A stretch of DNA of 64,000 nucleotides from Mesaphorura yosii. Lineage: Eukaryota > Arthropoda > Collembola > Poduromorpha > Tullbergiidae. The stretch lies in NCBI GenBank assembly GCA_009869945.1, contig WIXG01000142.1, forward strand, positions 62,001 through 126,000, in the 5' to 3' direction. The notes under the pieces are model-generated. The model did not search any database and was not told where the DNA came from. It was given only the letters and a program-made list of their open reading frames with translations. How positions within the stretch are numbered: the first letter of the stretch is position 1; each line of letters opens with the position of its first letter. The position numbers were made by a program, and so were the translations under genes. Of this stretch, positions 1 to 64,000 are shown one piece after another.

Positions 1-864
1 CTTAGATAAGCTTTAAAAACCCAGAACAAGTCCGTCCATGGAGCAATTGTAACATTCCACTCTTAAATGCAAGACAAATCACTCTTGATAGCTTATATAC
101 ATGATACATTTTAAAGTACCACCTCAGTGTAATTAAATTCACTTGAATGTGCCTAGAATAAATAATTTTTTATATATTTATTCTGTAAGAATGACGCACC
201 TCGTGCATTGCGTTCCTGCGAAGCAAATAGCGTTGTAGTAGCCTATAGACTTGTAGTTACTTGACTTGTTGGTGAGTTTATGAGATCAAGCCAGAATGCT
301 TTATGCGTCAACAATGAGCTAGCAGAGTTTATATTTCTGTACCAGCATTTTGTTCATTAATTGTAAGAAATAAATGCGTATTATATGTTGCCTTTTAAGA
401 ATAATTGTCCTTCTTTTACGCATTTGCTTTTCTTCGGGCTCCACCCTCAATTTTGACAAAATGAGACTTGAGTCGCGATATGAACGCGAATAATGAAACA
501 TTGTTGCATGATAACATTGAGTTCATATTTCAGACCCTAAAAATCAGCAACAGTTTGTGGTAACCTTTTTATTCCTGAGTACGTGAATTCGCACACGAGG
601 AAATGGAATGTTGAGTAATTGAATAGTTCTAGCAAGGAATGACTACACACGAGGCGATCCTAAAACTAATTCTGCATAACTAACATCGCGGTGATTCGCA
701 GAAAAGACTAATAAATTAACATGCATGATTTGTTAAGTATCGTATCACGACTGGCCTGACTCGAAATGTAATCAAATATAATTCAGTATCTTTGACATTT
801 GACATATGTTGCACAACAATGCATTGAACGCTGAGGTTGACACAGATCTCTTCAATCTTTAACT
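1..864. other. No gene seen; 3' flank of ribonuclease kappa
   Basis: No convincing exon, RNA gene or repeat was found. Open frames are short and lack flanking splice sites. It presumably holds the 3' UTR of the minus-strand ribonuclease kappa gene, but I could not fix its end. Confidence 0.5.
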
Positions 865-1254
865 CTAAAATGCTGCGGCACTGCTGGTTGTTTTGTTGTT
901 CATATAAAACTGATGACCAGCCACTAACAGCGTTCCAATGTAGAGACAAGCTGCTATCCAACAATTGTACGCGTTCTGTAAATAAGCTGCGTCCACGTCC
1001 GACAGGAATTGCTTGTACTCGCTGGGTTTGTAATGTTCTTTCAGTGGTAAGTCTTCAACTAACGCTATACTCTTTATGTAGAAAAAGATACCCATCAGTG
1101 CCTATGAAAAAGATACGAATCATGAATCAACCATCCACTCCACATTATGCATTAGGAATTAATTCAAGCCTTATTCGTCACTTACCAGTTGGGCAATTCC
1201 CCAGACGCTCAACAATAGGCAGCATAAAGATAATTTAGGGCCGCAAAGTGCCAT
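865..1254 (-). CDS. RNASEK: Ribonuclease kappa (RNase K), two coding exons
   Basis: This is a 101-residue two-helix membrane protein of the RNase kappa family. The human member is associated with the V-ATPase and needed for endocytic uptake; RNase activity has also been reported for the family. Exon 1 (1186-1254) encodes the start MALCGPKLSLCC and the first hydrophobic helix ending GIAQL. A 5' splice site GTAAGT follows. Exon 2 (865-1101) follows a TTTTCATAG acceptor and opens with ALMGIFFYIKS, matching the family's LGIFFNVHSAVLIEDVP region, followed by ALVEDLPLKEHY. The second helix contains YNCWIAACLY, equivalent to YNCFIAAGLY in human. Length matches the family. The ATG at 1254 was chosen because it gives the canonical short N-terminus. 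A possible acceptor just upstream suggests a 5' UTR intron. Confidence is high because both conserved blocks align across the splice. Confidence 0.93.
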
Positions 1255-2975
1255 TCTGGTATCTGAAATTTGACGCAAAAATCTTCAAATCTGGAACTAG
1301 ATACCTCCACACACGTAATTGCCAAGTTGGAATCCAATCACGAATTCACAAAACTGTCCAGATGTGCCAACAGATTCTGTGAAAGCACAGTAACGCAGGC
1401 TCTGGAAATTAATTTATCCTTAGAATTTTGCAAATTGCGAATTTCGTATGCTTCCTTCCAATAAGAGGTTTTGAATTATATCAGCTTATAACAATACACG
1501 CCCTTATTCAATGCTTCTACGATTCTCTCGTGCAAAACCCTTGTGACTTGAATCGGGAGCTGTCGTATTGTATTTTCATGCTTGCAGCACCAAACAACCA
1601 ATTTGAACTTGCTAGCCTTCCTGCAAGCACTCACACACGAATCATAATCACAAAGTTAAACTCCACGTTAATTACTCACTCAGGAGAGAGACTGCTGCTG
1701 TGTAGGAGAGACTGCTGATTTAGCACAACACAACAAAAGGTTGTGTTCAAATTCGCACAGCGACAGAAGTGTACACCACAGATATAGACTGACTAACGAG
1801 GAAATAAACCGAGGAACCTATTAACTTGGATTTGTCGATTCATACCGTCAGCACCGATAAAACCACAGGTAGGCTCAAACCTCTTGCTAATTACATGGTT
1901 TTATGGATTTTATATTACACACTGTAAGTGTTTAATGAAACTTAGGACTCGAACTTGAGCATTTGCACCTGTGGACTGAGGTATTTGTGTATCTGTCTCT
2001 GAGCAATCAATTGATACGTAATTTTAATTGTGTTTGCAGATGAACACATCAGCATCATCGTAGCAAAACTCGTCGCAATTCGTAATACATCGTCGATCAG
2101 CGTGCTGCATCATTGTCTGATAAACGTCTGGATTATGTGGCTCGTGTGAATCAAGATCTGCCCCTGCAGTAAAAGAATTACAGATAAGGTCACTACTGAA
2201 AGTCAGCTCTCCGGCAGAAGTGCGTCACATTGCACATCGCATTTTCATTTCCAAATAGCGGCAGCAAGCCAGTCATACCACCACGTGGTCAAGTGATAAA
2301 GTAAAAGTTAGACGCGTCTCCAGATTGCTTTCGGATAATTAGAATTCATAGTTTTTAGAGCTGGAAATTACTAAAATACCCGCGATTGTAATTCCTTGAA
2401 GTTATGAGCTGACAAAGAATGTTTACCAGTACAACAGTAGCATTGCGTTGAATTGAGATATTTGGTGTACAATTTATCAGTTCGTATCACGCCACATGCT
2501 TATCATGTTGTGGTGCGGTTAGAGTTGTCGATGTGTGAGCATGTGACTGTCTTCTGCATGCCAATTTCGAATGATGTGTAACTTCAAACACTGGAGTTTC
2601 AAGATTCAAAATTAGCCAACTGTAGAGTTTGACAATAAGTACCACGTGTGACTCAAGTATCAAGTTAACTGATCGACGAACCACTACCATCCTGACTGAC
2701 TATCCGAAAGCAAGACCAACCGTTAGCCACTGAAAAGAGTGAAGTCTGACAAGATTCAAATTCCAACATTTGCTTTGGAGTGACTAAACTTACGAAGACA
2801 TACTCAATCTTCGAAGAACTGAAAGCTTCAGAGACTCTTTAAGATTGTGAATCAAACAAACGCACACTACGTCTCGATTCAAGGTGAGTTCCAGACTCAG
2901 TCAAGATCCTAACTTGCTTTCTCAGGTCGATCAACAAACCAACAAATGCTAACTCATTTCTCATTTATTTTGTAG
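1255..2975. other. Gene-poor stretch upstream of RNase kappa
   Basis: Nothing is assigned here. It should contain the RNase kappa promoter. A possible non-coding or 5' exon ends at a GTGAGT donor near 2883 and could splice to the open exon starting at 2976, but its frame runs into a stop 60 bases upstream, so it would be untranslated. Confidence 0.4.
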
Positions 2976-3259
2976 TAACCAACTCATTTGCACTTGCGAA
3001 TCATGAGCCTAGCCTAGCAGCGTACTGCATTCGTACGGCTATCAATAAAATCCACTGCCTGCATTGTTTTCGTTGTGCTCATCGTCCGCCATCGCTGTCA
3101 AAGCTGTTTCTCTTCAAGGAAGGATTTTCTAAAAGAAAAGTTGCAAAGCTGGACGGGGATGGATTGGATAGTCACATGCACACAATGCGACCAAAGAATC
3201 AACGAAGAGTAGTTGGCCAGTTTGTTACCAAACGACGGAAACGAGGACGGTTCACCAAT
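2976..3259 (+). CDS. Candidate coding exon, basic N-terminus (unassigned)
   Basis: An open exon lies between a polypyrimidine acceptor (TTATTTTGTAG, ending at 2975) and a GTAAGC donor at 3260. The whole 284 bp is open in the frame that ends in phase 0. The first ATG in that frame, at 3176, would give 28 residues rich in Arg and Lys (MHTMRPKNQRR...RGRFTN). No family is recognised. The phase-0 end means it could splice onto the next candidate exons or directly to exon 2 of the transporter gene at 11886 as an alternative first exon. It may equally be an untranslated exon. Confidence 0.35.
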
Positions 3260-5873
3260 GTAAGCCGCCGGCTTTCTCTTTTCTACATAGAGTATGCAAA
3301 TGCAATTCCTGGTTAGATTTAAGATAGCTATTGCTTCACGGGAACAAAAATTGATTCGGAGTGGTTCTACGACCGAAGAAAGTGTAATCGTCTCGTTTCG
3401 TTAATGTAAGAGAATATCGAATTAGATCGAAATGCACCTGCCAAATCCGATGGGTCGTATTGTCACATTGATTGAATGACAATGCTTGTGAGTCATGCAA
3501 TGGGTTGTGGCGTTCTTTGGAAGAAAGTTCTTCAGGAAACACGTGCATTATTTATGTTCAGGCTAATATTACTCAACGCATGCTTGATTAGCTCGGTTCA
3601 CAACAAAGAGCATACAAGCTGGTAAGGAACTTAGGAACATGATATGGGAATGTTGACTGTTGACCATGTTAGGCTGTTCTCGTGTCTTTTTGTCACATGA
3701 ACGAAATTGTCATCACGGTCGGCCTGTTTTCTTTCTTGGTCGTTCTTAGCTGTCAATCTGAGCCCAGGTGCTTCTCCATGTGGTCCGTGGCCAGGCACTC
3801 GAATTTTAATTGACAGAACTGTCTCCGTTTCTCTAAGGTAAACAATGACTATGCTATTGGTCATTTCGTACTTCGATCTGCTGCTTCTTCGGATTTTGAT
3901 TGAAGGTTGCATGACACATGACAGTCGACGATAGCGTCGTGAAGGTTGTCGGTGCCGGTCTAAGCGAGGAACGAGAGACTGTATTTATTTATGTGGAACA
4001 GATAATCCACCTTTCTTAATTCTTAAGAAATCGAAATCTTTTGTTTTGGTGAAATCCAGCGTAGTTAATTCGACCTTGTATACGTTGTACAAGAATCGTG
4101 CGAATTTTTTCTTGGGAAGCTACACATAGCACCAGGGTGGTGAGGTGAGAGGTGTTCAGGGTCAAAGTCAAAGCCAAGGTGAAAGGTTACTGCAAGAAAT
4201 AAGATAAGCCTTGATAGACTGGTATGACAGATGCATTAATTTTTTAAAGGATGCGGCATGCGGTTGGTTCTTCGGTGTTGGTGCTTCGGTATCGATACGT
4301 GCGAACAAGAATACACCACAACGGAGTTTTATGGGCTTGAGGAAGCGTCGAATCGCAATCGTCTTCATCTTGCATTTTTGGTTCAGTGTTACGAGAGATG
4401 TGGTAGTGATTATGGCCCACGGCCAAAGGTTAAAATAGACTCGGCAGGAACGTGCGGGAAGCAAGGCAAAATTGAGCTCAGCACCCAACCGTGGCTTCAT
4501 AGCTGTTAGTCGTGTTAGCTTGTCTGTATCGATAAAGGATAAAGTAAAGTGAGTAAAGTGAAGATTGACCAGTCGTGTGCTGTAGGCTACGTTCTACACG
4601 ATGATCATATAATCGCAGTAAAAGCGGCATAAATTATACACGAGACGTGTATTTACTATTCGCCCAAGAAGGCGAAGGTGTCGGTCCGTCCGTCTTCCCA
4701 CTTAACTGCGCCAACTTGTTCTATTGTGATTGCTGCGAATCGATTTACTCGTTTCCTAATTTCTTTTCTCTGTTGTCACTCAAGCGAAGTGAGCAGTTGC
4801 TTAACTCTCGTCTCAGGCGAGTCATTCTCGCTGTCGAGTCGAGTCTTGTGTTATATTACCTCATCTCAACAATGCACTCAACAAAAGTGTGAATTTAAGA
4901 AAGTTTTACGTTTGAACGCCTGTCGTTGCGGTTCTTCTTCTCAAAAGTGTACAATGCAGTGAGCAACAGTAGTGAGCGTTTGAGGCAATCAGCCAAATTG
5001 CCAAGCGTGCGTCTAATTGATTACTCTGAATAACTGAAATAAGAATGGGACTAAGTGACGCGACTCAAAATTCATACTCATTCATTCTTCTGCTCCGCTC
5101 CGCCTGCGTGCTCCATAAATTGAAAAAATGATCAGGCAAACAGCAGTCCACTAAACTGTTTGTATGTCTTTATCGAATGTTTTGTGTAATGGTATTAATG
5201 TAAACATAAATTTAGAAAGTGGAGTAGATCAGTGCGCACTGCGAGTACACTGTTCATGGTAGACAGAGAGCAAGGTGCTGGCCCGCTGGTGCATGGTCGA
5301 AACGGTAAACGCTGCGAGATAAGACTTTTTTAGTTCAGACAAGGCAAGAGCAAGGCGAGATCTTAGAGTAGACTCAGAGACTCAGGCGTTGCGTGCATGC
5401 AACGCAATGATTCGTGAAAAGTGAAAGGTCACATTATATAATTCCGTTATTCAGTGTTTCGTCCAACGTAGCAATATCCTAATCTTGCTGCTTTCCTCCG
5501 CGTCTGCATTTTACGCAGAATTATTAAAAGGATTGCGAGTGTCCACGTAGCGCCGATATGGCAGTCTAGGAAACATCATCTTCACTCATTTTAGAATAGA
5601 TATTTGCTCTATCGGTAAAGCGAATCCAAAGTGAAGTTGCCGCCTGCCGAAATGCACACAAATCCTCGCGTCAAAGCAAACCATTGTCGGCGTGACTTTA
5701 AAACCTCAAACAATCACAAATTAAAAGTGGCCTTGACTTAACTTTACTAACCAGTTACCTGCAAATCTCACAAATGAGCTTATTGTTGAAATTAACGTGA
5801 TAACGTGTAACCGTGTACCAGATTCGCAATATACCGTAATAAAAAATTGTGATATTCCCCGCGAATTGCAAAT
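3260..5873. other. No gene seen
   Basis: Small overlapping open frames on both strands around 4170-4510 and 4650-4960 shadow one another and have no coherent splice signals or family match. The stretch is most simply intron or intergenic DNA. Confidence 0.4.
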
Positions 5874-6353
5874 ATGCCAAATCTCTGTGAAAGTTCCTTG
5901 GAGAATCAGAATCTAAGCAGCAACAAAAATAGCATTGACTCGGACCACTTGAGCAACAACTCGCAAAATGTTGCTGTAACTCCTTCCACGTCCGACGCGA
6001 AGATCCATCGCGAAGACGACGAGTTGGCTTCGCCTTCCAAAAGTGCCTCAGCTTCATTGTTGAGCCACAACAACGCCAACAATGCCGAGGTTGAGTCTAA
6101 GATTGACGTCGACGACGACACGACCGTGAAATGTGTGAAGAATGGTGCTGACAGCCGTTGTGATAATGAGAATGAGATTGTTGTGATTTCTGAACACTCA
6201 TGCTGTGATACTAGCAATAGCAATTGCAATAGTCCTAGTGGCAATCATGAAGAAGTACAAACAGGTGCCGGTGTTGTTTCGGTGCGGAAACCTCCAACGA
6301 AAGCTTCCATGCTGGACCCCTTCTTCTTTTGTTGTTTTCTCAATGCATCTTAT
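5874..6353 (+). CDS. Candidate first coding exon, Ser/Asn/Asp-rich (unassigned)
   Basis: A 160-codon open exon starts at an ATG and ends at a strong donor (TTAT|GTAAGTC). The protein is hydrophilic and low-complexity: runs of Ser and Asn, then acidic stretches (EDDELASPSK, KIDVDDDTTV), then a short hydrophobic and Cys-containing end (MLDPFFFCCFLNASY). Compositional bias with an intact donor argues for a real exon; the antisense frame is shorter. It ends in phase 0, so it could join the exon at 7279 in a longer N-terminal region, or splice to the transporter exon at 11886 as an alternative cytosolic N-terminus. No function is recognised. Confidence 0.5.
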
Positions 6354-7278
6354 GTAAGTCACAAGCTGGTGATTGCGATAATTGATTGCTTAAGGTATAA
6401 GATTGATGGGCTAGAGCGTTATCTTCATGAAATGGAGCAACCAAATAAAATGCCAAGCGCTTATCTTTTGTGTGACGCAAGATAGATAGAACCAGCGCCA
6501 TCACCTCTTTACGTGACGACAAATACTGAATAATTAACACTTTCCACGCACACATCAGCGAGAAGCGAGAAGAGAGCTTTGTCATTCTGGAACTATGAAG
6601 TCATTTGCACGCTCACAACTTTCCCACTCCATTACAGCTGTGAATTACGGACGATATGGAGTTGACTGATGGTTGCATGGATTACGAATGGAATTGTCTT
6701 GTCAGTTGACTGCACTTCAATTGATATAAAACTCCAGTTACAATGAGTCTAAATTAAAAACTGTAATCCGTCGGTTGGGCACGGCCAAGCCACAGCTTTA
6801 TTTAACTAGCTTTTGTTTGTTTAGACGGTAGAATTAGAAAGAGGAATATTTCAGTCTCGTTGTTGTTTACACTGTGCAAAGTGCGTGGAGTCATTCGACT
6901 TTAATTAAATATTCACGGGCACTGCGTGAATTGACAGTTGACAGGCAAAAATAGAATAGAAGAATAAAACATAGAACGCAAATTCGTTTCGCTGTCGACT
7001 GTGGACTCGTCGACTTCGACTTCGAGGTAGTTGAATTTAAAAATCAATAGCACGTCACTACACCCATTAAGATCGGATCGATGCTCTGAATGTCGACCTG
7101 CCATGGAGTCGTAGGCAGTTAATTGCACAAACAAGACAAACCTTTCTTTAGTGCTGTACTGGAACCAATTAAAATTTAAACACCGCTCGTAGGCAGTGGC
7201 AGTGCGCAGTGGTTTGGTTTTAATTACACTGGCTCCGGTGCTCATTACCCAATCCTCCTACCAGTAATCTTATTAATC
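6354..7278. other. Intron or intergenic DNA, nothing recognised
   Basis: Opens with the donor of the preceding candidate exon and ends with a polypyrimidine acceptor-like tract (CCTCCTACCAG) just before the next one. No other feature is supported. Confidence 0.4.
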
Positions 7279-7374
7279 ATGAAGGGGAAGAGAAGAACGT
7301 ATGATTATAATGACAGTGACACGTACACGACCATCGTGCTCGATGGCACCGTGTCCAAGGATGTTGTATTTTTG
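7279..7374 (+). CDS. Candidate first coding exon, 32 codons (unassigned)
   Basis: The ATG at 7279 opens a 32-codon exon (MKGKRRTYDYND..., ending SKDVVFL) that stops exactly at a GTAAGA donor in phase 0. An acceptor-like site lies 14 bases upstream of the ATG, but reading through it in phase 0 meets a stop at once, so an initiating exon with a short 5' leader is the better model. It is the third of four phase-0 exons preceding exon 2 of the transporter at 11886. Family not recognised. Confidence 0.4.
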
Positions 7375-10300
7375 GTAAGAATCCAGCGTAATTAATTTAT
7401 ATTAGAAATTCAGTATAAACTGCAAATTATTCAGCGAATTCTTGCGCCTTGTGCGGTTTATTAATAGCTCTTCTGGAACAGCTTTTTCTTCCTTCGGCCA
7501 TTCCATAACCGGTATCTTCTTATACTTTGTTTCTGGCTCGCGGCTTTAATCAATAGTTCAACGAATTGCTCCTCTCTCGCTACCAGCCAAGCCAAGCCAA
7601 CAAGTATAATGCATTAAAGAGTAATTTTGCGTAATGCACACTGCACGCAAACCAATTTCCGTGAATCAGTGGAAATTGTTTTCGGCTTCCGATCGAATTG
7701 TTGTTCCGTGTATCACGCACGACTCCATAAAGGCTTTGTATCTTCGCTTTGATTTTTTCCGATTGCATAATGGTAGGCTCTGTTGATTGCCGTAAGTGAA
7801 ATGAAACTGTTCAAAAAACCAACCCAGAGAGAATGAAAAGGTTGTGGTGGGTATTTCAGTCCCAAATTAAAAGTAAACATGGACGGAATCACGTAATGCA
7901 TAATTTCGAGTTTGCAGAAATAGGCCAGGCCACAGCATAAGCATAGGTGGACAACGGGCCACGGGTGGTTGAGAAATTTTGTGATTGGTGGTTCCGGAGA
8001 ATGTCAGCGTCAGCGCACTTTTTAAATAGACCGACCATTTACGACCGTTTTGAGAATATTGCCTTTTCGAATGTCCACGTAACGTACGACGGAATGACAT
8101 TGAGGCAGCTGTGGGCGGAAGGAAAGTGCTCCGCATTTTTATGGGATCTAATAATTACCACTTCAGCATACATGGACATGAAGCGCGTTGTTGGTTCTCC
8201 ATTTACCGTATTAATTGCAACCCAGTCAGTTTAGATCTAAACGGTGAATCGATTGCGACCATGAAATCAAGAACCTGTCTGTCCACTGTCGCTGATCCAG
8301 GTAAATTGTTAAACGCTGACAATTTGGCGAAACGCCAACGTGTCTGGAAAGTCTAGTCTGACCTTCGGATTTCAATAATTGATGTCGATGTCAATCGTAG
8401 TATTCAGATATTCAAACGGTAAATAATGGTAAATTGAATGTTTGTACAATTCCACTCTCTCAGGAACCGAATGGTGACAATGAGAATCGGCCGGCTCGGC
8501 TGCTCACGGTTGTGAGCATATCGAAAAGGTGTTCCAATAATGGTCGCTTTCTTTCTGCACATAAAATATTGCGATTTGTTATATCGGTCGAGCACTTTGG
8601 CAAATGGTAATGGTACTTGAATTAATGAGCACAAAGAAATCGATACAGTTTCGGGTTTACCAGAATTGTTACCGGCTAGACAGAATACAAAAAGCATGTA
8701 GGCGGAAAAGGCGTCTCCTTGTTTGCGCTTACTCGCCGGTGTTTAGTGATATTCAGGCTTTTCAATTTGCTGATGGCACCCTAGGCTAAAATCTTTTGCC
8801 TAATAATGCGAGCTAATCAAGCAGCCTGGCCTGAGACTGAGTTCAGCAAAAGGTTAACAACATTTTGATCTTGGGGTCGAGATGTCGAGATTTGATTCAT
8901 TTTTGGTGTCAGCATACTAACTTTGTGCTACTTGTTTGAATCGTACGAAGGAATCGTGCACGCCAGTCGTTCAAAGGATTCACATTCATCTTGCGGCTTA
9001 CGACGTGCGAGATTACGTCAACGTGTCTTTTCCAGTTGAAACCGCTTGCTGCTCTTCCTTTATCATCATCCCCATAAAGAATGCATGAGGCTAATGACGA
9101 ACGCGATCCACAAATTGCTATCCATAACCTTCGGGACCTTGAAAAAGTTTACACCTTTCAAGACATGCAAAGGCTGAGGTGCAGACTGCATGCTGAAGAG
9201 TTTCCCGAGCCTGAAAATTTAATAAGTGGGTGTGATGGATGGAGAAATGAGCTGGAGCTACGTTTATTTTAAAGGTTTGAGCTGGGCGACAGCCGGTGTC
9301 TGGAAAATGCGAAACAACGATCATGATCGTAAAGAGCGCGTATGTTTTTGCGCAAACATTTTTGCAGACTTCGTTTGATGACGGTAACCTTGCCGAACGC
9401 AAATTGCAAGCATGATCTCTCTCTGTCTTTGCTGGCTATAATTGACTGGGTCTTCGAAAAGCTCGCACTGCGACTTGAATATGCCTAATGCGAGCCAAGC
9501 ATTATGGGCACGTCGTCTGTGAAATTCTTGGGCGCTCATAATCCAAAATAATTGGCGAGTTTCTCCTTCAATTTGCGAATTTGCATGATAATAGCATCTC
9601 AAGTTGCACTGGGAGCAGCGGAACAAAACTTTCGTAAATAATTAAATTCCTGCGCATTTGGTGGATGCGGGTCGAATTTCTCCGAAACGCTGAATCGCAC
9701 ATGGGCTCGCATAAAAGGCTCACTCTTTGTCGCTCACGAGAAAGGAATAAAAAAGCATGGGCAAATTGGCAAATACGACAGCTGCGGACTGCGACGTATG
9801 CGAAAATGAAGGCCAGACACGAGGCAAATCAGGCAGTGCTCCGCGTGCACACGTTAATAGCATTATGTAATGCACTTGGAAAATTAGCATAGAAAGGTGC
9901 GACTTTTCCATTAGTAGAATTCGCGCGCTCCATCGTTCTCGCTCTGGTTCTTTCATTTTCATCAATTGCGAGTGCGGTTTGTGGACTTTAGACTTTAGGC
10001 CACAGTGTCATAATAATAAGTTGTGCAAGATGAGAAAATTCATAAGTTTGCAGAATCCATTTTACAGAGAAGCGAGCAGAACAGAGCTCTGATTGCCTGG
10101 TTACTCTGAAACACGAGAACCAATCGATAAAAAGTTATTTCCAAGGTTAGTATGCTACTGGTCTAGCCTAGAACTTAGAACTCCAGTCCGAGACTCGAGC
10201 AGATGTGCTTCAGCCTCTTCAGCCAAGTTCCTCGCAAAGCGAGGAGACCACGACGGGGTATTGCGTTTTCATTTGTGCTACTTATCAAATCCATGGGCGA

Positions 10301-11652
10301 GAATCTATGAAACTGCTGTACTGAACATTTCACCCGTTTTGCATTCAGGATTGATGGTCCTGATCCTAATCTCGTGTTGGACTACCGAAAGTGCAAAGTT
10401 TACATTGCATATGGCATTGTTATGGCTGATCGGTCGGCGGGAGACGGGCATTAGCTCTAAGCTTGTTAGAAGGTCGGTTGATCCATGATGCGTGCTCGCA
10501 TGACTTCCTAAGAAAAAGGAGAAAATAAATGCCTTGCCTTGCCAGATCAGACTTCACAGGTATTCATTTTAATGAAAGTATAAATGCCTAGCGAGCTAGG
10601 CACGGTATTGGGCATGAATGATTCTGCAGAATCCGAAGAGGACGGGACTAGTAACCTCCACTTACGTTGTTAGTTGGTTGCCTGGCTCCCTGGAACTTGG
10701 AATTGGCGAATTGGCCCTTGGTTCTTTTCTTTCTCTCGCTGCAAGTATTGTACACGTCCGCCTACTTACTTTCGCCTTCCACTTTCACATAACGAGAGAC
10801 CTTTTCCGCTCTGTCGTCAGAGCCCAAGTTGCTTCTCTTTCTCTTGCGCTTGTTCTAAATCGCTCGTCGCTCAGCAGTCGCTGCTTGTCCTGGTTCCATT
10901 TCGTACACGTTTCCATTCCTGCTCGTGTACGCAGTTGTTCGTCCATGTACGGAGAGAATTTCTGTTCTTTTCCTTCAGTTAATAAAAAACTTTCTCTGTC
11001 CCGTTCGTGTTTTCATTCATTTCATACTTCGTATATTGCTTTCTCGACTTGTTCAACCTACAAGAGAATAAATTATTCTTTTTGAAGGCCAATATCATAA
11101 GATTCCTTCACTTGGCTTCCAGACTGCCACCTGAGAACGTCGACTGCGCACAGTGAAAATTATTGGTGCTTGCTGGTCTTGAAAGTGACATATTGACATT
11201 CAAAGTAGCATTATGAATGGTTGCTCGTTGCGTGTGTGCTCTCGTGTAATTAGCTGGCAGCCTAATTCAATGAATGTGATGTGGCAGTGATACTTTGCTA
11301 TTTGCTATCTGCTTCGATGCAGTCACGAGTAAGCATTACAAGCTAAAGTTAATATTTTATGAACCCTGGCCATTGGAAAATTACTTTATGTATGGCTCGC
11401 ATGGCACGATAGCGTGTCCGTGTCCCGCGCCCGGGTGCTATGCTGGGTGTGCTGGTGCTACGCTACGAAACTGACACAACCATGTCAAGAGTAAACAGAC
11501 TAGACTCGTAATGGACAGCTAGACGGCTCCAAGGTCCTGGGCATCGGAGTCAGCAGATGTCCTGACCTCGATTAGAAGCCTGGCAGCAGCTCCTCTACTC
11601 TCATGGTGCATTTCTTGTGATACGTGATACTCAAATATAGTCAGTACGCAAC
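7375..11652. other. Long exon-poor stretch, nothing assigned
   Basis: Open frames exist, for example 10618-11085, but they are built on pyrimidine-rich sequence and lack bounding splice sites or family similarity. It may be intron of a long transcript into the transporter gene, or promoter DNA for it. Confidence 0.4.
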
Positions 11653-14326
11653 ATGGAAGTCACAAATACAAATACGGAATTAGCTAAGCCCAAGCCCAAG
11701 TTTAAGTTTAGTGTACTCGAGACAATATGCAAATTTCGAGCCAGATTCTACGCGTGGATTTGGAATTTGGTACGAGCTCATTACTTCTGTAGCCTTAGTA
11801 CAGTCCAGCCGTGAAGGAGAAAGCGAAGCGCGCACGGATTTTGGTAACAGTTGGGTCTAATACGAAGTGTCTTTGCTGTTTTCAGGGGTCTGGGATTGGT
11901 GAGCCATCAGTCCACCATGCACTTGTTGTCATATTCCTGGAATTTTTCGCCTGGGGACTCCTTACGACCCCCATGATCACAGTAAGTTCACTTCCGTTTC
12001 ACATCGACGGAAAGCACGAATCTATGTAGGCTTACTGTTAAAGTGGCATTTTCCTGAGAATTTTAACGGTGTTCACGTCGTCACTGCATCTTACCTTGAC
12101 TGTCATACTCCATGCTCTGAAATAGAAATGTCTTCGTTGGCAGTTTCAAGTAAATTTTAATGGCATTTACTAAACCAGCAGAAGTCCGTGGATTGACATT
12201 AGTTTATAGATGTTATGAGTTACAATTATAGATCACTAACTATAGACTTTTTTCGCGAAAATGTTGCCGTCACTTGAACTATACGGCATTCCAAGAAGCC
12301 AAGAAAGAGCAGCATATGATGTGAACCGTAGAAGTCAATTTCTAATCACATTAAAGGTCACGTAGACAAACGAAGACATACACCTAACCAGTAGTGGCCG
12401 GACCTCAATATTGGAATTTATAAATACACCTCAATAATCTCCGTTCTCCGTTTTGTCTCGCAGGTACTGAACGACACTTTTCCAAAGCACACGTTTCTTA
12501 TGAATGGACTGATCGTTGGAATTAAGGTATTCAATTATTAGGATGCCTGAGCCCTGAACCCAATTAGTCTCACCGCACTATTCCGTTCCAGGGCTTTTTA
12601 TCCTTTCTGAGCGCTCCGTTGATCGGGGCCTTGTCGGACGTATGGGGGCGAAAGTTATTCCTGATTCTAACCGTCTTCTTCACCTGCGCCCCAATTCCTC
12701 TCATGCAAATCAACACCTGGTGGTATTTCGCAATGATTTCAATCTCAGGCGTCTTTGCAGTAACTTTTTCGGTAGTATTCGCATATGTTGCTGATGTCAC
12801 ACCAGGTAAATTCTTTCGTACCACTTCCTTATTTAGTTTAATTCTGTAGCGAATTCAGAATTCATTATTTACCAATTGATGAAACATTTCATAGGAGAGG
12901 AAGAGAGGTCTGCTGCGTACGGTTTAGTTAGTGCTACATTCGCTGCTTCTTTGGTCACATCACCTGCTCTTGGAGCTTACGTAGAAGACGCTTACGGTCA
13001 AGCGACTGTTGTAGCTCTTGCCACAGGTATGACCTTCGAAAGCGTTATCAGCGTCAGAAGAAGAATTCATTACATCTTAATTTGCTTGCAGCCATTGCAG
13101 CATTGGACGTAATATTTGTTCTGGTAGCTGTACCTGAATCACTGCCACAAAAGCTCCGAGTGTCTGCCTGGGCTCCACTCGCATGGTAATTAAGAAATAA
13201 TTCTTTAGCAAGCAACGCTGAGCAATTCCTGAGGCTGATCATAATTCTTTCCTATAACAGGGAACAAGCAGATCCTTTTGCTGCCCTCCGAAAGGTTGGT
13301 CAAGATAAGACAATCCTGCTTCTGTGTGTCACGGTTCTACTTTCCTACCTGCCTGAGGTAATGAAAAAACACATGGCAGCACAAATCGAAGATTAGGTTC
13401 TGATTCCTAATTCTCAACTTTGTGTTGTGTCTTTCAGGCGGGGCAGTATTCCTGCTTCTTCGTTTACCTGAGACTGGTAGTGGGCTTTAAACCAGAAGAA
13501 GTGGCAACATTCATTGCAGTCGTGGGCATCATGTCCGTGGTTGCGCAGACTGCTGTGCTTGGTTTACTCATGAAGAATGTGGGAGCACGCAAAACCATTG
13601 TGATCGGGCTGCTGTTTGAAATGTCAAACCTTGCGTGGTATGGCTTCGGGTCGGAGAGGTGGATGATGTGGGCAGCAGGGCTTTTAGCTGCTTTCTCTAG
13701 GTGTGTAAGAAATTCATGGTCCCATCTGCGAATTCTTGAAGTTAATCTTGAGGTTTCTGAACATTTTCCTTTCTTTCTTTGCAGTATCACTTACCCTTCC
13801 ATATCTGCATTCGTTTCCACCAGCGCCGATGCTGACAAGCAGGGACTGGCGCAGGGTATGGTCACTGGAATGCGAGGTTTATGTAATGGTTTGGGTCCAG
13901 CTGTATTTGGGTTGATATTTTACATTTTTCACGTCGACTTGAACGCGGATGAAGCGCAACTGATGGCAGTTGACAAGGGCACGTCCAGCCCCAACGTCTC
14001 AACGTCAGAGCTTTCACACCACAAACTGGTGGAACATGTAAGAACATTGGCTAATGAAGACGCCTGTAGTTAACTCGCAATTTTGCTAAATGAAGTCTTT
14101 TGAAATACGATTTCAGATGATACCTGGGCCACCCTTCGTCTTTGGCTCGTTGATGGTGTTACTTGCAATCAGCGTCGCTCTCTTCATTCCAGAGAAGAAG
14201 TCTGGCAAGATAAGGCGACAGGGAGGATCGGATGATTTGGTTGACCTGGAAAATCCTCAGGGTACAGGTCAAAGCACTTCTCAAATCATGGCTCCTCTAA
14301 TTCCTCAAGACCCAGCAATACTGTAA
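11653..14326 (+). CDS. MFSD14: MFSD14/HIAT1-like major facilitator transporter
   Basis: A 12-helix major facilitator protein of 512 residues, close to human MFSD14A (HIAT1) and Drosophila rtet. Its substrate is not established; vertebrate members act at Golgi/endosomal membranes. Ten exons: 11653-11769, 11886-11981, 12464-12526, 12592-12805, 12895-13026, 13092-13185, 13261-13357, 13438-13700, 13785-14037 and 14117-14326; the joined length is in frame throughout. Family blocks seen in order: GEPSVHHALVVIFLEFFAWG (helix 1), KHTFLMNGLI, the MFS loop GALSDVWGRK, FTCAPIPLM, AYGLVSATFAASLVTSPALG, WEQADPF, YLPEAGQYS, WYGFGSE.WMMWAAG, and MRGLCNGLGPA. The last exon gives PGPPFVFG, the last helix and a short hydrophilic tail. 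The first exon (39 codons) is not conserved. A polyadenylation signal follows at 14351. Confidence 0.95.
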
Positions 14327-14350
14327 GCAGTCAGTTGCGTATTATCGAGA

Positions 14351-14356
14351 AATAAA
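14351..14356 (+). terminator. Polyadenylation signal AATAAA of the MFSD14-like gene
   Basis: AATAAA lies 24 bases after the stop codon, giving a very short 3' UTR if used. Confidence 0.5.
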
Positions 14357-15920
14357 AATAATAGCAGGCGCCTGTAATCGAGAGTATTACGTAGGGCTTC
14401 AAAGCGTAGCAAGCAAGTCTTTTCTACTTATTTTATAGACGCCCCTTCAAGTTTCTTTTGACCCATCGATTTATCAGACTGTATTTCGAGAGAATTTTAT
14501 TCCAATTAAGTACATGACGGGATAGGAACGTGAGAATTAAATTTTAGACTTATCACTACCAATCATTTTATTGCGTTGAAATTATTCGTACAGGAAGTCA
14601 AGGTCTCTTGCCTAAATTCGACATGTAAACGTTCATTTAGAAGCACACGTCAAGCTTACCAATTCGACTACGAAAGTGCTTTGTTTGTGTAGAGATACGG
14701 TTAAGAAATTATGATACTTGATTACGCTCCGCCAAAGGAGGGAATCAGTTATTTTCATGTGTGATATTCGATGTAATTAGTTTAAGCCCACTTTAGGTAC
14801 CAAATTGATTTAAGCGATCTGCCATTGTGAATTTACAAGTCAATCAAAATTGTACCGTGCGGATTTTGCGGCTGTGAATTACATTTTTGTGTTTTAGCAA
14901 AAACCAAAACCTTGAGCAAATATTTTTGAAGACGCGACAATTCTGCGTGTGCAGATCCTATTTTTGTGCACAACAACGTACTGAAATGTCTATGATAATA
15001 CGATTTAGACAATTATTGACAACTTCGGTTGCTTCGATTTCGAGAAATGAGGAGGTGGCGAATCAGAATTCGACTCATTCTAATTACCTCAGTTGTGTGA
15101 TCAAGTCAGTAATAAGAATTGTCCTTTACCAACTTAGTTGTAGCCTACATTCAGTCATTTATGATTTTGTACGCCTTCACTGCAGATAGAAGAATAGAAG
15201 TATTGAATGCCATGTCAAATTACAAACATGCCCATGCACATGGAAATTATTTATCAAGCTACGAGTAATTTTAAGAAAATTACCTGCGCATGCGCCTGCG
15301 ATGCGGTGAGGAGGTAGCAGATACAATAGACTAATGTAGCCGTATGTAGTGAGAAGAATCTTTATCATTTGTATTTTATTTCATGGCAAGACGCAAGACT
15401 AACCAACATGAATGTGAACACAAAAGAACTATGAAAGAAATAAAAAGAGAAATATATTCATGAAACAATTGTTTCGTGTCTCGACTGATTTTGTCGCGCG
15501 TGTGTCTCGTCTCTTCAGTCTTCGATTGTAGAATTAGAATTGATTTGCATTCATTGCAAGAATGAGTTTACATTGATTGGGGAATTGGAAGAGTTCTTCG
15601 TGTCGAAAGTCAAATCGCTGTTCAGATTTCAGAGACACCTACTCAAACTCAATGCACGTACGCAAGATGCTAATTAGGCCAGGATGAGTTTCATAATTAA
15701 ATGTGACTTTATGTTTATGGATGACTCAAATGCTGTCTTTGTCTTTTTGCATAATTAAAGTGATAATTCCAATTATCACTAAGCTGGCGTTCAAGCGCCT
15801 TTTATTCTTTGTAGGGAGAGAGCAGAAATACAGCTTCAGAAGAAGATTCACGTTGTCGAGTATCTGAAAAGTTTAGTTCACAATTAAAGGAACGGAAGGC
15901 ACGTATTTATATTCTACGAC
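14357..15920. other. Intergenic, nothing recognised
   Basis: The only open frames are small and overlap on opposite strands (14887-15368). It should contain the promoter of the Orai gene, but no TATA box or initiator was convincing. Confidence 0.4.
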
Positions 15921-17049
15921 ATGAAATCTACGGGTACATTAAGCCTTCCTTCAGGGTCACCTCGAAATAGCCCGCCACCAAGCCCTGGTAAGCCCTCGAC
16001 TAACTTATCGAGCTTCTGAATTATTTCGTCCCATAAAATCGAAAAACTTGCACCTGTACCTCAAGCCTAATTATTTCCAGCGTCCACTCGTGGTCCCCGT
16101 GTAACATGGAGCCTTCCAAGCCACAGTATTCATGGGTCAATGCGGTCGATCATTGTTCGGGAGGAGCAAGTATGTCTACACAGTGGCCGTTTTCGCCGCA
16201 AAAGCCACATCTAATTCGGCCATTTATCACTTGATTTCCATTAAAATTCGAAGGAAGAGGCCACAACAGAGAAGTCCTCGCCTTCGACCAAGACGATGGA
16301 CCCAACCTCACCCGAATTCATTGCATGGAGGAGTCTTTACTTGAGTCATGCCAAGCTGGATGGAATCACTGAAATGGCAGCGTTGATGGCCGGATTTTCC
16401 GTCGTATGTGTTTTTCGACCCGATCTCAGACTTCATTCGCCTCACCGCCTTGAAAATCGCCGACGTCATCGTCGTTGTCTTTGTTGCAGGTTGCGACGGT
16501 GGAGCTCCAAATCAACGACGACGCAAATCCGGCACTGCTGTCCGCCTTCACAATTGTCACCGCATTGTTGGTGTGCACAACAATGCTGGCAATCATGGTA
16601 CGGCGATCGGGCATCACGATTGTCCCATTTCCAGAAAAATGTATCATTAACAGACAGCTTGTTCACTTTTTCAGATTTCGACGTGCATTCTGCCTCACAT
16701 CAAAGTCGTTGCCGAGTTGCAGCCGCATTCGAAGCCTCACGAAAGCCCGCACGTGAAAATGACATTCTACATTGATTTGTCGTGGGTGTTGGCCAATACA
16801 ATTTCCATCTTTCTCTTCACACTCGATGTGATCCTGCTCTGCTGGATAAAATTCACGTACTTCTCCGTGGTTGCTTCGTGGTGCGCCACCGCCATCATGA
16901 TCCCAGTGCTCTTTGCCATCTGCATCTTTGGAATCGTGTTTTACCGGAAGCTGGTGCACCACCAGCATCTCATTTCAGAGAGAAAGTACGAGGAGCTGGA
17001 AGAGATGAAAAGGCAACTCGATACAACAGCCACAATCTTACACGTTTAA
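15921..17049 (+). CDS. Orai: Orai-type calcium release-activated channel subunit, divergent
   Basis: Orai forms the store-operated calcium channel pore in the plasma membrane and is gated by STIM. Five exons (15921-15987, 16081-16169, 16254-16403, 16490-16597, 16675-17049) join in frame to 262 residues. Residues 1-75 are a Pro/Ser-rich cytosolic tail. TM1 holds the pore: LYLSHAKL, ALMAGFSVVATVELQ, where E107 aligns with the human selectivity residue E106. TM2 has CTTMLAIMISTCILPHI; TM3 has LDVILLCWIKF with Asp where human has E190; TM4 is MIPVLFAICIFGIVFYR. The C-terminal helix RKYEELEEMKRQL matches the STIM-binding coiled coil. Odd: positions equal to human R83, K87 and R91 are His, Asp and Glu here, while K85 is kept. 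The first-loop acids are partly changed to Asn. The gene is certain to be Orai family; normal gating is not. Confidence 0.93.
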
Positions 17050-17125
17050 GTTTAATGATTTGAAGTTTGATGAATTAATTTAAATGTCCTTCGTTTTAGA
17101 GTCACAAAGCACCGAAAACCACTTG

Positions 17126-17131
17126 AATAAA
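17126..17131 (+). terminator. Polyadenylation signal AATAAA of the Orai gene
   Basis: AATAAA lies 77 bases beyond the Orai stop and 85 bases before the WDR27 stop codon on the other strand. Confidence 0.45.
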
Positions 17132-17215
17132 GAAGTTTTGTTTGAAAGATACAAAAGGCGTTACAAAAAGCAGGCAATTCTAATGCTTGTCGCACTCAGA
17201 GTCAGAGTTAATAAT

Positions 17216-20200
17216 TCAGTGGACCATTTGTGGGGTGAAATTCCACAAACTGCCACTCCTGCAGCCTACCCAGAGCATTGGGCGTTGAGGGTCAAAGGCC
17301 GTGTCCAGTATTGACGACTTGAGGCCCCGGAAGGTCGTGAATCTAGAATTGATCTTCCTTAAGTCGTAAATTGCAACCTGCGAAGCAATGGACGAAAACC
17401 TCGACTAATCACATGGTGGTCTCAAACACAAGATGGTTTGGCTTACAGTTTTCTCTTCAAATCCAGAACTGATGTAGCGGCCACACGGCGACAGTCCAGG
17501 CCTCGTGAAATTCGTGGCCAGTATATTCAGGTTCAGATCAGCAATCTTTATTGCACATCTGCGTTGATAAAATATTAACTTTGGCTTTGGGATGATGTGA
17601 GCCTAAAACTATATTGGTGAGTAAAATAGAGTTTGTTACTTGGCCATTCTCAAATCCCAGAGTTTGATCGGATCATGGGCCGGAATGGATCCAGTGAGTA
17701 CAAAGTCGAAGAGGGACATGGCGGTCGATCCCTTTGGAGCTTCATTAAGACGAATGCAGGTGATGTTTTTCGAATGCGCGTTGTGAGCCGTCCACCTGAA
17801 TTTCTCCGCATTCGCGTCAAACACGTTGAGAGTCTTGTTCGAGCCGGCGTAAAATATCAGATCTGATATGATAATCATTGAAATTGATGTCGCATACCAC
17901 GCAATCTAACAATTGACCAGCAAATGCTGAATGCATTTATTCGTACTTGAGTAAAGTTGGTTAGCCGCCGCAAGGGCCGTGATATTTTGACAGTCAGTTG
18001 CGAATGAACCAGCTTTCAGTTTCAGAGCCGGGCCTCCCTCGTCCATGCGGCAAGCGTACAGGGCAATTCGATTGTCTTCAGGCTGCAGAACGAACTTGTC
18101 CATGTAATAAAATTGCGCGTGAATGTGTTCGTTGAATTTGGAGTTGAATTCCAGCGTGAACAGTTGCCTGTATGCGTTCTTCCACTTCACCACGGAAGTC
18201 TTCCCGTCATTTGTCGCTAAAATCTACCGAAAAAGATTTTCGCATGCCTCAAACAATGAAGTTCCGAGTATACTAAGCCATTGATGCCTGCATAAGGATT
18301 TACCATGTAGTTGCCACTGAATGAGAATCCAACCGAAGACATTCTCGCAGAATCGCGATATGTTCCAAGACCCTGACACTTTGGGTTAATTTTGAGAACC
18401 ACAAGTGGATTGGTGCTTCCACACATTGCCAAGTAGTTCCCATCGTTCGTGAACGCCATTCTCAGGTACGACAAGGAGTCAGACATTTTGGTCTCGATCA
18501 GAGTCCTCTTCGTACTGCGCTCGTCGAAGAGCCGATCCGCTTTCGAACTGTACGCGTAGACTTCGCTTTCAGTAGTCGGTTCGGTTCCGATGCCCAGTTT
18601 CGTAGCCCAGCCTGTCTGAGTCTCGCGCTCGTTATTGAAGTTGAAGACAGGGCTTCCCAAGACCATCGTGCTGTTAAACTCTGGCTGAGATGGCGATGAT
18701 GATTTGCGAAGGGTCCTAGACGAACTACTCTGAGGGCTCATCCTGATTGCTGAGCTGGCCAACCTGTTCCTACTCTTTGAGGCGGGTCTACATGGACTTC
18801 GTATTTTCTTGCGAAGGACTGATCTTGAAGACAGAGCTTCCCTGCAAGAATGAATTATAAAGCTGCAAGGTTGAGACTATACAGAAATATTTCTTAGGCC
18901 TTATAGGAAAGATCTACGTGGGCACTAAAGACAATGGCAGAGAGATCTCGTCAGGCAATTCCGCCAATCCTGGGTTGATGGAGTCTTCAGACTTCTCCAG
19001 CATAATTCTGAAGGTGAAAATCGAATTCTGTAAAAATGGCTGCACAGCCACAACAACTTCGTTCTCATCGGGAATCATTGCAAGCTGAGCATTTGACACG
19101 AGCGCTGTGCCAATTGCCTCCAAATCTAACAGAGTATAATATTAGCAATAATCCAGAGAAGGTTTGCCTGCGTTGTGAATGTGTTGAGGGCGAATACCGC
19201 TGTAATTTATTTGCAGTTCGCAATCCCCGCTTCGAATATTGACGACAGAAATTCCTTTGGTCGTCACAACGATCGCATGCAATTTGGAGCACCAATTTGT
19301 CGACGGCTTGGGTATTGACAGCGAATTGTCGACCTCCCTCGCGTCTACACCAGCGCCCACGTCTGTATCTGACTGTAATTCCATTATGGGAAAGAACTTG
19401 GCCGAGAGAACTCGAAAGTCGACGCTGGCAAAGTTTGACTCGTCATCGGGCAGAAATTCTACATTAATTAAAGGCAAGATGCAAAGAGACCTGAGTTAAA
19501 TGCGTGCCTGCTTTGAAAGTGTCGGCCAACCTTCGATCCTAATTCGGTTGATTAAAGTCAGACTCCCTGCTGAGCCTGAGAACACTTCCGAGTATCCATC
19601 AAAGCTGATTCCGACAGCGTAGAAAGAAAGCATGTCTTTGTCCAGCAAAACGTCCGCTGCCATCAAGGTCTTGAGAAGAAACGGCGCACGAAACTTTTGT
19701 TTGATTGTTCTGTCGCCCAGTTCATAAACCTGCAAAGAGATCTCCAGGTCCTTGAATCCTTCATTTCATGATTTACTCTTTTGAGTTTGTAAGGTCTGAT
19801 TTTCAACCTTGAGTGCTACTCCGAGATTCGTCGAAAATCCAATCACGTGCAAAACGTCTTCCAGAAAGACATTACTCAGCCACGTGTTGACTTCCGTGAG
19901 TTTGTCCAGCACTGCGTACTTCGTGATGGTCACCAAGTTAAAGAATTCGAGAGTATTCTAAGGAAAACAGTGCAGAACTACGATTTGACCAACGGCTCAC
20001 TGTTCTGGGCTCTGGGGCCGAGGCTTACCAAATCATTCTCGTTCACGCACTCAATCACGATGAGCTCAGAAGGATGCCCGACGCTAACGTAAACTCGTCT
20101 GGCCCGGAAGCACACTGCCACACTCGTGATTCGGTACATGCCCACTCCAACTCTATATTTATCCCAGTTCTCTGTAAAAGGGCAAATGAAATTTCTACGA

Positions 20201-20719
20201 AACTGTGAAGTTGAAGGCCGCTGCCTTCATTTTCATTCATGACAGCTTACTAAGCAAAGAGTCCCACTTCCAGAGAAAGATGGAATCCTCACTGCAGGTG
20301 CACACGAGCCATCCTTCCGCAGAGATGGCCACGTGCAGAACGGGCTTCTCGTGGACGGAAGACGTTTGAGCCAGCGTCGTGAAGTCCGCCATATTGTCTC
20401 GGCGCGCGATGGATTTGAACGCGAGGACTCTGCCGGAGTTCGTGTAAATCAAGTGCTCGGCGGTCGGTACGAATTGGTACTGCTCCGTCTCGTTGCAGTT
20501 CTTAAACTGCGCCCTTCTACGGCAAGAAGATCTATCCGCGCCTGTGGTGGTGGTGCCGCCGGCATTGCCATTTCTGGGCCCGTCAGGAGTCAGCCGTGCG
20601 CTGTTGATGATTGTTGCGCTGACTTCACGTTGGCGGTCGGCCGACTGGGACTGGATTAAGTTTAATTTTGTAATGTCATCCTCGTGCTTCTCAAAGCAGT
20701 CTATTTTTGTGCACTTCAT
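17216..20719 (-). CDS. WDR27: WDR27-like WD40-repeat protein
   Basis: A long WD40 protein matching human WDR27 in its C-terminal propeller. Its molecular role is poorly defined. About eleven exons can be joined by eye: 20251-20719, 20029-20171, about 19811-19959, 19495-19730, 19188-19445, 18911-19124, 18305-18841, 17942-18222, 17643-17864, 17437-17569 and 17216-17392 (some edges approximate). The first exon ends in a WD-like strand (VLHVAISAEGWLV...FLWKW). Diagnostic blocks: AQFYYMDKFVLQ (human AQFYYIDAFILL), YAGSNKTLNVFD (human AAGRNRTVEVFD), PIKLWDLRMAK (human MRLWDLRTLR), and LSPCGRYISSG...VAIYD (human FSPCGRFAACG...YVYEM). A Ser-rich linker precedes the second propeller. The ATG at 20719 is the first in frame, but a possible acceptor just before 20759 means an upstream exon may supply the true start. 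The 3' end faces Orai tail-to-tail. Confidence 0.85.
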
Positions 20720-21166
20720 TTTGGCCTTCTTGTCTGTGCTGTGATGCGATGGAATGTTCACTAATGATCCAATTTAGATTATTGTGACGTTAATCGTGGG
20801 TCATGCCAAAATGCGCACACTTTCTGTAATTCAACCTTCGAATCGTCCACCGAACATCTCAGCCTACCGGGTGATTATCTAAAGGTAGAGAGTTTTATTT
20901 CTTAGACAACTGCAAAATAAGGCAGTGACATCCATGCAATCTGCAATGAAAACTGAATATGAACACTTTATTTTCCCCAGCAAAACCTATTTTTCTAGTG
21001 CATTTTGTACTCTGTGATAAAATAACGATTTATATTCAAGGTTAAGCATTCAGGAAAAGGATGAGAAGATCAAATATGCTCAGATAAATAAAGTTAAGAT
21101 AACTCTTTCCATTCCAGCGGAAGCGGGCAAGCGGTGGTGAAAGTGAAGTCTCAATATAAAAGGCAA
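20720..21166. other. Short intergenic gap
   Basis: Upstream region of WDR27 and 3' flank of the minus-strand nuclear-protein gene. Nothing further is recognised. Confidence 0.4.
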
Positions 21167-24100
21167 TTATGTCGTCTCCATGCACTCCGTCGTTTCCACT
21201 TGAAGCGTCTGTTGAGCTTTGAGGGCTGAGAAGTGCTCGTGGAATATCGGCTGAAAGATGAGACCATCAAAAAGCATGAGCTTGACCGACCCGCCCTGAG
21301 ATGATAAAAACAAGCGAATTTATGAAAATCAAGCATCAAACTTAATTGAAACTCAATCAGTTTGTTTCGTTTGCCTTACCGCCTGCGAGACCATATAAAT
21401 GTGGTCTTTGATGAGAGTGCTCTCGAGGCACACGACTGGGGCCAACGGTTGGAATCCCTCGTGGCTCAAACCGTTGGGCTTGACAACAATTCCGTTCAGG
21501 TTCGTTCCTTCTATTTTAAAGGTCTTGGGTCGGTTTTGTGTAGGCTGCGATGTGTATGGGCCAACCACTTCGCCATTGATTTTACCTTTTGTTTGTGATT
21601 TCTTGACACTGTTCACCACAGGATGAATAGGCTTCTTAGCTGACGACCCTGGAGTACCAGGGCCTTGCTCTTCGGAGGTATTCACTGTTCCTGACATTAT
21701 TGCTTGTCTTGTTTTGGCCATCCTTGGGCTCAATCTTCGAAGCCTCACTTGAACTTCTTTGCCATTAATCGGAAGTTTGGTTTCCAATTTCTTGTTATCT
21801 GGCACTTCCTGTGCCTTCGCATCAATGGATTTTTCTGTAGGTTCAATCTCTGGCAAGACTTCAGTTTTGCGTGATGATGGCGTGGCAGTGGCAGTCTCTA
21901 TCGCTGTCACGGGTTGAGACTTTGCAAGGTTAGCTGGGCATGAACGGCGATTCTTCCTAAACTTCTTAAGGAATTTTCTTGTTGCCTTTTTCTTTTTCGA
22001 ACCATTCGTTACTTGCCCGACAGGAGTTGGGGCTTGTGGAGGATGATCCAATTGTGATTGCGATACCTCGAGCAGAGCAGATTTATTCTCGCTACATTCA
22101 GAGCGTTCACTCTTGTGTCTGGATCGTAACAATCGTTTCTCCTCTAGCTGCAAAGCTTCCATTGCTAGCTCCTCTTGCAAAGGGGTCACAGGTACATGTA
22201 CAACTTCTCTTGAGCAGTCAGCTTTAGTTCCTTCTTCAGGTGACACGGGTGATGGTGGGAGTATTTTGTACTCGTCTCTGTTGACACCTCCGAGCTGGAT
22301 TTTCAGTGAAGGCACTTTCCTTGGAGAAGGTTCGAACTCCAACTTGGTATTCTGATTGCAGTGATTGCTGTCTGCCTTGGGAGTGTCTAATTTTGTGTCA
22401 GCATCAACAATTTCAACAATTGGCTTTTGCTCATATTCGGATTCAGGTAGTGGTGAACCATCGTTTGATTGCAGACCGGGATTATTTTTGGAGACAGTGT
22501 CGTGCCCTGGATGATCCTGAGAGTATGTTTCAATTGCTTCTTCATTGTGCTGTTCTTCCAAAGATTTCATTAGTGGCTTCTTTATCTTGCTATTCCCAGA
22601 AGATAGGTTTCGCTTCCGGGTGTGTCGTGGTATTTCTTTAGGTAAGGGTAAGGGATCGTTATCGTATCTGGTTAATTTAGGCATGTGCAGGTCTTCCAGG
22701 CAAGTCTCCATTGGTGCAACCTCAGCCCGTTCCAGATTTCTGCATAAGTTTACATCTCTCTCGCTTGCTCGTCTGGACATTATTCCCTTGTCTCCACTTT
22801 TTTGACCAGTTTGTACATTGGGAGCTCCGTGTGTAAGGTTCAAGCTGAATCTGCGAGAGCCATTTGAGAGGTTTCTCTCATCGCTAACGTTGAATTCAAG
22901 CTTAAGCAAGGGGGGTGCTGGTGGCGTTCGTTCTCCTGGTGTCAGATCATGCATGTCTTGGCCGTCTTGGACGAAATCCTCATCAAGTTTCTTCGGTTTA
23001 ATAATACGACCATATCGAGATATTGGTTTTGATTGCTCAATCTGAATGTCTTCGTTAATTGCGCAGTATTCCTTGGCTTTTTCAAACACTTCTTCTCGGG
23101 ATAAATTCCTAGGCCTTTCAACTAAATGTGGTTTCAGTGGAATTGCTGAGCCCTTTACAGTTGTTTCAGAAGCAGCAGAAGTTTCGAAGCCTGGCTTTGG
23201 AATAAGACTTGGCATTGCAATTGGAGCCATAGAAATTGACGAGCTGTCTTGAACTTCAATCTCTTCCTGCATAACCTCCTCAAACCAGTCTCGCTTTATA
23301 TTTGAGTCCAGATTAGAGCCGCTCGTTTGTAACGTCATATTCCATAGCTGGAAGAGAAGATAAGTTGAAGTATGACATTTCATTTCGTAAAAAGGAAAAG
23401 CTTAATGGATAATTTTACTTACCTCTCGATTCAGCCTGCACCTGACCTTGTTCCCAATATACTTATCAATTCTTACTACCCGTACCTTTGTGTTCAGCTT
23501 CAACTTGCGATCAGAGGCTTTCGCTCTCCAAGTGTCTATTGTAAAATTCGACAATACTTTAACATTTTGTTGAACATTATTACGTAAATTCTTACTATTC
23601 CTACCAATGTGAAATTCTGGAACTAAATTTGGCCCTCCTTCACTCTCAACCTTGATTTTCTTGGCTGGCGTCATACAATCCGTGCCATGGTCATCATTGT
23701 GTATAGGCTCCCTTTTCAGCGCAACCGAAATTTCAGGTGCAGAATTTTCAGTAGTATGGCTGAGACTTTCGAGCTCGAGTTCAGATGTAGGTACAAAAGC
23801 TGGCTTGGACTCATTTGTAGAAAAGATAACTGGACAAGAAGGCACCATCTGTACATCATCAGGTTCGGTTTGCCCATTATAAAATATGCTAGATTCTGAA
23901 TCCGGAAAGGCGACTTTCTTAGTGACAATTGAATCTGATTCTGAAGGTTTAGAAACTTGTGAGCTGGAGCTCGGATTCGGATCCTTGCCCTTCTGGTCTT
24001 CTTTAGTGTTGCCTGACACATCAACTGTATCACAACTGAAGTTAGCGACTTTGTGACCAGCAGCAGCGACCAAGTCCGTGTCATCTATTGCTCCCATTGC

Positions 24101-24304
24101 CTCGGCAGTGATTGTTGTAGAATTAGCCTGGTTTATTATAGTCTCATTGGTGCTAGCAGTGCTAGGCGACTTTTCTTGACGTACACCTTCATCGGGTTCG
24201 TCTTTGCTCATCACGTCTCCCATCATCTTCTGAAGGTTTGTCATAAACTTCGGAATGGCATCTATCGAATCTCTACATTGGACACATTTTGTCACAAGCA
24301 GCAA
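21167..24304 (-). CDS. Large low-complexity, probably nuclear protein (unrecognised); 5' end incomplete
   Basis: Three exons join cleanly in phase 0: 23423-24304 (294 codons), 21380-23347 (656 codons, by far the largest exon here) and 21167-21295 (42 codons plus stop). Together they give 992 residues. The protein is rich in Ser, Pro, Glu and Lys. It has nuclear-localisation-like clusters (SKKKKATRKFLKKFRKNRR, TPAKKIKVE), a Cys pair near the visible N-terminus (TKCVQCRDS), a small basic block KLNTKVRVVRIDKYIG just before the first junction, and a short ordered C-terminus (IKDHIYMVSQAGGSVKLMLF). The first visible exon follows a possible acceptor at 24305; upstream candidate exons near 24370-24590 could complete a Cys-containing N-terminal domain. 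I considered a ZAD-type zinc domain but the cysteine pattern is incomplete. I do not recognise the family. A transcription or chromatin role is inference from composition only. Confidence 0.7.
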
Positions 24305-25121
24305 CTCACTCGCAATCAGGTGATCATAATTTATAGAATAATGAAGAGCTTACCCTAGTAGATAAGAAAGCAGGCGAACGCCTACAAGTGAAACTAATCA
24401 GTCATCGCCACACAAGCATTCTTGTATGAGGCACCTACAAGCAATAATCAGTCAAAGTCTTATCATTCACCATCAAGGACGTAGCTCAGTAAGCAGCTCG
24501 TTTGTCTTTTTCGTCACTTACAGATTTAGCACAGGCCTTCTCCTAACTTCGAAGCACTTCGCGACGGCGGAATCTTTAATGTAAGTCAGACAGGAAATGG
24601 AAGAATTCACTCTGAAACGGGATTAGAATTTGTATTGTTTACGTTTTCCTCACTTTCAAAATTCTGCCTCCGTCTTTAGCCTTGCATCATAAAAAAAAGT
24701 CAACACGAATCTCTTTCACCCTTTTTACTGGCTCGGTTCTCCACTTCGGTACGGTGTGGTAGCATGTGCCTCTTTGGCCCAACCCACCTGCGATCAGCTG
24801 TGCTTTTTATTGTCTTCATTGCATTGTAGTACTTTGTCGATTTGTTATTTTGCGAATTGCGATTCGAGCCAGCGCAGCGAATTAATAATTCGGAAGGGGT
24901 GGCCTGGATTATAATTGGATGCGGTCTGGGAGAAATTAAAATTGCAGTTGTATTCGATATCTTTTGGTCGTGATAAATAATCGGAATTGGCCTTCGTTGA
25001 GGTATTACGTAATTTCGTGTGCCTTTTGCACGGTAGCGCGTGTTTTACGGAATCAAAATTTCGTGATTTAATTATTGCAGGCTTGTGCAGATTCTGAAGT
25101 AAAAAAAATCGGTTACCCAAC
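24305..25121. other. Divergent region between nuclear-protein and RING genes
   Basis: Probably a shared promoter region plus small 5' exons of the minus-strand gene. Candidate exons on the minus strand lie about 24526-24600 (ending CT|GTAAGTGA) and 24353-24382 (ending AGG|GTAAGC); with the next exon they keep frame, but both are short and unproven. The string GTAGCTCAGT at 24481 resembles a tRNA D-arm but no tRNA follows. Confidence 0.4.
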
Positions 25122-27155
25122 ATGGCCGAAAAACCGTCGACATCCAGTGCCGCCGTTGCAACAAGCCTCAGCACAGACACCCTCCTGAGTTTGCTAGAGT
25201 GTCCCGTTTGTCTGGAGCCCTGCATTCCCCCAATTTACGCTTGTAGCATTGGTCACAAAATATGCAAGGGCTGTTCCCCGAATATTCATCGATGTCCCGT
25301 CTGCCGGTCTGGGTACATGGGGACGAGAGACTTTGTTGCTGAAGAGTTGTACTCGAAATTGTCTGAGGCTGGATTGTTACCCGGAATAGACGAAGAACCC
25401 GACGACTCTGAAAAGTAATCAATCAGTATTACAAGTTCTATAATACGGTTCTCTTGGAATTTCGGATCGCAGCTTGTCTCAACCTCTTGGAACATTTGTG
25501 ACTTTTACAGGCCCGTCGAATGTCATTTGGGGACACTTTCGGAAACATTGAAGATGCAGTGCAGCTTGGGCTCGCTTAACACCCTGCCCACATTTGAGTG
25601 CTATGTAGCACACTTGGTTCATCGTCACAAAGTGGGGAAAGAGACCCTTCAACTCAACATGCCCTTCAGGAAACGCTTTTATTACAGAAATCTTTCTTTC
25701 GTTCGAAGTAGGTCTACTTGCAAGCGTATGAAAACAATACGCTCATAACCAACCTGACCAATTTTAGATGGTGCAAGCAAATTACTAGTGTTGGGGTGTT
25801 CTGACCACTCCTTCTTGCTGACGCTGAACAAATCTGATGACAATCAGAGCATTTGGATGTATGTGTCTGCAGCATCTTCTAAAATAGCGAAGGAGTTCGT
25901 TGTGGATCTTCAGATTCCACTGGCCCACGGTGCTGAGGTGAGTAAAGTTTCTCAAGCCAGGCCCATCAGATTACTTTCAAGTTCTTAATTTATGAGAACC
26001 CATTTTCGCCCAGGGTTTTGTTGCCAGTACCATCGGGAGAGACATCCATAACATTAAGGAAAAACCGGAGAACATTTACAGGAATCATGAATGCTTGATC
26101 GTTATGCAAAGTGCGCTCAATGAACTTGGCTGTCACCGCATTGCTAGAACCGGGCGGTACTGGGAATTGAGAATCACGATTAGACAGAATAACTCAGCTG
26201 AAAAGAAGACGCCAACGAGAACAGCCATGACGATGACGTCGCCACAACGCCCCGCTGCGCTGATTGCCGAACTGCCACATTTTAATGTATTGAAAATTAA
26301 GTTAATTAAGTCGCTCAAGTCACACCAGGCACTAAATTGCCTATTGCGTTTTTTGTTTAGGACAATGATGATGGTCCTGATGGTGACGATTTAGGAGATC
26401 AAATTGTTGGTCTTCAGAACCAAGTCCGAGACTTCAGAATTGGTCTCATGAATAGGATTCAGTCAGCGGGCAGGGCGCAAGGGGCGGGAGGTGCTTTTAG
26501 TAGACTAAGCGATATTAACGAAATGAGATCGAGACCAGCTCCAGCGGGTGGTGTATCGGACGGAGATGGTTCTATTCGAAACCGCGCAGTGTTGTACCGG
26601 TCCACAGGCACGTCGAATCTCTCAGCCGACTCGACTGAGCCCGAGCAAAGAGGCGCAAGCACACTCTCATCACAAGAGCGCAGTTTGGGGAGACTGAGAG
26701 AACACAGGGACTTGGTCATGGAACTCCGAAGATTGAGTGAGCAGCGCGAGGCCTTGGAACGACGAGAAAGAGAAGAAAGCTCAAATTCACCTGCTCGACG
26801 TGATCGAAGAACCCTCCGCAGACTTCCACTTCCCGGAAGTTCCGTCATCACGGCGCGTGACTTCTTTACAGATTCGGACGAGGAAAACGAGTATATTCAG
26901 AGCTTGGCTCGTGAACACGCAGGTGGTGCCGAGGCGTCTGCCACCGCAACCTCGCCAACCCACTCTTTGGGGAACCCCAGACGCACTTTTTCGGCGAATA
27001 ATCGAGCTGCCAGGTCTCCAGATTCAGATGATCCGGTCCGTCTTCGCTATTTCGATCTTCTGGCTCAGCGACGTCGGGCCACTTCGCCCGACAATTCCGC
27101 AAGATTCCGCGGTGACAACGCGTCATCGTCCGATACTAGTTGTACAATTTTTTAA
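25122..27155 (+). CDS. SIAH-like RING E3 ubiquitin ligase with long disordered tail
   Basis: Five exons (25122-25414, 25511-25707, 25768-25937, 26014-26286, 26361-27155) join to 575 residues. Residues 27-62 form a C3HC4 RING of the SIAH kind: CPVCLEPC, YACSIGHKICKGC, RCPVCR. Then comes a segment of about 220 residues resembling the substrate-binding region of seven-in-absentia proteins (FVRNGASKLLVLG, GCHRIARTGRYWEL), though I could not identify the paired zinc fingers expected between RING and this domain. The last exon adds about 265 residues, charged and disordered: an Arg/Glu-rich coiled-coil-like stretch (ELRRLSEQREALERRERE), an acidic patch (TDSDEENEY) and a Ser/Arg-rich end (SPDNSARFRGD) finishing CTIF. 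SIAH proteins are normally near 300 residues, so the tail is unusual. Likely role: ubiquitin ligase, inferred from the RING. Confidence 0.8.
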
Positions 27156-27397
27156 GTCAACTTAAATGGCTGATGTGGAGTAAATTGACAATTCCTGCGA
27201 TATTCAGAGCTTTCTGTTACAATACGGCAAAGACGCGCGATCCGAGTACCAATTTAGCTGATTTATCGATCATTCGGTGCACTGTGCGCGTAACTAAAAG
27301 GTTGTGGATATTGTGGTTTAATGTTACATTTGATTAGTCGACGTCAGTAATAACTATAAATAGTCCCAAGCTCTAAAATTCTGTCGTATGGTCTTAA

Positions 27398-27403
27398 AAT
27401 AAA
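27398..27403 (+). terminator. Polyadenylation signal AATAAA of the RING gene
   Basis: AATAAA lies about 240 bases after the stop codon of the RING gene; the SLC25A17 start is 420 bases further on. Confidence 0.5.
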
Positions 27404-27823
27404 GCTGAGTCGGATTGAATTTGATTTGTTGACTTGAGAGATTTCATTTCCTGCCTGCGCTGCCGAAAAGAACTCGCACTTTGTAACATGTTCCATTTTT
27501 TAGTGCTTTGAGACTCAGCGCTTGGAGGATTCAAACATCTCTGCAAAAACCGTCTAGTCCAGCTCTCGTTTCGTCTGCACATCTAATTTTTTTTAACTCC
27601 ACATTGATTTTTGTTAAAATTTTAATCTTGTTCGTGTGCGTTGATTTAGTGAGCTAACACTTAACACTCATGTTCTTAGAATTGCAAAGGAAATAGCGAA
27701 AAACTTTCCGGCACACGATCAGCTCAGTCAGTGAAGCGGCGAACAATTTAGCTGTTCGCACAATTAAACGAAGTCACTTATCAGATAGAGATTGGTTAGC
27801 TACGGACGAGTAAACGACCAGAA

Positions 27824-29046
27824 ATGGACGCCCCGTCGCTGTTTTCATACAACACATTGGTACACGCCATGTCCGGGTCGTTGGTAAGTTTTCTGAGCGC
27901 GTGTTGGAGATGAGAAAAGATTAAATGTAATCAGGTAATAAATTAATTGCACATTAGGCGTCCGTGATGGCGATGACCACAACATATCCACTGGATAATA
28001 TTCGGGCTAAAATTCAGTGTAAGCAATCAATTTGAGCTGAAATTAAGAAACTTTGGTTGGGCGTCGTCAACTAATTTTGGACTCTGCTCTTTTATGTACG
28101 CTTTAGTGGATTTGCTTCATCCAACATCCTCAACGTTCAAGATTATCCTTAGAACTCTGAGAGAGCACGGGGTTGAAGAATTGTACCGAGGTGAATAGTG
28201 CAATAGATTAAATGTTCAATTAAGCGAGCATTCAAGTAATGCAGCAATACATGGTTTGTTTTATAAGGAATTGGGCCAACGCTGCAGTCATTATGTGTGT
28301 CCAATTTTGTCTACTTCTACGTGTTTCATGGTCTGAAGGGGCAAATCAAATCTAAGTCAGCGCTCAAGAATTTAGTTCTCGGCGCACTTGCTGGAGTGGT
28401 GAATGTTCTAACCACAACACCTCTCTGGGTTGTGAACACGAGGATAAAATCCGGGGCAAAGTACCAAACACTCACAGGTAAATTCTTGACGATGCCAGAG
28501 AGAATCAAGTTTCGCCTCTAATTTGGCTATATGTCTTGCTCGTGCAGATGGCCTAATAAGAATATCGAAAACCGAGGGCGCCAAGGCATTGTGGGCAGGC
28601 ACCGCTCCATCTTTACTCCTAGTATGTAACCCGGCAATTCAGTTTATGACTTATGAAAGCCTGAAACGGATAGTCAAGGATGGAAATGCCCTGACTTACT
28701 TCCTCCTAGGAGCCGTTGCAAAATGTGTTGCAACAGTGCTCACGTACCCGTTACAACTCGTACAAGCCAAAATGAGAGTAAGTAAAAGCTACCTGCGAAC
28801 GATGATGCTTGGAGTTAAGACGTGTTGCAATTATTCTGACATGTCTTGCAGCATGGATCTGTCTCGAAGTCCATCAAGCAGCTGTTTATGGAAATCATCC
28901 AGAAAAATGGTTTGCCAGGCTTGTACAAGGGAATGGAGTCAAAAATATTGCAGACCGTCACAACAGCAGCTTTGATGTTTGTGTTTTACGAGAAGATTGC
29001 CAGATTCGTGTTTCACTTAATGGGACTCAAAACAGTCAGGCATTAA
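27824..29046 (+). CDS. SLC25A17: Peroxisomal carrier SLC25A17 (PMP34)
   Basis: A six-helix mitochondrial-carrier-family protein of 279 residues. The human member sits in the peroxisomal membrane and exchanges CoA, FAD, NAD and adenine nucleotides. Exons: 27824-27883, 27958-28018, 28107-28190, 28268-28477, 28548-28777, 28852-29046; all joins keep frame. Carrier signatures occur in each repeat: [11 protein letters not shown] (repeat 1), [12 protein letters not shown] (repeat 2, the PMP34 form of the motif) and [13 protein letters not shown] (repeat 3). Other close matches to human PMP34 are [38 protein letters not shown] and [10 protein letters not shown]. It is slightly shorter than human (307) mainly in loops. 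The N-terminus ([18 protein letters not shown]) aligns with human YESLVHAVAG, supporting this start. The 3' end converges on NUP133. Confidence 0.95.
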
Positions 29047-29339
29047 TGCAAGGAGAATGTTTAATTTATAGTAGCGTTGAAGTACTTTAATTGTGATTGT
29101 TTTTACTTTCCAACCGATTATCTTTCTCTAGTCGTCCAATTTCGTTCCTTATGCTTTTGTTCGTCGTCCCTTTTATGATTGTGATGTGAAATGTGGACTT
29201 GTCAGCGCGACTTACCAACTATTTTAATGACAGAATCCTGTTCTATTGCTCAGCAGTGCTGATTTTAATTAAGACCTTTTTATTCTTCAATTAAATTTTG
29301 ATGGCAGTAGTTATTTTTATGATAGAAGTAGAAAAAAGT

Positions 29340-29345
29340 AATAAA
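29340..29345 (+). terminator. Polyadenylation signal AATAAA of SLC25A17
   Basis: AATAAA occurs about 295 bases after the stop, only 47 bases short of the NUP133 stop codon on the opposite strand, so the two transcripts' ends are nearly abutting or overlapping. Confidence 0.4.
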
Positions 29346-29391
29346 CATACCAGCTAAAAATGTAAGTCTTGAAAAATATTACGACGCAGTT

Positions 29392-32300
29392 TTATGATAA
29401 AATCATCGACGAAGATGACAAGTGCTCGTAGCAAGCGTGGAGGAGAAAGTTGACAGTCGCGTTCTCAAAGAACGAATTTAGGATAGGCATGCTGGACAGT
29501 CTCGCCAAATCAAGGAGTTCTTCCAGCCTGTCACCTACATTGGAAGATGGAAATTAGGAAATTAAATAGATTTCATGTCACATTTCTTACGAAGCGCTAT
29601 TTGCTGTATGCTCGTACCTTTACTGACTGCTTGCAACACGAGGTTGTATACCAACGACTTCTCAATCACATCCTCCGGGTGATCAGTGGGCCAGGAGTCC
29701 CAAGGATCGCTGCGAATAGCTCTCGCGACAACCTGCAATCTATTGCCGCACCAATTAAAATTTCGCTGGGCATCTTCGAAATCTCTGCTGGGTCACTCAC
29801 CTTTTATCCTCACGAACATTTCCAGACGTGACAAAATCACAGAGTGCCAAGGCCTTGTAGAAATTATTCAGACTTGCCTCAACGTTATTATTGGAATACA
29901 TATCAATGAGTTCGGTGGTAGCCAGCGTCCTCATCGTGGCGCGGTCCATCCCAAACTCTTCCAGGATCACATCCGGCAACTGGTTCTGGTACTCGATAAC
30001 AGCCAAATCTTCGTTCACTGTTTTAAACAGCTCTGCGTCTCTGGGTTGAATGTTCTCTGTTGACAAAACTCCCAACTTTGCCATGCACAGAAAGAATTTC
30101 TTGTCATCCACGCTTGCTTCCTCTTTATCGGCCAGCCTCTTGAGTGTGGACGAAGACTCCCGAAAATCCTCGTTTACGACGGAATGATGCCAACCGACTT
30201 CTGGATGTGCTTGCAGAAATTGGTGCAGCTTATTCTTGAATTTACTCAGGCTGAAAGTTTCGATGAGTTCCGATGCCTTTCTCTGCCGCAGGTACCACTC
30301 AAAGGTGTAGGTGGCAAAATCAAGCTGCGAATACTTCTCAAACAAGTACTCCATCCTTCCCATGTCGTTCTTCATGTAACAAACCGTCACCAGAACCTCG
30401 AAGTCGAGATACTTCTCGGCCAGAGCAACCGAAGATACAGAATCGACTTTAACCAAGCTACCCAAGAGCTTAGCTCGCTTCGACTCAAAAGCTGACAGTT
30501 TCTCATTGTACCTCTCCGAGCCTTTCAAACTCTCCAGGCTGATTTTGAGTCCATCAAGAATGAAATCCGTCAATTCTTCCAGTTGTGCAAAAAGCCCATT
30601 CTTTGCAACACCGTCGCTCGAGTTAATGGATGTTGTAACGATTATGTCTGCTTGCTTTGTCAATTGCTCCACCACGCTGGGCTGGACGTACCACGGAGTG
30701 ACGGTCAACGAGCTCGGTTGATCCGCCAACGAGCTGAGGAGACACTTTCTGACCGGTCCCAATTTGTCCAGCGTGTGCAACTTTCTTAATTCTGAGAAAA
30801 CCTTCAAGATGACCTCGGTTGTTTCGAGAACAATCGTTGGTGCATCCTCAAGCGCTGCTTCGTTGAGGTGACGCTCTTCAATTGAAATCAATGCTACGAA
30901 AATTTGATGGATATGAGTGATGTCCTTGTAGAACAAATCATTGTAGCTCAGCTGAGCAGTTCTGCTGTCTTCTAGACGGTGCGTGATTAGTGATTTGATC
31001 GCAACGTCAATCAGTTTCCGAAAATTAGCTCTGCGAATTAAGAACATCCTCTCAGGAGGTGAAAAATGAATTTAAAGTTCTTACTAATTTGAAGTTGTCT
31101 TACTCGGACTGAAGATAGTGGAGCGTAATTGCAAACCCGATTTTCTCGTACGCATTGAACAGTATGGAAACCGTAGCCTCAACATCGTCCTTCACCACCA
31201 CTCCGGTTAACTAAACGGACCACAAGAATCAATTGGTAAGACGGAAGGGTGAATTGCAAACAAGATGTAACACATTACCCTCGGCAAAATATTTGTCGAA
31301 TGGAGAAATCCGAAAAAGAGCTCCAGACCTTCCTTCTTGTCAATGAGAAAGTTCTTGATGAGCATTTTCGACCTCATTCCGGCAGCATCGAAATCATCTG
31401 TTGTAATCACACAATTAATACCGTCTCACATGACAAATTGCATGTAGGCTTCAGCTTGTCAGCTCTTACCTCGACTTCCGATTGCGTTTGTCAACCATCG
31501 AGGATCACCAACTGGGGCGTCATCAACCAGCTTCTCACAAAGTGCTATTGTCAACTTGTCGATTGGATCATGCGGTGTTAACGAAGCAACGTCATCCGGG
31601 AACAGATTTCTTAAAATCTCTTCGCATTCATCCATTTTCTTCCCACAAAAGTTGAGGAAGGCGGATTTGTACCGGTTCACGTTATCGTCGCTTGAGAACA
31701 AGTCTTGAATGTTGTGCTGAGTCATCGACAGTGACAAATGATCGGGTACTCGGATTTCGGAGAAAGTATCATCCAGCGAGGGTCTGTAAGGTCATTGGCA
31801 CCAATAGTAGTAAATATTTTGTCAATGATTGCATAAAACTATCGTGCATTACATTCTAGTATCTCCACATTGGTTCCACCGGAGTGAAAGCAAGCCTGTT
31901 TTTGAGACAAACACAACGGCGGTGGCTTCAGTGACATGGCCGGAACCTAAGAAGACTCCTCCAAGACTTTCACTCGTGATGAAATCCAACGGTTCATCTC
32001 CTGATTTTATAAATGAAATTAGGCTTTCTGACGGAGAGCGAGGTGAGAATTCTGGGTTGAGAAGCAGCAAGAACCTGAAATGACGAGAATTTTCTCATCC
32101 GAAACCATGTAGAAAACATTTTGGGTCCCGAGTCCCAGCAACTTCCAGGAGTACAAAACATCCTCCAGACTGTCTGTCCTGGGCGTTTTGTAGGGAACAA
32201 GGTTGAAGTGTGTGGTCTCCTTCGATTTGAAATTCCTTGGGTTGAAGGTAACTACAAAATCCAGTAAAAAGCATATCAGCCCGGTTCATTCTGTTGAGTT

Positions 32301-35300
32301 GGTTTCCCTCTCAGTCATTCAACTCAGCAAGTCTCAAGTTACGTACCGATTCCAAAATGAATCTCTTCTTTCGCATCATTCTGGTTCAAGGCAGCGACAA
32401 GCAGAGCAGCCCTGCCCGTGCTGAAACACAGCAGGTCCAGAAGCCATACCTGGATGCCTCGTACATCTGCCAGCCCTTCCTGAAAAAATCGACAACGATA
32501 ATGGAAGTCGTAGGTTGTCATCAAATAAAATTATAGCTGATATTATTGAACTGTTGAGTATTCATGCTTGCTAAAAATGCCCGTGCAAGTTTCAGCAGGC
32601 AAATGTGATTATGTAACGTAACAATGGATTTTGTGATTACGCAACATGCGTACACAACCCAACGCCTCATAATTTCGCTCTCGTATTCACTGCATAACCA
32701 ATAGCCCGTGTACATGAAATATCAGCTATTTTTGCAACGGGTGCAAAAACTTGAGCCCTTCGCTGTCCGCCAACTCTAATATTGCCCACTTTGTACTAAA
32801 AGTTGTGATAAGTAAGTCATAACTTGCGAGTTCGAACGGTGAACAGCAAAAGCATGCGTGACAGACCTTCGGAGCTTGGCTTTGTTTACATTCAGATTCA
32901 TGCTTCAACTTGATTCAAACATGACCTTGAATCTTTACTTTGCATAAGAACGTTGTTTTGCTTCGTTTTGTGGAGTGACAACAGCTATAAAACGAACCCC
33001 ACAAACCGTCGTGTCTGACAGAAGTGCGTAGACGTTCTCCGGGTTCAGTTCTATAATATTTGTCTCAGTATTTTCCCTTTTCGTATCAAATTCGAGATCA
33101 ACTTTTTGCTAACTGATCAAATTTGCGCTCAACTGACAGCTTGACAACATGGCTCTTTCAAAAGAAGTATACCTCCGAGACTTGGATTCAAATGAGAAGT
33201 TTATTGACGCCTGCGTGTGCTTCAGCCGAAACCTGATCGCCGCTGCGTCGATTTCGTTTACCTCAAAGCAACGGTTCACCTTCGCAGATCTTGAAGATGC
33301 CTTGATTCGCTTCCAGGTTAGAAAACGCCACGACCAAAGCGTACTTTGTACTGTATCATATCTGAGAATTTGCTTTGCTTCGCAGAAAAACCATTTGGAA
33401 CTGCAAGTGACAATCAAGCGCTCAGAGTCAACTGGAGGAAAAGGATGGAATCCTCTGCATTGGATTCGAACACCTAAGCCGAAGCCGAAAGTTGAGTTTT
33501 GGACAGCCCCAAATGCTCCAATTTCATTGCAGTGGATACAACTAAGGAAAAACGAAAGTTGGGAACGATCGATTATTGAGAATGGAATGCAGGTATGTTC
33601 TAAGCGCAGAATAGTCGCAATCTACGAAACTATGCTGATTGGTTCATGCACTTCAATACTCTAGGCTACATTTGAAGAAGGCCAACTGTTGTGGAGAGCA
33701 ATTTACGTTGATCAAACCAAGCCTGGGTCAGACAGTCAAGAAGGAACATTTGTTCTTATTTGCCATTGTGCCATAGCCGACGGCAGAGGCTTTCATCTTT
33801 TGTTGGACGATTTTGCTGAAGAATTTGACAACATTTTGGACAAGAAGCCACACAAGCCGTAAGTTTGTGTTCATGTAGATAGAAAAATGATGAGTCCTCG
33901 AATAACTACTGAGTACTGGTTATTGCTGATGTACGCAGAAAAGAGACCAAGATGCTTGCACCCCTGCTGGACATACTTGACGAAAAATATAAGCAGTCGA
34001 ACTCCTGGGGTGATTCGATCAAGATTGGACTTTACATGGCCAGTTGTATGTTTGTCAAGAATCGCAGCGTTTACATCGTACGAAACCCGATTCCTTCAGT
34101 TCCTGACAACACAACAAGACACATTGTGTTTAACCTGACAAAGGAATTGTCTTCCAAACTCCTCAAGAAGGTCAAGACGAACAACATCTCCATCAGCGGT
34201 CTGATCACAGCGGCTGGAATGGCGGCTCTCCATGAAATGATAGCCACTTCAAAAGATGAGCAGCTGAAATTCCACGTAACTCATGAAGTCGATGTACGCG
34301 TGTTCTGCAAAGACTTTGACAAACTGAAGGGTCGCTTGGAAGGCTGCCGCTGTACGTACATGGAAACTTCGCTGAATGGAACACGCGTAAAGAACTCGTC
34401 CGAACTCTGGGAACTGGCTGCCGATGCTCATGCCGAAATCGTTCCAAAACTCTCGTCCATGTTTCAATCGAAGTTATGCAAAGCTTTCTGCGAAATGGGC
34501 GGAGATCCTTACGAGATATTTGGGAAAATGGGCACACAAATAGTTGGTCGAAATGATTTTTCGGTTGCAGTTTATGATGACTTGGACGATGTTTTCGGTG
34601 GACGGGACAATATCGAGGTAATTACAATCCAAGCAGTGGCAGCAGACGCAAGTCAGCTTACATTTCAACGATGTTTCCACTAACTTCAATTTTAAAACTT
34701 TTCTCGTTTTCCAGCTCAATAGAGTCTTTGGAACTGTCGCAGCGCACTCCATGTGTTCAGCATTCGGCCACGTTATTCATGTGTTGAAGGGTCAAATTTT
34801 TTACACGCTGCACTATTTTGGACCCTATGGCAAGTTTGAGAAGGCAGAAGCATACGGCGAGCGCACACTCGCGTATCTGAACATGGCTGCAGAGTAAAAC
34901 TTACAAAGTTCTTCTTTGTCTGTAGAGTATTGTGTTATACCACTATTCCACCATTAGAGTAAAGAAAATCTGTTATTGGTCCTAGTAAACTGTAGGTACC
35001 ATTCTGGAAGTTTCAATTTAAGTATCACTTAAGTTCCTTAGAATTTTCACTTGTCACTTCCGTTACGATTGCGCTTAAATAAACTAAACGAGCAACAAAA
35101 ACTTGAAACTTACCCAAGCGTGTTCATTGAAAAATCTTTTGACAGACTCGTCGACATTTTTGCAATCCGTTTCACACTGTTGAAGGTCAGAGGTCACAGT
35201 CCAAACTTGAACACTCGTGCCAGACAGAAGATACACGGTGGATTGCTTCGCGCCCGGCTGCGAAGGGTTGTCTTTGGAGATCGGTAAGACCACCTTAGCT

Positions 35301-36349
35301 CGTTTCTGTTTAGGCAGGAGTAGCTGGATTAGCCCAGTGGTTTAGAAAATGGTTATGAAAACTAACAACTCACGGTGTCTAAAGTGGTTCCGCCGGGTAA
35401 AATGTAATTGATCTTTTTCTGCAATCCGCCCAACCATCCCTTCGTAGCCAAACTCAGGCTGATACATTGAAGCATCGGCCGGTTTCCGCCAATTGGCTTA
35501 ACTAAAATTACTGTTGCGCTGGTTGTAGTCAGAATGCAACCAGTTGGCCAAATTGAAGAGAGGGAATCACATTCTTGGCCCTGTAAATTTAAACGTATGC
35601 CCGATTACCAATAAGTCAACACCAACGAGGAAGGGAAATGTTTCGGAAGATTACTCACACTAGGAACATCAGCACTTATCGACAGAGTTTGTGATTCGTT
35701 GGCGATGTTAGGCCAATAGGTTATGGATCCTTCCGGGCTCACTGCAATACACGCTGGTGTGCTGGAGCCAGCTGCACCGACAACGCAGATCAATTTGGCG
35801 TGGTGAACTATTTCGCTTGGAGGTAAAGTCAACTCTCGACAAGGAATGGTTGTCCTCTTTCCATCGGTAATTGAATGTCTCCAAATGTAAAGTTTCTTTT
35901 TGGCAACCATCCACGCCCAGCCATTGGGATCCATGCGACACGAAACATTTTGCATATCTGGAAAATTGGGACAATATTATAATCGCGGATCCATTAAACC
36001 ACAGCTTTCGTTGCCGTCTTTCAACTGAAAAATTAACAATACCTTCAATTTTGTTAAGCGCAACACGGACCATGGACGGAAGTTGTGCTCCGTAAGGTTC
36101 AAGGCACAACGAGGATCCAGGGCTTAAAAATACCGTCTCATTTCCTCCACCAAACCGTGACGTTCTCCGACTGAAACTACATGATATGTACAGAGTTTAC
36201 GCCAAAGAACTCAACCTCTTATAGGAACATGATCCTAAACTTACGTACCTGTTTGAGAAGCTAGCATTTAGGCTGGTGTTCATTGACGAATTTAGCAACG
36301 TTGCGTTTCTGATCGCAGGAGCTGGCGGGGCCGACATTGACCAATCCAT
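29392..36349 (-). CDS. NUP133: Nucleoporin NUP133, with a gene nested in one intron
   Basis: NUP133 is a scaffold subunit of the Y (NUP107-160) complex of the nuclear pore: an N-terminal beta-propeller then an alpha-helical stack. Exon 1 (36249-36349) and exon 2 (36043-36170) give a Ser/Asn-rich leader. The propeller follows in 35659-35957 (GWAWMVAKKKLYIWR, matching human GWACLVCKEKLIIWK; CRELTLPPSEIVH), about 35373-35581, and 35114 to about 35313 (STVYLLSGTSVQVW). A 2.6 kb intron (32480-35113) separates this from exon 6 (EGLADVRGIQVWLLD). The helical part includes DAPVGDPRWL (human DYPASDPRWA), the large exon 29804-31047 with LAEKYLDFEVLVTVCY (human LAEKYCDFDILVQMCE), FEWYLRQRKASEL and LHQFLQAHPEVGWHH. 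Two last exons give RSDPWDSW and the C-terminal helices. The ATG at 36349 gives the expected disordered start. Head-to-head with the V-ATPase F gene. Confidence 0.93.
32986..32992 (+). promoter_or_regulatory. TATA box of the nested acyltransferase-like gene
   Basis: TATAAAA stands 157 bases before the start codon at 33149. A TCAGTT initiator-like site follows at 33045, further downstream than the usual 30 bases, so the exact start of transcription is uncertain. Confidence 0.5.
33149..34897 (+). CDS. Condensation/BAHD-like acyltransferase, nested in NUP133 intron
   Basis: Five exons (33149-33316, 33386-33592, 33665-33858, 33939-34617, 34715-34897) join in frame to 476 residues. The fold looks like the chloramphenicol-acetyltransferase-like superfamily that includes condensation domains and alcohol/wax-ester acyltransferases: a leading substrate half ending with the motif region VLICHCAIADGRGFH, then a long second half with GLITAAGMAALHEMI and a closing beta/helix unit (NRVFGTVAAHSM). 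The family motif is HHxxxDG, with the second His catalytic; here it reads HCAIADG, so Cys replaces that His. No signal peptide is seen, so it is probably cytosolic. The substrate is unknown. It lies on the strand opposite NUP133, wholly within its intron 5. Family call is from the motif and general shape; function could be altered or lost. Confidence 0.75.
35078..35083 (+). terminator. Polyadenylation signal AATAAA of the nested gene
   Basis: AATAAA lies 181 bases after the nested gene's stop and 30 bases before the NUP133 exon edge at 35114. Cleavage 10-30 bases downstream would keep the transcript inside the intron. Confidence 0.5.
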
Positions 36350-36713
36350 GCTAAGGGTTTTGTGGGAAGCAACTGAAGGAAATCTTCAGAACTTGTCTAG
36401 TTATCCGGCTTGATAGCAATTAAGTTCACGTCTGCAATAACTGACAAATCATCAAATCAGATTCCAATTCCAAGCTCACGGTTAAAACGCTTTCAGAGTT
36501 AGCTCAATCAGCCGGGCAGGTGCTTGCTTGAAACTCCAGCCCGCTTCACACAAGGAAAGAGCCAACATTAGACAAGGCGCGACACGTGAGAAGATCCCAT
36601 CCCATTCAATTCCATAAACATCGCAAAAGGGCGAGGCAGCAATATTTTGCTTAATTGTCAAGATCTTGGAAGGTAATTACCGCAATTAATTAGTAAAAAA
36701 AACACGATTCAAG
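36350..36713. promoter_or_regulatory. Probable bidirectional promoter, NUP133 / V-ATPase F
   Basis: Only 364 bases separate the two divergent start codons and no exon is evident between them. No TATA box was recognised, as is common for shared housekeeping promoters. The role is inferred from arrangement. Confidence 0.5.
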
Positions 36714-37349
36714 ATGACGATGCACTCAGCAATCCGGGGTAAACTGATAGCAGTGATTGGGGATGAGGTAAGTGTTCTTTCAAGCTCACTTTCTTATTCA
36801 CAAATAATGCCCATTTTATTGATTACCCTTTCGTTGCCTAACTTCAGGATACATGTGTGGGATTCTTGCTTGGTGGTGTGGGAGAGATAAACAAGAACCG
36901 TCAAGCCAATTTCATGGTGGTGGACAAAAGTAAGCCACGTTTCAGCTTTTGGCCCTCTGGAACTGTCTTGTCAAGTACATACTGCAAAGCCATATGCTGA
37001 TTGCTGATCGATTACTTCAATCATTTTAGATTCCAGCGTCAGTGAAATTGAGGAGACGTTCAAGAAATTCATTCGCAGGGATGATATTGATATTATCCTA
37101 ATCAGTCAGAATGTAAGTAGAAATACTGGGAATACGTTGAAATTCGTGAGGGAGTGAAGTTAATACATAGTGTTCTAATTCTTTTAATGTTCACAGATTG
37201 CGGAAATGATTCGCCACGTAATTGATACACACACGAGCCCGGTTCCTGCTGTTCTTGAGATTCCAAGCAAAGATCATCCGTACGATCCCACGAAGGATTC
37301 AATTCTTCGCCGTGCTCGTGGAATGTTTAACCCTGAAGAATTTCGCTAA
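36714..37349 (+). CDS. Vha14: V-type proton ATPase subunit F
   Basis: Subunit F is the small central-stalk subunit of the cytosolic V1 sector that drives acidification of endomembrane compartments. Four exons (36714-36767, 36848-36929, 37030-37112, 37197-37349) give 123 residues, the usual length. Conserved blocks: [19 protein letters not shown] at the N-terminus, [31 protein letters not shown], and the C-terminal [19 protein letters not shown] followed by ILRRARGMF. The ATG two codons before HSAIRGKL gives the expected short leader. It shares an upstream region with NUP133. Confidence 0.97.
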
Positions 37350-37588
37350 AATCCAAGGGCATTTAAGTCATTTTTACCACATTCCAAATAGTAGCGTATT
37401 TCGCAAACGGCAAAATGCCCGCAAATATCTTGTGATATTTAAATTACCGTAGGCAGGACTCTTAATGAATTTAAGCAAATGTAGTTCAATTCACTAGTCT
37501 AGTAGAAGAATTGTTAGTCTAATTGTGGTGGAAATTAGCAATGATGATCTGATGAGTAGAAATGGATTCAGAAGCTCAGTATGCATGT

Positions 37589-37594
37589 AATAAA
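37589..37594 (+). terminator. Polyadenylation signal AATAAA of the V-ATPase F gene
   Basis: AATAAA lies 240 bases past the stop codon, followed about 30 bases on by a T-rich stretch. Confidence 0.5.
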
Positions 37595-38623
37595 ACACAA
37601 ACAAGATTATACCATTTGTCTTTTATTGGATAAATTCTCAGCACAACATCAATCTGATCAATGAATAGGATAGGCCAGATTATGGGTGAAAGTTCATACT
37701 TTCAAACGTCTGAAAACCAACGCCCGTGTTGTACACACTTAAATGAGTATTTTCCAGTTTCCTAAACGAGAATAAAATGATTGCGCTTACAATTACACGG
37801 GTATTATGTACTTACTGATATGAGCTAATTAATACATGGTTCCTTATCACACCTGTAAAATCTAATCGTTCTCGTCTTCGTTTGCTGCTAGAAACCCCAA
37901 CGTTTCGTAAACTTTCATAATACTTTTGTGGTATCATAATTTCCTGGTAATTGCACACACGTATAATCAAATAGCATAGCATGTATACATATTTTCATTT
38001 ACAGCACAATTTTACAGGTATAAAGGTTTGAAAAATTACAATTATGATTTGTACAGGCACAGGTATGTAAATAATTGTGACTGTTTTGGTTCGGGTTTCG
38101 TGAAAATGAGTCGCAACTAAAACTGTTCACACAAATGAAAAACGCACGCATTAATTAAGAATCGCACGAGGAAATGTAGAATACAAATTGTACAATCGTT
38201 AAGCACTTAATTCCAAGTATCCTATCAGAGTTTTCAGAGTTAAAATCTAATACAAATAATTAGTATTGGGTGCCTGTAATTTCCTTCACTCACAAGGTCG
38301 CACTCTACAATTAATTGGTTCAGGATTGATTAGCAATCTTGAGTTGAAGAGCTAAAAAGGTATTTGGTTCTTTGGTCAAGTTGGTATCACTTGCAGGGAA
38401 ATCGACGACATCGAGTTGCGTACGCTTCAGCAATTCTGGGATTACGATTACGGGTACATTACACAATTGGAAAACCTACTCGCGAGACAAGACATTTAGA
38501 AAGAGTAAAAAACAAAATGTCCATTGTCATGTACGCTTGTTGCATGCGCCACGCGGATGTTCACTTTTCTATAATGCAATGGTGCCAATGCTCCAATTAG
38601 CGTCTTGCGATCGACTTCGCAGT
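37595..38623. other. AT-rich intergenic/3' UTR sequence
   Basis: No exon is recognised. It probably contains the 3' UTR of the minus-strand EB-module gene; TTTATT at 37621 would be an AATAAA on that strand, but it is about 1 kb from the stop. Confidence 0.4.
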
Positions 38624-41600
38624 TCATACGTTGCTGGAGACTGAGTCCTGCCTGTACTTGGACTTAGCTGCTTTTGAGACACCAGCAGTTTCATTTTCCA
38701 CGCTTGCCTGACGCAGAGTTTTTGGTCTCGGGTAGCCTCCCATGCCTGCGAGAATCAAAAGTAAAATCAAGCCAGGTGGTATAAAATATTGAGTCATTAA
38801 CTTTTACGGCGTAAAATCAGGCGGAGACCGACCTTGTGTTGGTGTTTGTGTATCATTTTGTGGTGATGTCGGTGATAATGCATTGGGAGGAGACACGGCG
38901 CTCGGTTGCTGTGTAGTTGGCTGGTTCCGCTGATGAGCCTCCGCAGCGACCGCGCTTTGTATCGATGTCTGACTGCCTCTTCTGGACCGTGAAGGATTAT
39001 TGCCTCCACTGTTTCCGCGCAGCAGCTGCTTTCCTCCTTTCAGCAACGAGACGTTCATAAGCCTCGGATTTGGAGTGTTGAATATCGTTCGGTTCTCGCG
39101 AAACCTCGCTCTGGAAAGGCAAACGCAGAGGCAAAGTTAATCAAAATGCTAAGGGTAAGGCGACAAGGCGCCTAGCACGAAGGAAAAGCAAATACTCGTC
39201 AAGTTTACTTTGCAAAGAGTCGGAGCACGATGCAAAGTGTGAAACTCATGAGAATGAGTCCGATGATGACCCCGATCATGGTTGGATCCGTCTGCGGCAA
39301 GTCCAAGTTGTAAATTGGTAAATCTGGAAAGAGAAATGCAATACAGAAGGAGCGTGAGATCATTAGACATGCTGTGCGGGTAATAAATCACAGGTTGACC
39401 TTTAAGAAATCCCTTCCCTGGCATGTCATAACCATATTACGTTAGCTTTATTACAAAGTCTTCAAAGTCATGGAGCCCATGGAATAATACACGAAATAGA
39501 ACAGAAGGAGGTCGATTCGATTCGAACTTTGCCAGGCCGTAATCAATAGGAACTCAAAGATTGCTGGTTGTTGGTCGTCAGTTTCTTGTCGGCCAGAAAC
39601 GCTGCCTATTTGTTCTACCGAGGAGAAAGTAAAAATTCGAACAATGCAAACAAGAAAAGGAATTCATTCATTCCCGATAGGGTTTATGAAAAGTGTGCCG
39701 CCAAAGCCTTTTGTTCTTTGCGCAACGGCTCAAAAAGGCACAGTTTTCGCATTTGTGCTAGTTTAAGGCAGTTAACGTTACGGAGTCTAGTCTAAAGTCG
39801 TTTATTACACAACAAAACCTAATCTCGCTAGTCTTTTTTATGTCCGGTTTTTATCTTTTCTCAGCAACCGCCTGTGCAACTAAATCCTCATGAATACTTG
39901 AATAAATGAGGTGCTCTCCCCTGTCATTAGTTTGTACCAGTTCAAAGGAAAGCAACTTGCTTCGATCTGGTTCTCGGCTGCTTGCCGTTGCAGTTGCCGG
40001 TTTTGGATGAATGAGCTTGAGAAAGTCCGCTTCTTATCCCAAATGCTTTTCACGGGAGAAAGCACAGGTGAGAGAGTGAAAGCCAAGAAGACAGTGCACA
40101 TTTGCAAGTCTTTCCCTGGGATAACAGCAGATAAAGACGTTTGAATGAACTCTACTCGACTTGTGCCACCGCCACGGCGTGGTTTCTGTGTTTCTGCCTT
40201 GATTGCCTGCTGCTATTTTGTAATGGGTTGATAAATGAGGGCTATCTATCCGCGTTATATATCCCAAGTACGAAGTCAATCGATACCTGTCCCGGTGGTC
40301 TTCCTTCGCATCTGCGGTGCGCTCTGTGCTTTCACTCTCCCTTGGGCCACTTTGTTTCAGTATTTTGTGGAGCAATTTAGCAGGATATTTAAAAGTAGCA
40401 CAACAGCCGTCCAGGACCAAGCCAGGATCAGGAACATGGCACGGCTGCGTTGTTAATGATTAATGAATCGCCGTGCTCACACGCTTCTTTTGTAGATTTA
40501 TAATACCTAAATTGTTTTCTAGCAGCGACTAGGATTATGTATGAATGCAAAATGAGAATGCTCAAATTATTTGACCCCCTGTCAATTTCAGTCAGAGTCA
40601 GTCTTTTGTCGCGACTTTCAATGACGATTGCCTTCAGACCTTAAAACCTATGATCTTGTGCCCTTATTTCTTTAATCTTTCATCATTTGATCTACTGTGT
40701 TCTCTTTTCTGCATTGCAGTCTGCTTTGTCTACAAACTCAATTATTTTGCAGGAGCGGGGTGGCTGGGATCATGCCCCAGGACTTCTAATGAGATGGAAA
40801 GTTACCTGCTGCTCATTTGTCATTGTGTATCATCATTCAAATTTAATCCTGCCTGTCTCCGTACTCCTCCATGCTTTGGAACTCCCAATTCAATTTGCAC
40901 CTCTATGAAACAATGCGCCATGATAAGAGGCACGGTAAAATGAAAGCAAACAGACCGCAAGGTAAAAAAAAAATTGAGCTTGGTTGAGGCTCAGCAGGCG
41001 TTTGGTTGTTCGTCAGGAATAAATTCACTCCACAACTGAAACGCGCGCGAATAAGCTGGAGCTCCAGCTTCAAGCGATGGATTACATAATCCACTTTGGA
41101 ATGCTCGTAGTCTTTAACCTCCTGACGATGTGTCCATGAACCGAAATACGGCTTGGTACGGTATTGGCATTAACCCGAGCTCATGAGTTTACTTTGAGTT
41201 AAACCTTCTAATCTCGTTAAGCCAAAAATTATTCACAAAGTTCTTCTTCGGCGGTGGGAAAGGAAAAGTTGTGCGTTCGCTCAAAGGCGAGGCTGCTGCT
41301 GAGCTGTAGCAAACTGGAGCTTGAACTTATTTTACTTTCAAAGCAGAAATCAAGAAAAATTGCACAGCACGAACATTCTTGAAGAAAGTCCTCCCTTGAA
41401 CCTCAAAACTCGGCGCTTTTCTTACCTCTGCAGACGTCTCGCTCATCGTGGCTGGGTGCGTAGCCGTCCTGACACCTGCAGTGGCCACGGCTGCACTCCA
41501 CAAACTCGCCCATGCAGCGAAAGGTGCTGTTACAGGAGCCACGAAGAGGAACTTCTGTAATTGAACAAGAACAAGGTCGAAATTTATTAGTTTGACAGTT

Positions 41601-44600
41601 TTATTGGACATGTAGGCCAAGTCAAGCGGACAGGGACCTCGTCTGATCTCTGGAGTCCACTACTGCCCAGTGACAGGCATAAATTATTCCAGACAATATA
41701 ATTCGACTTGATCGCTCCATGAACATTTTGAACCGTTCCGAAAACCGCTCAAGTTTGTAGCATAAGCATACTGACTTTGCCAAAAGGTTTTCCAAACGGA
41801 CAGGCCAAGTAAGGAGAATGTTGTTTGGTCCCTTGAGGCCAAGCACTCTGGAATTCTGCACGTGAGTACATTCAGTTCATGTGCCGTGAAACCAATATCA
41901 GGCTGTTATGATGTTCAAAATTGCAAGACAAAACCTAAACATTTTCCGTGGTTAATGTGCTATATTGAAAGTAACCAAAGTAAATAACCATCGCCAGTAC
42001 GCCAATAAAAAGTGAATGCTGTGCGTGAAACTCAGCCAAGTCAAGTCAAGAAAGAGGTGACATAAAATTTAATGGAGTTCATAAATTCAGAAAGATCTCA
42101 GCACCTTTCCATTCCAAGTCGTCGTATAAAAACGAAGCCACAACGCAATGCAAAGCGGAAAGAGTGGGTTTATGGCTCACTTCAGGAAATGAATATTCGA
42201 TTATGGTTTTGTGGCTGTGGCTGAGTGCTGCTGTTAACGCTCTGCTATCCGATTTCAAATAACTGACCACACCATCCACAACTCCTAGCCACGTAATCCG
42301 GGTGCGAATTCAGAAGCTTCGTAATGGTGCACGTACTTTGTAAAAAAAAATTGAAAGCGAACGCGTGCGGGTGCAATTTTACGACCCGAAACACGATACG
42401 CAATTCGTTTGTTTCTCGTGTTACTTTCTTATTATTTGATTTGGGAACTTCAAAGGGAAAGGAAAATCGTACGAGCACACTTCCAACAAAATTTTATTCA
42501 ACTGCTGCGATGCGACGTGCTTCGATTCGTCTCTTGGCCAATGCATTAGTGAAGGATGCCCATCAGGAAGAATTTGATACGTTACTTAACCTCACTCACT
42601 CACTTAACCTAAATGTTCATATAGGAGGTAGATTTTTCTGGGAAAGAACAACAGAAGATTCGAGAGAATGAAATATCGTACTCGCTTGAAAGCGCACAGC
42701 GTCAGAGACGCATTTTGAGGAATGTGAACGATTCGTCAGAATTTCTTCTTCGTCAATCCTTCTCGGAAACAAAATGCATAATTAAAGTGTTCCCAGGCTT
42801 TGACATTGATCCCACTACACTGGTAAAAATTGCAAGCACATGATTTGATTTTTGCATGTTCGTTCCAAGAATCTGATACACTTACGTGATTATTGTATTT
42901 TGAATTGATTGTTCATGTATTCGTGCTTCGGTATGAAGGATAAGATCAAAGCAAGATCATTGTAATTTTTTAGCCTTGAGATGTGAACCAATTCGTGCAA
43001 GTTCGAACGAAGAAGTGAGAACATTTTCTGCCCAAACAGGGCACGCAAAGTAACTTGTTTTTGTGGAGCCGAGATTTAAATTCCGTGTGTGTGGCACGGT
43101 TTCTTTGCTAAAATATAGTTTAGGAGCATTATTTGCAATCAGTTGAGGTCATGCAGTGTAAATCGGTGGACCTTCTGAAGTTTGCAAGGTCTGACTTTGG
43201 TTTTCCGGTCAGGATATTAATTTGTGTATTGCATTGCTTATGCTTTCTGCTTTCATCCTTTACAGATGCTGGTAATCAAGAGTAATCAAGAGTTCATAGA
43301 AAATAATTAAACCACGTCGTAGATTCCATTCTACTGCTCATTCTGTACAGAAAATAGTGTTTCATCTGCCAATACTCATAATCGGATTAAGCTGCATAAT
43401 CAAAGTCCGGAATTTCAAAGAAGATTAGAAATTCTGGAGATATGAAAATCTTGTAAAGACCTCTGCGTCGCCAAATGAAATGTTCATGTACTTCCCAACC
43501 AATTTCACTCACGGTAGCGGTAGTGAGATTTTGCATTGCGAATACACTGCAAAATGCAGTCAGCACTTGAAAGGCAGTATAGCAGCAAAACCCGAGCAGA
43601 ACGACGCCTGAAGTGGTAGTTGGCAATAAATTCCTGAATTCCACAGTTTAAAACCCGACTCAACCGCAGGCCACAAATTTTGTACTACAAATTAGGCCCG
43701 TCTGGCATCTTATCGATAAATTACACGCTTGTTTACAGGGAGGAATGAGCAGACCGGGAATTAAGCAGGAAGTGTGCCATGCCATGCCCGCCGTGCCGCA
43801 CCATGCTGCCTGCTGAGTGAGCACCGACTTGACAAATGTGCGTTTAATCCGAAATTCAAACTTTACGAAACTGAATTTGGTTAATAGAGTCAGGCGAGGC
43901 CACAGCCTTGACCGAGATGGTGCGATGATGGGGTTTGTGCAGTGGAGAAATAAATCGAAGATTCTTCTTGCTGAAATGGGGCGTTTATGATAAATTAATA
44001 AAATCTCATAAATATCATCAATCATTCTTTGTCGTGGAAGGATTTTTCTCAGCTCATCAATTCCAACCTCGTCGCAAGCACAGACAGTCACAAATCGCGC
44101 TGTGCTCGGAGTTGTGGCGCTTTTATTCTCAAGCACTAGCTCAGAGCAGCCAACAGCGGCGGCAGTGCCAGTCGCCGAATTGCCGTCATCATCGCTTGTG
44201 AATTTTTCCCTCCATTCTCCTAGCCTGGGATTTCCTCCTCGTGGAATTTGAATAAGGATGTCTCTCGTCTAGATGTCTAGAGTCTCTGTGCTTGAATGAA
44301 TGCCTTTTTTCATTCTTGGGTCAAGCTGAGTGCCAGAGGAGAGGTGACAGCGACCTGCGACTCAGCATTTGACAAATTCTATAATTTTCATTGTCAACAG
44401 CATTCCGAGCATAATGCAAATCTCTCAAAGCTAAAGCCGTAGCTATACAAAATAGACAACAAAGGGTGTATGTTTATTTTCCTTTTATAACTTTCACGGA
44501 AAGCAGAAACGAAGTCGGACAGGTGCAAGCAGCAGTTCTGCTCTGCTTTGGCATTAGAAGAAAAGGGGCAAGGTCGCTCCATTTATCATTTACGCCTCAG

Positions 44601-47600
44601 ACAACGGCACGGGCACAGCCGTCCAGGCTCGTTTTCGTGCGAATTTAATTTTTAAGTATCGTTGAAACTCCCTGTCGAGTCGTGAAATATGTAGAAGAAA
44701 GAGCATGAGATACGAAGTGCGTGCCCCATCATTCTTCATTTGTACTTACGTTTCAGAATTGACGACAAAATATGTAGCGAAAAATGCATGGAACAAACAT
44801 ACCGTGTTTGGAAGCAATTTATAAGCCTAGCGTGGGCATAAAACGTTTAGAAATTCCAGAAAGAAAGCTATGGGACATGCGACGCAATGACACCTTGCAC
44901 GTTTCACGCATTTCATGCGCGTTTGCATATGCCGGAAACTTGTTGCATAATCACCAGTCAATAAATGAATATTATACAATGTTGTGGCACAATGCAAGGC
45001 GAGATAGTCATTCATTTGGTTAGTTGTGGCTTATCACTTCAGCACTTTCGCGTTTGGGGGTTTGGTTGTGTTAGTTTCTTTACGCGATCAAAATAAATGA
45101 ACGTCTTGAAAGAGCTCTATAAACTCTTACTTGAATTGGGTCATTTCCAAAAGTCACCTTCTTTGTCTTAGCCTTCAACTTATCAAGCTTCGTAGTGCTT
45201 CGAAATAAGTAAACGCACTATTTCTTTGATTATCATTTATTCATGAAATTTGAACGAAAAGCGCAGCAGTAGCGGCATTGCCCACTCGGCAATTCGTGTT
45301 CGCGAAGCGTTGAATCAATATTCTAGCTACACATCAGACAATAAATATGTTGGCACGTTAATTTGTGCTCCCGAAACGAACGACAGGGGGAATGGAACAA
45401 AAGTGAGGCCATTTGTTTGCAATTCGGGCTAAATACGTATAGATTCGATTTCCTTCCTGAAACTCTTCGCTGTGTTGTCCTGTGCTGTGACTAGAATCAA
45501 TGCCCAATGCACTTTTCAAATATTGCCATTCTAAATTCTTTTGCTGCATGTCTGCTTGTTAACCATTGTCGCTAAATTCGTGAGGAACAGGCATTTAAAC
45601 AGCGAAATTTTTGCTCTCGCACTAGCCTAATGGTTCTATCGATTAAAAGTTTGCTTAATTTAAATTATGCATGAACACAAGAAGCAGGGCGATGGACGAT
45701 TTCATGACCGATAGCCAAAAACACATTTCTAAAGTTACTTGATACTCAAAGTTTGTGTCACCAATATTGCTGTTTGTTGGGAACACTTCTTACAAGTAGG
45801 TAATTATGCGGGAGATAGCAAACCACAACGTTCAACTGCGTTTATCGTCCTATCACGCAGATCCGTCGGACATGGTACGGGTTACATATATGCTGTGTTT
45901 GCACCCACTCGCAATATGAATTCAAGCACATCGTCCAGAAACCGCAAACCAAACCAGGAAATGAAATGCCAGCCTGGCCAATTGTCCAGTTCTCAAATCA
46001 TGCTCATTAAGACGAGAAAACGACTACGATCACTAATGCAATTAGCGAACTGCAATTATTTCTTACGCTATTATTTAAATTATGTTCCGCTTATCAGCTG
46101 CTGACAACTGGAAGTCTTCTGGCTTCCTGCTTCTGTCTATAAATGCATCGGCGATTTAATCCCTCTGCGTTCTACCAGTCTCAGTTCGTTCAATCGTCTG
46201 TCCAAGTTCCAGTCGCCTTTGTGCTAACATTCAATTCAACATGCGTGCTTTGCTGTTTTTGATGCTGGCTCTTGCTTTGGTCGCGATGGCCTACTCCGAG
46301 GAAGGCAGTAAGTCCCCTAACTCTTTGTGTTGTGCCACCTGTTTAAATACCATTGCCAGAGCCGACCCAATTTCTAATTTTTAACCTGAATTTCAATTTC
46401 AGTGACCCCACCGGGCATTCTGCACTCAACTGCTGGTGGAGTTTCGGACGATTACATCGTGGTCGACGTGCCGAAGCCAAAGGTGCACTACTACGCTGCC
46501 GAGGCTCATGCCCTGCCCTCAGCCACTGCTTAAGTGCTGAATTCAGTGGAAAATTGAGTTTTGTACGCCTTTAATCACCTGCCATTGCGTTTTTTAAAAA
46601 TAAATCTGACTTTGTATCTTTTTGTATCAACGCCTGCTGAGACTTGTACGTTTTTATTCAATGTGCTGATGGAAAGTTCCGAGTTCGCGGTTCTTGCATA
46701 ATTAACTTCGGGATTAAATTGAGACGGATCTCATTTCAAGACCACTTTTACTCTTTGCTGTCTCTGGCGCTGACTTCGAACATTAATTTCCGTTACATGT
46801 GGTAGTTTCAATTGTTTGCGCCATGTGAATGTTTAAGGCTGTACTTAACTTTGCCATTATCCAAATGAATCCATTGATAATGCAGTCTAAGAATTCTAAT
46901 TACCAAGTTAGCTTTGACAGAATAAAACGTTTCTTCCAAAGTTGAACCCTAACTTAGTCAATAAAATTCTCGGGAAGACAGTTCATAAAACCTTGATGGA
47001 TTGAGTACTGTGTCGTTATCTTTCTGGCCAGCACGAAGAAGGTACAAAATGCCGAAATGAAATTCTAGAGCGTGAGAACCTCGTACGGCAGAATAAAATG
47101 AACACCATTCAGCCAGGCTATAAATTCTCTTTCATATCGACGCATTTAGTCTAGTCAGACGAATGAACTAATAAATCACAGCGTGATAAACCTCAAAGAA
47201 TTAATGAATGAGTCTAGCATTTATTCCGTCCGACTGATATCCGTTCCACACAAATAGCAAGTAGCAAGCTCGTACAGGTGCAGAATGATTGAGGTGAGAT
47301 TTTCTTGTGCCGTGCATGCAAAGTCAGTCGATCACATGCGCAGCGACGTTGGGTTCAAGGTAGTCTATCATTCTTTACATGATTCTGATTCCAACTTGGA
47401 TCCAATGTCAGAAATAATCCTCAGAAGACATTACGGTTGGGCTGCATTTCGTATAGTCTTTGTCAGTTCGTGCGTAGAATAAAAAAAACTCTCCACTGTT
47501 CTTGTTCCAAAGAAACTCACTCGAGGTCAGACTGAGGAACTTCCGATTGCATGTTCCGTCGCGTGATGAAACAAAAGAATTGGAGCCGGGCTCCGTAGCC

Positions 47601-48986
47601 TTGAAACTTCAAACAAAAAGTACGTGGTTTCTAATTACTGCTCTAATAAAAATTGACTTTCAGAGAAGGACCGCACGCTTTGTTCCTAAAGTAAATGGAA
47701 CAGCAGGTCCGAGTTATTTGTCTTGGCTCTTCAGGCACCATGTAAAATGTAAACAGAATCGAGAAGAGCAAAGTATACAAGCGTGTGACAAGACAGTGAG
47801 AAATGAATGAAAGCACCACTTTCTTATGTGACGACATCGTGGACAGCTACGGCAATTTCCAGGAAATCTCAATTTGGACCTGAGCTGAGGAACAAAAGAG
47901 GCAGCCGAGCGAGCCACCAACAACGCCGACGACCACGCAAGGTGGTTCTTTTCCCACAAATCTAATAACTTCGGGACCACCAGCCTCTGTCTTTCTTAAC
48001 TCCTTGCTATTTGCTTTGTACAGTATTTGTACGTGCACGAAATCAATAAATTCCATCAAATATTTCATATCGAAAATTAACTTAAGCAATTTTAACGGCT
48101 GACTTACTTGCAGTGTAATTCTGAACAAGCGGCAGAGCGATGGGAGGCAGATTCTGCGGGGAGCTTTCGACATTGTTCTTTTCTCCATCCACATGTTGCA
48201 GTGGCATCGATACACGTGTGTTTCTGCTCCTGCTGTCGTTGCCGCTGTCGGCGCTCTTCGCCCCGATTGAGTTTTCCATTCCCATCATGTTTACAGGAGC
48301 CATGATGCGTTCTTGTTCTTTTCCCTCTGTCGTGTCGGTGTCTCGATCTCGTCCACCTTCCAGGATTCTGTCACTGCGAGTAAGGCGAACATGTGCACGA
48401 CCTCCACTGTTTGTTTCCCATGCCAATGCTCCTGTCTTGGAACTTGTTGCAGGCGTCGTCGTCGTGTTCGAGTTTGAGTTCACGGAGTCGTGATGATTTT
48501 GGTAATGAGAGTCGTGACTGGGCTGTGAAATTATTTTCTCATTTGCCTTCGCCGCCGTCGTCAACTTGGAATTGGACGTCGGAGGCGAGAATTCTGCGGC
48601 TACTTGGCCGTCGTGTCTTTCTTTTCCTCTTTCGCTGATGCTCGTGCCTCTGGCGGCTTGATCAGGATCGTGATAACTTGGAGTATTCGTATTCGCAGTT
48701 GTGGTCGTCGTATTTTTATTCGTGCTCGGAGTCATAATAATGTCATCATTAGCAGAAGTCGAATTATTCACGGCGGCCGTAATTGCAATTGCGTCGGGGC
48801 TTGGTGATTTCGTGCTATTTGCATTTATAAAAGATGTGCTGGTAATCATGGGCTTGCTGAGGCTAGAAAGAAGGGGTTTCTGGTTGCTGGGATATCGCAT
48901 CGCCCGCATCATCGTTCCAGGTGGCAGGCCAGACGACACTGTCAGGTGGAAGAGGGGAATGAAGAAGATCAAGCGAATCACCACTA
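38624..48986 (-). CDS. EB-module type I membrane protein 1 with mucin-like ectodomain
   Basis: Five exons join in frame: 48108-48986, 41426-41554, 39209-39323, 38833-39110 and 38624-38745, giving about 507 residues. The first visible exon opens with a signal-like run (IRLIFFIPLFHLTVSSG), then about 270 residues rich in Thr, Ser, Asn and Asp with many N-x-S/T sites, likely heavily glycosylated. The second exon is one EB-type cysteine module (VPLRGSCNSTFRCMGEFVEC..., CRCQDGY). The third is a transmembrane helix (MIGVIIGLILMSFTLCIV) ending LRLFAK. The cytosolic tail begins ARFRENRTIFNTPNPRLMNV, then Ser/Pro/Gln-rich sequence, ending SVSSNV, a class I PDZ-ligand pattern. The donor at 38832 is the non-standard-looking GTCGGT. 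The start is probably an ATG split by an intron, A|TG at 48986; the upstream exon was not located. No known name; a surface receptor or adhesion role is inference. Paralogue at 62903-63889. Confidence 0.78.
39324..41425 (-). other. Intron of EB-module gene 1
   Basis: About 2.1 kb between the EB-module exon and the transmembrane exon. Short open frames inside (for example 39880-40420) have no splice signals or family match. No repeat is recognised. Confidence 0.55.
46138..46144 (+). promoter_or_regulatory. TATA box of the small secreted-peptide gene
   Basis: TATAAAT sits about 100 bases before the start codon, with a TCAGTT arthropod-type initiator at 46181-46186 and a CCAGTC alternative slightly closer. 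Confidence 0.6.
46241..46533 (+). CDS. Small secreted peptide, 65 residues
   Basis: Two exons (46241-46307 and 46403-46533) split in phase 1 by a 95-base intron. Residues 1-18 are a clear signal peptide (MRALLFLMLALALVAMAYS). The mature part of about 45 residues has no cysteine: EEGMTPPGILHST, then a short DDYIVVDVPKPKVHYYAAEA segment and an Ala-rich end. TATA box, initiator, compact intron and a polyadenylation signal at 46599 make a complete small gene of the type used for cuticle, neuropeptide or secretory-gland products. There is no dibasic cleavage site, so a classical neuropeptide is unlikely. The YIVVDVPKPKVHYYAA stretch recalls small cuticle peptides, but this is a guess. It is nested, opposite strand, in the EB-module gene intron. 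Confidence 0.75.
46599..46604 (+). terminator. Polyadenylation signal AATAAA of the secreted-peptide gene
   Basis: AATAAA 65 bases after the stop codon, followed by a GT/T-rich stretch (CTTTGTATCTTTTTGTATC). Confidence 0.6.
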
Positions 48987-51900
48987 AAAGAGACAGAAGA
49001 AAAGAGAAAACCGCGAGTTAAGTCAACTAGTCAACCGTTCATTGTCGCGAATTACTGTAAATCAGGGGCTAATACCAAAGTTCGGTGCAGAGAAAGAGTT
49101 TGATAAGTTTCTGGTGAGATGCAGCTCGAGAACGCAGGACTTTGCACTATTAATTGCAGATGGCTTTGATATCGTGGTCGAGGCGCGTGTTGCTTGAAGT
49201 AAGACTTTAATGCTCGCAGATTTATTGGAATAAGGAACGACCCTTCGACTGCGTCAACTTTCAAAATAATTTCACTGATTGCGATCTTTCGCATAAATTG
49301 ATCGACCGCCCGACTAAGTTTTAGGGCCAATCTGGTGCGCTTTGATAGGAACAAGCCAAGGCTTTACAGCCCTTTTAAATTGTTGGTACTTTAGAATAAT
49401 CCATCTCGAAAAGCCCTGCCCACGCTGACTACGTAGGAGTTATTGTACACAAGAAGGAACACAAGTGCGAATGGACACGAGCATTTTACATTGGTCCTCG
49501 GGGACTTTTCTCTTCGTCCTTGTTTACCACGATCGACTTCAAACTTCACGTGTAAGTAATACACGCCTTCATACGGCGGCAGTTATGAGGATAAAGGCTT
49601 TGTAACTTGGCGACAAAAATTCTTTTCAATAAACCTCCTCAAGCTGCTTGGCACAAAATTACTTCAAAAGAAAAATCTCATTTAAATTTTTCACTTTAGC
49701 TTTAGAATATCAACCTGACAATCGATATGACACATGCGACAAATAATAGTCTTGTGCTTCAAAGAAAGGACGCAGAACGGAGCAGAAAATGAAGAGATGG
49801 AGAAAATGAAGCGTGGTGTGGTGGAAAAGAGAGGCGAGCGAGAGCGAGAATTTGTAACGAAAGCCACGAAGAACACGCGCTTTCTGTAAAACTCATTCGC
49901 CTTGAAAAGTCTCCGTCTCCAATTTCCAGTTGGTTGCAATTGAATTACGAAATGAGCTGCGGTTATTACGAACAGGTATACAGTCCATCAATAAAAGACA
50001 GATGTCTCAAAATTTCCAGTCGTTTTCAATAAACTAAAGCACTGCACTAGCAAACATTACCGAAGCATTAACAAAAGATTTGTTCATGCGAGTGTAGTGT
50101 TCTCATTTTATTTATTTTGTCGTTTGTGTGTTGCGTTGTATGATTTGTCTCGAATTTGGTTCATTTCCAGTCCAAATGAGTTTTATTTGCTTATTTGAAC
50201 GACGTGCATTGGCATGCAATAAAAATGCTCGGTTCAATTTGTGCCGTGTACCATGTTGTAGAAAAATCAGAAACCACTCGTGACTCGCACGCATTCATGC
50301 ACGACAGCGAGAATATTTCCTCACCGCTGATGATAAGGTGATAGACTGTTGCCCGGACCGAGCTCGGGTTGAGTTTCCATATTTTATTTTCGGTTTCTGG
50401 TCGAATTGCTCGCTTGAGTCGCGTCGCGTCTCGGTATACCGCTCACGCTTACCTGCTCACAGTGCATTACATTACGTTATCATGTTACATTGTTCAATCT
50501 AAATCGTGCAAACAAAACCGAGCACATTGTAACGAGCAAAAGAGTAGAAAGTTTCAACCACCTGCCCGCCCGACTGCGTGGATGCTCAGGAAATGAACAG
50601 CAGTGAGGCGGCGGCGCGGCGAGGAAGACAAGGAGAATAGAAGAATCATAAACTATGTTTTATGGACTCCGTTCAGGCTCACTTGCCTATTATGGCCTAT
50701 TATGTACATTACTCGCCCACTGCAACTGCCTATGTTCCGCTTGCTTGCCATGCATACCGCATTTCATTTTCATACCGGAGTTTTTTCACATCAGCAGCGC
50801 AGTGCCTTGAAACTCGAATTTGAACGACGCGAGTGAAGCCTACCAATCAACAAAAGGTAGGAAGACGTGAAAGCAGGCAGCAAAATGGTGCCGCTGCTGC
50901 GCTGAGCCGTGCTGCTTTAAAAGCAATTTAGAATTTTCATGCGGGAGGAAAAGACATGAGACGGAGTTGGTGGAACGGGCGCACAATAATGAGATACATG
51001 AAACGGAAGTTTCTCTTTTCATCCAAAGACAATTCTCCAGCGTGCGAATGGCGTGGCGAATACGATTTTTTTGTGCACGTGGCACGTCTCGCGTGTGATG
51101 TGCGAAGGAAATAATAGAAATGGCAAGCGGCAGGCGTGAATAGCGAGAATGTTACTGCCGGGATTTGGAGCAGCGGCACAACACACAAGCTGAGTCACAT
51201 AAATTGTTACAATGCAGTAAATCGCAGTCAGTTGCCGGCACGGGAGAACTTTCTCCGAAACAGAAACAGAAAGCAACACGAATGAGAATTGTGATTGCCG
51301 AAGCGAGACAGCTGCGCGAGCATTAAACACGTGCAATGAAATGTTCGCTCTGTGATTCCTACTGCGACTGAGCTCGGAGATTTGGCAAAGCACGAGAGCG
51401 AAAGCGGACGCGAAAAGGCGAAAAACAAGCTGCTGCAAAAGTCATTAATAACCTCATTAGGATAATTTCATAGGCATGGCTCTCTTTGCGAATGGCGCTT
51501 GCCTTTTTTTAAATGGCAGGGTAAAGTAAACGAAATTATCCAGCAGTAATCAGGTAATTAACCTCATGCAAGGCGGAGGCCGAGGCGCCAACCCCAATCA
51601 CAAAATCAAATTTTCACTCGCACGTTTTCCGGGTGAATGAATTTCTAATTAAGAGTTTCTCACAATCGCAAATCGCAGTAAGGATCTTGGCGACGAAATT
51701 TCTTTGAAAGCATGTGAAAGTACAGCATTGCTTGCAGTCAGCAGAACAAAGTTGTGAAGGTCGGGCTGCTGAATTAAAGCTGAAGCTCATTATACCAAGG
51801 GTGGAGAGTTGAAACGAGGCGAGACAAAGTTCGGATGGTACGGAAGAGAAGAGGAATGGTGAGGCAGTGGGCGAAATGCGAATTCATAGGAGCGAATGAA

Positions 51901-54900
51901 TTTAATCCCGCCATACAATAAAGTCTGGTCTCTCCGCAATGCAGTGCGTCAAGTGCCCGTATCTCATTTCTTCGTTTTCATTCTCGAGTCGGGAATTAAA
52001 ACGATGCGACGGAGGCGGCCGCATTGTGCTCCATTGAAGAACTCGACTGCAAGGAAGGCGGTGGATTAAATTGTGGAGTGACCCTGAACCATGTATCTTT
52101 TCGTGACGGAAACTAACTTAATTTAACTGTATTTGTGAATTGATTGAGCAAAACATGCATCAGTCAAATTTTAATTAAACTGTCACATCAGCATCATGCA
52201 ACCGCCGACTTTTGCATCTTACCTTCAGTATTCATGATTCTTCGAGTTGTGAGTCGTCAATCTTGCGGGATGCACTTTAAAGGTCGCGGCTGACTCTGAC
52301 TGTACAAACACTTTGCACTAAGTAAGTTAGCAGCTGTTGAAGTTCACATATTCATAGAATATCCTTAATAATTCACAGCCACCCTGTTGTAGTTTATTGC
52401 TTGCCTGACATTGACACTTTCTGATGCGATCACGGAGAAGATGCAGCTTTGTTGTTGAAGAAATCTCGTGTGGTTTAGGTTATAAAGTGCACTGTTCTGT
52501 TCCTGGTGCGTGTCCTGGCCTGTTGAGTATTAATGTCTTGTCTCTTCAAGATGCGAGAAGATTAAACTGGTACTCAAGCAGCAGCAGTTTGTGAGGCTTC
52601 TGCTACTTTGCCGAGGTTTCGCCTACACGGCCATTATCATTTATTGATTCGTAAACTGCTGATCCCAAAGTCAGAGCTGCATAACTTTCATCTGCTCCAT
52701 TTCGTGCTCTGTTATGATATTACAAGATTGTAGTAATCCACTGCAAAATCAAGGAGTCAATTCATAATATCATTGCGCCGGGAGCAAGCAGTCCAATAAT
52801 AGCAATGAATGTGAAAAGTTGAAGTTATAAAGTTTCATTACTCCACGATCTTGTTCTAAGTTGGTGGTTGTGCTACTCCTGCTCCACTTTCTCCGTGTCC
52901 TTCGTCGTCTTTGTCGCCACTATCCCGTTTCACTCGAATTCTTGGCACGAGAACAAAGTTCAAACCTGCACAATTCCGTATTACAATGCACTTTTGGCAG
53001 CGGCCGGGCGGGCAGAAGAATGTTGCAAGTTTCAAAGTCGGGATTCGAAGACTCTGTTTACAGTTTGCAGCTTGCAGCCTGAAGCCCAAAGTTGTCGCGT
53101 AAATATTTCAGCTGTCACCGACTCCAAATTCGTATAAATGATTTCTCTGATTCGAATTTGCCCTCAAAATCTTCATTCTGAAAGAAATGAGTTAAACTAA
53201 CATCAACAAATCGGCTCCGTGACGTTTCGCGTCAGATGCGTCTTGATATTAAAAGTTTTCCGACAATACGACGCAAGTCGCCGCGTAATGAACATAAATG
53301 CCAAATCAGCGCAGCGCGGCAGAGCAGGACAAAGTTAAATGCCAGCGAATGGCGAATAATGTTGTCTTATCAAACACATGCACAAGAAAATATGCAATTT
53401 GATTCTTTATGCCGAATCCCTTCGCAAGCATGCCTGTGCTTTGGGCTTTCGTCTCTGCGTGCCGCGAGCATGGCGTGAGACGCGAGATTGAGTCAGAGTC
53501 AGGATTTAGAGCTTGCGCTTGGCTTGAATTCCCCTGCCAGTCGTGTATAATAAATTCATAGGCCGGGACTGCAGCAATAAATTTAAATTACTCATTTCTG
53601 TGCCAGTTTCCAGTGCAGGCTGAAGAAGGCAACCACGATATATTTTCTGCAGTGAAAGTGAAAGTGACATTGGCACGAAAGGAGAAAGGCGAAAGACGAA
53701 ATCGGAATCTTCAAAGATGAAGAATTAAATTAAATCCAAATATCGCTTCAATTCGTCGATTACATCGATTTTCAATTTCCAATTTCGTGATCCCGCGAAT
53801 TTTTGATTTACTGAGTCGGGCTCGTACTCAACAGCTTCGCTTTTCGGCAGCTGAAGATTTGATGTGAGAATTTTACTCAGTTTACACATAAACTCGTCGT
53901 GGTTAAGCTTCACGTTCGCGCTAATTCAATTACTCCTCGAATTACGTTGGCTTTTATATATATCCAAGCAACCAATTTCATTTATTAAGCCACATCTTGC
54001 TTCTGCCAAGAAAAGTTTTGTCAAACAACGAAAAGCTGAAGCTCAGCTCAGCTAGAATCGGAGAAACTTCAATTTATCAAACACGCCAGCTGCCTTTTGA
54101 CTTCTGACAATTGACAATACTGCACTACTCGCTGTCGATGCTGAGAAATGAAGGATGTTCTTTACGACAAAGCGTCGCTGTCACTGGAAGCGGAACGAAC
54201 GCGAAAGGGAAAAAGGCATCATTTGTTCTACTTTCGCTTCCGCTGGAGCAGCACTTCATCACATTCTGCACATCGTACGTGTACTTACCGCATTTTATCG
54301 CAATTTGCCGTGCTGCAAATTGAAAGTGGTTGAATGAAGACGTTTAGACGTTAAAGTTCGCGAATTGAACGAAAAAAGACAGAAGAGAAGCACCAAAATT
54401 GTTCTTAATCTTCTTCGGCGTCTGTAGAGAAACGAAAACTACGCTGAATTGCTTGAGACTTGAGGAGACAGCCACAATCACAATAAACACAGCCACATCG
54501 CACTTTATTTTACTGCCTGGTCTGAATCGTCACTGCGATGCGACTGATGATGACTACAGATTACACTGAACACAGTACGCCGCTGCTGTTCGCGTAACAA
54601 ATATAAAAGACAAAGGAACTTTGTACAAATACACACGTACGCCTTGCTGACGAAATGTTGCAGCTACAAAGTACGACCAACTACGACTGCAGTGAAAGTT
54701 CCAGCGGACACGGAGCTCTTATACCGTCCAAGCCACGGTTACGGACGGCGTACGGCTCCAGTCTTCAGCGCTCAGTGCCACTATAGGGAAAAATGTCCGT
54801 GAGAGCTTCGTAATTGCCAGAGTCGGAGTCAGAGTCAGAGTCATACAGACTTTTTCTTTCTGTCTTGCATCAGCCAACAGCGGGTAGTCTTTTCCTGCGA

Positions 54901-57900
54901 GTTGGAGAAAGTCTCGTGCTTTCTCCAACGCATCACGCAACGCACACACACGAAAAACAAGTTATCTGTGACTCAACGTCCATGCTACCTGTCCCTTGTC
55001 CACGAAACTTAACAAATTTTTGTTTACATTTGTAACTTTGTCCGTTCCTTTTCAGCTTCGACTGAGCTGGCTGGCTTCTTTCTTTCATCAACAACTCAAA
55101 CAGGACGACTGGACACGACACGACAAAGCAAAAAAGGGCACACAATTTAAGTTCAAGATCTTTCAAACTCCGCATTGTAATGTTAAATGCGGACCGCTAT
55201 AAACAATTTAGAAGTTTCTGTTTCGTGCACGCACGCACGAGTCTTAAAAGTAAGGGATTTACACTCATAATTTTTTTCACTACTTCTATTTATTTATTAC
55301 TTTAACTTTCTTTCTGCTCCTTCTGCCGTGAACAGCTATTACATTGCATTGCATCGTTGTCCGAGTTTAGAGCCCATTAAATCGCAGAGCATTGGGTAAT
55401 AGAATATGTATGTACGAGCCAATAAACATAAACACACTAATTGCAGATAAGAAAACTCCGAAATGGGTACATAAAAGTAAAGAAAGTTTATCCAATAAAA
55501 CGACGTCTTGAATTAATTGAATAAACTCTGACCAGTCTGGTTTTTGTTCTTTACCACTCTTATTGACAGAATAAAATGGGCTTGAATGATTCATAATCCT
55601 CCACTGAAGTGGTACAAAAGTTCCAGGCTATTGCTGTTTGCCACCTGTTGAGGCATTACTTTGCTTGTTCATCAATGTCCATCCAACTGACAGATGAGTT
55701 TCTCCACAGCCAAGCGTGTAAGAATGCCTTTCTTGAAAGGCTGCACCAACTTTGGCAAGTTTCGGAGTTTGGACAGGCAGATCAGTTCGTGCTCACGTAA
55801 TTCGATCTGAGTGCCTCACTATTCTTTTCTGTTATATGAGCTTCCAGATCCACAAACCAGGTTTTTGAGGTAACTCGATCGCGCCTGGAAACTAAATTAC
55901 ATCATATTTCAATTTCAGTACATGAAATTGCCGTAATTAATAATGCATTTTCTGAGTACGCAGGTAAAACGCGAGCAGTGAAAGTGAAAGTGGTTCATCT
56001 CTTCATTTTAATGAGAGAATCTGAATTTCCTCTCATTCTTGAATTACATCTCATCCTGAAGAACACAAGAACGGTAATTCTGGAGATACAATTTCGTTGG
56101 AGCATTAAGTAAAAACGAAAACATAAGGCAGGGGAAGGAGAAGTTTTTCTCACCATAAAACCGGCAACTGCCACTGCGAATTGCGAATTGTGTTTATTTA
56201 TTTAATTTGTCTAAAGTGCATTTATCATACTCCACTGAGAATACTACGGACAAGATGAGATTTGTGTTGCCTTTTTTGACTATATGGAGGCTGGAACTGG
56301 AAAGTACTACTCAAGCACGGACGCCTGGATAAGTAAGTAAGCACACGTTTTAGATTACCGCATTACAACATTTTATGATTTCTCTTCCTCTGATACGGAT
56401 CTCGGATCACTTATCTTTATCTCAGGCTGTAATGTCTTCTCAGATGGATTCCGCTCGCGTTTGCGTTAACCGCCCGCCTGTCTGCCTGCGTTGTCGTAAA
56501 ATGATCAAATGGAACAAGAATTCCGTGCCTTTGGAGAATCGAGAGTTCTCAATTTTCCGTCCTCCACGCACCTGAGTCAGTCGTCTGAATTGAAGGGACC
56601 AGAGCGAACGGACGCGTGACGAGTCTGTGAGACTGGGAAAAGTGCGCATTATTTTATGGAAGCCATTAAAATTATTTCTAAATTGATTTTGATATTGCGG
56701 ACATTAAAAAGTACTTTCTTTAGTGGGAAGAAGGCAATGCCAATGCGGGTCATGTCGCAATGCAGTGCGGGCCTATGGAAAGACAGACAAAGAACAATTC
56801 TGCAATTCTCTTATGAATTCGCATCCGCACTCAGCGAAGTTTTAAAATGTCTGGAGAAAGAAGGAATTCGCCGTCGCGTCGTGGCTGCAGAGTAGATTGC
56901 AGGACGGAGCATTAAATGAAAAGCACTTGTGCGAGTCTCATATTTTCTTGTCCATTCCGTAAATTGGTCCCTGAGCTCGCCGTCGCTGGTAGGTCGGTCG
57001 GTCATGGAGTTCTTGTGTGCCTGTACAGTACAAGCGAGGTTTGTGGCGAGAAAAATGGAGAGGAAGTCTGAATCAAGCCAGAAACCAGGAGGAAGTGCAG
57101 CGTGGATGAAGCGGACAAACAACGCGAGATGAAAGATGAGATCCAGCCTCCATAAATGGAATTGTCTTGTCAGTATTTCACTACGACTCTTCCGTCTTCC
57201 GTAATAAAATGCGTACTTTCACCACCGCAATTGTTAGTTGCATTTGATTTTGTGTATAAAAGATTAAAAAAATTCTAGCGCATGACCTAAATTTTGTAAT
57301 TAATTAAATGCAAGTGAAGCTTTTCTTGTCCTTTTCACCTATTTGTCATTTCGACCGAGTAAAAGATGGTTTTAACAAAGGAGCATCGTTTCAGTATGAA
57401 GAGGCAAGGCAAACATTGAAACAAAGCATGACGCAGGCAGGGAGCTAAAGTGCTGACTAGCTGAAGCTCCGAATCTGGGAAACCAATTTGCATGAACAGC
57501 TTTCGTTCATATATCAATCTTCATGTTTACTTTGCCCTCCTGGTACGAACGAAACAGTGAACAACGTGACTGGCCAGAAGTCTCCGGCAGACAATAAATA
57601 CAGTACAAAACGAGTCAAGTCAAGACCGCAAGCAGAGCGACCAGTGCTTGGTACGAATTCATGGTTCAGTTTCTGGTTCCGATAAGTGACTTCCTGTGAG
57701 CGAGATGGGCTCGGATTTGGCGAAAAGTGAAACCTCCATCAACATCATGCAAGCTCGAACGGACGACTTTGACTTTGCCAGAGTTTATATTTTGGCTTCT
57801 CGTTCCGGTTGAGTACATATTTGGAACAGAGCAAGATCAATCTTCCAAACAGGAACTGAGAATCTAAAATTTGAAGCTACGCGCCATGTAAGCGTGAAAT

Positions 57901-58796
57901 ATGAAAGTAGTGATAACGGCTCATTAGTATTGGAGTCAGATAATGGCGAGCAAGCTGAGTCCGCTCATTCTCAGGCCTCACGTTGGTTTCAGGCAAGACG
58001 CAAGATACATTCATTTCACGTGCACGTGTACGAAGCTAAGGTGCCAAGAGACGACGACGAGGAGCAAGTGTAATTTATTCAGATTCAGGCGACTTGCTGA
58101 CAATGAACGAAATCCATCGAGAATCAACTGCGGCTACATTTATTCGGCTTGCGTGGTGCGGTGGAGGAAAAGACATGTTGAGAATGTGGATTTGGATACT
58201 GCTGCTAAGAAACTTTGCAACAAGATAAGTTTCGCCTGCTCTGCACGTGCCACTCAAATGTCCGGCTGCCGGCTGCAATTTCTGTCTCTAAGATTACACC
58301 TGCTCCTTTGTTTCTTGATCACGATTCTAATAAGATTTGGGATGACCGATTTTGAAATGAAGATCAGGTCGGTCAAGCTCCTTGTCTTGATCTGCATGCT
58401 GAAGTACATTGGAGGACAACTTCTTGAAACAAAGACAGACGTCTGCACTTCGCCGCCTTCACCTTCAAATGTTTGGAAGAATCATGCTCTTTGTTTTGCT
58501 TCACAACAATCTATTCAAATGCTCTTAATGCATAAGAATGAAGCGATGATTTTATTCTAAAATAAGTTCAACCAGGATTTGGTAATAAATTAATTGTGAC
58601 TAATAAACTTATAAAACTTAAAAGACAGAATGAGAATGAGAATGGGGTCCTGTTTCTCCTTTCCTCTGTCGAAATTCTGCTTCCGACGCCTGGCTGCTGG
58701 CTCATTCTCTCGTGATATCTTCAAACTATCCTGAAACTCTGGAATACTTCATCCTACAATGAATTTAGTTCGGAAGAGTGCGCCGTGTCCATCACG
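48987..58796. other. Gene-poor 9.8 kb stretch
   Basis: No exon is supported. It presumably contains the upstream exon and promoter of EB-module gene 1. Two short GA/GT-type runs (CAGTGAAAGTGAAAGTG at about 53650 and 55977) and a GAGTCA micro-repeat near 54822 occur. The longest open frame, 57943-58560 (205 codons, plus strand), has no splice sites, TATA box or family match; I treat it as unproven. Confidence 0.45.
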
Positions 58797-59735
58797 CTAC
58801 GATTCAGGGTTCATGATATCCGGTGGTTGCATGCCAGCCCTCCTGAATTTGTTGGACACATACTTTTCTATTTTTGCCTTGTCTGGAATTAATCATTAAT
58901 CATGTCACTTCGGTCCCTTAAAGTGTTAACTGAATTGTGTTTACCTCTTGCAAACCCTTTCTTCAGTGCCTTGTGAGTCAACTTCTTGGCCAACCATTTA
59001 AACTCATTTTCGTTCTCAATGACCTTGTTCCTTAAATAGGGCATCAGGACATCAATCACAAGTTTGGCTCCATCTGCTTTGTCCTCGTAGGTGAACTGCT
59101 GTGGTTGAGGAGATGCAATGCTGTCTTTTGGCTTCTTAATCTTGACCAGTTTTTCGTCCTCCAGGTTGGAATCTCCTTTCTTTCTTTTTGGGCTGCCACC
59201 AGTCTTTTGCTCATAGCTTTCTGTAATCACCTTACGAGGAATTTTCCAGTCCCTAACGAAAACAAGGACATGAACACATTCCTCTCAACCTTGCATGCGG
59301 TGATCTTACAAATTCTTACTTATCACGTTCCCCAATTCCTGAGCTTAAAGTTGGCGGTGATTCCAATTCGCGCTGACGCTGTGGATGCTGAAATTGATGA
59401 GGTAGTACATCGGATTCATCATCGGCCGCCATTTCCTTCACTTCAGCTTCAAGACACTCCAAAAAATCGTCATCGGATTCAGTGTACTTTCTTCTGGAAG
59501 TGGCTTTGGGTCCAGACACGATGACCGTCGAACGAACTTCGTTTTTTGGGGGTTCAAATTGAGGACTACAAATTTCAAATGCACTTCCGCTGGAGCTTGA
59601 GTTCGAGCTGCACGTGGAGGGGCTCATGCTGGAGCAATTTGATTCGTCGTCACGGATCAGAGACACGTCCTTCTCCTTGAAGGGCGCTGCCGGCGGATGT
59701 CGGACCAGGTCAATTGTTATGCGAGTACGTTCCAT
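58797..59735 (-). CDS. Small protein ending in an SRI (Set2-Rpb1 interacting) domain
   Basis: Three exons (59320-59735, 58945-59252, 58797-58882) join in frame to 269 residues. Residues 1-140 are Ser/Asp/Glu-rich and probably disordered (SRRKYTESDDDFLECLEAEV). A Lys-rich linker follows (GSPKRKKGD, KLVKIKKPKD). The C-terminal 75 residues look like an SRI domain, the three-helix fold that binds the phosphorylated C-terminal domain of RNA polymerase II: VIDVLMPYLRNKVI, NEFKWLAKKLTHKALKKG (SETD2 has DFKHLARKLTHGVMNKE), and a last helix KAKIEKYVSNKFRRAG. In SETD2, RECQL5 and SCAF proteins this domain sits on much larger proteins; here it stands alone with no SET or helicase part. Nuclear, transcription-linked function is inferred. 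The ATG at 59735 is the first in frame; a 5' extension is possible. Confidence 0.72.
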
Positions 59736-60319
59736 CTTCGAATTTGAATGCCCGATTTTCAGTTAGTTCTGACGCAGAACTCTGTAATTGAAGAATAATT
59801 TTCTGCCTGCTTCCTGCTTCAAAACGTATGCGACAGGAACCTTCAGGAGACACGTCAACACAAACACTACTATTCTGATTCTTATCAAATTGATGAAAAC
59901 TATCACTATCACCAGCCACAAGGGAACGCAAGACGCATTATACTGCCCGACTTCGAGTTGACACACATAAAGAATACAGAAAAGAACAAATCTTTAGACG
60001 CTCAACTCGTTCATCAGTAGATTCTTTCCTATCCCATTGTGTATTTGCGTTGCGTTGAATCGCAATTTCGTAACCCCAAATCATGCTGACTGCTGATTGA
60101 ACCTTAAGCAGCGGCGGCACGTACATACAAAAACGAAGCCACGACCACAAGCGCCTTGAGCATTGAGAAATAAATAGTAAATAGAAATGAATAGAAATGA
60201 ATTGTAGATAAAATACTGCCTATTCTCCGAATCTCATAAAAACGAAAGTCCAGAAGCGGGCTCAAGTTGAGGGATGGTTGCACTGGCCGATGGGAAACCG
60301 TCAGCACGTGTCCGAGCAC
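59736..60319. other. Upstream of the SRI gene; 3' flank of the P450 relic
   Basis: A minus-strand frame at 59710-59931 overlaps the SRI start in another frame and has no partner exon. A short tandem repeat (AATAGAAATG twice) lies near 60180. Nothing else is supported. Confidence 0.4.
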
Positions 60320-61533
60320 AGCACCAGCGAAGGGCTCCGAGTAGAACTCCTGGTGGTGGTGGATTCCGTAGATTTCGCTCACTCGTCCTGGTCTCCACCA
60401 CGAGGCCTGGCACCTCTCACCTCCTCACACACCGCCGTGCAGCGACGCTGGAGGAGTACAGCCGCAATACTTCGCATACAAACATGTCCAAATACGGAAA
60501 CTTCATGAGGGTGTCGTAGTCAAGGCGAGAGCCGCCGTCACCCTCCATGGCACCTGAAATCTCCTCGTGGAGCCTTCGCTGCGCCTTGGGGTTCATCGCC
60601 AACTCATAAAGTCCGTACATCAAGAGCGTGGCAGGGCCCTTCCATCCCCGCAAAGAAAAACACGAACGACTGCGACAAGAGAAGCTCCTCCGAGAGCCGG
60701 TCGCCGTCACGGGTAGCCTCCGTCAGGAGCTGGAGGAGGTCGTCCTTCTCTCCTCGCTCCTCGCGGCTCCTCATTAAATTTTCGATGGTTGCCCTGAAGA
60801 AGTGGACCGCTTAGGGGTCGGGGCGAATGAGGTTGAAGAGGTTGGCAAGGCGGAAGAGTCAGGGCACGAGTTGCGGCTGTCGGTGTCGCACTATCGCCCT
60901 CTGCTCCTCCCTTGTGTACGGGGAGTTGTTGTCATTTGATTCGAGTATTCCCCTGTCTTCCAAACAAAGGACAGAGGAGGCGATGAGCTGAAGGAGGTAT
61001 TTGTTGATGGGGCCCACAAACTCCAGCAGAGACCCCTCGGCGTGTCCCAGTTGCTCCCGGAGGAAGGCCACGAGCTCCGTCGGGGAGTCGTGGAGGCGCT
61101 AGTGGATTCGGCGGATTCTGGAGGTGGAAAAAGCCTGATAGAGGATGACTTTGAGGCGCTTCCACTCCTCCCCAGTGGCAAAGCTGAGCATTTTGTTCCT
61201 TGTGGGGTCAGAGTGGGAGCCTGGCGAGTGACGATCAGGGAAGTGAGGAAAGTCCCGCTGACTGACGGTCTTGGCGAGGTCCAAATCGATGAGCATCAGA
61301 GCGGAGCCAGCGTAAGCGGCTGATTTGACTACAGCACCGTACTTGAGCGCCTGATAAGTCTCGCACTCCCGCATCCGAAGAATGTTGGGGTCATTTCCAG
61401 TGACTTCGTTGGAACTGAGGTCAAGAAGCTGGGATGGAGCTGGAGGTTTCATCAGGAGGACGTATTTGCGGATGAGGGCCACCAGGACGGCCTCGACGGA
61501 AACAAATCCAGCGGTTTGCAGTACAAGATACAT
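60320..61533 (-). pseudogene. Cytochrome P450 pseudogene, intronless, truncated
   Basis: A GC-rich stretch reading as a microsomal P450 on the minus strand. Recognised in order: an N-terminal hydrophobic segment from 61533; the helix C region GEEWKRLKVILYQAFS; helices F-G (VAFLREQLGHAEGSLLEFVG); the pre-I region (RDGDRLSEELLLSQSFVFFFAGME); helix I/J (LLMYGLYELAMNPKAQRRLH); the ExxR helix (FVCEVLRLYSSS); and IYGIHHHQEFYSEP, the stretch that precedes the haem loop. The Cys-containing haem loop itself is absent. In-frame stops lie at 61099, 60859 and 60811, and the frame shifts near 60645 and again after the ExxR helix, so it cannot encode an enzyme. It has no introns although neighbours do, and its composition is clearly richer in G and C than its surroundings. 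Confidence 0.85.
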
Positions 61534-61596
61534 TTTGTGCTGATTGTAATGAGTTAAGTTGGAAGACTGACCGAGGGCCGCAATTAGCCGAGCATT

Positions 61597-61908
61597 TTAG
61601 GTATCCATCTTTGTGTGGATGTCCTTGATCGAGTCAACCTTTTTGTTGATCTCCTTATCGATCTCGGTATCTACGTATAGATGGGAAAGAAAAGAAAATC
61701 TCAATCTAATATGATTAGATTAGGTCGTATTACCGAGAGGCGGCTTGACTCTTGCCAGGGTGTCATTGATGGCTGTTAGATAAGGAATAAACCAATCCAC
61801 TGGAGTTGCGCCCGGCTGAGAGTAACTGGCGGAAGTGTTAGCAGGAGAAGCTCCTGCACACACACCAAAAATTGAAATACCAAAGACAGGGAACAAGAAT
61901 AATTTCAT
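61597..61908 (-). CDS. Small secreted protein, 82 residues
   Basis: Two exons (61734-61908 and 61597-61670), phase 1 junction. Residues 1-20 form a signal peptide (MKLFLFPVFGISIFGVCAGA). The mature 62 residues have no cysteine: a Ser/Thr/Pro-rich start, a central segment VDWFIPYLTAINDTLARV with one N-glycosylation site (NDT), and a charged amphipathic end (TEIDKEINKKVDSIKDIHTK). No family is recognised. It lies between the P450 relic and the second EB-module gene, on the same strand as both; no link between them is implied. Confidence 0.7.
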
Positions 61909-62902
61909 AACTGCGCAGTGGAGGTTGGAGCAACTTTAGATCTTCTTTCTCTTTGATTTGAATGGCGAATGCAGGATGTTGTTGAGATTTGGTTGGAACC
62001 GCAGCAAGACACTCGTCCTCCTGTCTTCCTACTACACTTGCTAAATTCTTGATCGGACCTGTCTTGTGAAAGGCCGTGTGTGTAGGCCGTTGTTGGTGAC
62101 CAGTCGCATTAATGCAAGGAATTCATAATCTATTTTTCAGTTTTCACGCTCGTCTCGTTCGTAATTAGTACATAAAAAATATACGTGAAGTGCCTCGGCA
62201 AGTTTAGCCCATGCAATTTCATGCTCTAGGCGCATATGCTTTTGGAGCGGGCGAGAGGTTCATGCCCACCAGGCAGGCGAGAGACCTCACACCTTCATGG
62301 AAATGGACAATAATCCACGTGGGACAACTGTGCCCGAGAAGTTTGCACTCATTCTCCGGGCAGGGCAAGTAATTGCGAGACCTTGAAACAAAAATTCAAC
62401 GGAACAAGAATGGAGGCACGTATTTTATGCAAATAGTATTACAATTTTGAGGTGCGGGTCTTAATTCTCATGCTCCAAGCCTCCATATGGGAAATCCGTT
62501 TAATAAGACTAAAACTTGAACCAGCCAGGCCACATTTTAAAGAAATCCGAAGATTCCAGTGTTGCGTTTGTAGATAGAGCGTTTTTATTTCCAGTACCCG
62601 AGTAGGATTAGAAAATGTTCTAGTATTACGAGAGGACGAGCTACGAAGGTCCTGCGGAATGAAATTAAAAAGAGCTGAATAAATTACACTTTCTCGTACG
62701 GAACGAGACTGGGATTAGGCATTCAGTGTTCTCTACGGGGAAGGTTACCGGTGCTTAATTAATGTTAATTAACTTAACCAGCTAATGCATTAGTTGCAAC
62801 TCTTAAGAACTTGTCCTGGCCTAGTCCTAGTCAGACATTAAGTCAAACTCCTTATTGCAATATCTGAGTATATGAGATCCTGCGAAGTGAATTAAATTAA
62901 CT
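61909..62902. other. Intergenic, nothing recognised
   Basis: Upstream of the small secreted gene and 3' flank of EB-module gene 2. No TATA box, exon or repeat was convincing. Confidence 0.4.
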
Positions 62903-63889
62903 CTACGTTCCACCGCCATTCCCGTTCTTCCTTGCATTTGCATTCGTGTACACGAGGGAACTCGTCTGTGTTGGTTCTTCGTCGATTGAAGTCGACAAAA
63001 TTGGATTTTCTGGTCTGTTCACTACGGAACGAAGAAAAAACAACACAAACATCGTTCATCAGATATTTGACATGGCATGGCTTTAATTAAAGCGTGCGAA
63101 ATTCGACTCACGGTAGGCCTGTCTGTCATTCATCTGCATTGCCGAGTGTCTGTTGCCGTCTGTAATTACCACCGAGTCTTGACTGCCACGATGCGCCCCG
63201 TGGCTCCTGCCCATCGTCATTTGCTTCTTTACCTTCTTCAAAGAGACGTTCATGAGTCTTGGGTTCGCCGTGTTAAATATTGTCCGGTTTTCTCGGAATC
63301 TTGCTCTGCAATGGAAAAATGGTGATATCATTCAATGCTTAATATTATTATGCTCTTATTGGCAGGGCCATTCAGGAGCAGGAAGGCTTACTTTGCAAAT
63401 AGTCTCATCACGACGCACAATGTGACCGACATCAGAGCCAGGCCGACGATCACTCCAATCATTGTCGGGTCCGTCTTGGGCCCAGTGTCCATGTGAATGT
63501 GAACCCGCTCTGCGTTAAGTTAGTTAATAGACTTGGCTATTAGGTCAAGCGAGTAAAATGACCTCATAACACTACAATGAACTTAATGTTGCCGCCATCG
63601 TCGTTTCGTTTATTACCTCTGCAAATATCTCGTTCGGACGCTGAGACGGTGTATCCTTTCATGCAGCTACAGATTTCTTCTCGGCACTCTGTAAAGTAGC
63701 CCGAACATCGGCGCGTGCGATTGCATGGACCGCGAAGTGGCACATCAGCCACGTACGCCTCTTCACAGTTTCCCGACTTGTCAGTCATGGGCATGAAATT
63801 GTCTTGACATGAACAGGCTCCATTGCGACATTTTACAAAGTCTCCGATGCAGGCACGAGTCGCACTGCAGACTTCGCCCAAGCGTGCGT
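62903..63889 (-). CDS. EB-module type I membrane protein 2 (partial; 5' part beyond window)
   Basis: Four exons visible: 63617-63889, 63392-63509, 63112-63305 and 62903-63021, about 234 residues of the C-terminal part. The first visible exon encodes two Cys-rich EB-type modules in one exon (EVCSATRACIGDFVKCRNGA, CSCQDNF; then VPLRGPCNRTRRCSGYFTEC, CSCMKGY). The next gives the transmembrane helix (MIGVIVGLALMSVTLCVVM) ending RLFAK, followed by ARFRENRTIFNTANPRLMNV. Exon structure, intron phases and this block match EB-module gene 1 closely, so they are paralogues. The distal tail differs: basic (KKVKKQMTMGRSHG), then ending KNGNGGGT without a PDZ-ligand pattern. It needs upstream exons to the right of the window for its signal peptide and any further modules. 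Confidence 0.8.
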
Positions 63890-64000
63890 CTGTAAATGCG
63901 ATAAGAGAAAATCGGTTTAGCCGGGCAAGAATCTGAAAACATGGAGCTGGATTCCAATTTAAGCGAGTTTGTCGAGTTACGAGTCACTGATTGCTGTACT
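63890..64000 (-). other. Intron of EB-module gene 2 running off the window
   Basis: Begins at the acceptor of the two-module exon (ATTTACAG) and continues past the window edge. No exon is seen in it. Confidence 0.5.

Follow-up and report, generated by a model that had tools for sequence, protein, structure and literature searches.

The Orai gene and its neighbours

The window, by which we mean the whole stretch of 64,000 nucleotides of Mesaphorura yosii that was analysed, carries an Orai gene at 15921-17049 on the forward strand, composed of five exons and four GT-AG introns of 77-93 bp, with 262 codons in frame. The spliced product matches the Pfam profile Orai-1 (PF07856) with an E-value of 1.4e-44 and 152.3 bits against a cut-off of 25, and in the PDB it matches Drosophila Orai (4hkr; E 7.1e-48, query residues 68-255); by these scores homology to Orai is far above chance. 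The features of the gene are as follows, codon coordinates being derived from the gene model and human positions being those of Orai1.

15921..15987, + strand: exon 1 (tentative), running from the model's first ATG to a GT donor; Ser/Pro-rich N-terminal tail
16081..16169, + strand: exon 2 (tentative), N-terminal tail, in phase; the intron after it ends in an unusual AAG acceptor
16254..16403, + strand: exon 3, TM1 extension and inner pore, with an alternative start (Met67) at 16296
16347-16349, 16359-16361 and 16371-16373, + strand: exon 3 codons H84 (CAT), D88 (GAT) and E92 (GAA), equal to human 83, 87 and 91
16374-16376 and 16401-16403, + strand: exon 3 codons M93 (ATG) and V102, equal to human 92 and 101
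16404..16489, + strand: phase-0 GT-AG intron of 86 bp that interrupts TM1 between human positions 101 and 102
16490..16597, + strand: exon 4, outer pore, filter Glu107 (human E106), first loop, and TM2 with Thr133 (human H134)
16502-16504 and 16580-16582, + strand: exon 4 codons E107 and T133 (ACA), the latter three changes from His
16675..17049, + strand: exon 5, end of TM2, loop 2 with Lys148 (human E149), TM3 with Asp172 (E173) and Asp189 (E190), TM4 with Pro215 (P245), C-terminal helix, and stop TAA at 17047-17049
17126..17131, + strand: AATAAA polyadenylation-like signal 77 bp beyond the stop, read by eye in the sequence

Exons 3-5 are backed by homology, while exons 1-2 are tentative; their coding status is less sure because their GC content by codon position (0.52/0.67/0.42) differs from that of exons 3-5 (0.46/0.38/0.66). 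Exon 3 (16254-16403) encodes LYLSHAKLDGITEMAALMAG, which the removal of intron 16404-16489 joins in phase to VATVELQINDDAN of exon 4, giving GFSVVATVE. The in-frame ATG at 16296 lies just 5' of the conserved TM1 extension and translation could begin there; the resulting short form could resemble mammalian Orai1 beta, which is reported to arise by alternative translation initiation (PMC9735889). As an acceptor word TTTTCAG is not outstanding, occurring 18 times in the window with both strands summed, which speaks weakly against a nematode of the Caenorhabditis type.

Directly upstream of Orai is a major-facilitator gene (12837-14326, + strand), which we take to resemble animal MFSD14/HIAT1; one piece of it (13411-14070) matches Pfam MFS_1 below threshold and 14 NCBIfam models, mostly of tetracycline efflux, far below their cut-offs. 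An acyltransferase-like open reading frame at 33913-34680 (+ strand) matches PapA_C with an E-value of 1.2e-4, below the Pfam cut-off, and has no match in the PDB or NCBIfam. It is flanked by Nup133-like pieces at 29800-31071 and 35608-35976 (both - strand), which match Nucleoporin_C and Nucleoporin_N, and since it lies on the strand opposite to them it is perhaps a gene nested in an intron. The window also contains a mitochondrial carrier piece (28490-28972, + strand), a cytochrome P450 piece just under the Pfam cut-off (61102-61596, - strand) and two cysteine-rich EB modules (63567-63983, - strand); no RNA families or tRNAs were found in it.

That the Orai locus is a pseudogene or an assembly error seems to us extremely improbable. 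Such an origin would account for unusual residues at functionally important sites and for the AAG acceptor of intron 2, but the frame is intact, the splice sites are consistent in phase, the motifs ISTCILP, ESPH and LCW are conserved, and GC content in exons 3-5 is 0.66 at third positions against 0.46 and 0.38 at the other two. When 4000 copies of the 196-codon core were allowed to diverge neutrally in a substitution-only simulation, 476 were still open at 10% divergence, 82 at 20% and 18 at 30%; at 5%, however, 1425 of the 4000 copies were still open, so that a very young pseudogene is conceivable. An intact and functional Orai is very probably what the gene encodes.

The residues lining the pore

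We aligned the window protein with fly Orai, whose letters come from the PDB match, and with human Orai1; the column map places fly R155, K159, K163, H206, E221 and E245 at their published numbers. Along the pore face (human positions 83, 87, 91, 95, 98, 99, 102 and 106) the protein reads HDELGFVE, against RKKLGFVE in fly and RKRLGFVE in human, such that all five outer residues are kept and all three inner ones are changed. The Glu selectivity filter of TM1 (human E106) is retained as E107, as are all four residues of the hydrophobic gate (L95, F99 and V102, with G98). On this alignment the basic ring of the inner pore has gone and its charge is partly reversed, the only positive charge left being what the His may carry, and over the stretch corresponding to human 76-106 the net charge is -1 here compared with +5 in human and fly, His being counted as neutral.

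These assignments agree with the original prediction, which had R83, K87 and R91 replaced by His, Asp and Glu while K85 and E106 were retained. It had also placed Asp at the E190 position, which we recover, although the site falls in exon 5 and so beyond the 16254-16597 interval to which the prediction was attached, and had described two first-loop acids as Asn; these are D110N and D114N, but fly already has Asn at the D114 site. Its central claim, a charge-reversed inner pore in an open frame, is borne out by an intact Orai in a single open frame. A frameshift or splicing artefact was considered and rejected, as the residues in question share that frame and the phases are consistent; among the listed open reading frames of at least 40 amino acids in the other forward frames there, nothing resembles the usual motif. 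Base errors are hard to blame: two substitutions separate codon 88 (GAT) from a Lys codon, while codons 84 (CAT) and 92 (GAA) lie a single substitution from Arg and from Lys or Arg, respectively.

A structural paper gives Lys or Arg at the three basic pore positions "in all Orai channels" (PMC7723414), and a flatworm Orai is said to retain R91 and E106 (PMC3194816); the window protein departs from this family trait. The basic trio is a trait described for the family, not a criterion of membership, and by profile, filter and gate the protein is classed as an Orai. No natural Orai without the basic ring was described in the literature listings and text passages that the analysis covered. Nor was a relative confirmed in collections not meant for animal genomes, namely IMG/VR (24 and 89 pattern matches, none Orai by tblastn) and GTDB genomes (31 and 38 pattern matches, none Orai), or in plasmid and phage collections, as expected for an animal gene.

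In its general architecture the protein resembles Drosophila Orai (PDB 4hkr, 6bbf, 7kr5), with four transmembrane segments, a short TM3-TM4 loop, the pore face L-G-F-V-E, and K157, W248 and P288. It differs in having H, D and E for fly R155, K159 and K163, and M, V, T, K, D and D for fly T164, M173, H206, E221, E245 and E262. With human Orai1 it shares the filter E106, the gate V102/F99/L95, the hinge G98 and K85; it differs in lacking the inner basic ring, in the serine ridge S89/S90/S93/S97, which is I/T/A/A here, and in the nexus SHK, which is HHQ.

Single acidic pore mutants of Orai1 are said to have been described by Mullins and Lewis in 2016. They too place an acid in the basic section of the pore, and are reported to be STIM-dependent CRAC channels lacking Ca2+-dependent inactivation (cited in PMC7723414); the window protein differs in carrying two acids and a His at once, naturally and among many other changes. 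Replacing all three basic residues with Ser is reported to leave fly Orai non-functional (PMC6170153), and neutralising them to prevent activation through reduced hydration of the pore (PMC12893689). The analogy that had been drawn with human R91W, which abolishes currents, is weakened by those single acidic mutants, and also by a review in which hydrophobic residues at position 91 kill the channel while hydrophilic ones preserve function regardless of charge (PMC12893689).

The gene might instead be a diverged second Orai, lineage-specific as the original prediction thought possible, and perhaps a subunit that is non-conducting or dominant-negative, accompanying a conventional Orai elsewhere in the genome. 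Tribolium and Apis are said in a review to have two Orai genes and other invertebrates one (PMC9735889), and altered gating residues would suit a modulatory subunit. However, filter and gate are fully kept, tblastn finds a single Orai locus in the 64-kb window (the best E-value outside the known exons is 0.33), and we give this reading little credence.

Substitutions coupled to the pore

Changes also affect residues that pack against the pore helix or are coupled to it, namely S89I, S90T, T92M, S93A, S97A and M101V, together with H134T, L138I, E149K and E173D; the alignment shows K85, E173 (as Asp), L174, W176, F187, K198, P245 and G98 to be kept. Four of the changes equal human Orai1 mutants of measured effect. 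T92M is reported to be strongly constitutively open (PMC9991058) and H134T constitutively open (PMC7825772), while M101V is reported dead (PMC7679135), as is E149K, which also overrides H134A (PMC7948504). As aligned, therefore, one natural channel carries side by side the counterparts of human open-locking and shut-locking mutations, and we find T92M, M101V, H134T and E149K, which were absent from the original prediction, more telling than E190D.

Mutants that combine such changes have been described. Loss of M101 can be overridden by an opening mutation, as the constitutive activity of M101C/F187C shows (PMC7679135). STIM1-driven current returns in the engineered R83E/E149K, and R83E/H134A/E149K conducts with STIM1 but not in its absence (PMC7948504). 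The last two share with the window protein the loss of a basic residue at 83, Lys at 149 and, at 134, a small residue, but the window protein has His at 83, Thr at 134 and new acids at 87 and 91. The charge swap R83E/E149R is also reported to bring back Ca2+ entry (PMC6579751). A salt bridge has been proposed between R83 and E149, yet these lie about 14 A apart in structures (PMC7825772), and R83E alone is described as reduced in one report (PMC6579751) and fully active in another (PMC7948504); the separation and the conflicting reports make the weight of this pair doubtful.

In human Orai1 at least two of three salt bridges between the N-terminus and loop 2 are reported to be needed (PMC7825772). 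Of R83-E149, K85-E149 and K85-E173, only the last, as K85-D173, clearly remains by sequence; the R83-E149 pair is absent in its usual form, with His and Lys in these positions, and the new acids stand one and two turns up, at 87 and 91. Under the human rule the channel should fail unless new pairs form, and a pair between position 87 (Asp) and position 149 (Lys) is possible.

One reading of these changes is a constitutively open, store-independent channel, in which H134T and T92M remove the brake, Ca2+ leaks without any need for STIM, and cations pass more easily through the acidic inner pore. Each of these two mutations gives constitutive Ca2+-selective currents in human Orai1 (PMC9991058, PMC7825772), and S93 and S97, the partners of H134, are also gone. 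Yet M101V and E149K abolish function in the human channel, E149K even against H134A (PMC7679135, PMC7948504), a steady Ca2+ leak would presumably be costly, and the C-terminal helix region still aligns, with the E275 and L276 columns kept and the L273 column Tyr here and Ile in fly, the register being uncertain there. We consider constitutive opening unlikely.

Identity of the window protein is 40% to human and 44% to fly, and it departs from both at 55 of the 117 positions where human and fly agree; among gating checkpoints the rate of change is no higher than elsewhere (10 of 18; Fisher p=0.45), the list being our own choice of 21 from the literature less 91, 174 and 184, at which human and fly differ. 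With this divergence and no enrichment, the co-changes may simply have drifted in a fast-evolving lineage rather than having compensated for one another in concert. The phenotypes we rely on all come from human or fly, so that at 40-44% identity their effects cannot safely be carried over residue by residue. In C. elegans, coupling of Orai to STIM reportedly takes another route, chiefly via loop 2 (PMC8834118), which suggests that rules found for the human channel may not extend to other animals.

The same figures favour an ordinary divergent orthologue, in which the basic ring has simply been relaxed and Orai behaviour is otherwise usual apart from small changes in inactivation, and the tolerance of single acidic replacements (PMC7723414) would agree with this. 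Against it stand the fatal effect of converting all three rings to Ser together in fly Orai (PMC6170153), the reported presence of the basic residues in all Orai channels (PMC7723414) and the retention of R91 and E106 said of a flatworm Orai (PMC3194816). This account, too, we think has a rather small chance of being correct.

A proposed working of the channel and its significance

The working that we prefer is drawn from human and fly mutants, and starts from what we observe, namely the sequence, its unbroken frame and which residues are kept or changed. The protein would form a Ca2+ channel, hexameric if it follows its family, with an outer pore operating like that of other Orai channels: a hydrophobic ring of the L95/F99/V102 type would act as the gate with the Glu filter outside it. 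Current work regards the hydrophobic gate as the main barrier (PMC7723414), and with filter and gate both intact Ca2+ selectivity and the closed state should persist. The original suggestion of altered gating or ion preference divides: altered gating can fairly be supposed, while the retention of E106, V102, F99, G98 and L95 weighs against a changed ion preference.

Below the gate, an acidic funnel of Asp and Glu, with one His, would replace the basic one. These charged residues could keep the inner pore hydrated, a role proposed for the basic residues, such that opening would not be lost as it is in the triple-Ser mutant; a wet acidic pore would fit both the tolerance of hydrophilic residues at 91 and the single acidic mutants (PMC12893689, PMC7723414). 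Changes of opposite effect would set a new balance between open and closed states: T92M and H134T (with S93A and S97A) would push the channel open and M101V and E149K, with the loss of the R83-E149 pair, would push it shut, while Lys148 perhaps pairs with the new Asp88. The C-terminal helix would still dock STIM, and fast Ca2+-dependent inactivation would be absent or altered.

The mutant reports, together with the override of M101 loss, lead us to expect a STIM-gated channel with abnormal fast inactivation and a restored resting balance. By analogy with those mutants, gating by STIM is somewhat probable, and there is about an even chance that fast Ca2+-dependent inactivation has been lost. 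The picture as a whole, a real and probably STIM-gated, Ca2+-selective Orai whose gating balance has been rebuilt by opposing changes and which lacks normal fast inactivation, we would credit about as readily as doubt.

Should this be so, the Mesaphorura protein would be a natural Orai whose inner pore is inverted in charge and, within the literature searched, the first known. It would indicate that a CRAC channel can work without the 18 basic residues, and that an acidic vestibule can serve with a gate rebalanced by the counterparts of T92M and H134T against those of M101V and E149K, the channel being STIM-gated or partly STIM-independent and without normal fast inactivation; we offer this larger proposal tentatively, as possible but less likely than its contrary. 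The purpose of 18 positive charges in the pore of a cation channel is still debated, an anion plug, an electrostatic barrier, hydration of the gate and inactivation being the ideas at hand, and a natural channel with reversed charges is a ready-made test of them. Its set of possibly compensating gating changes would likewise provide a check on rules derived from human mutants, such as the rule that shut-locking changes mostly override open-locking ones, and may show how evolution can rewire such a channel.
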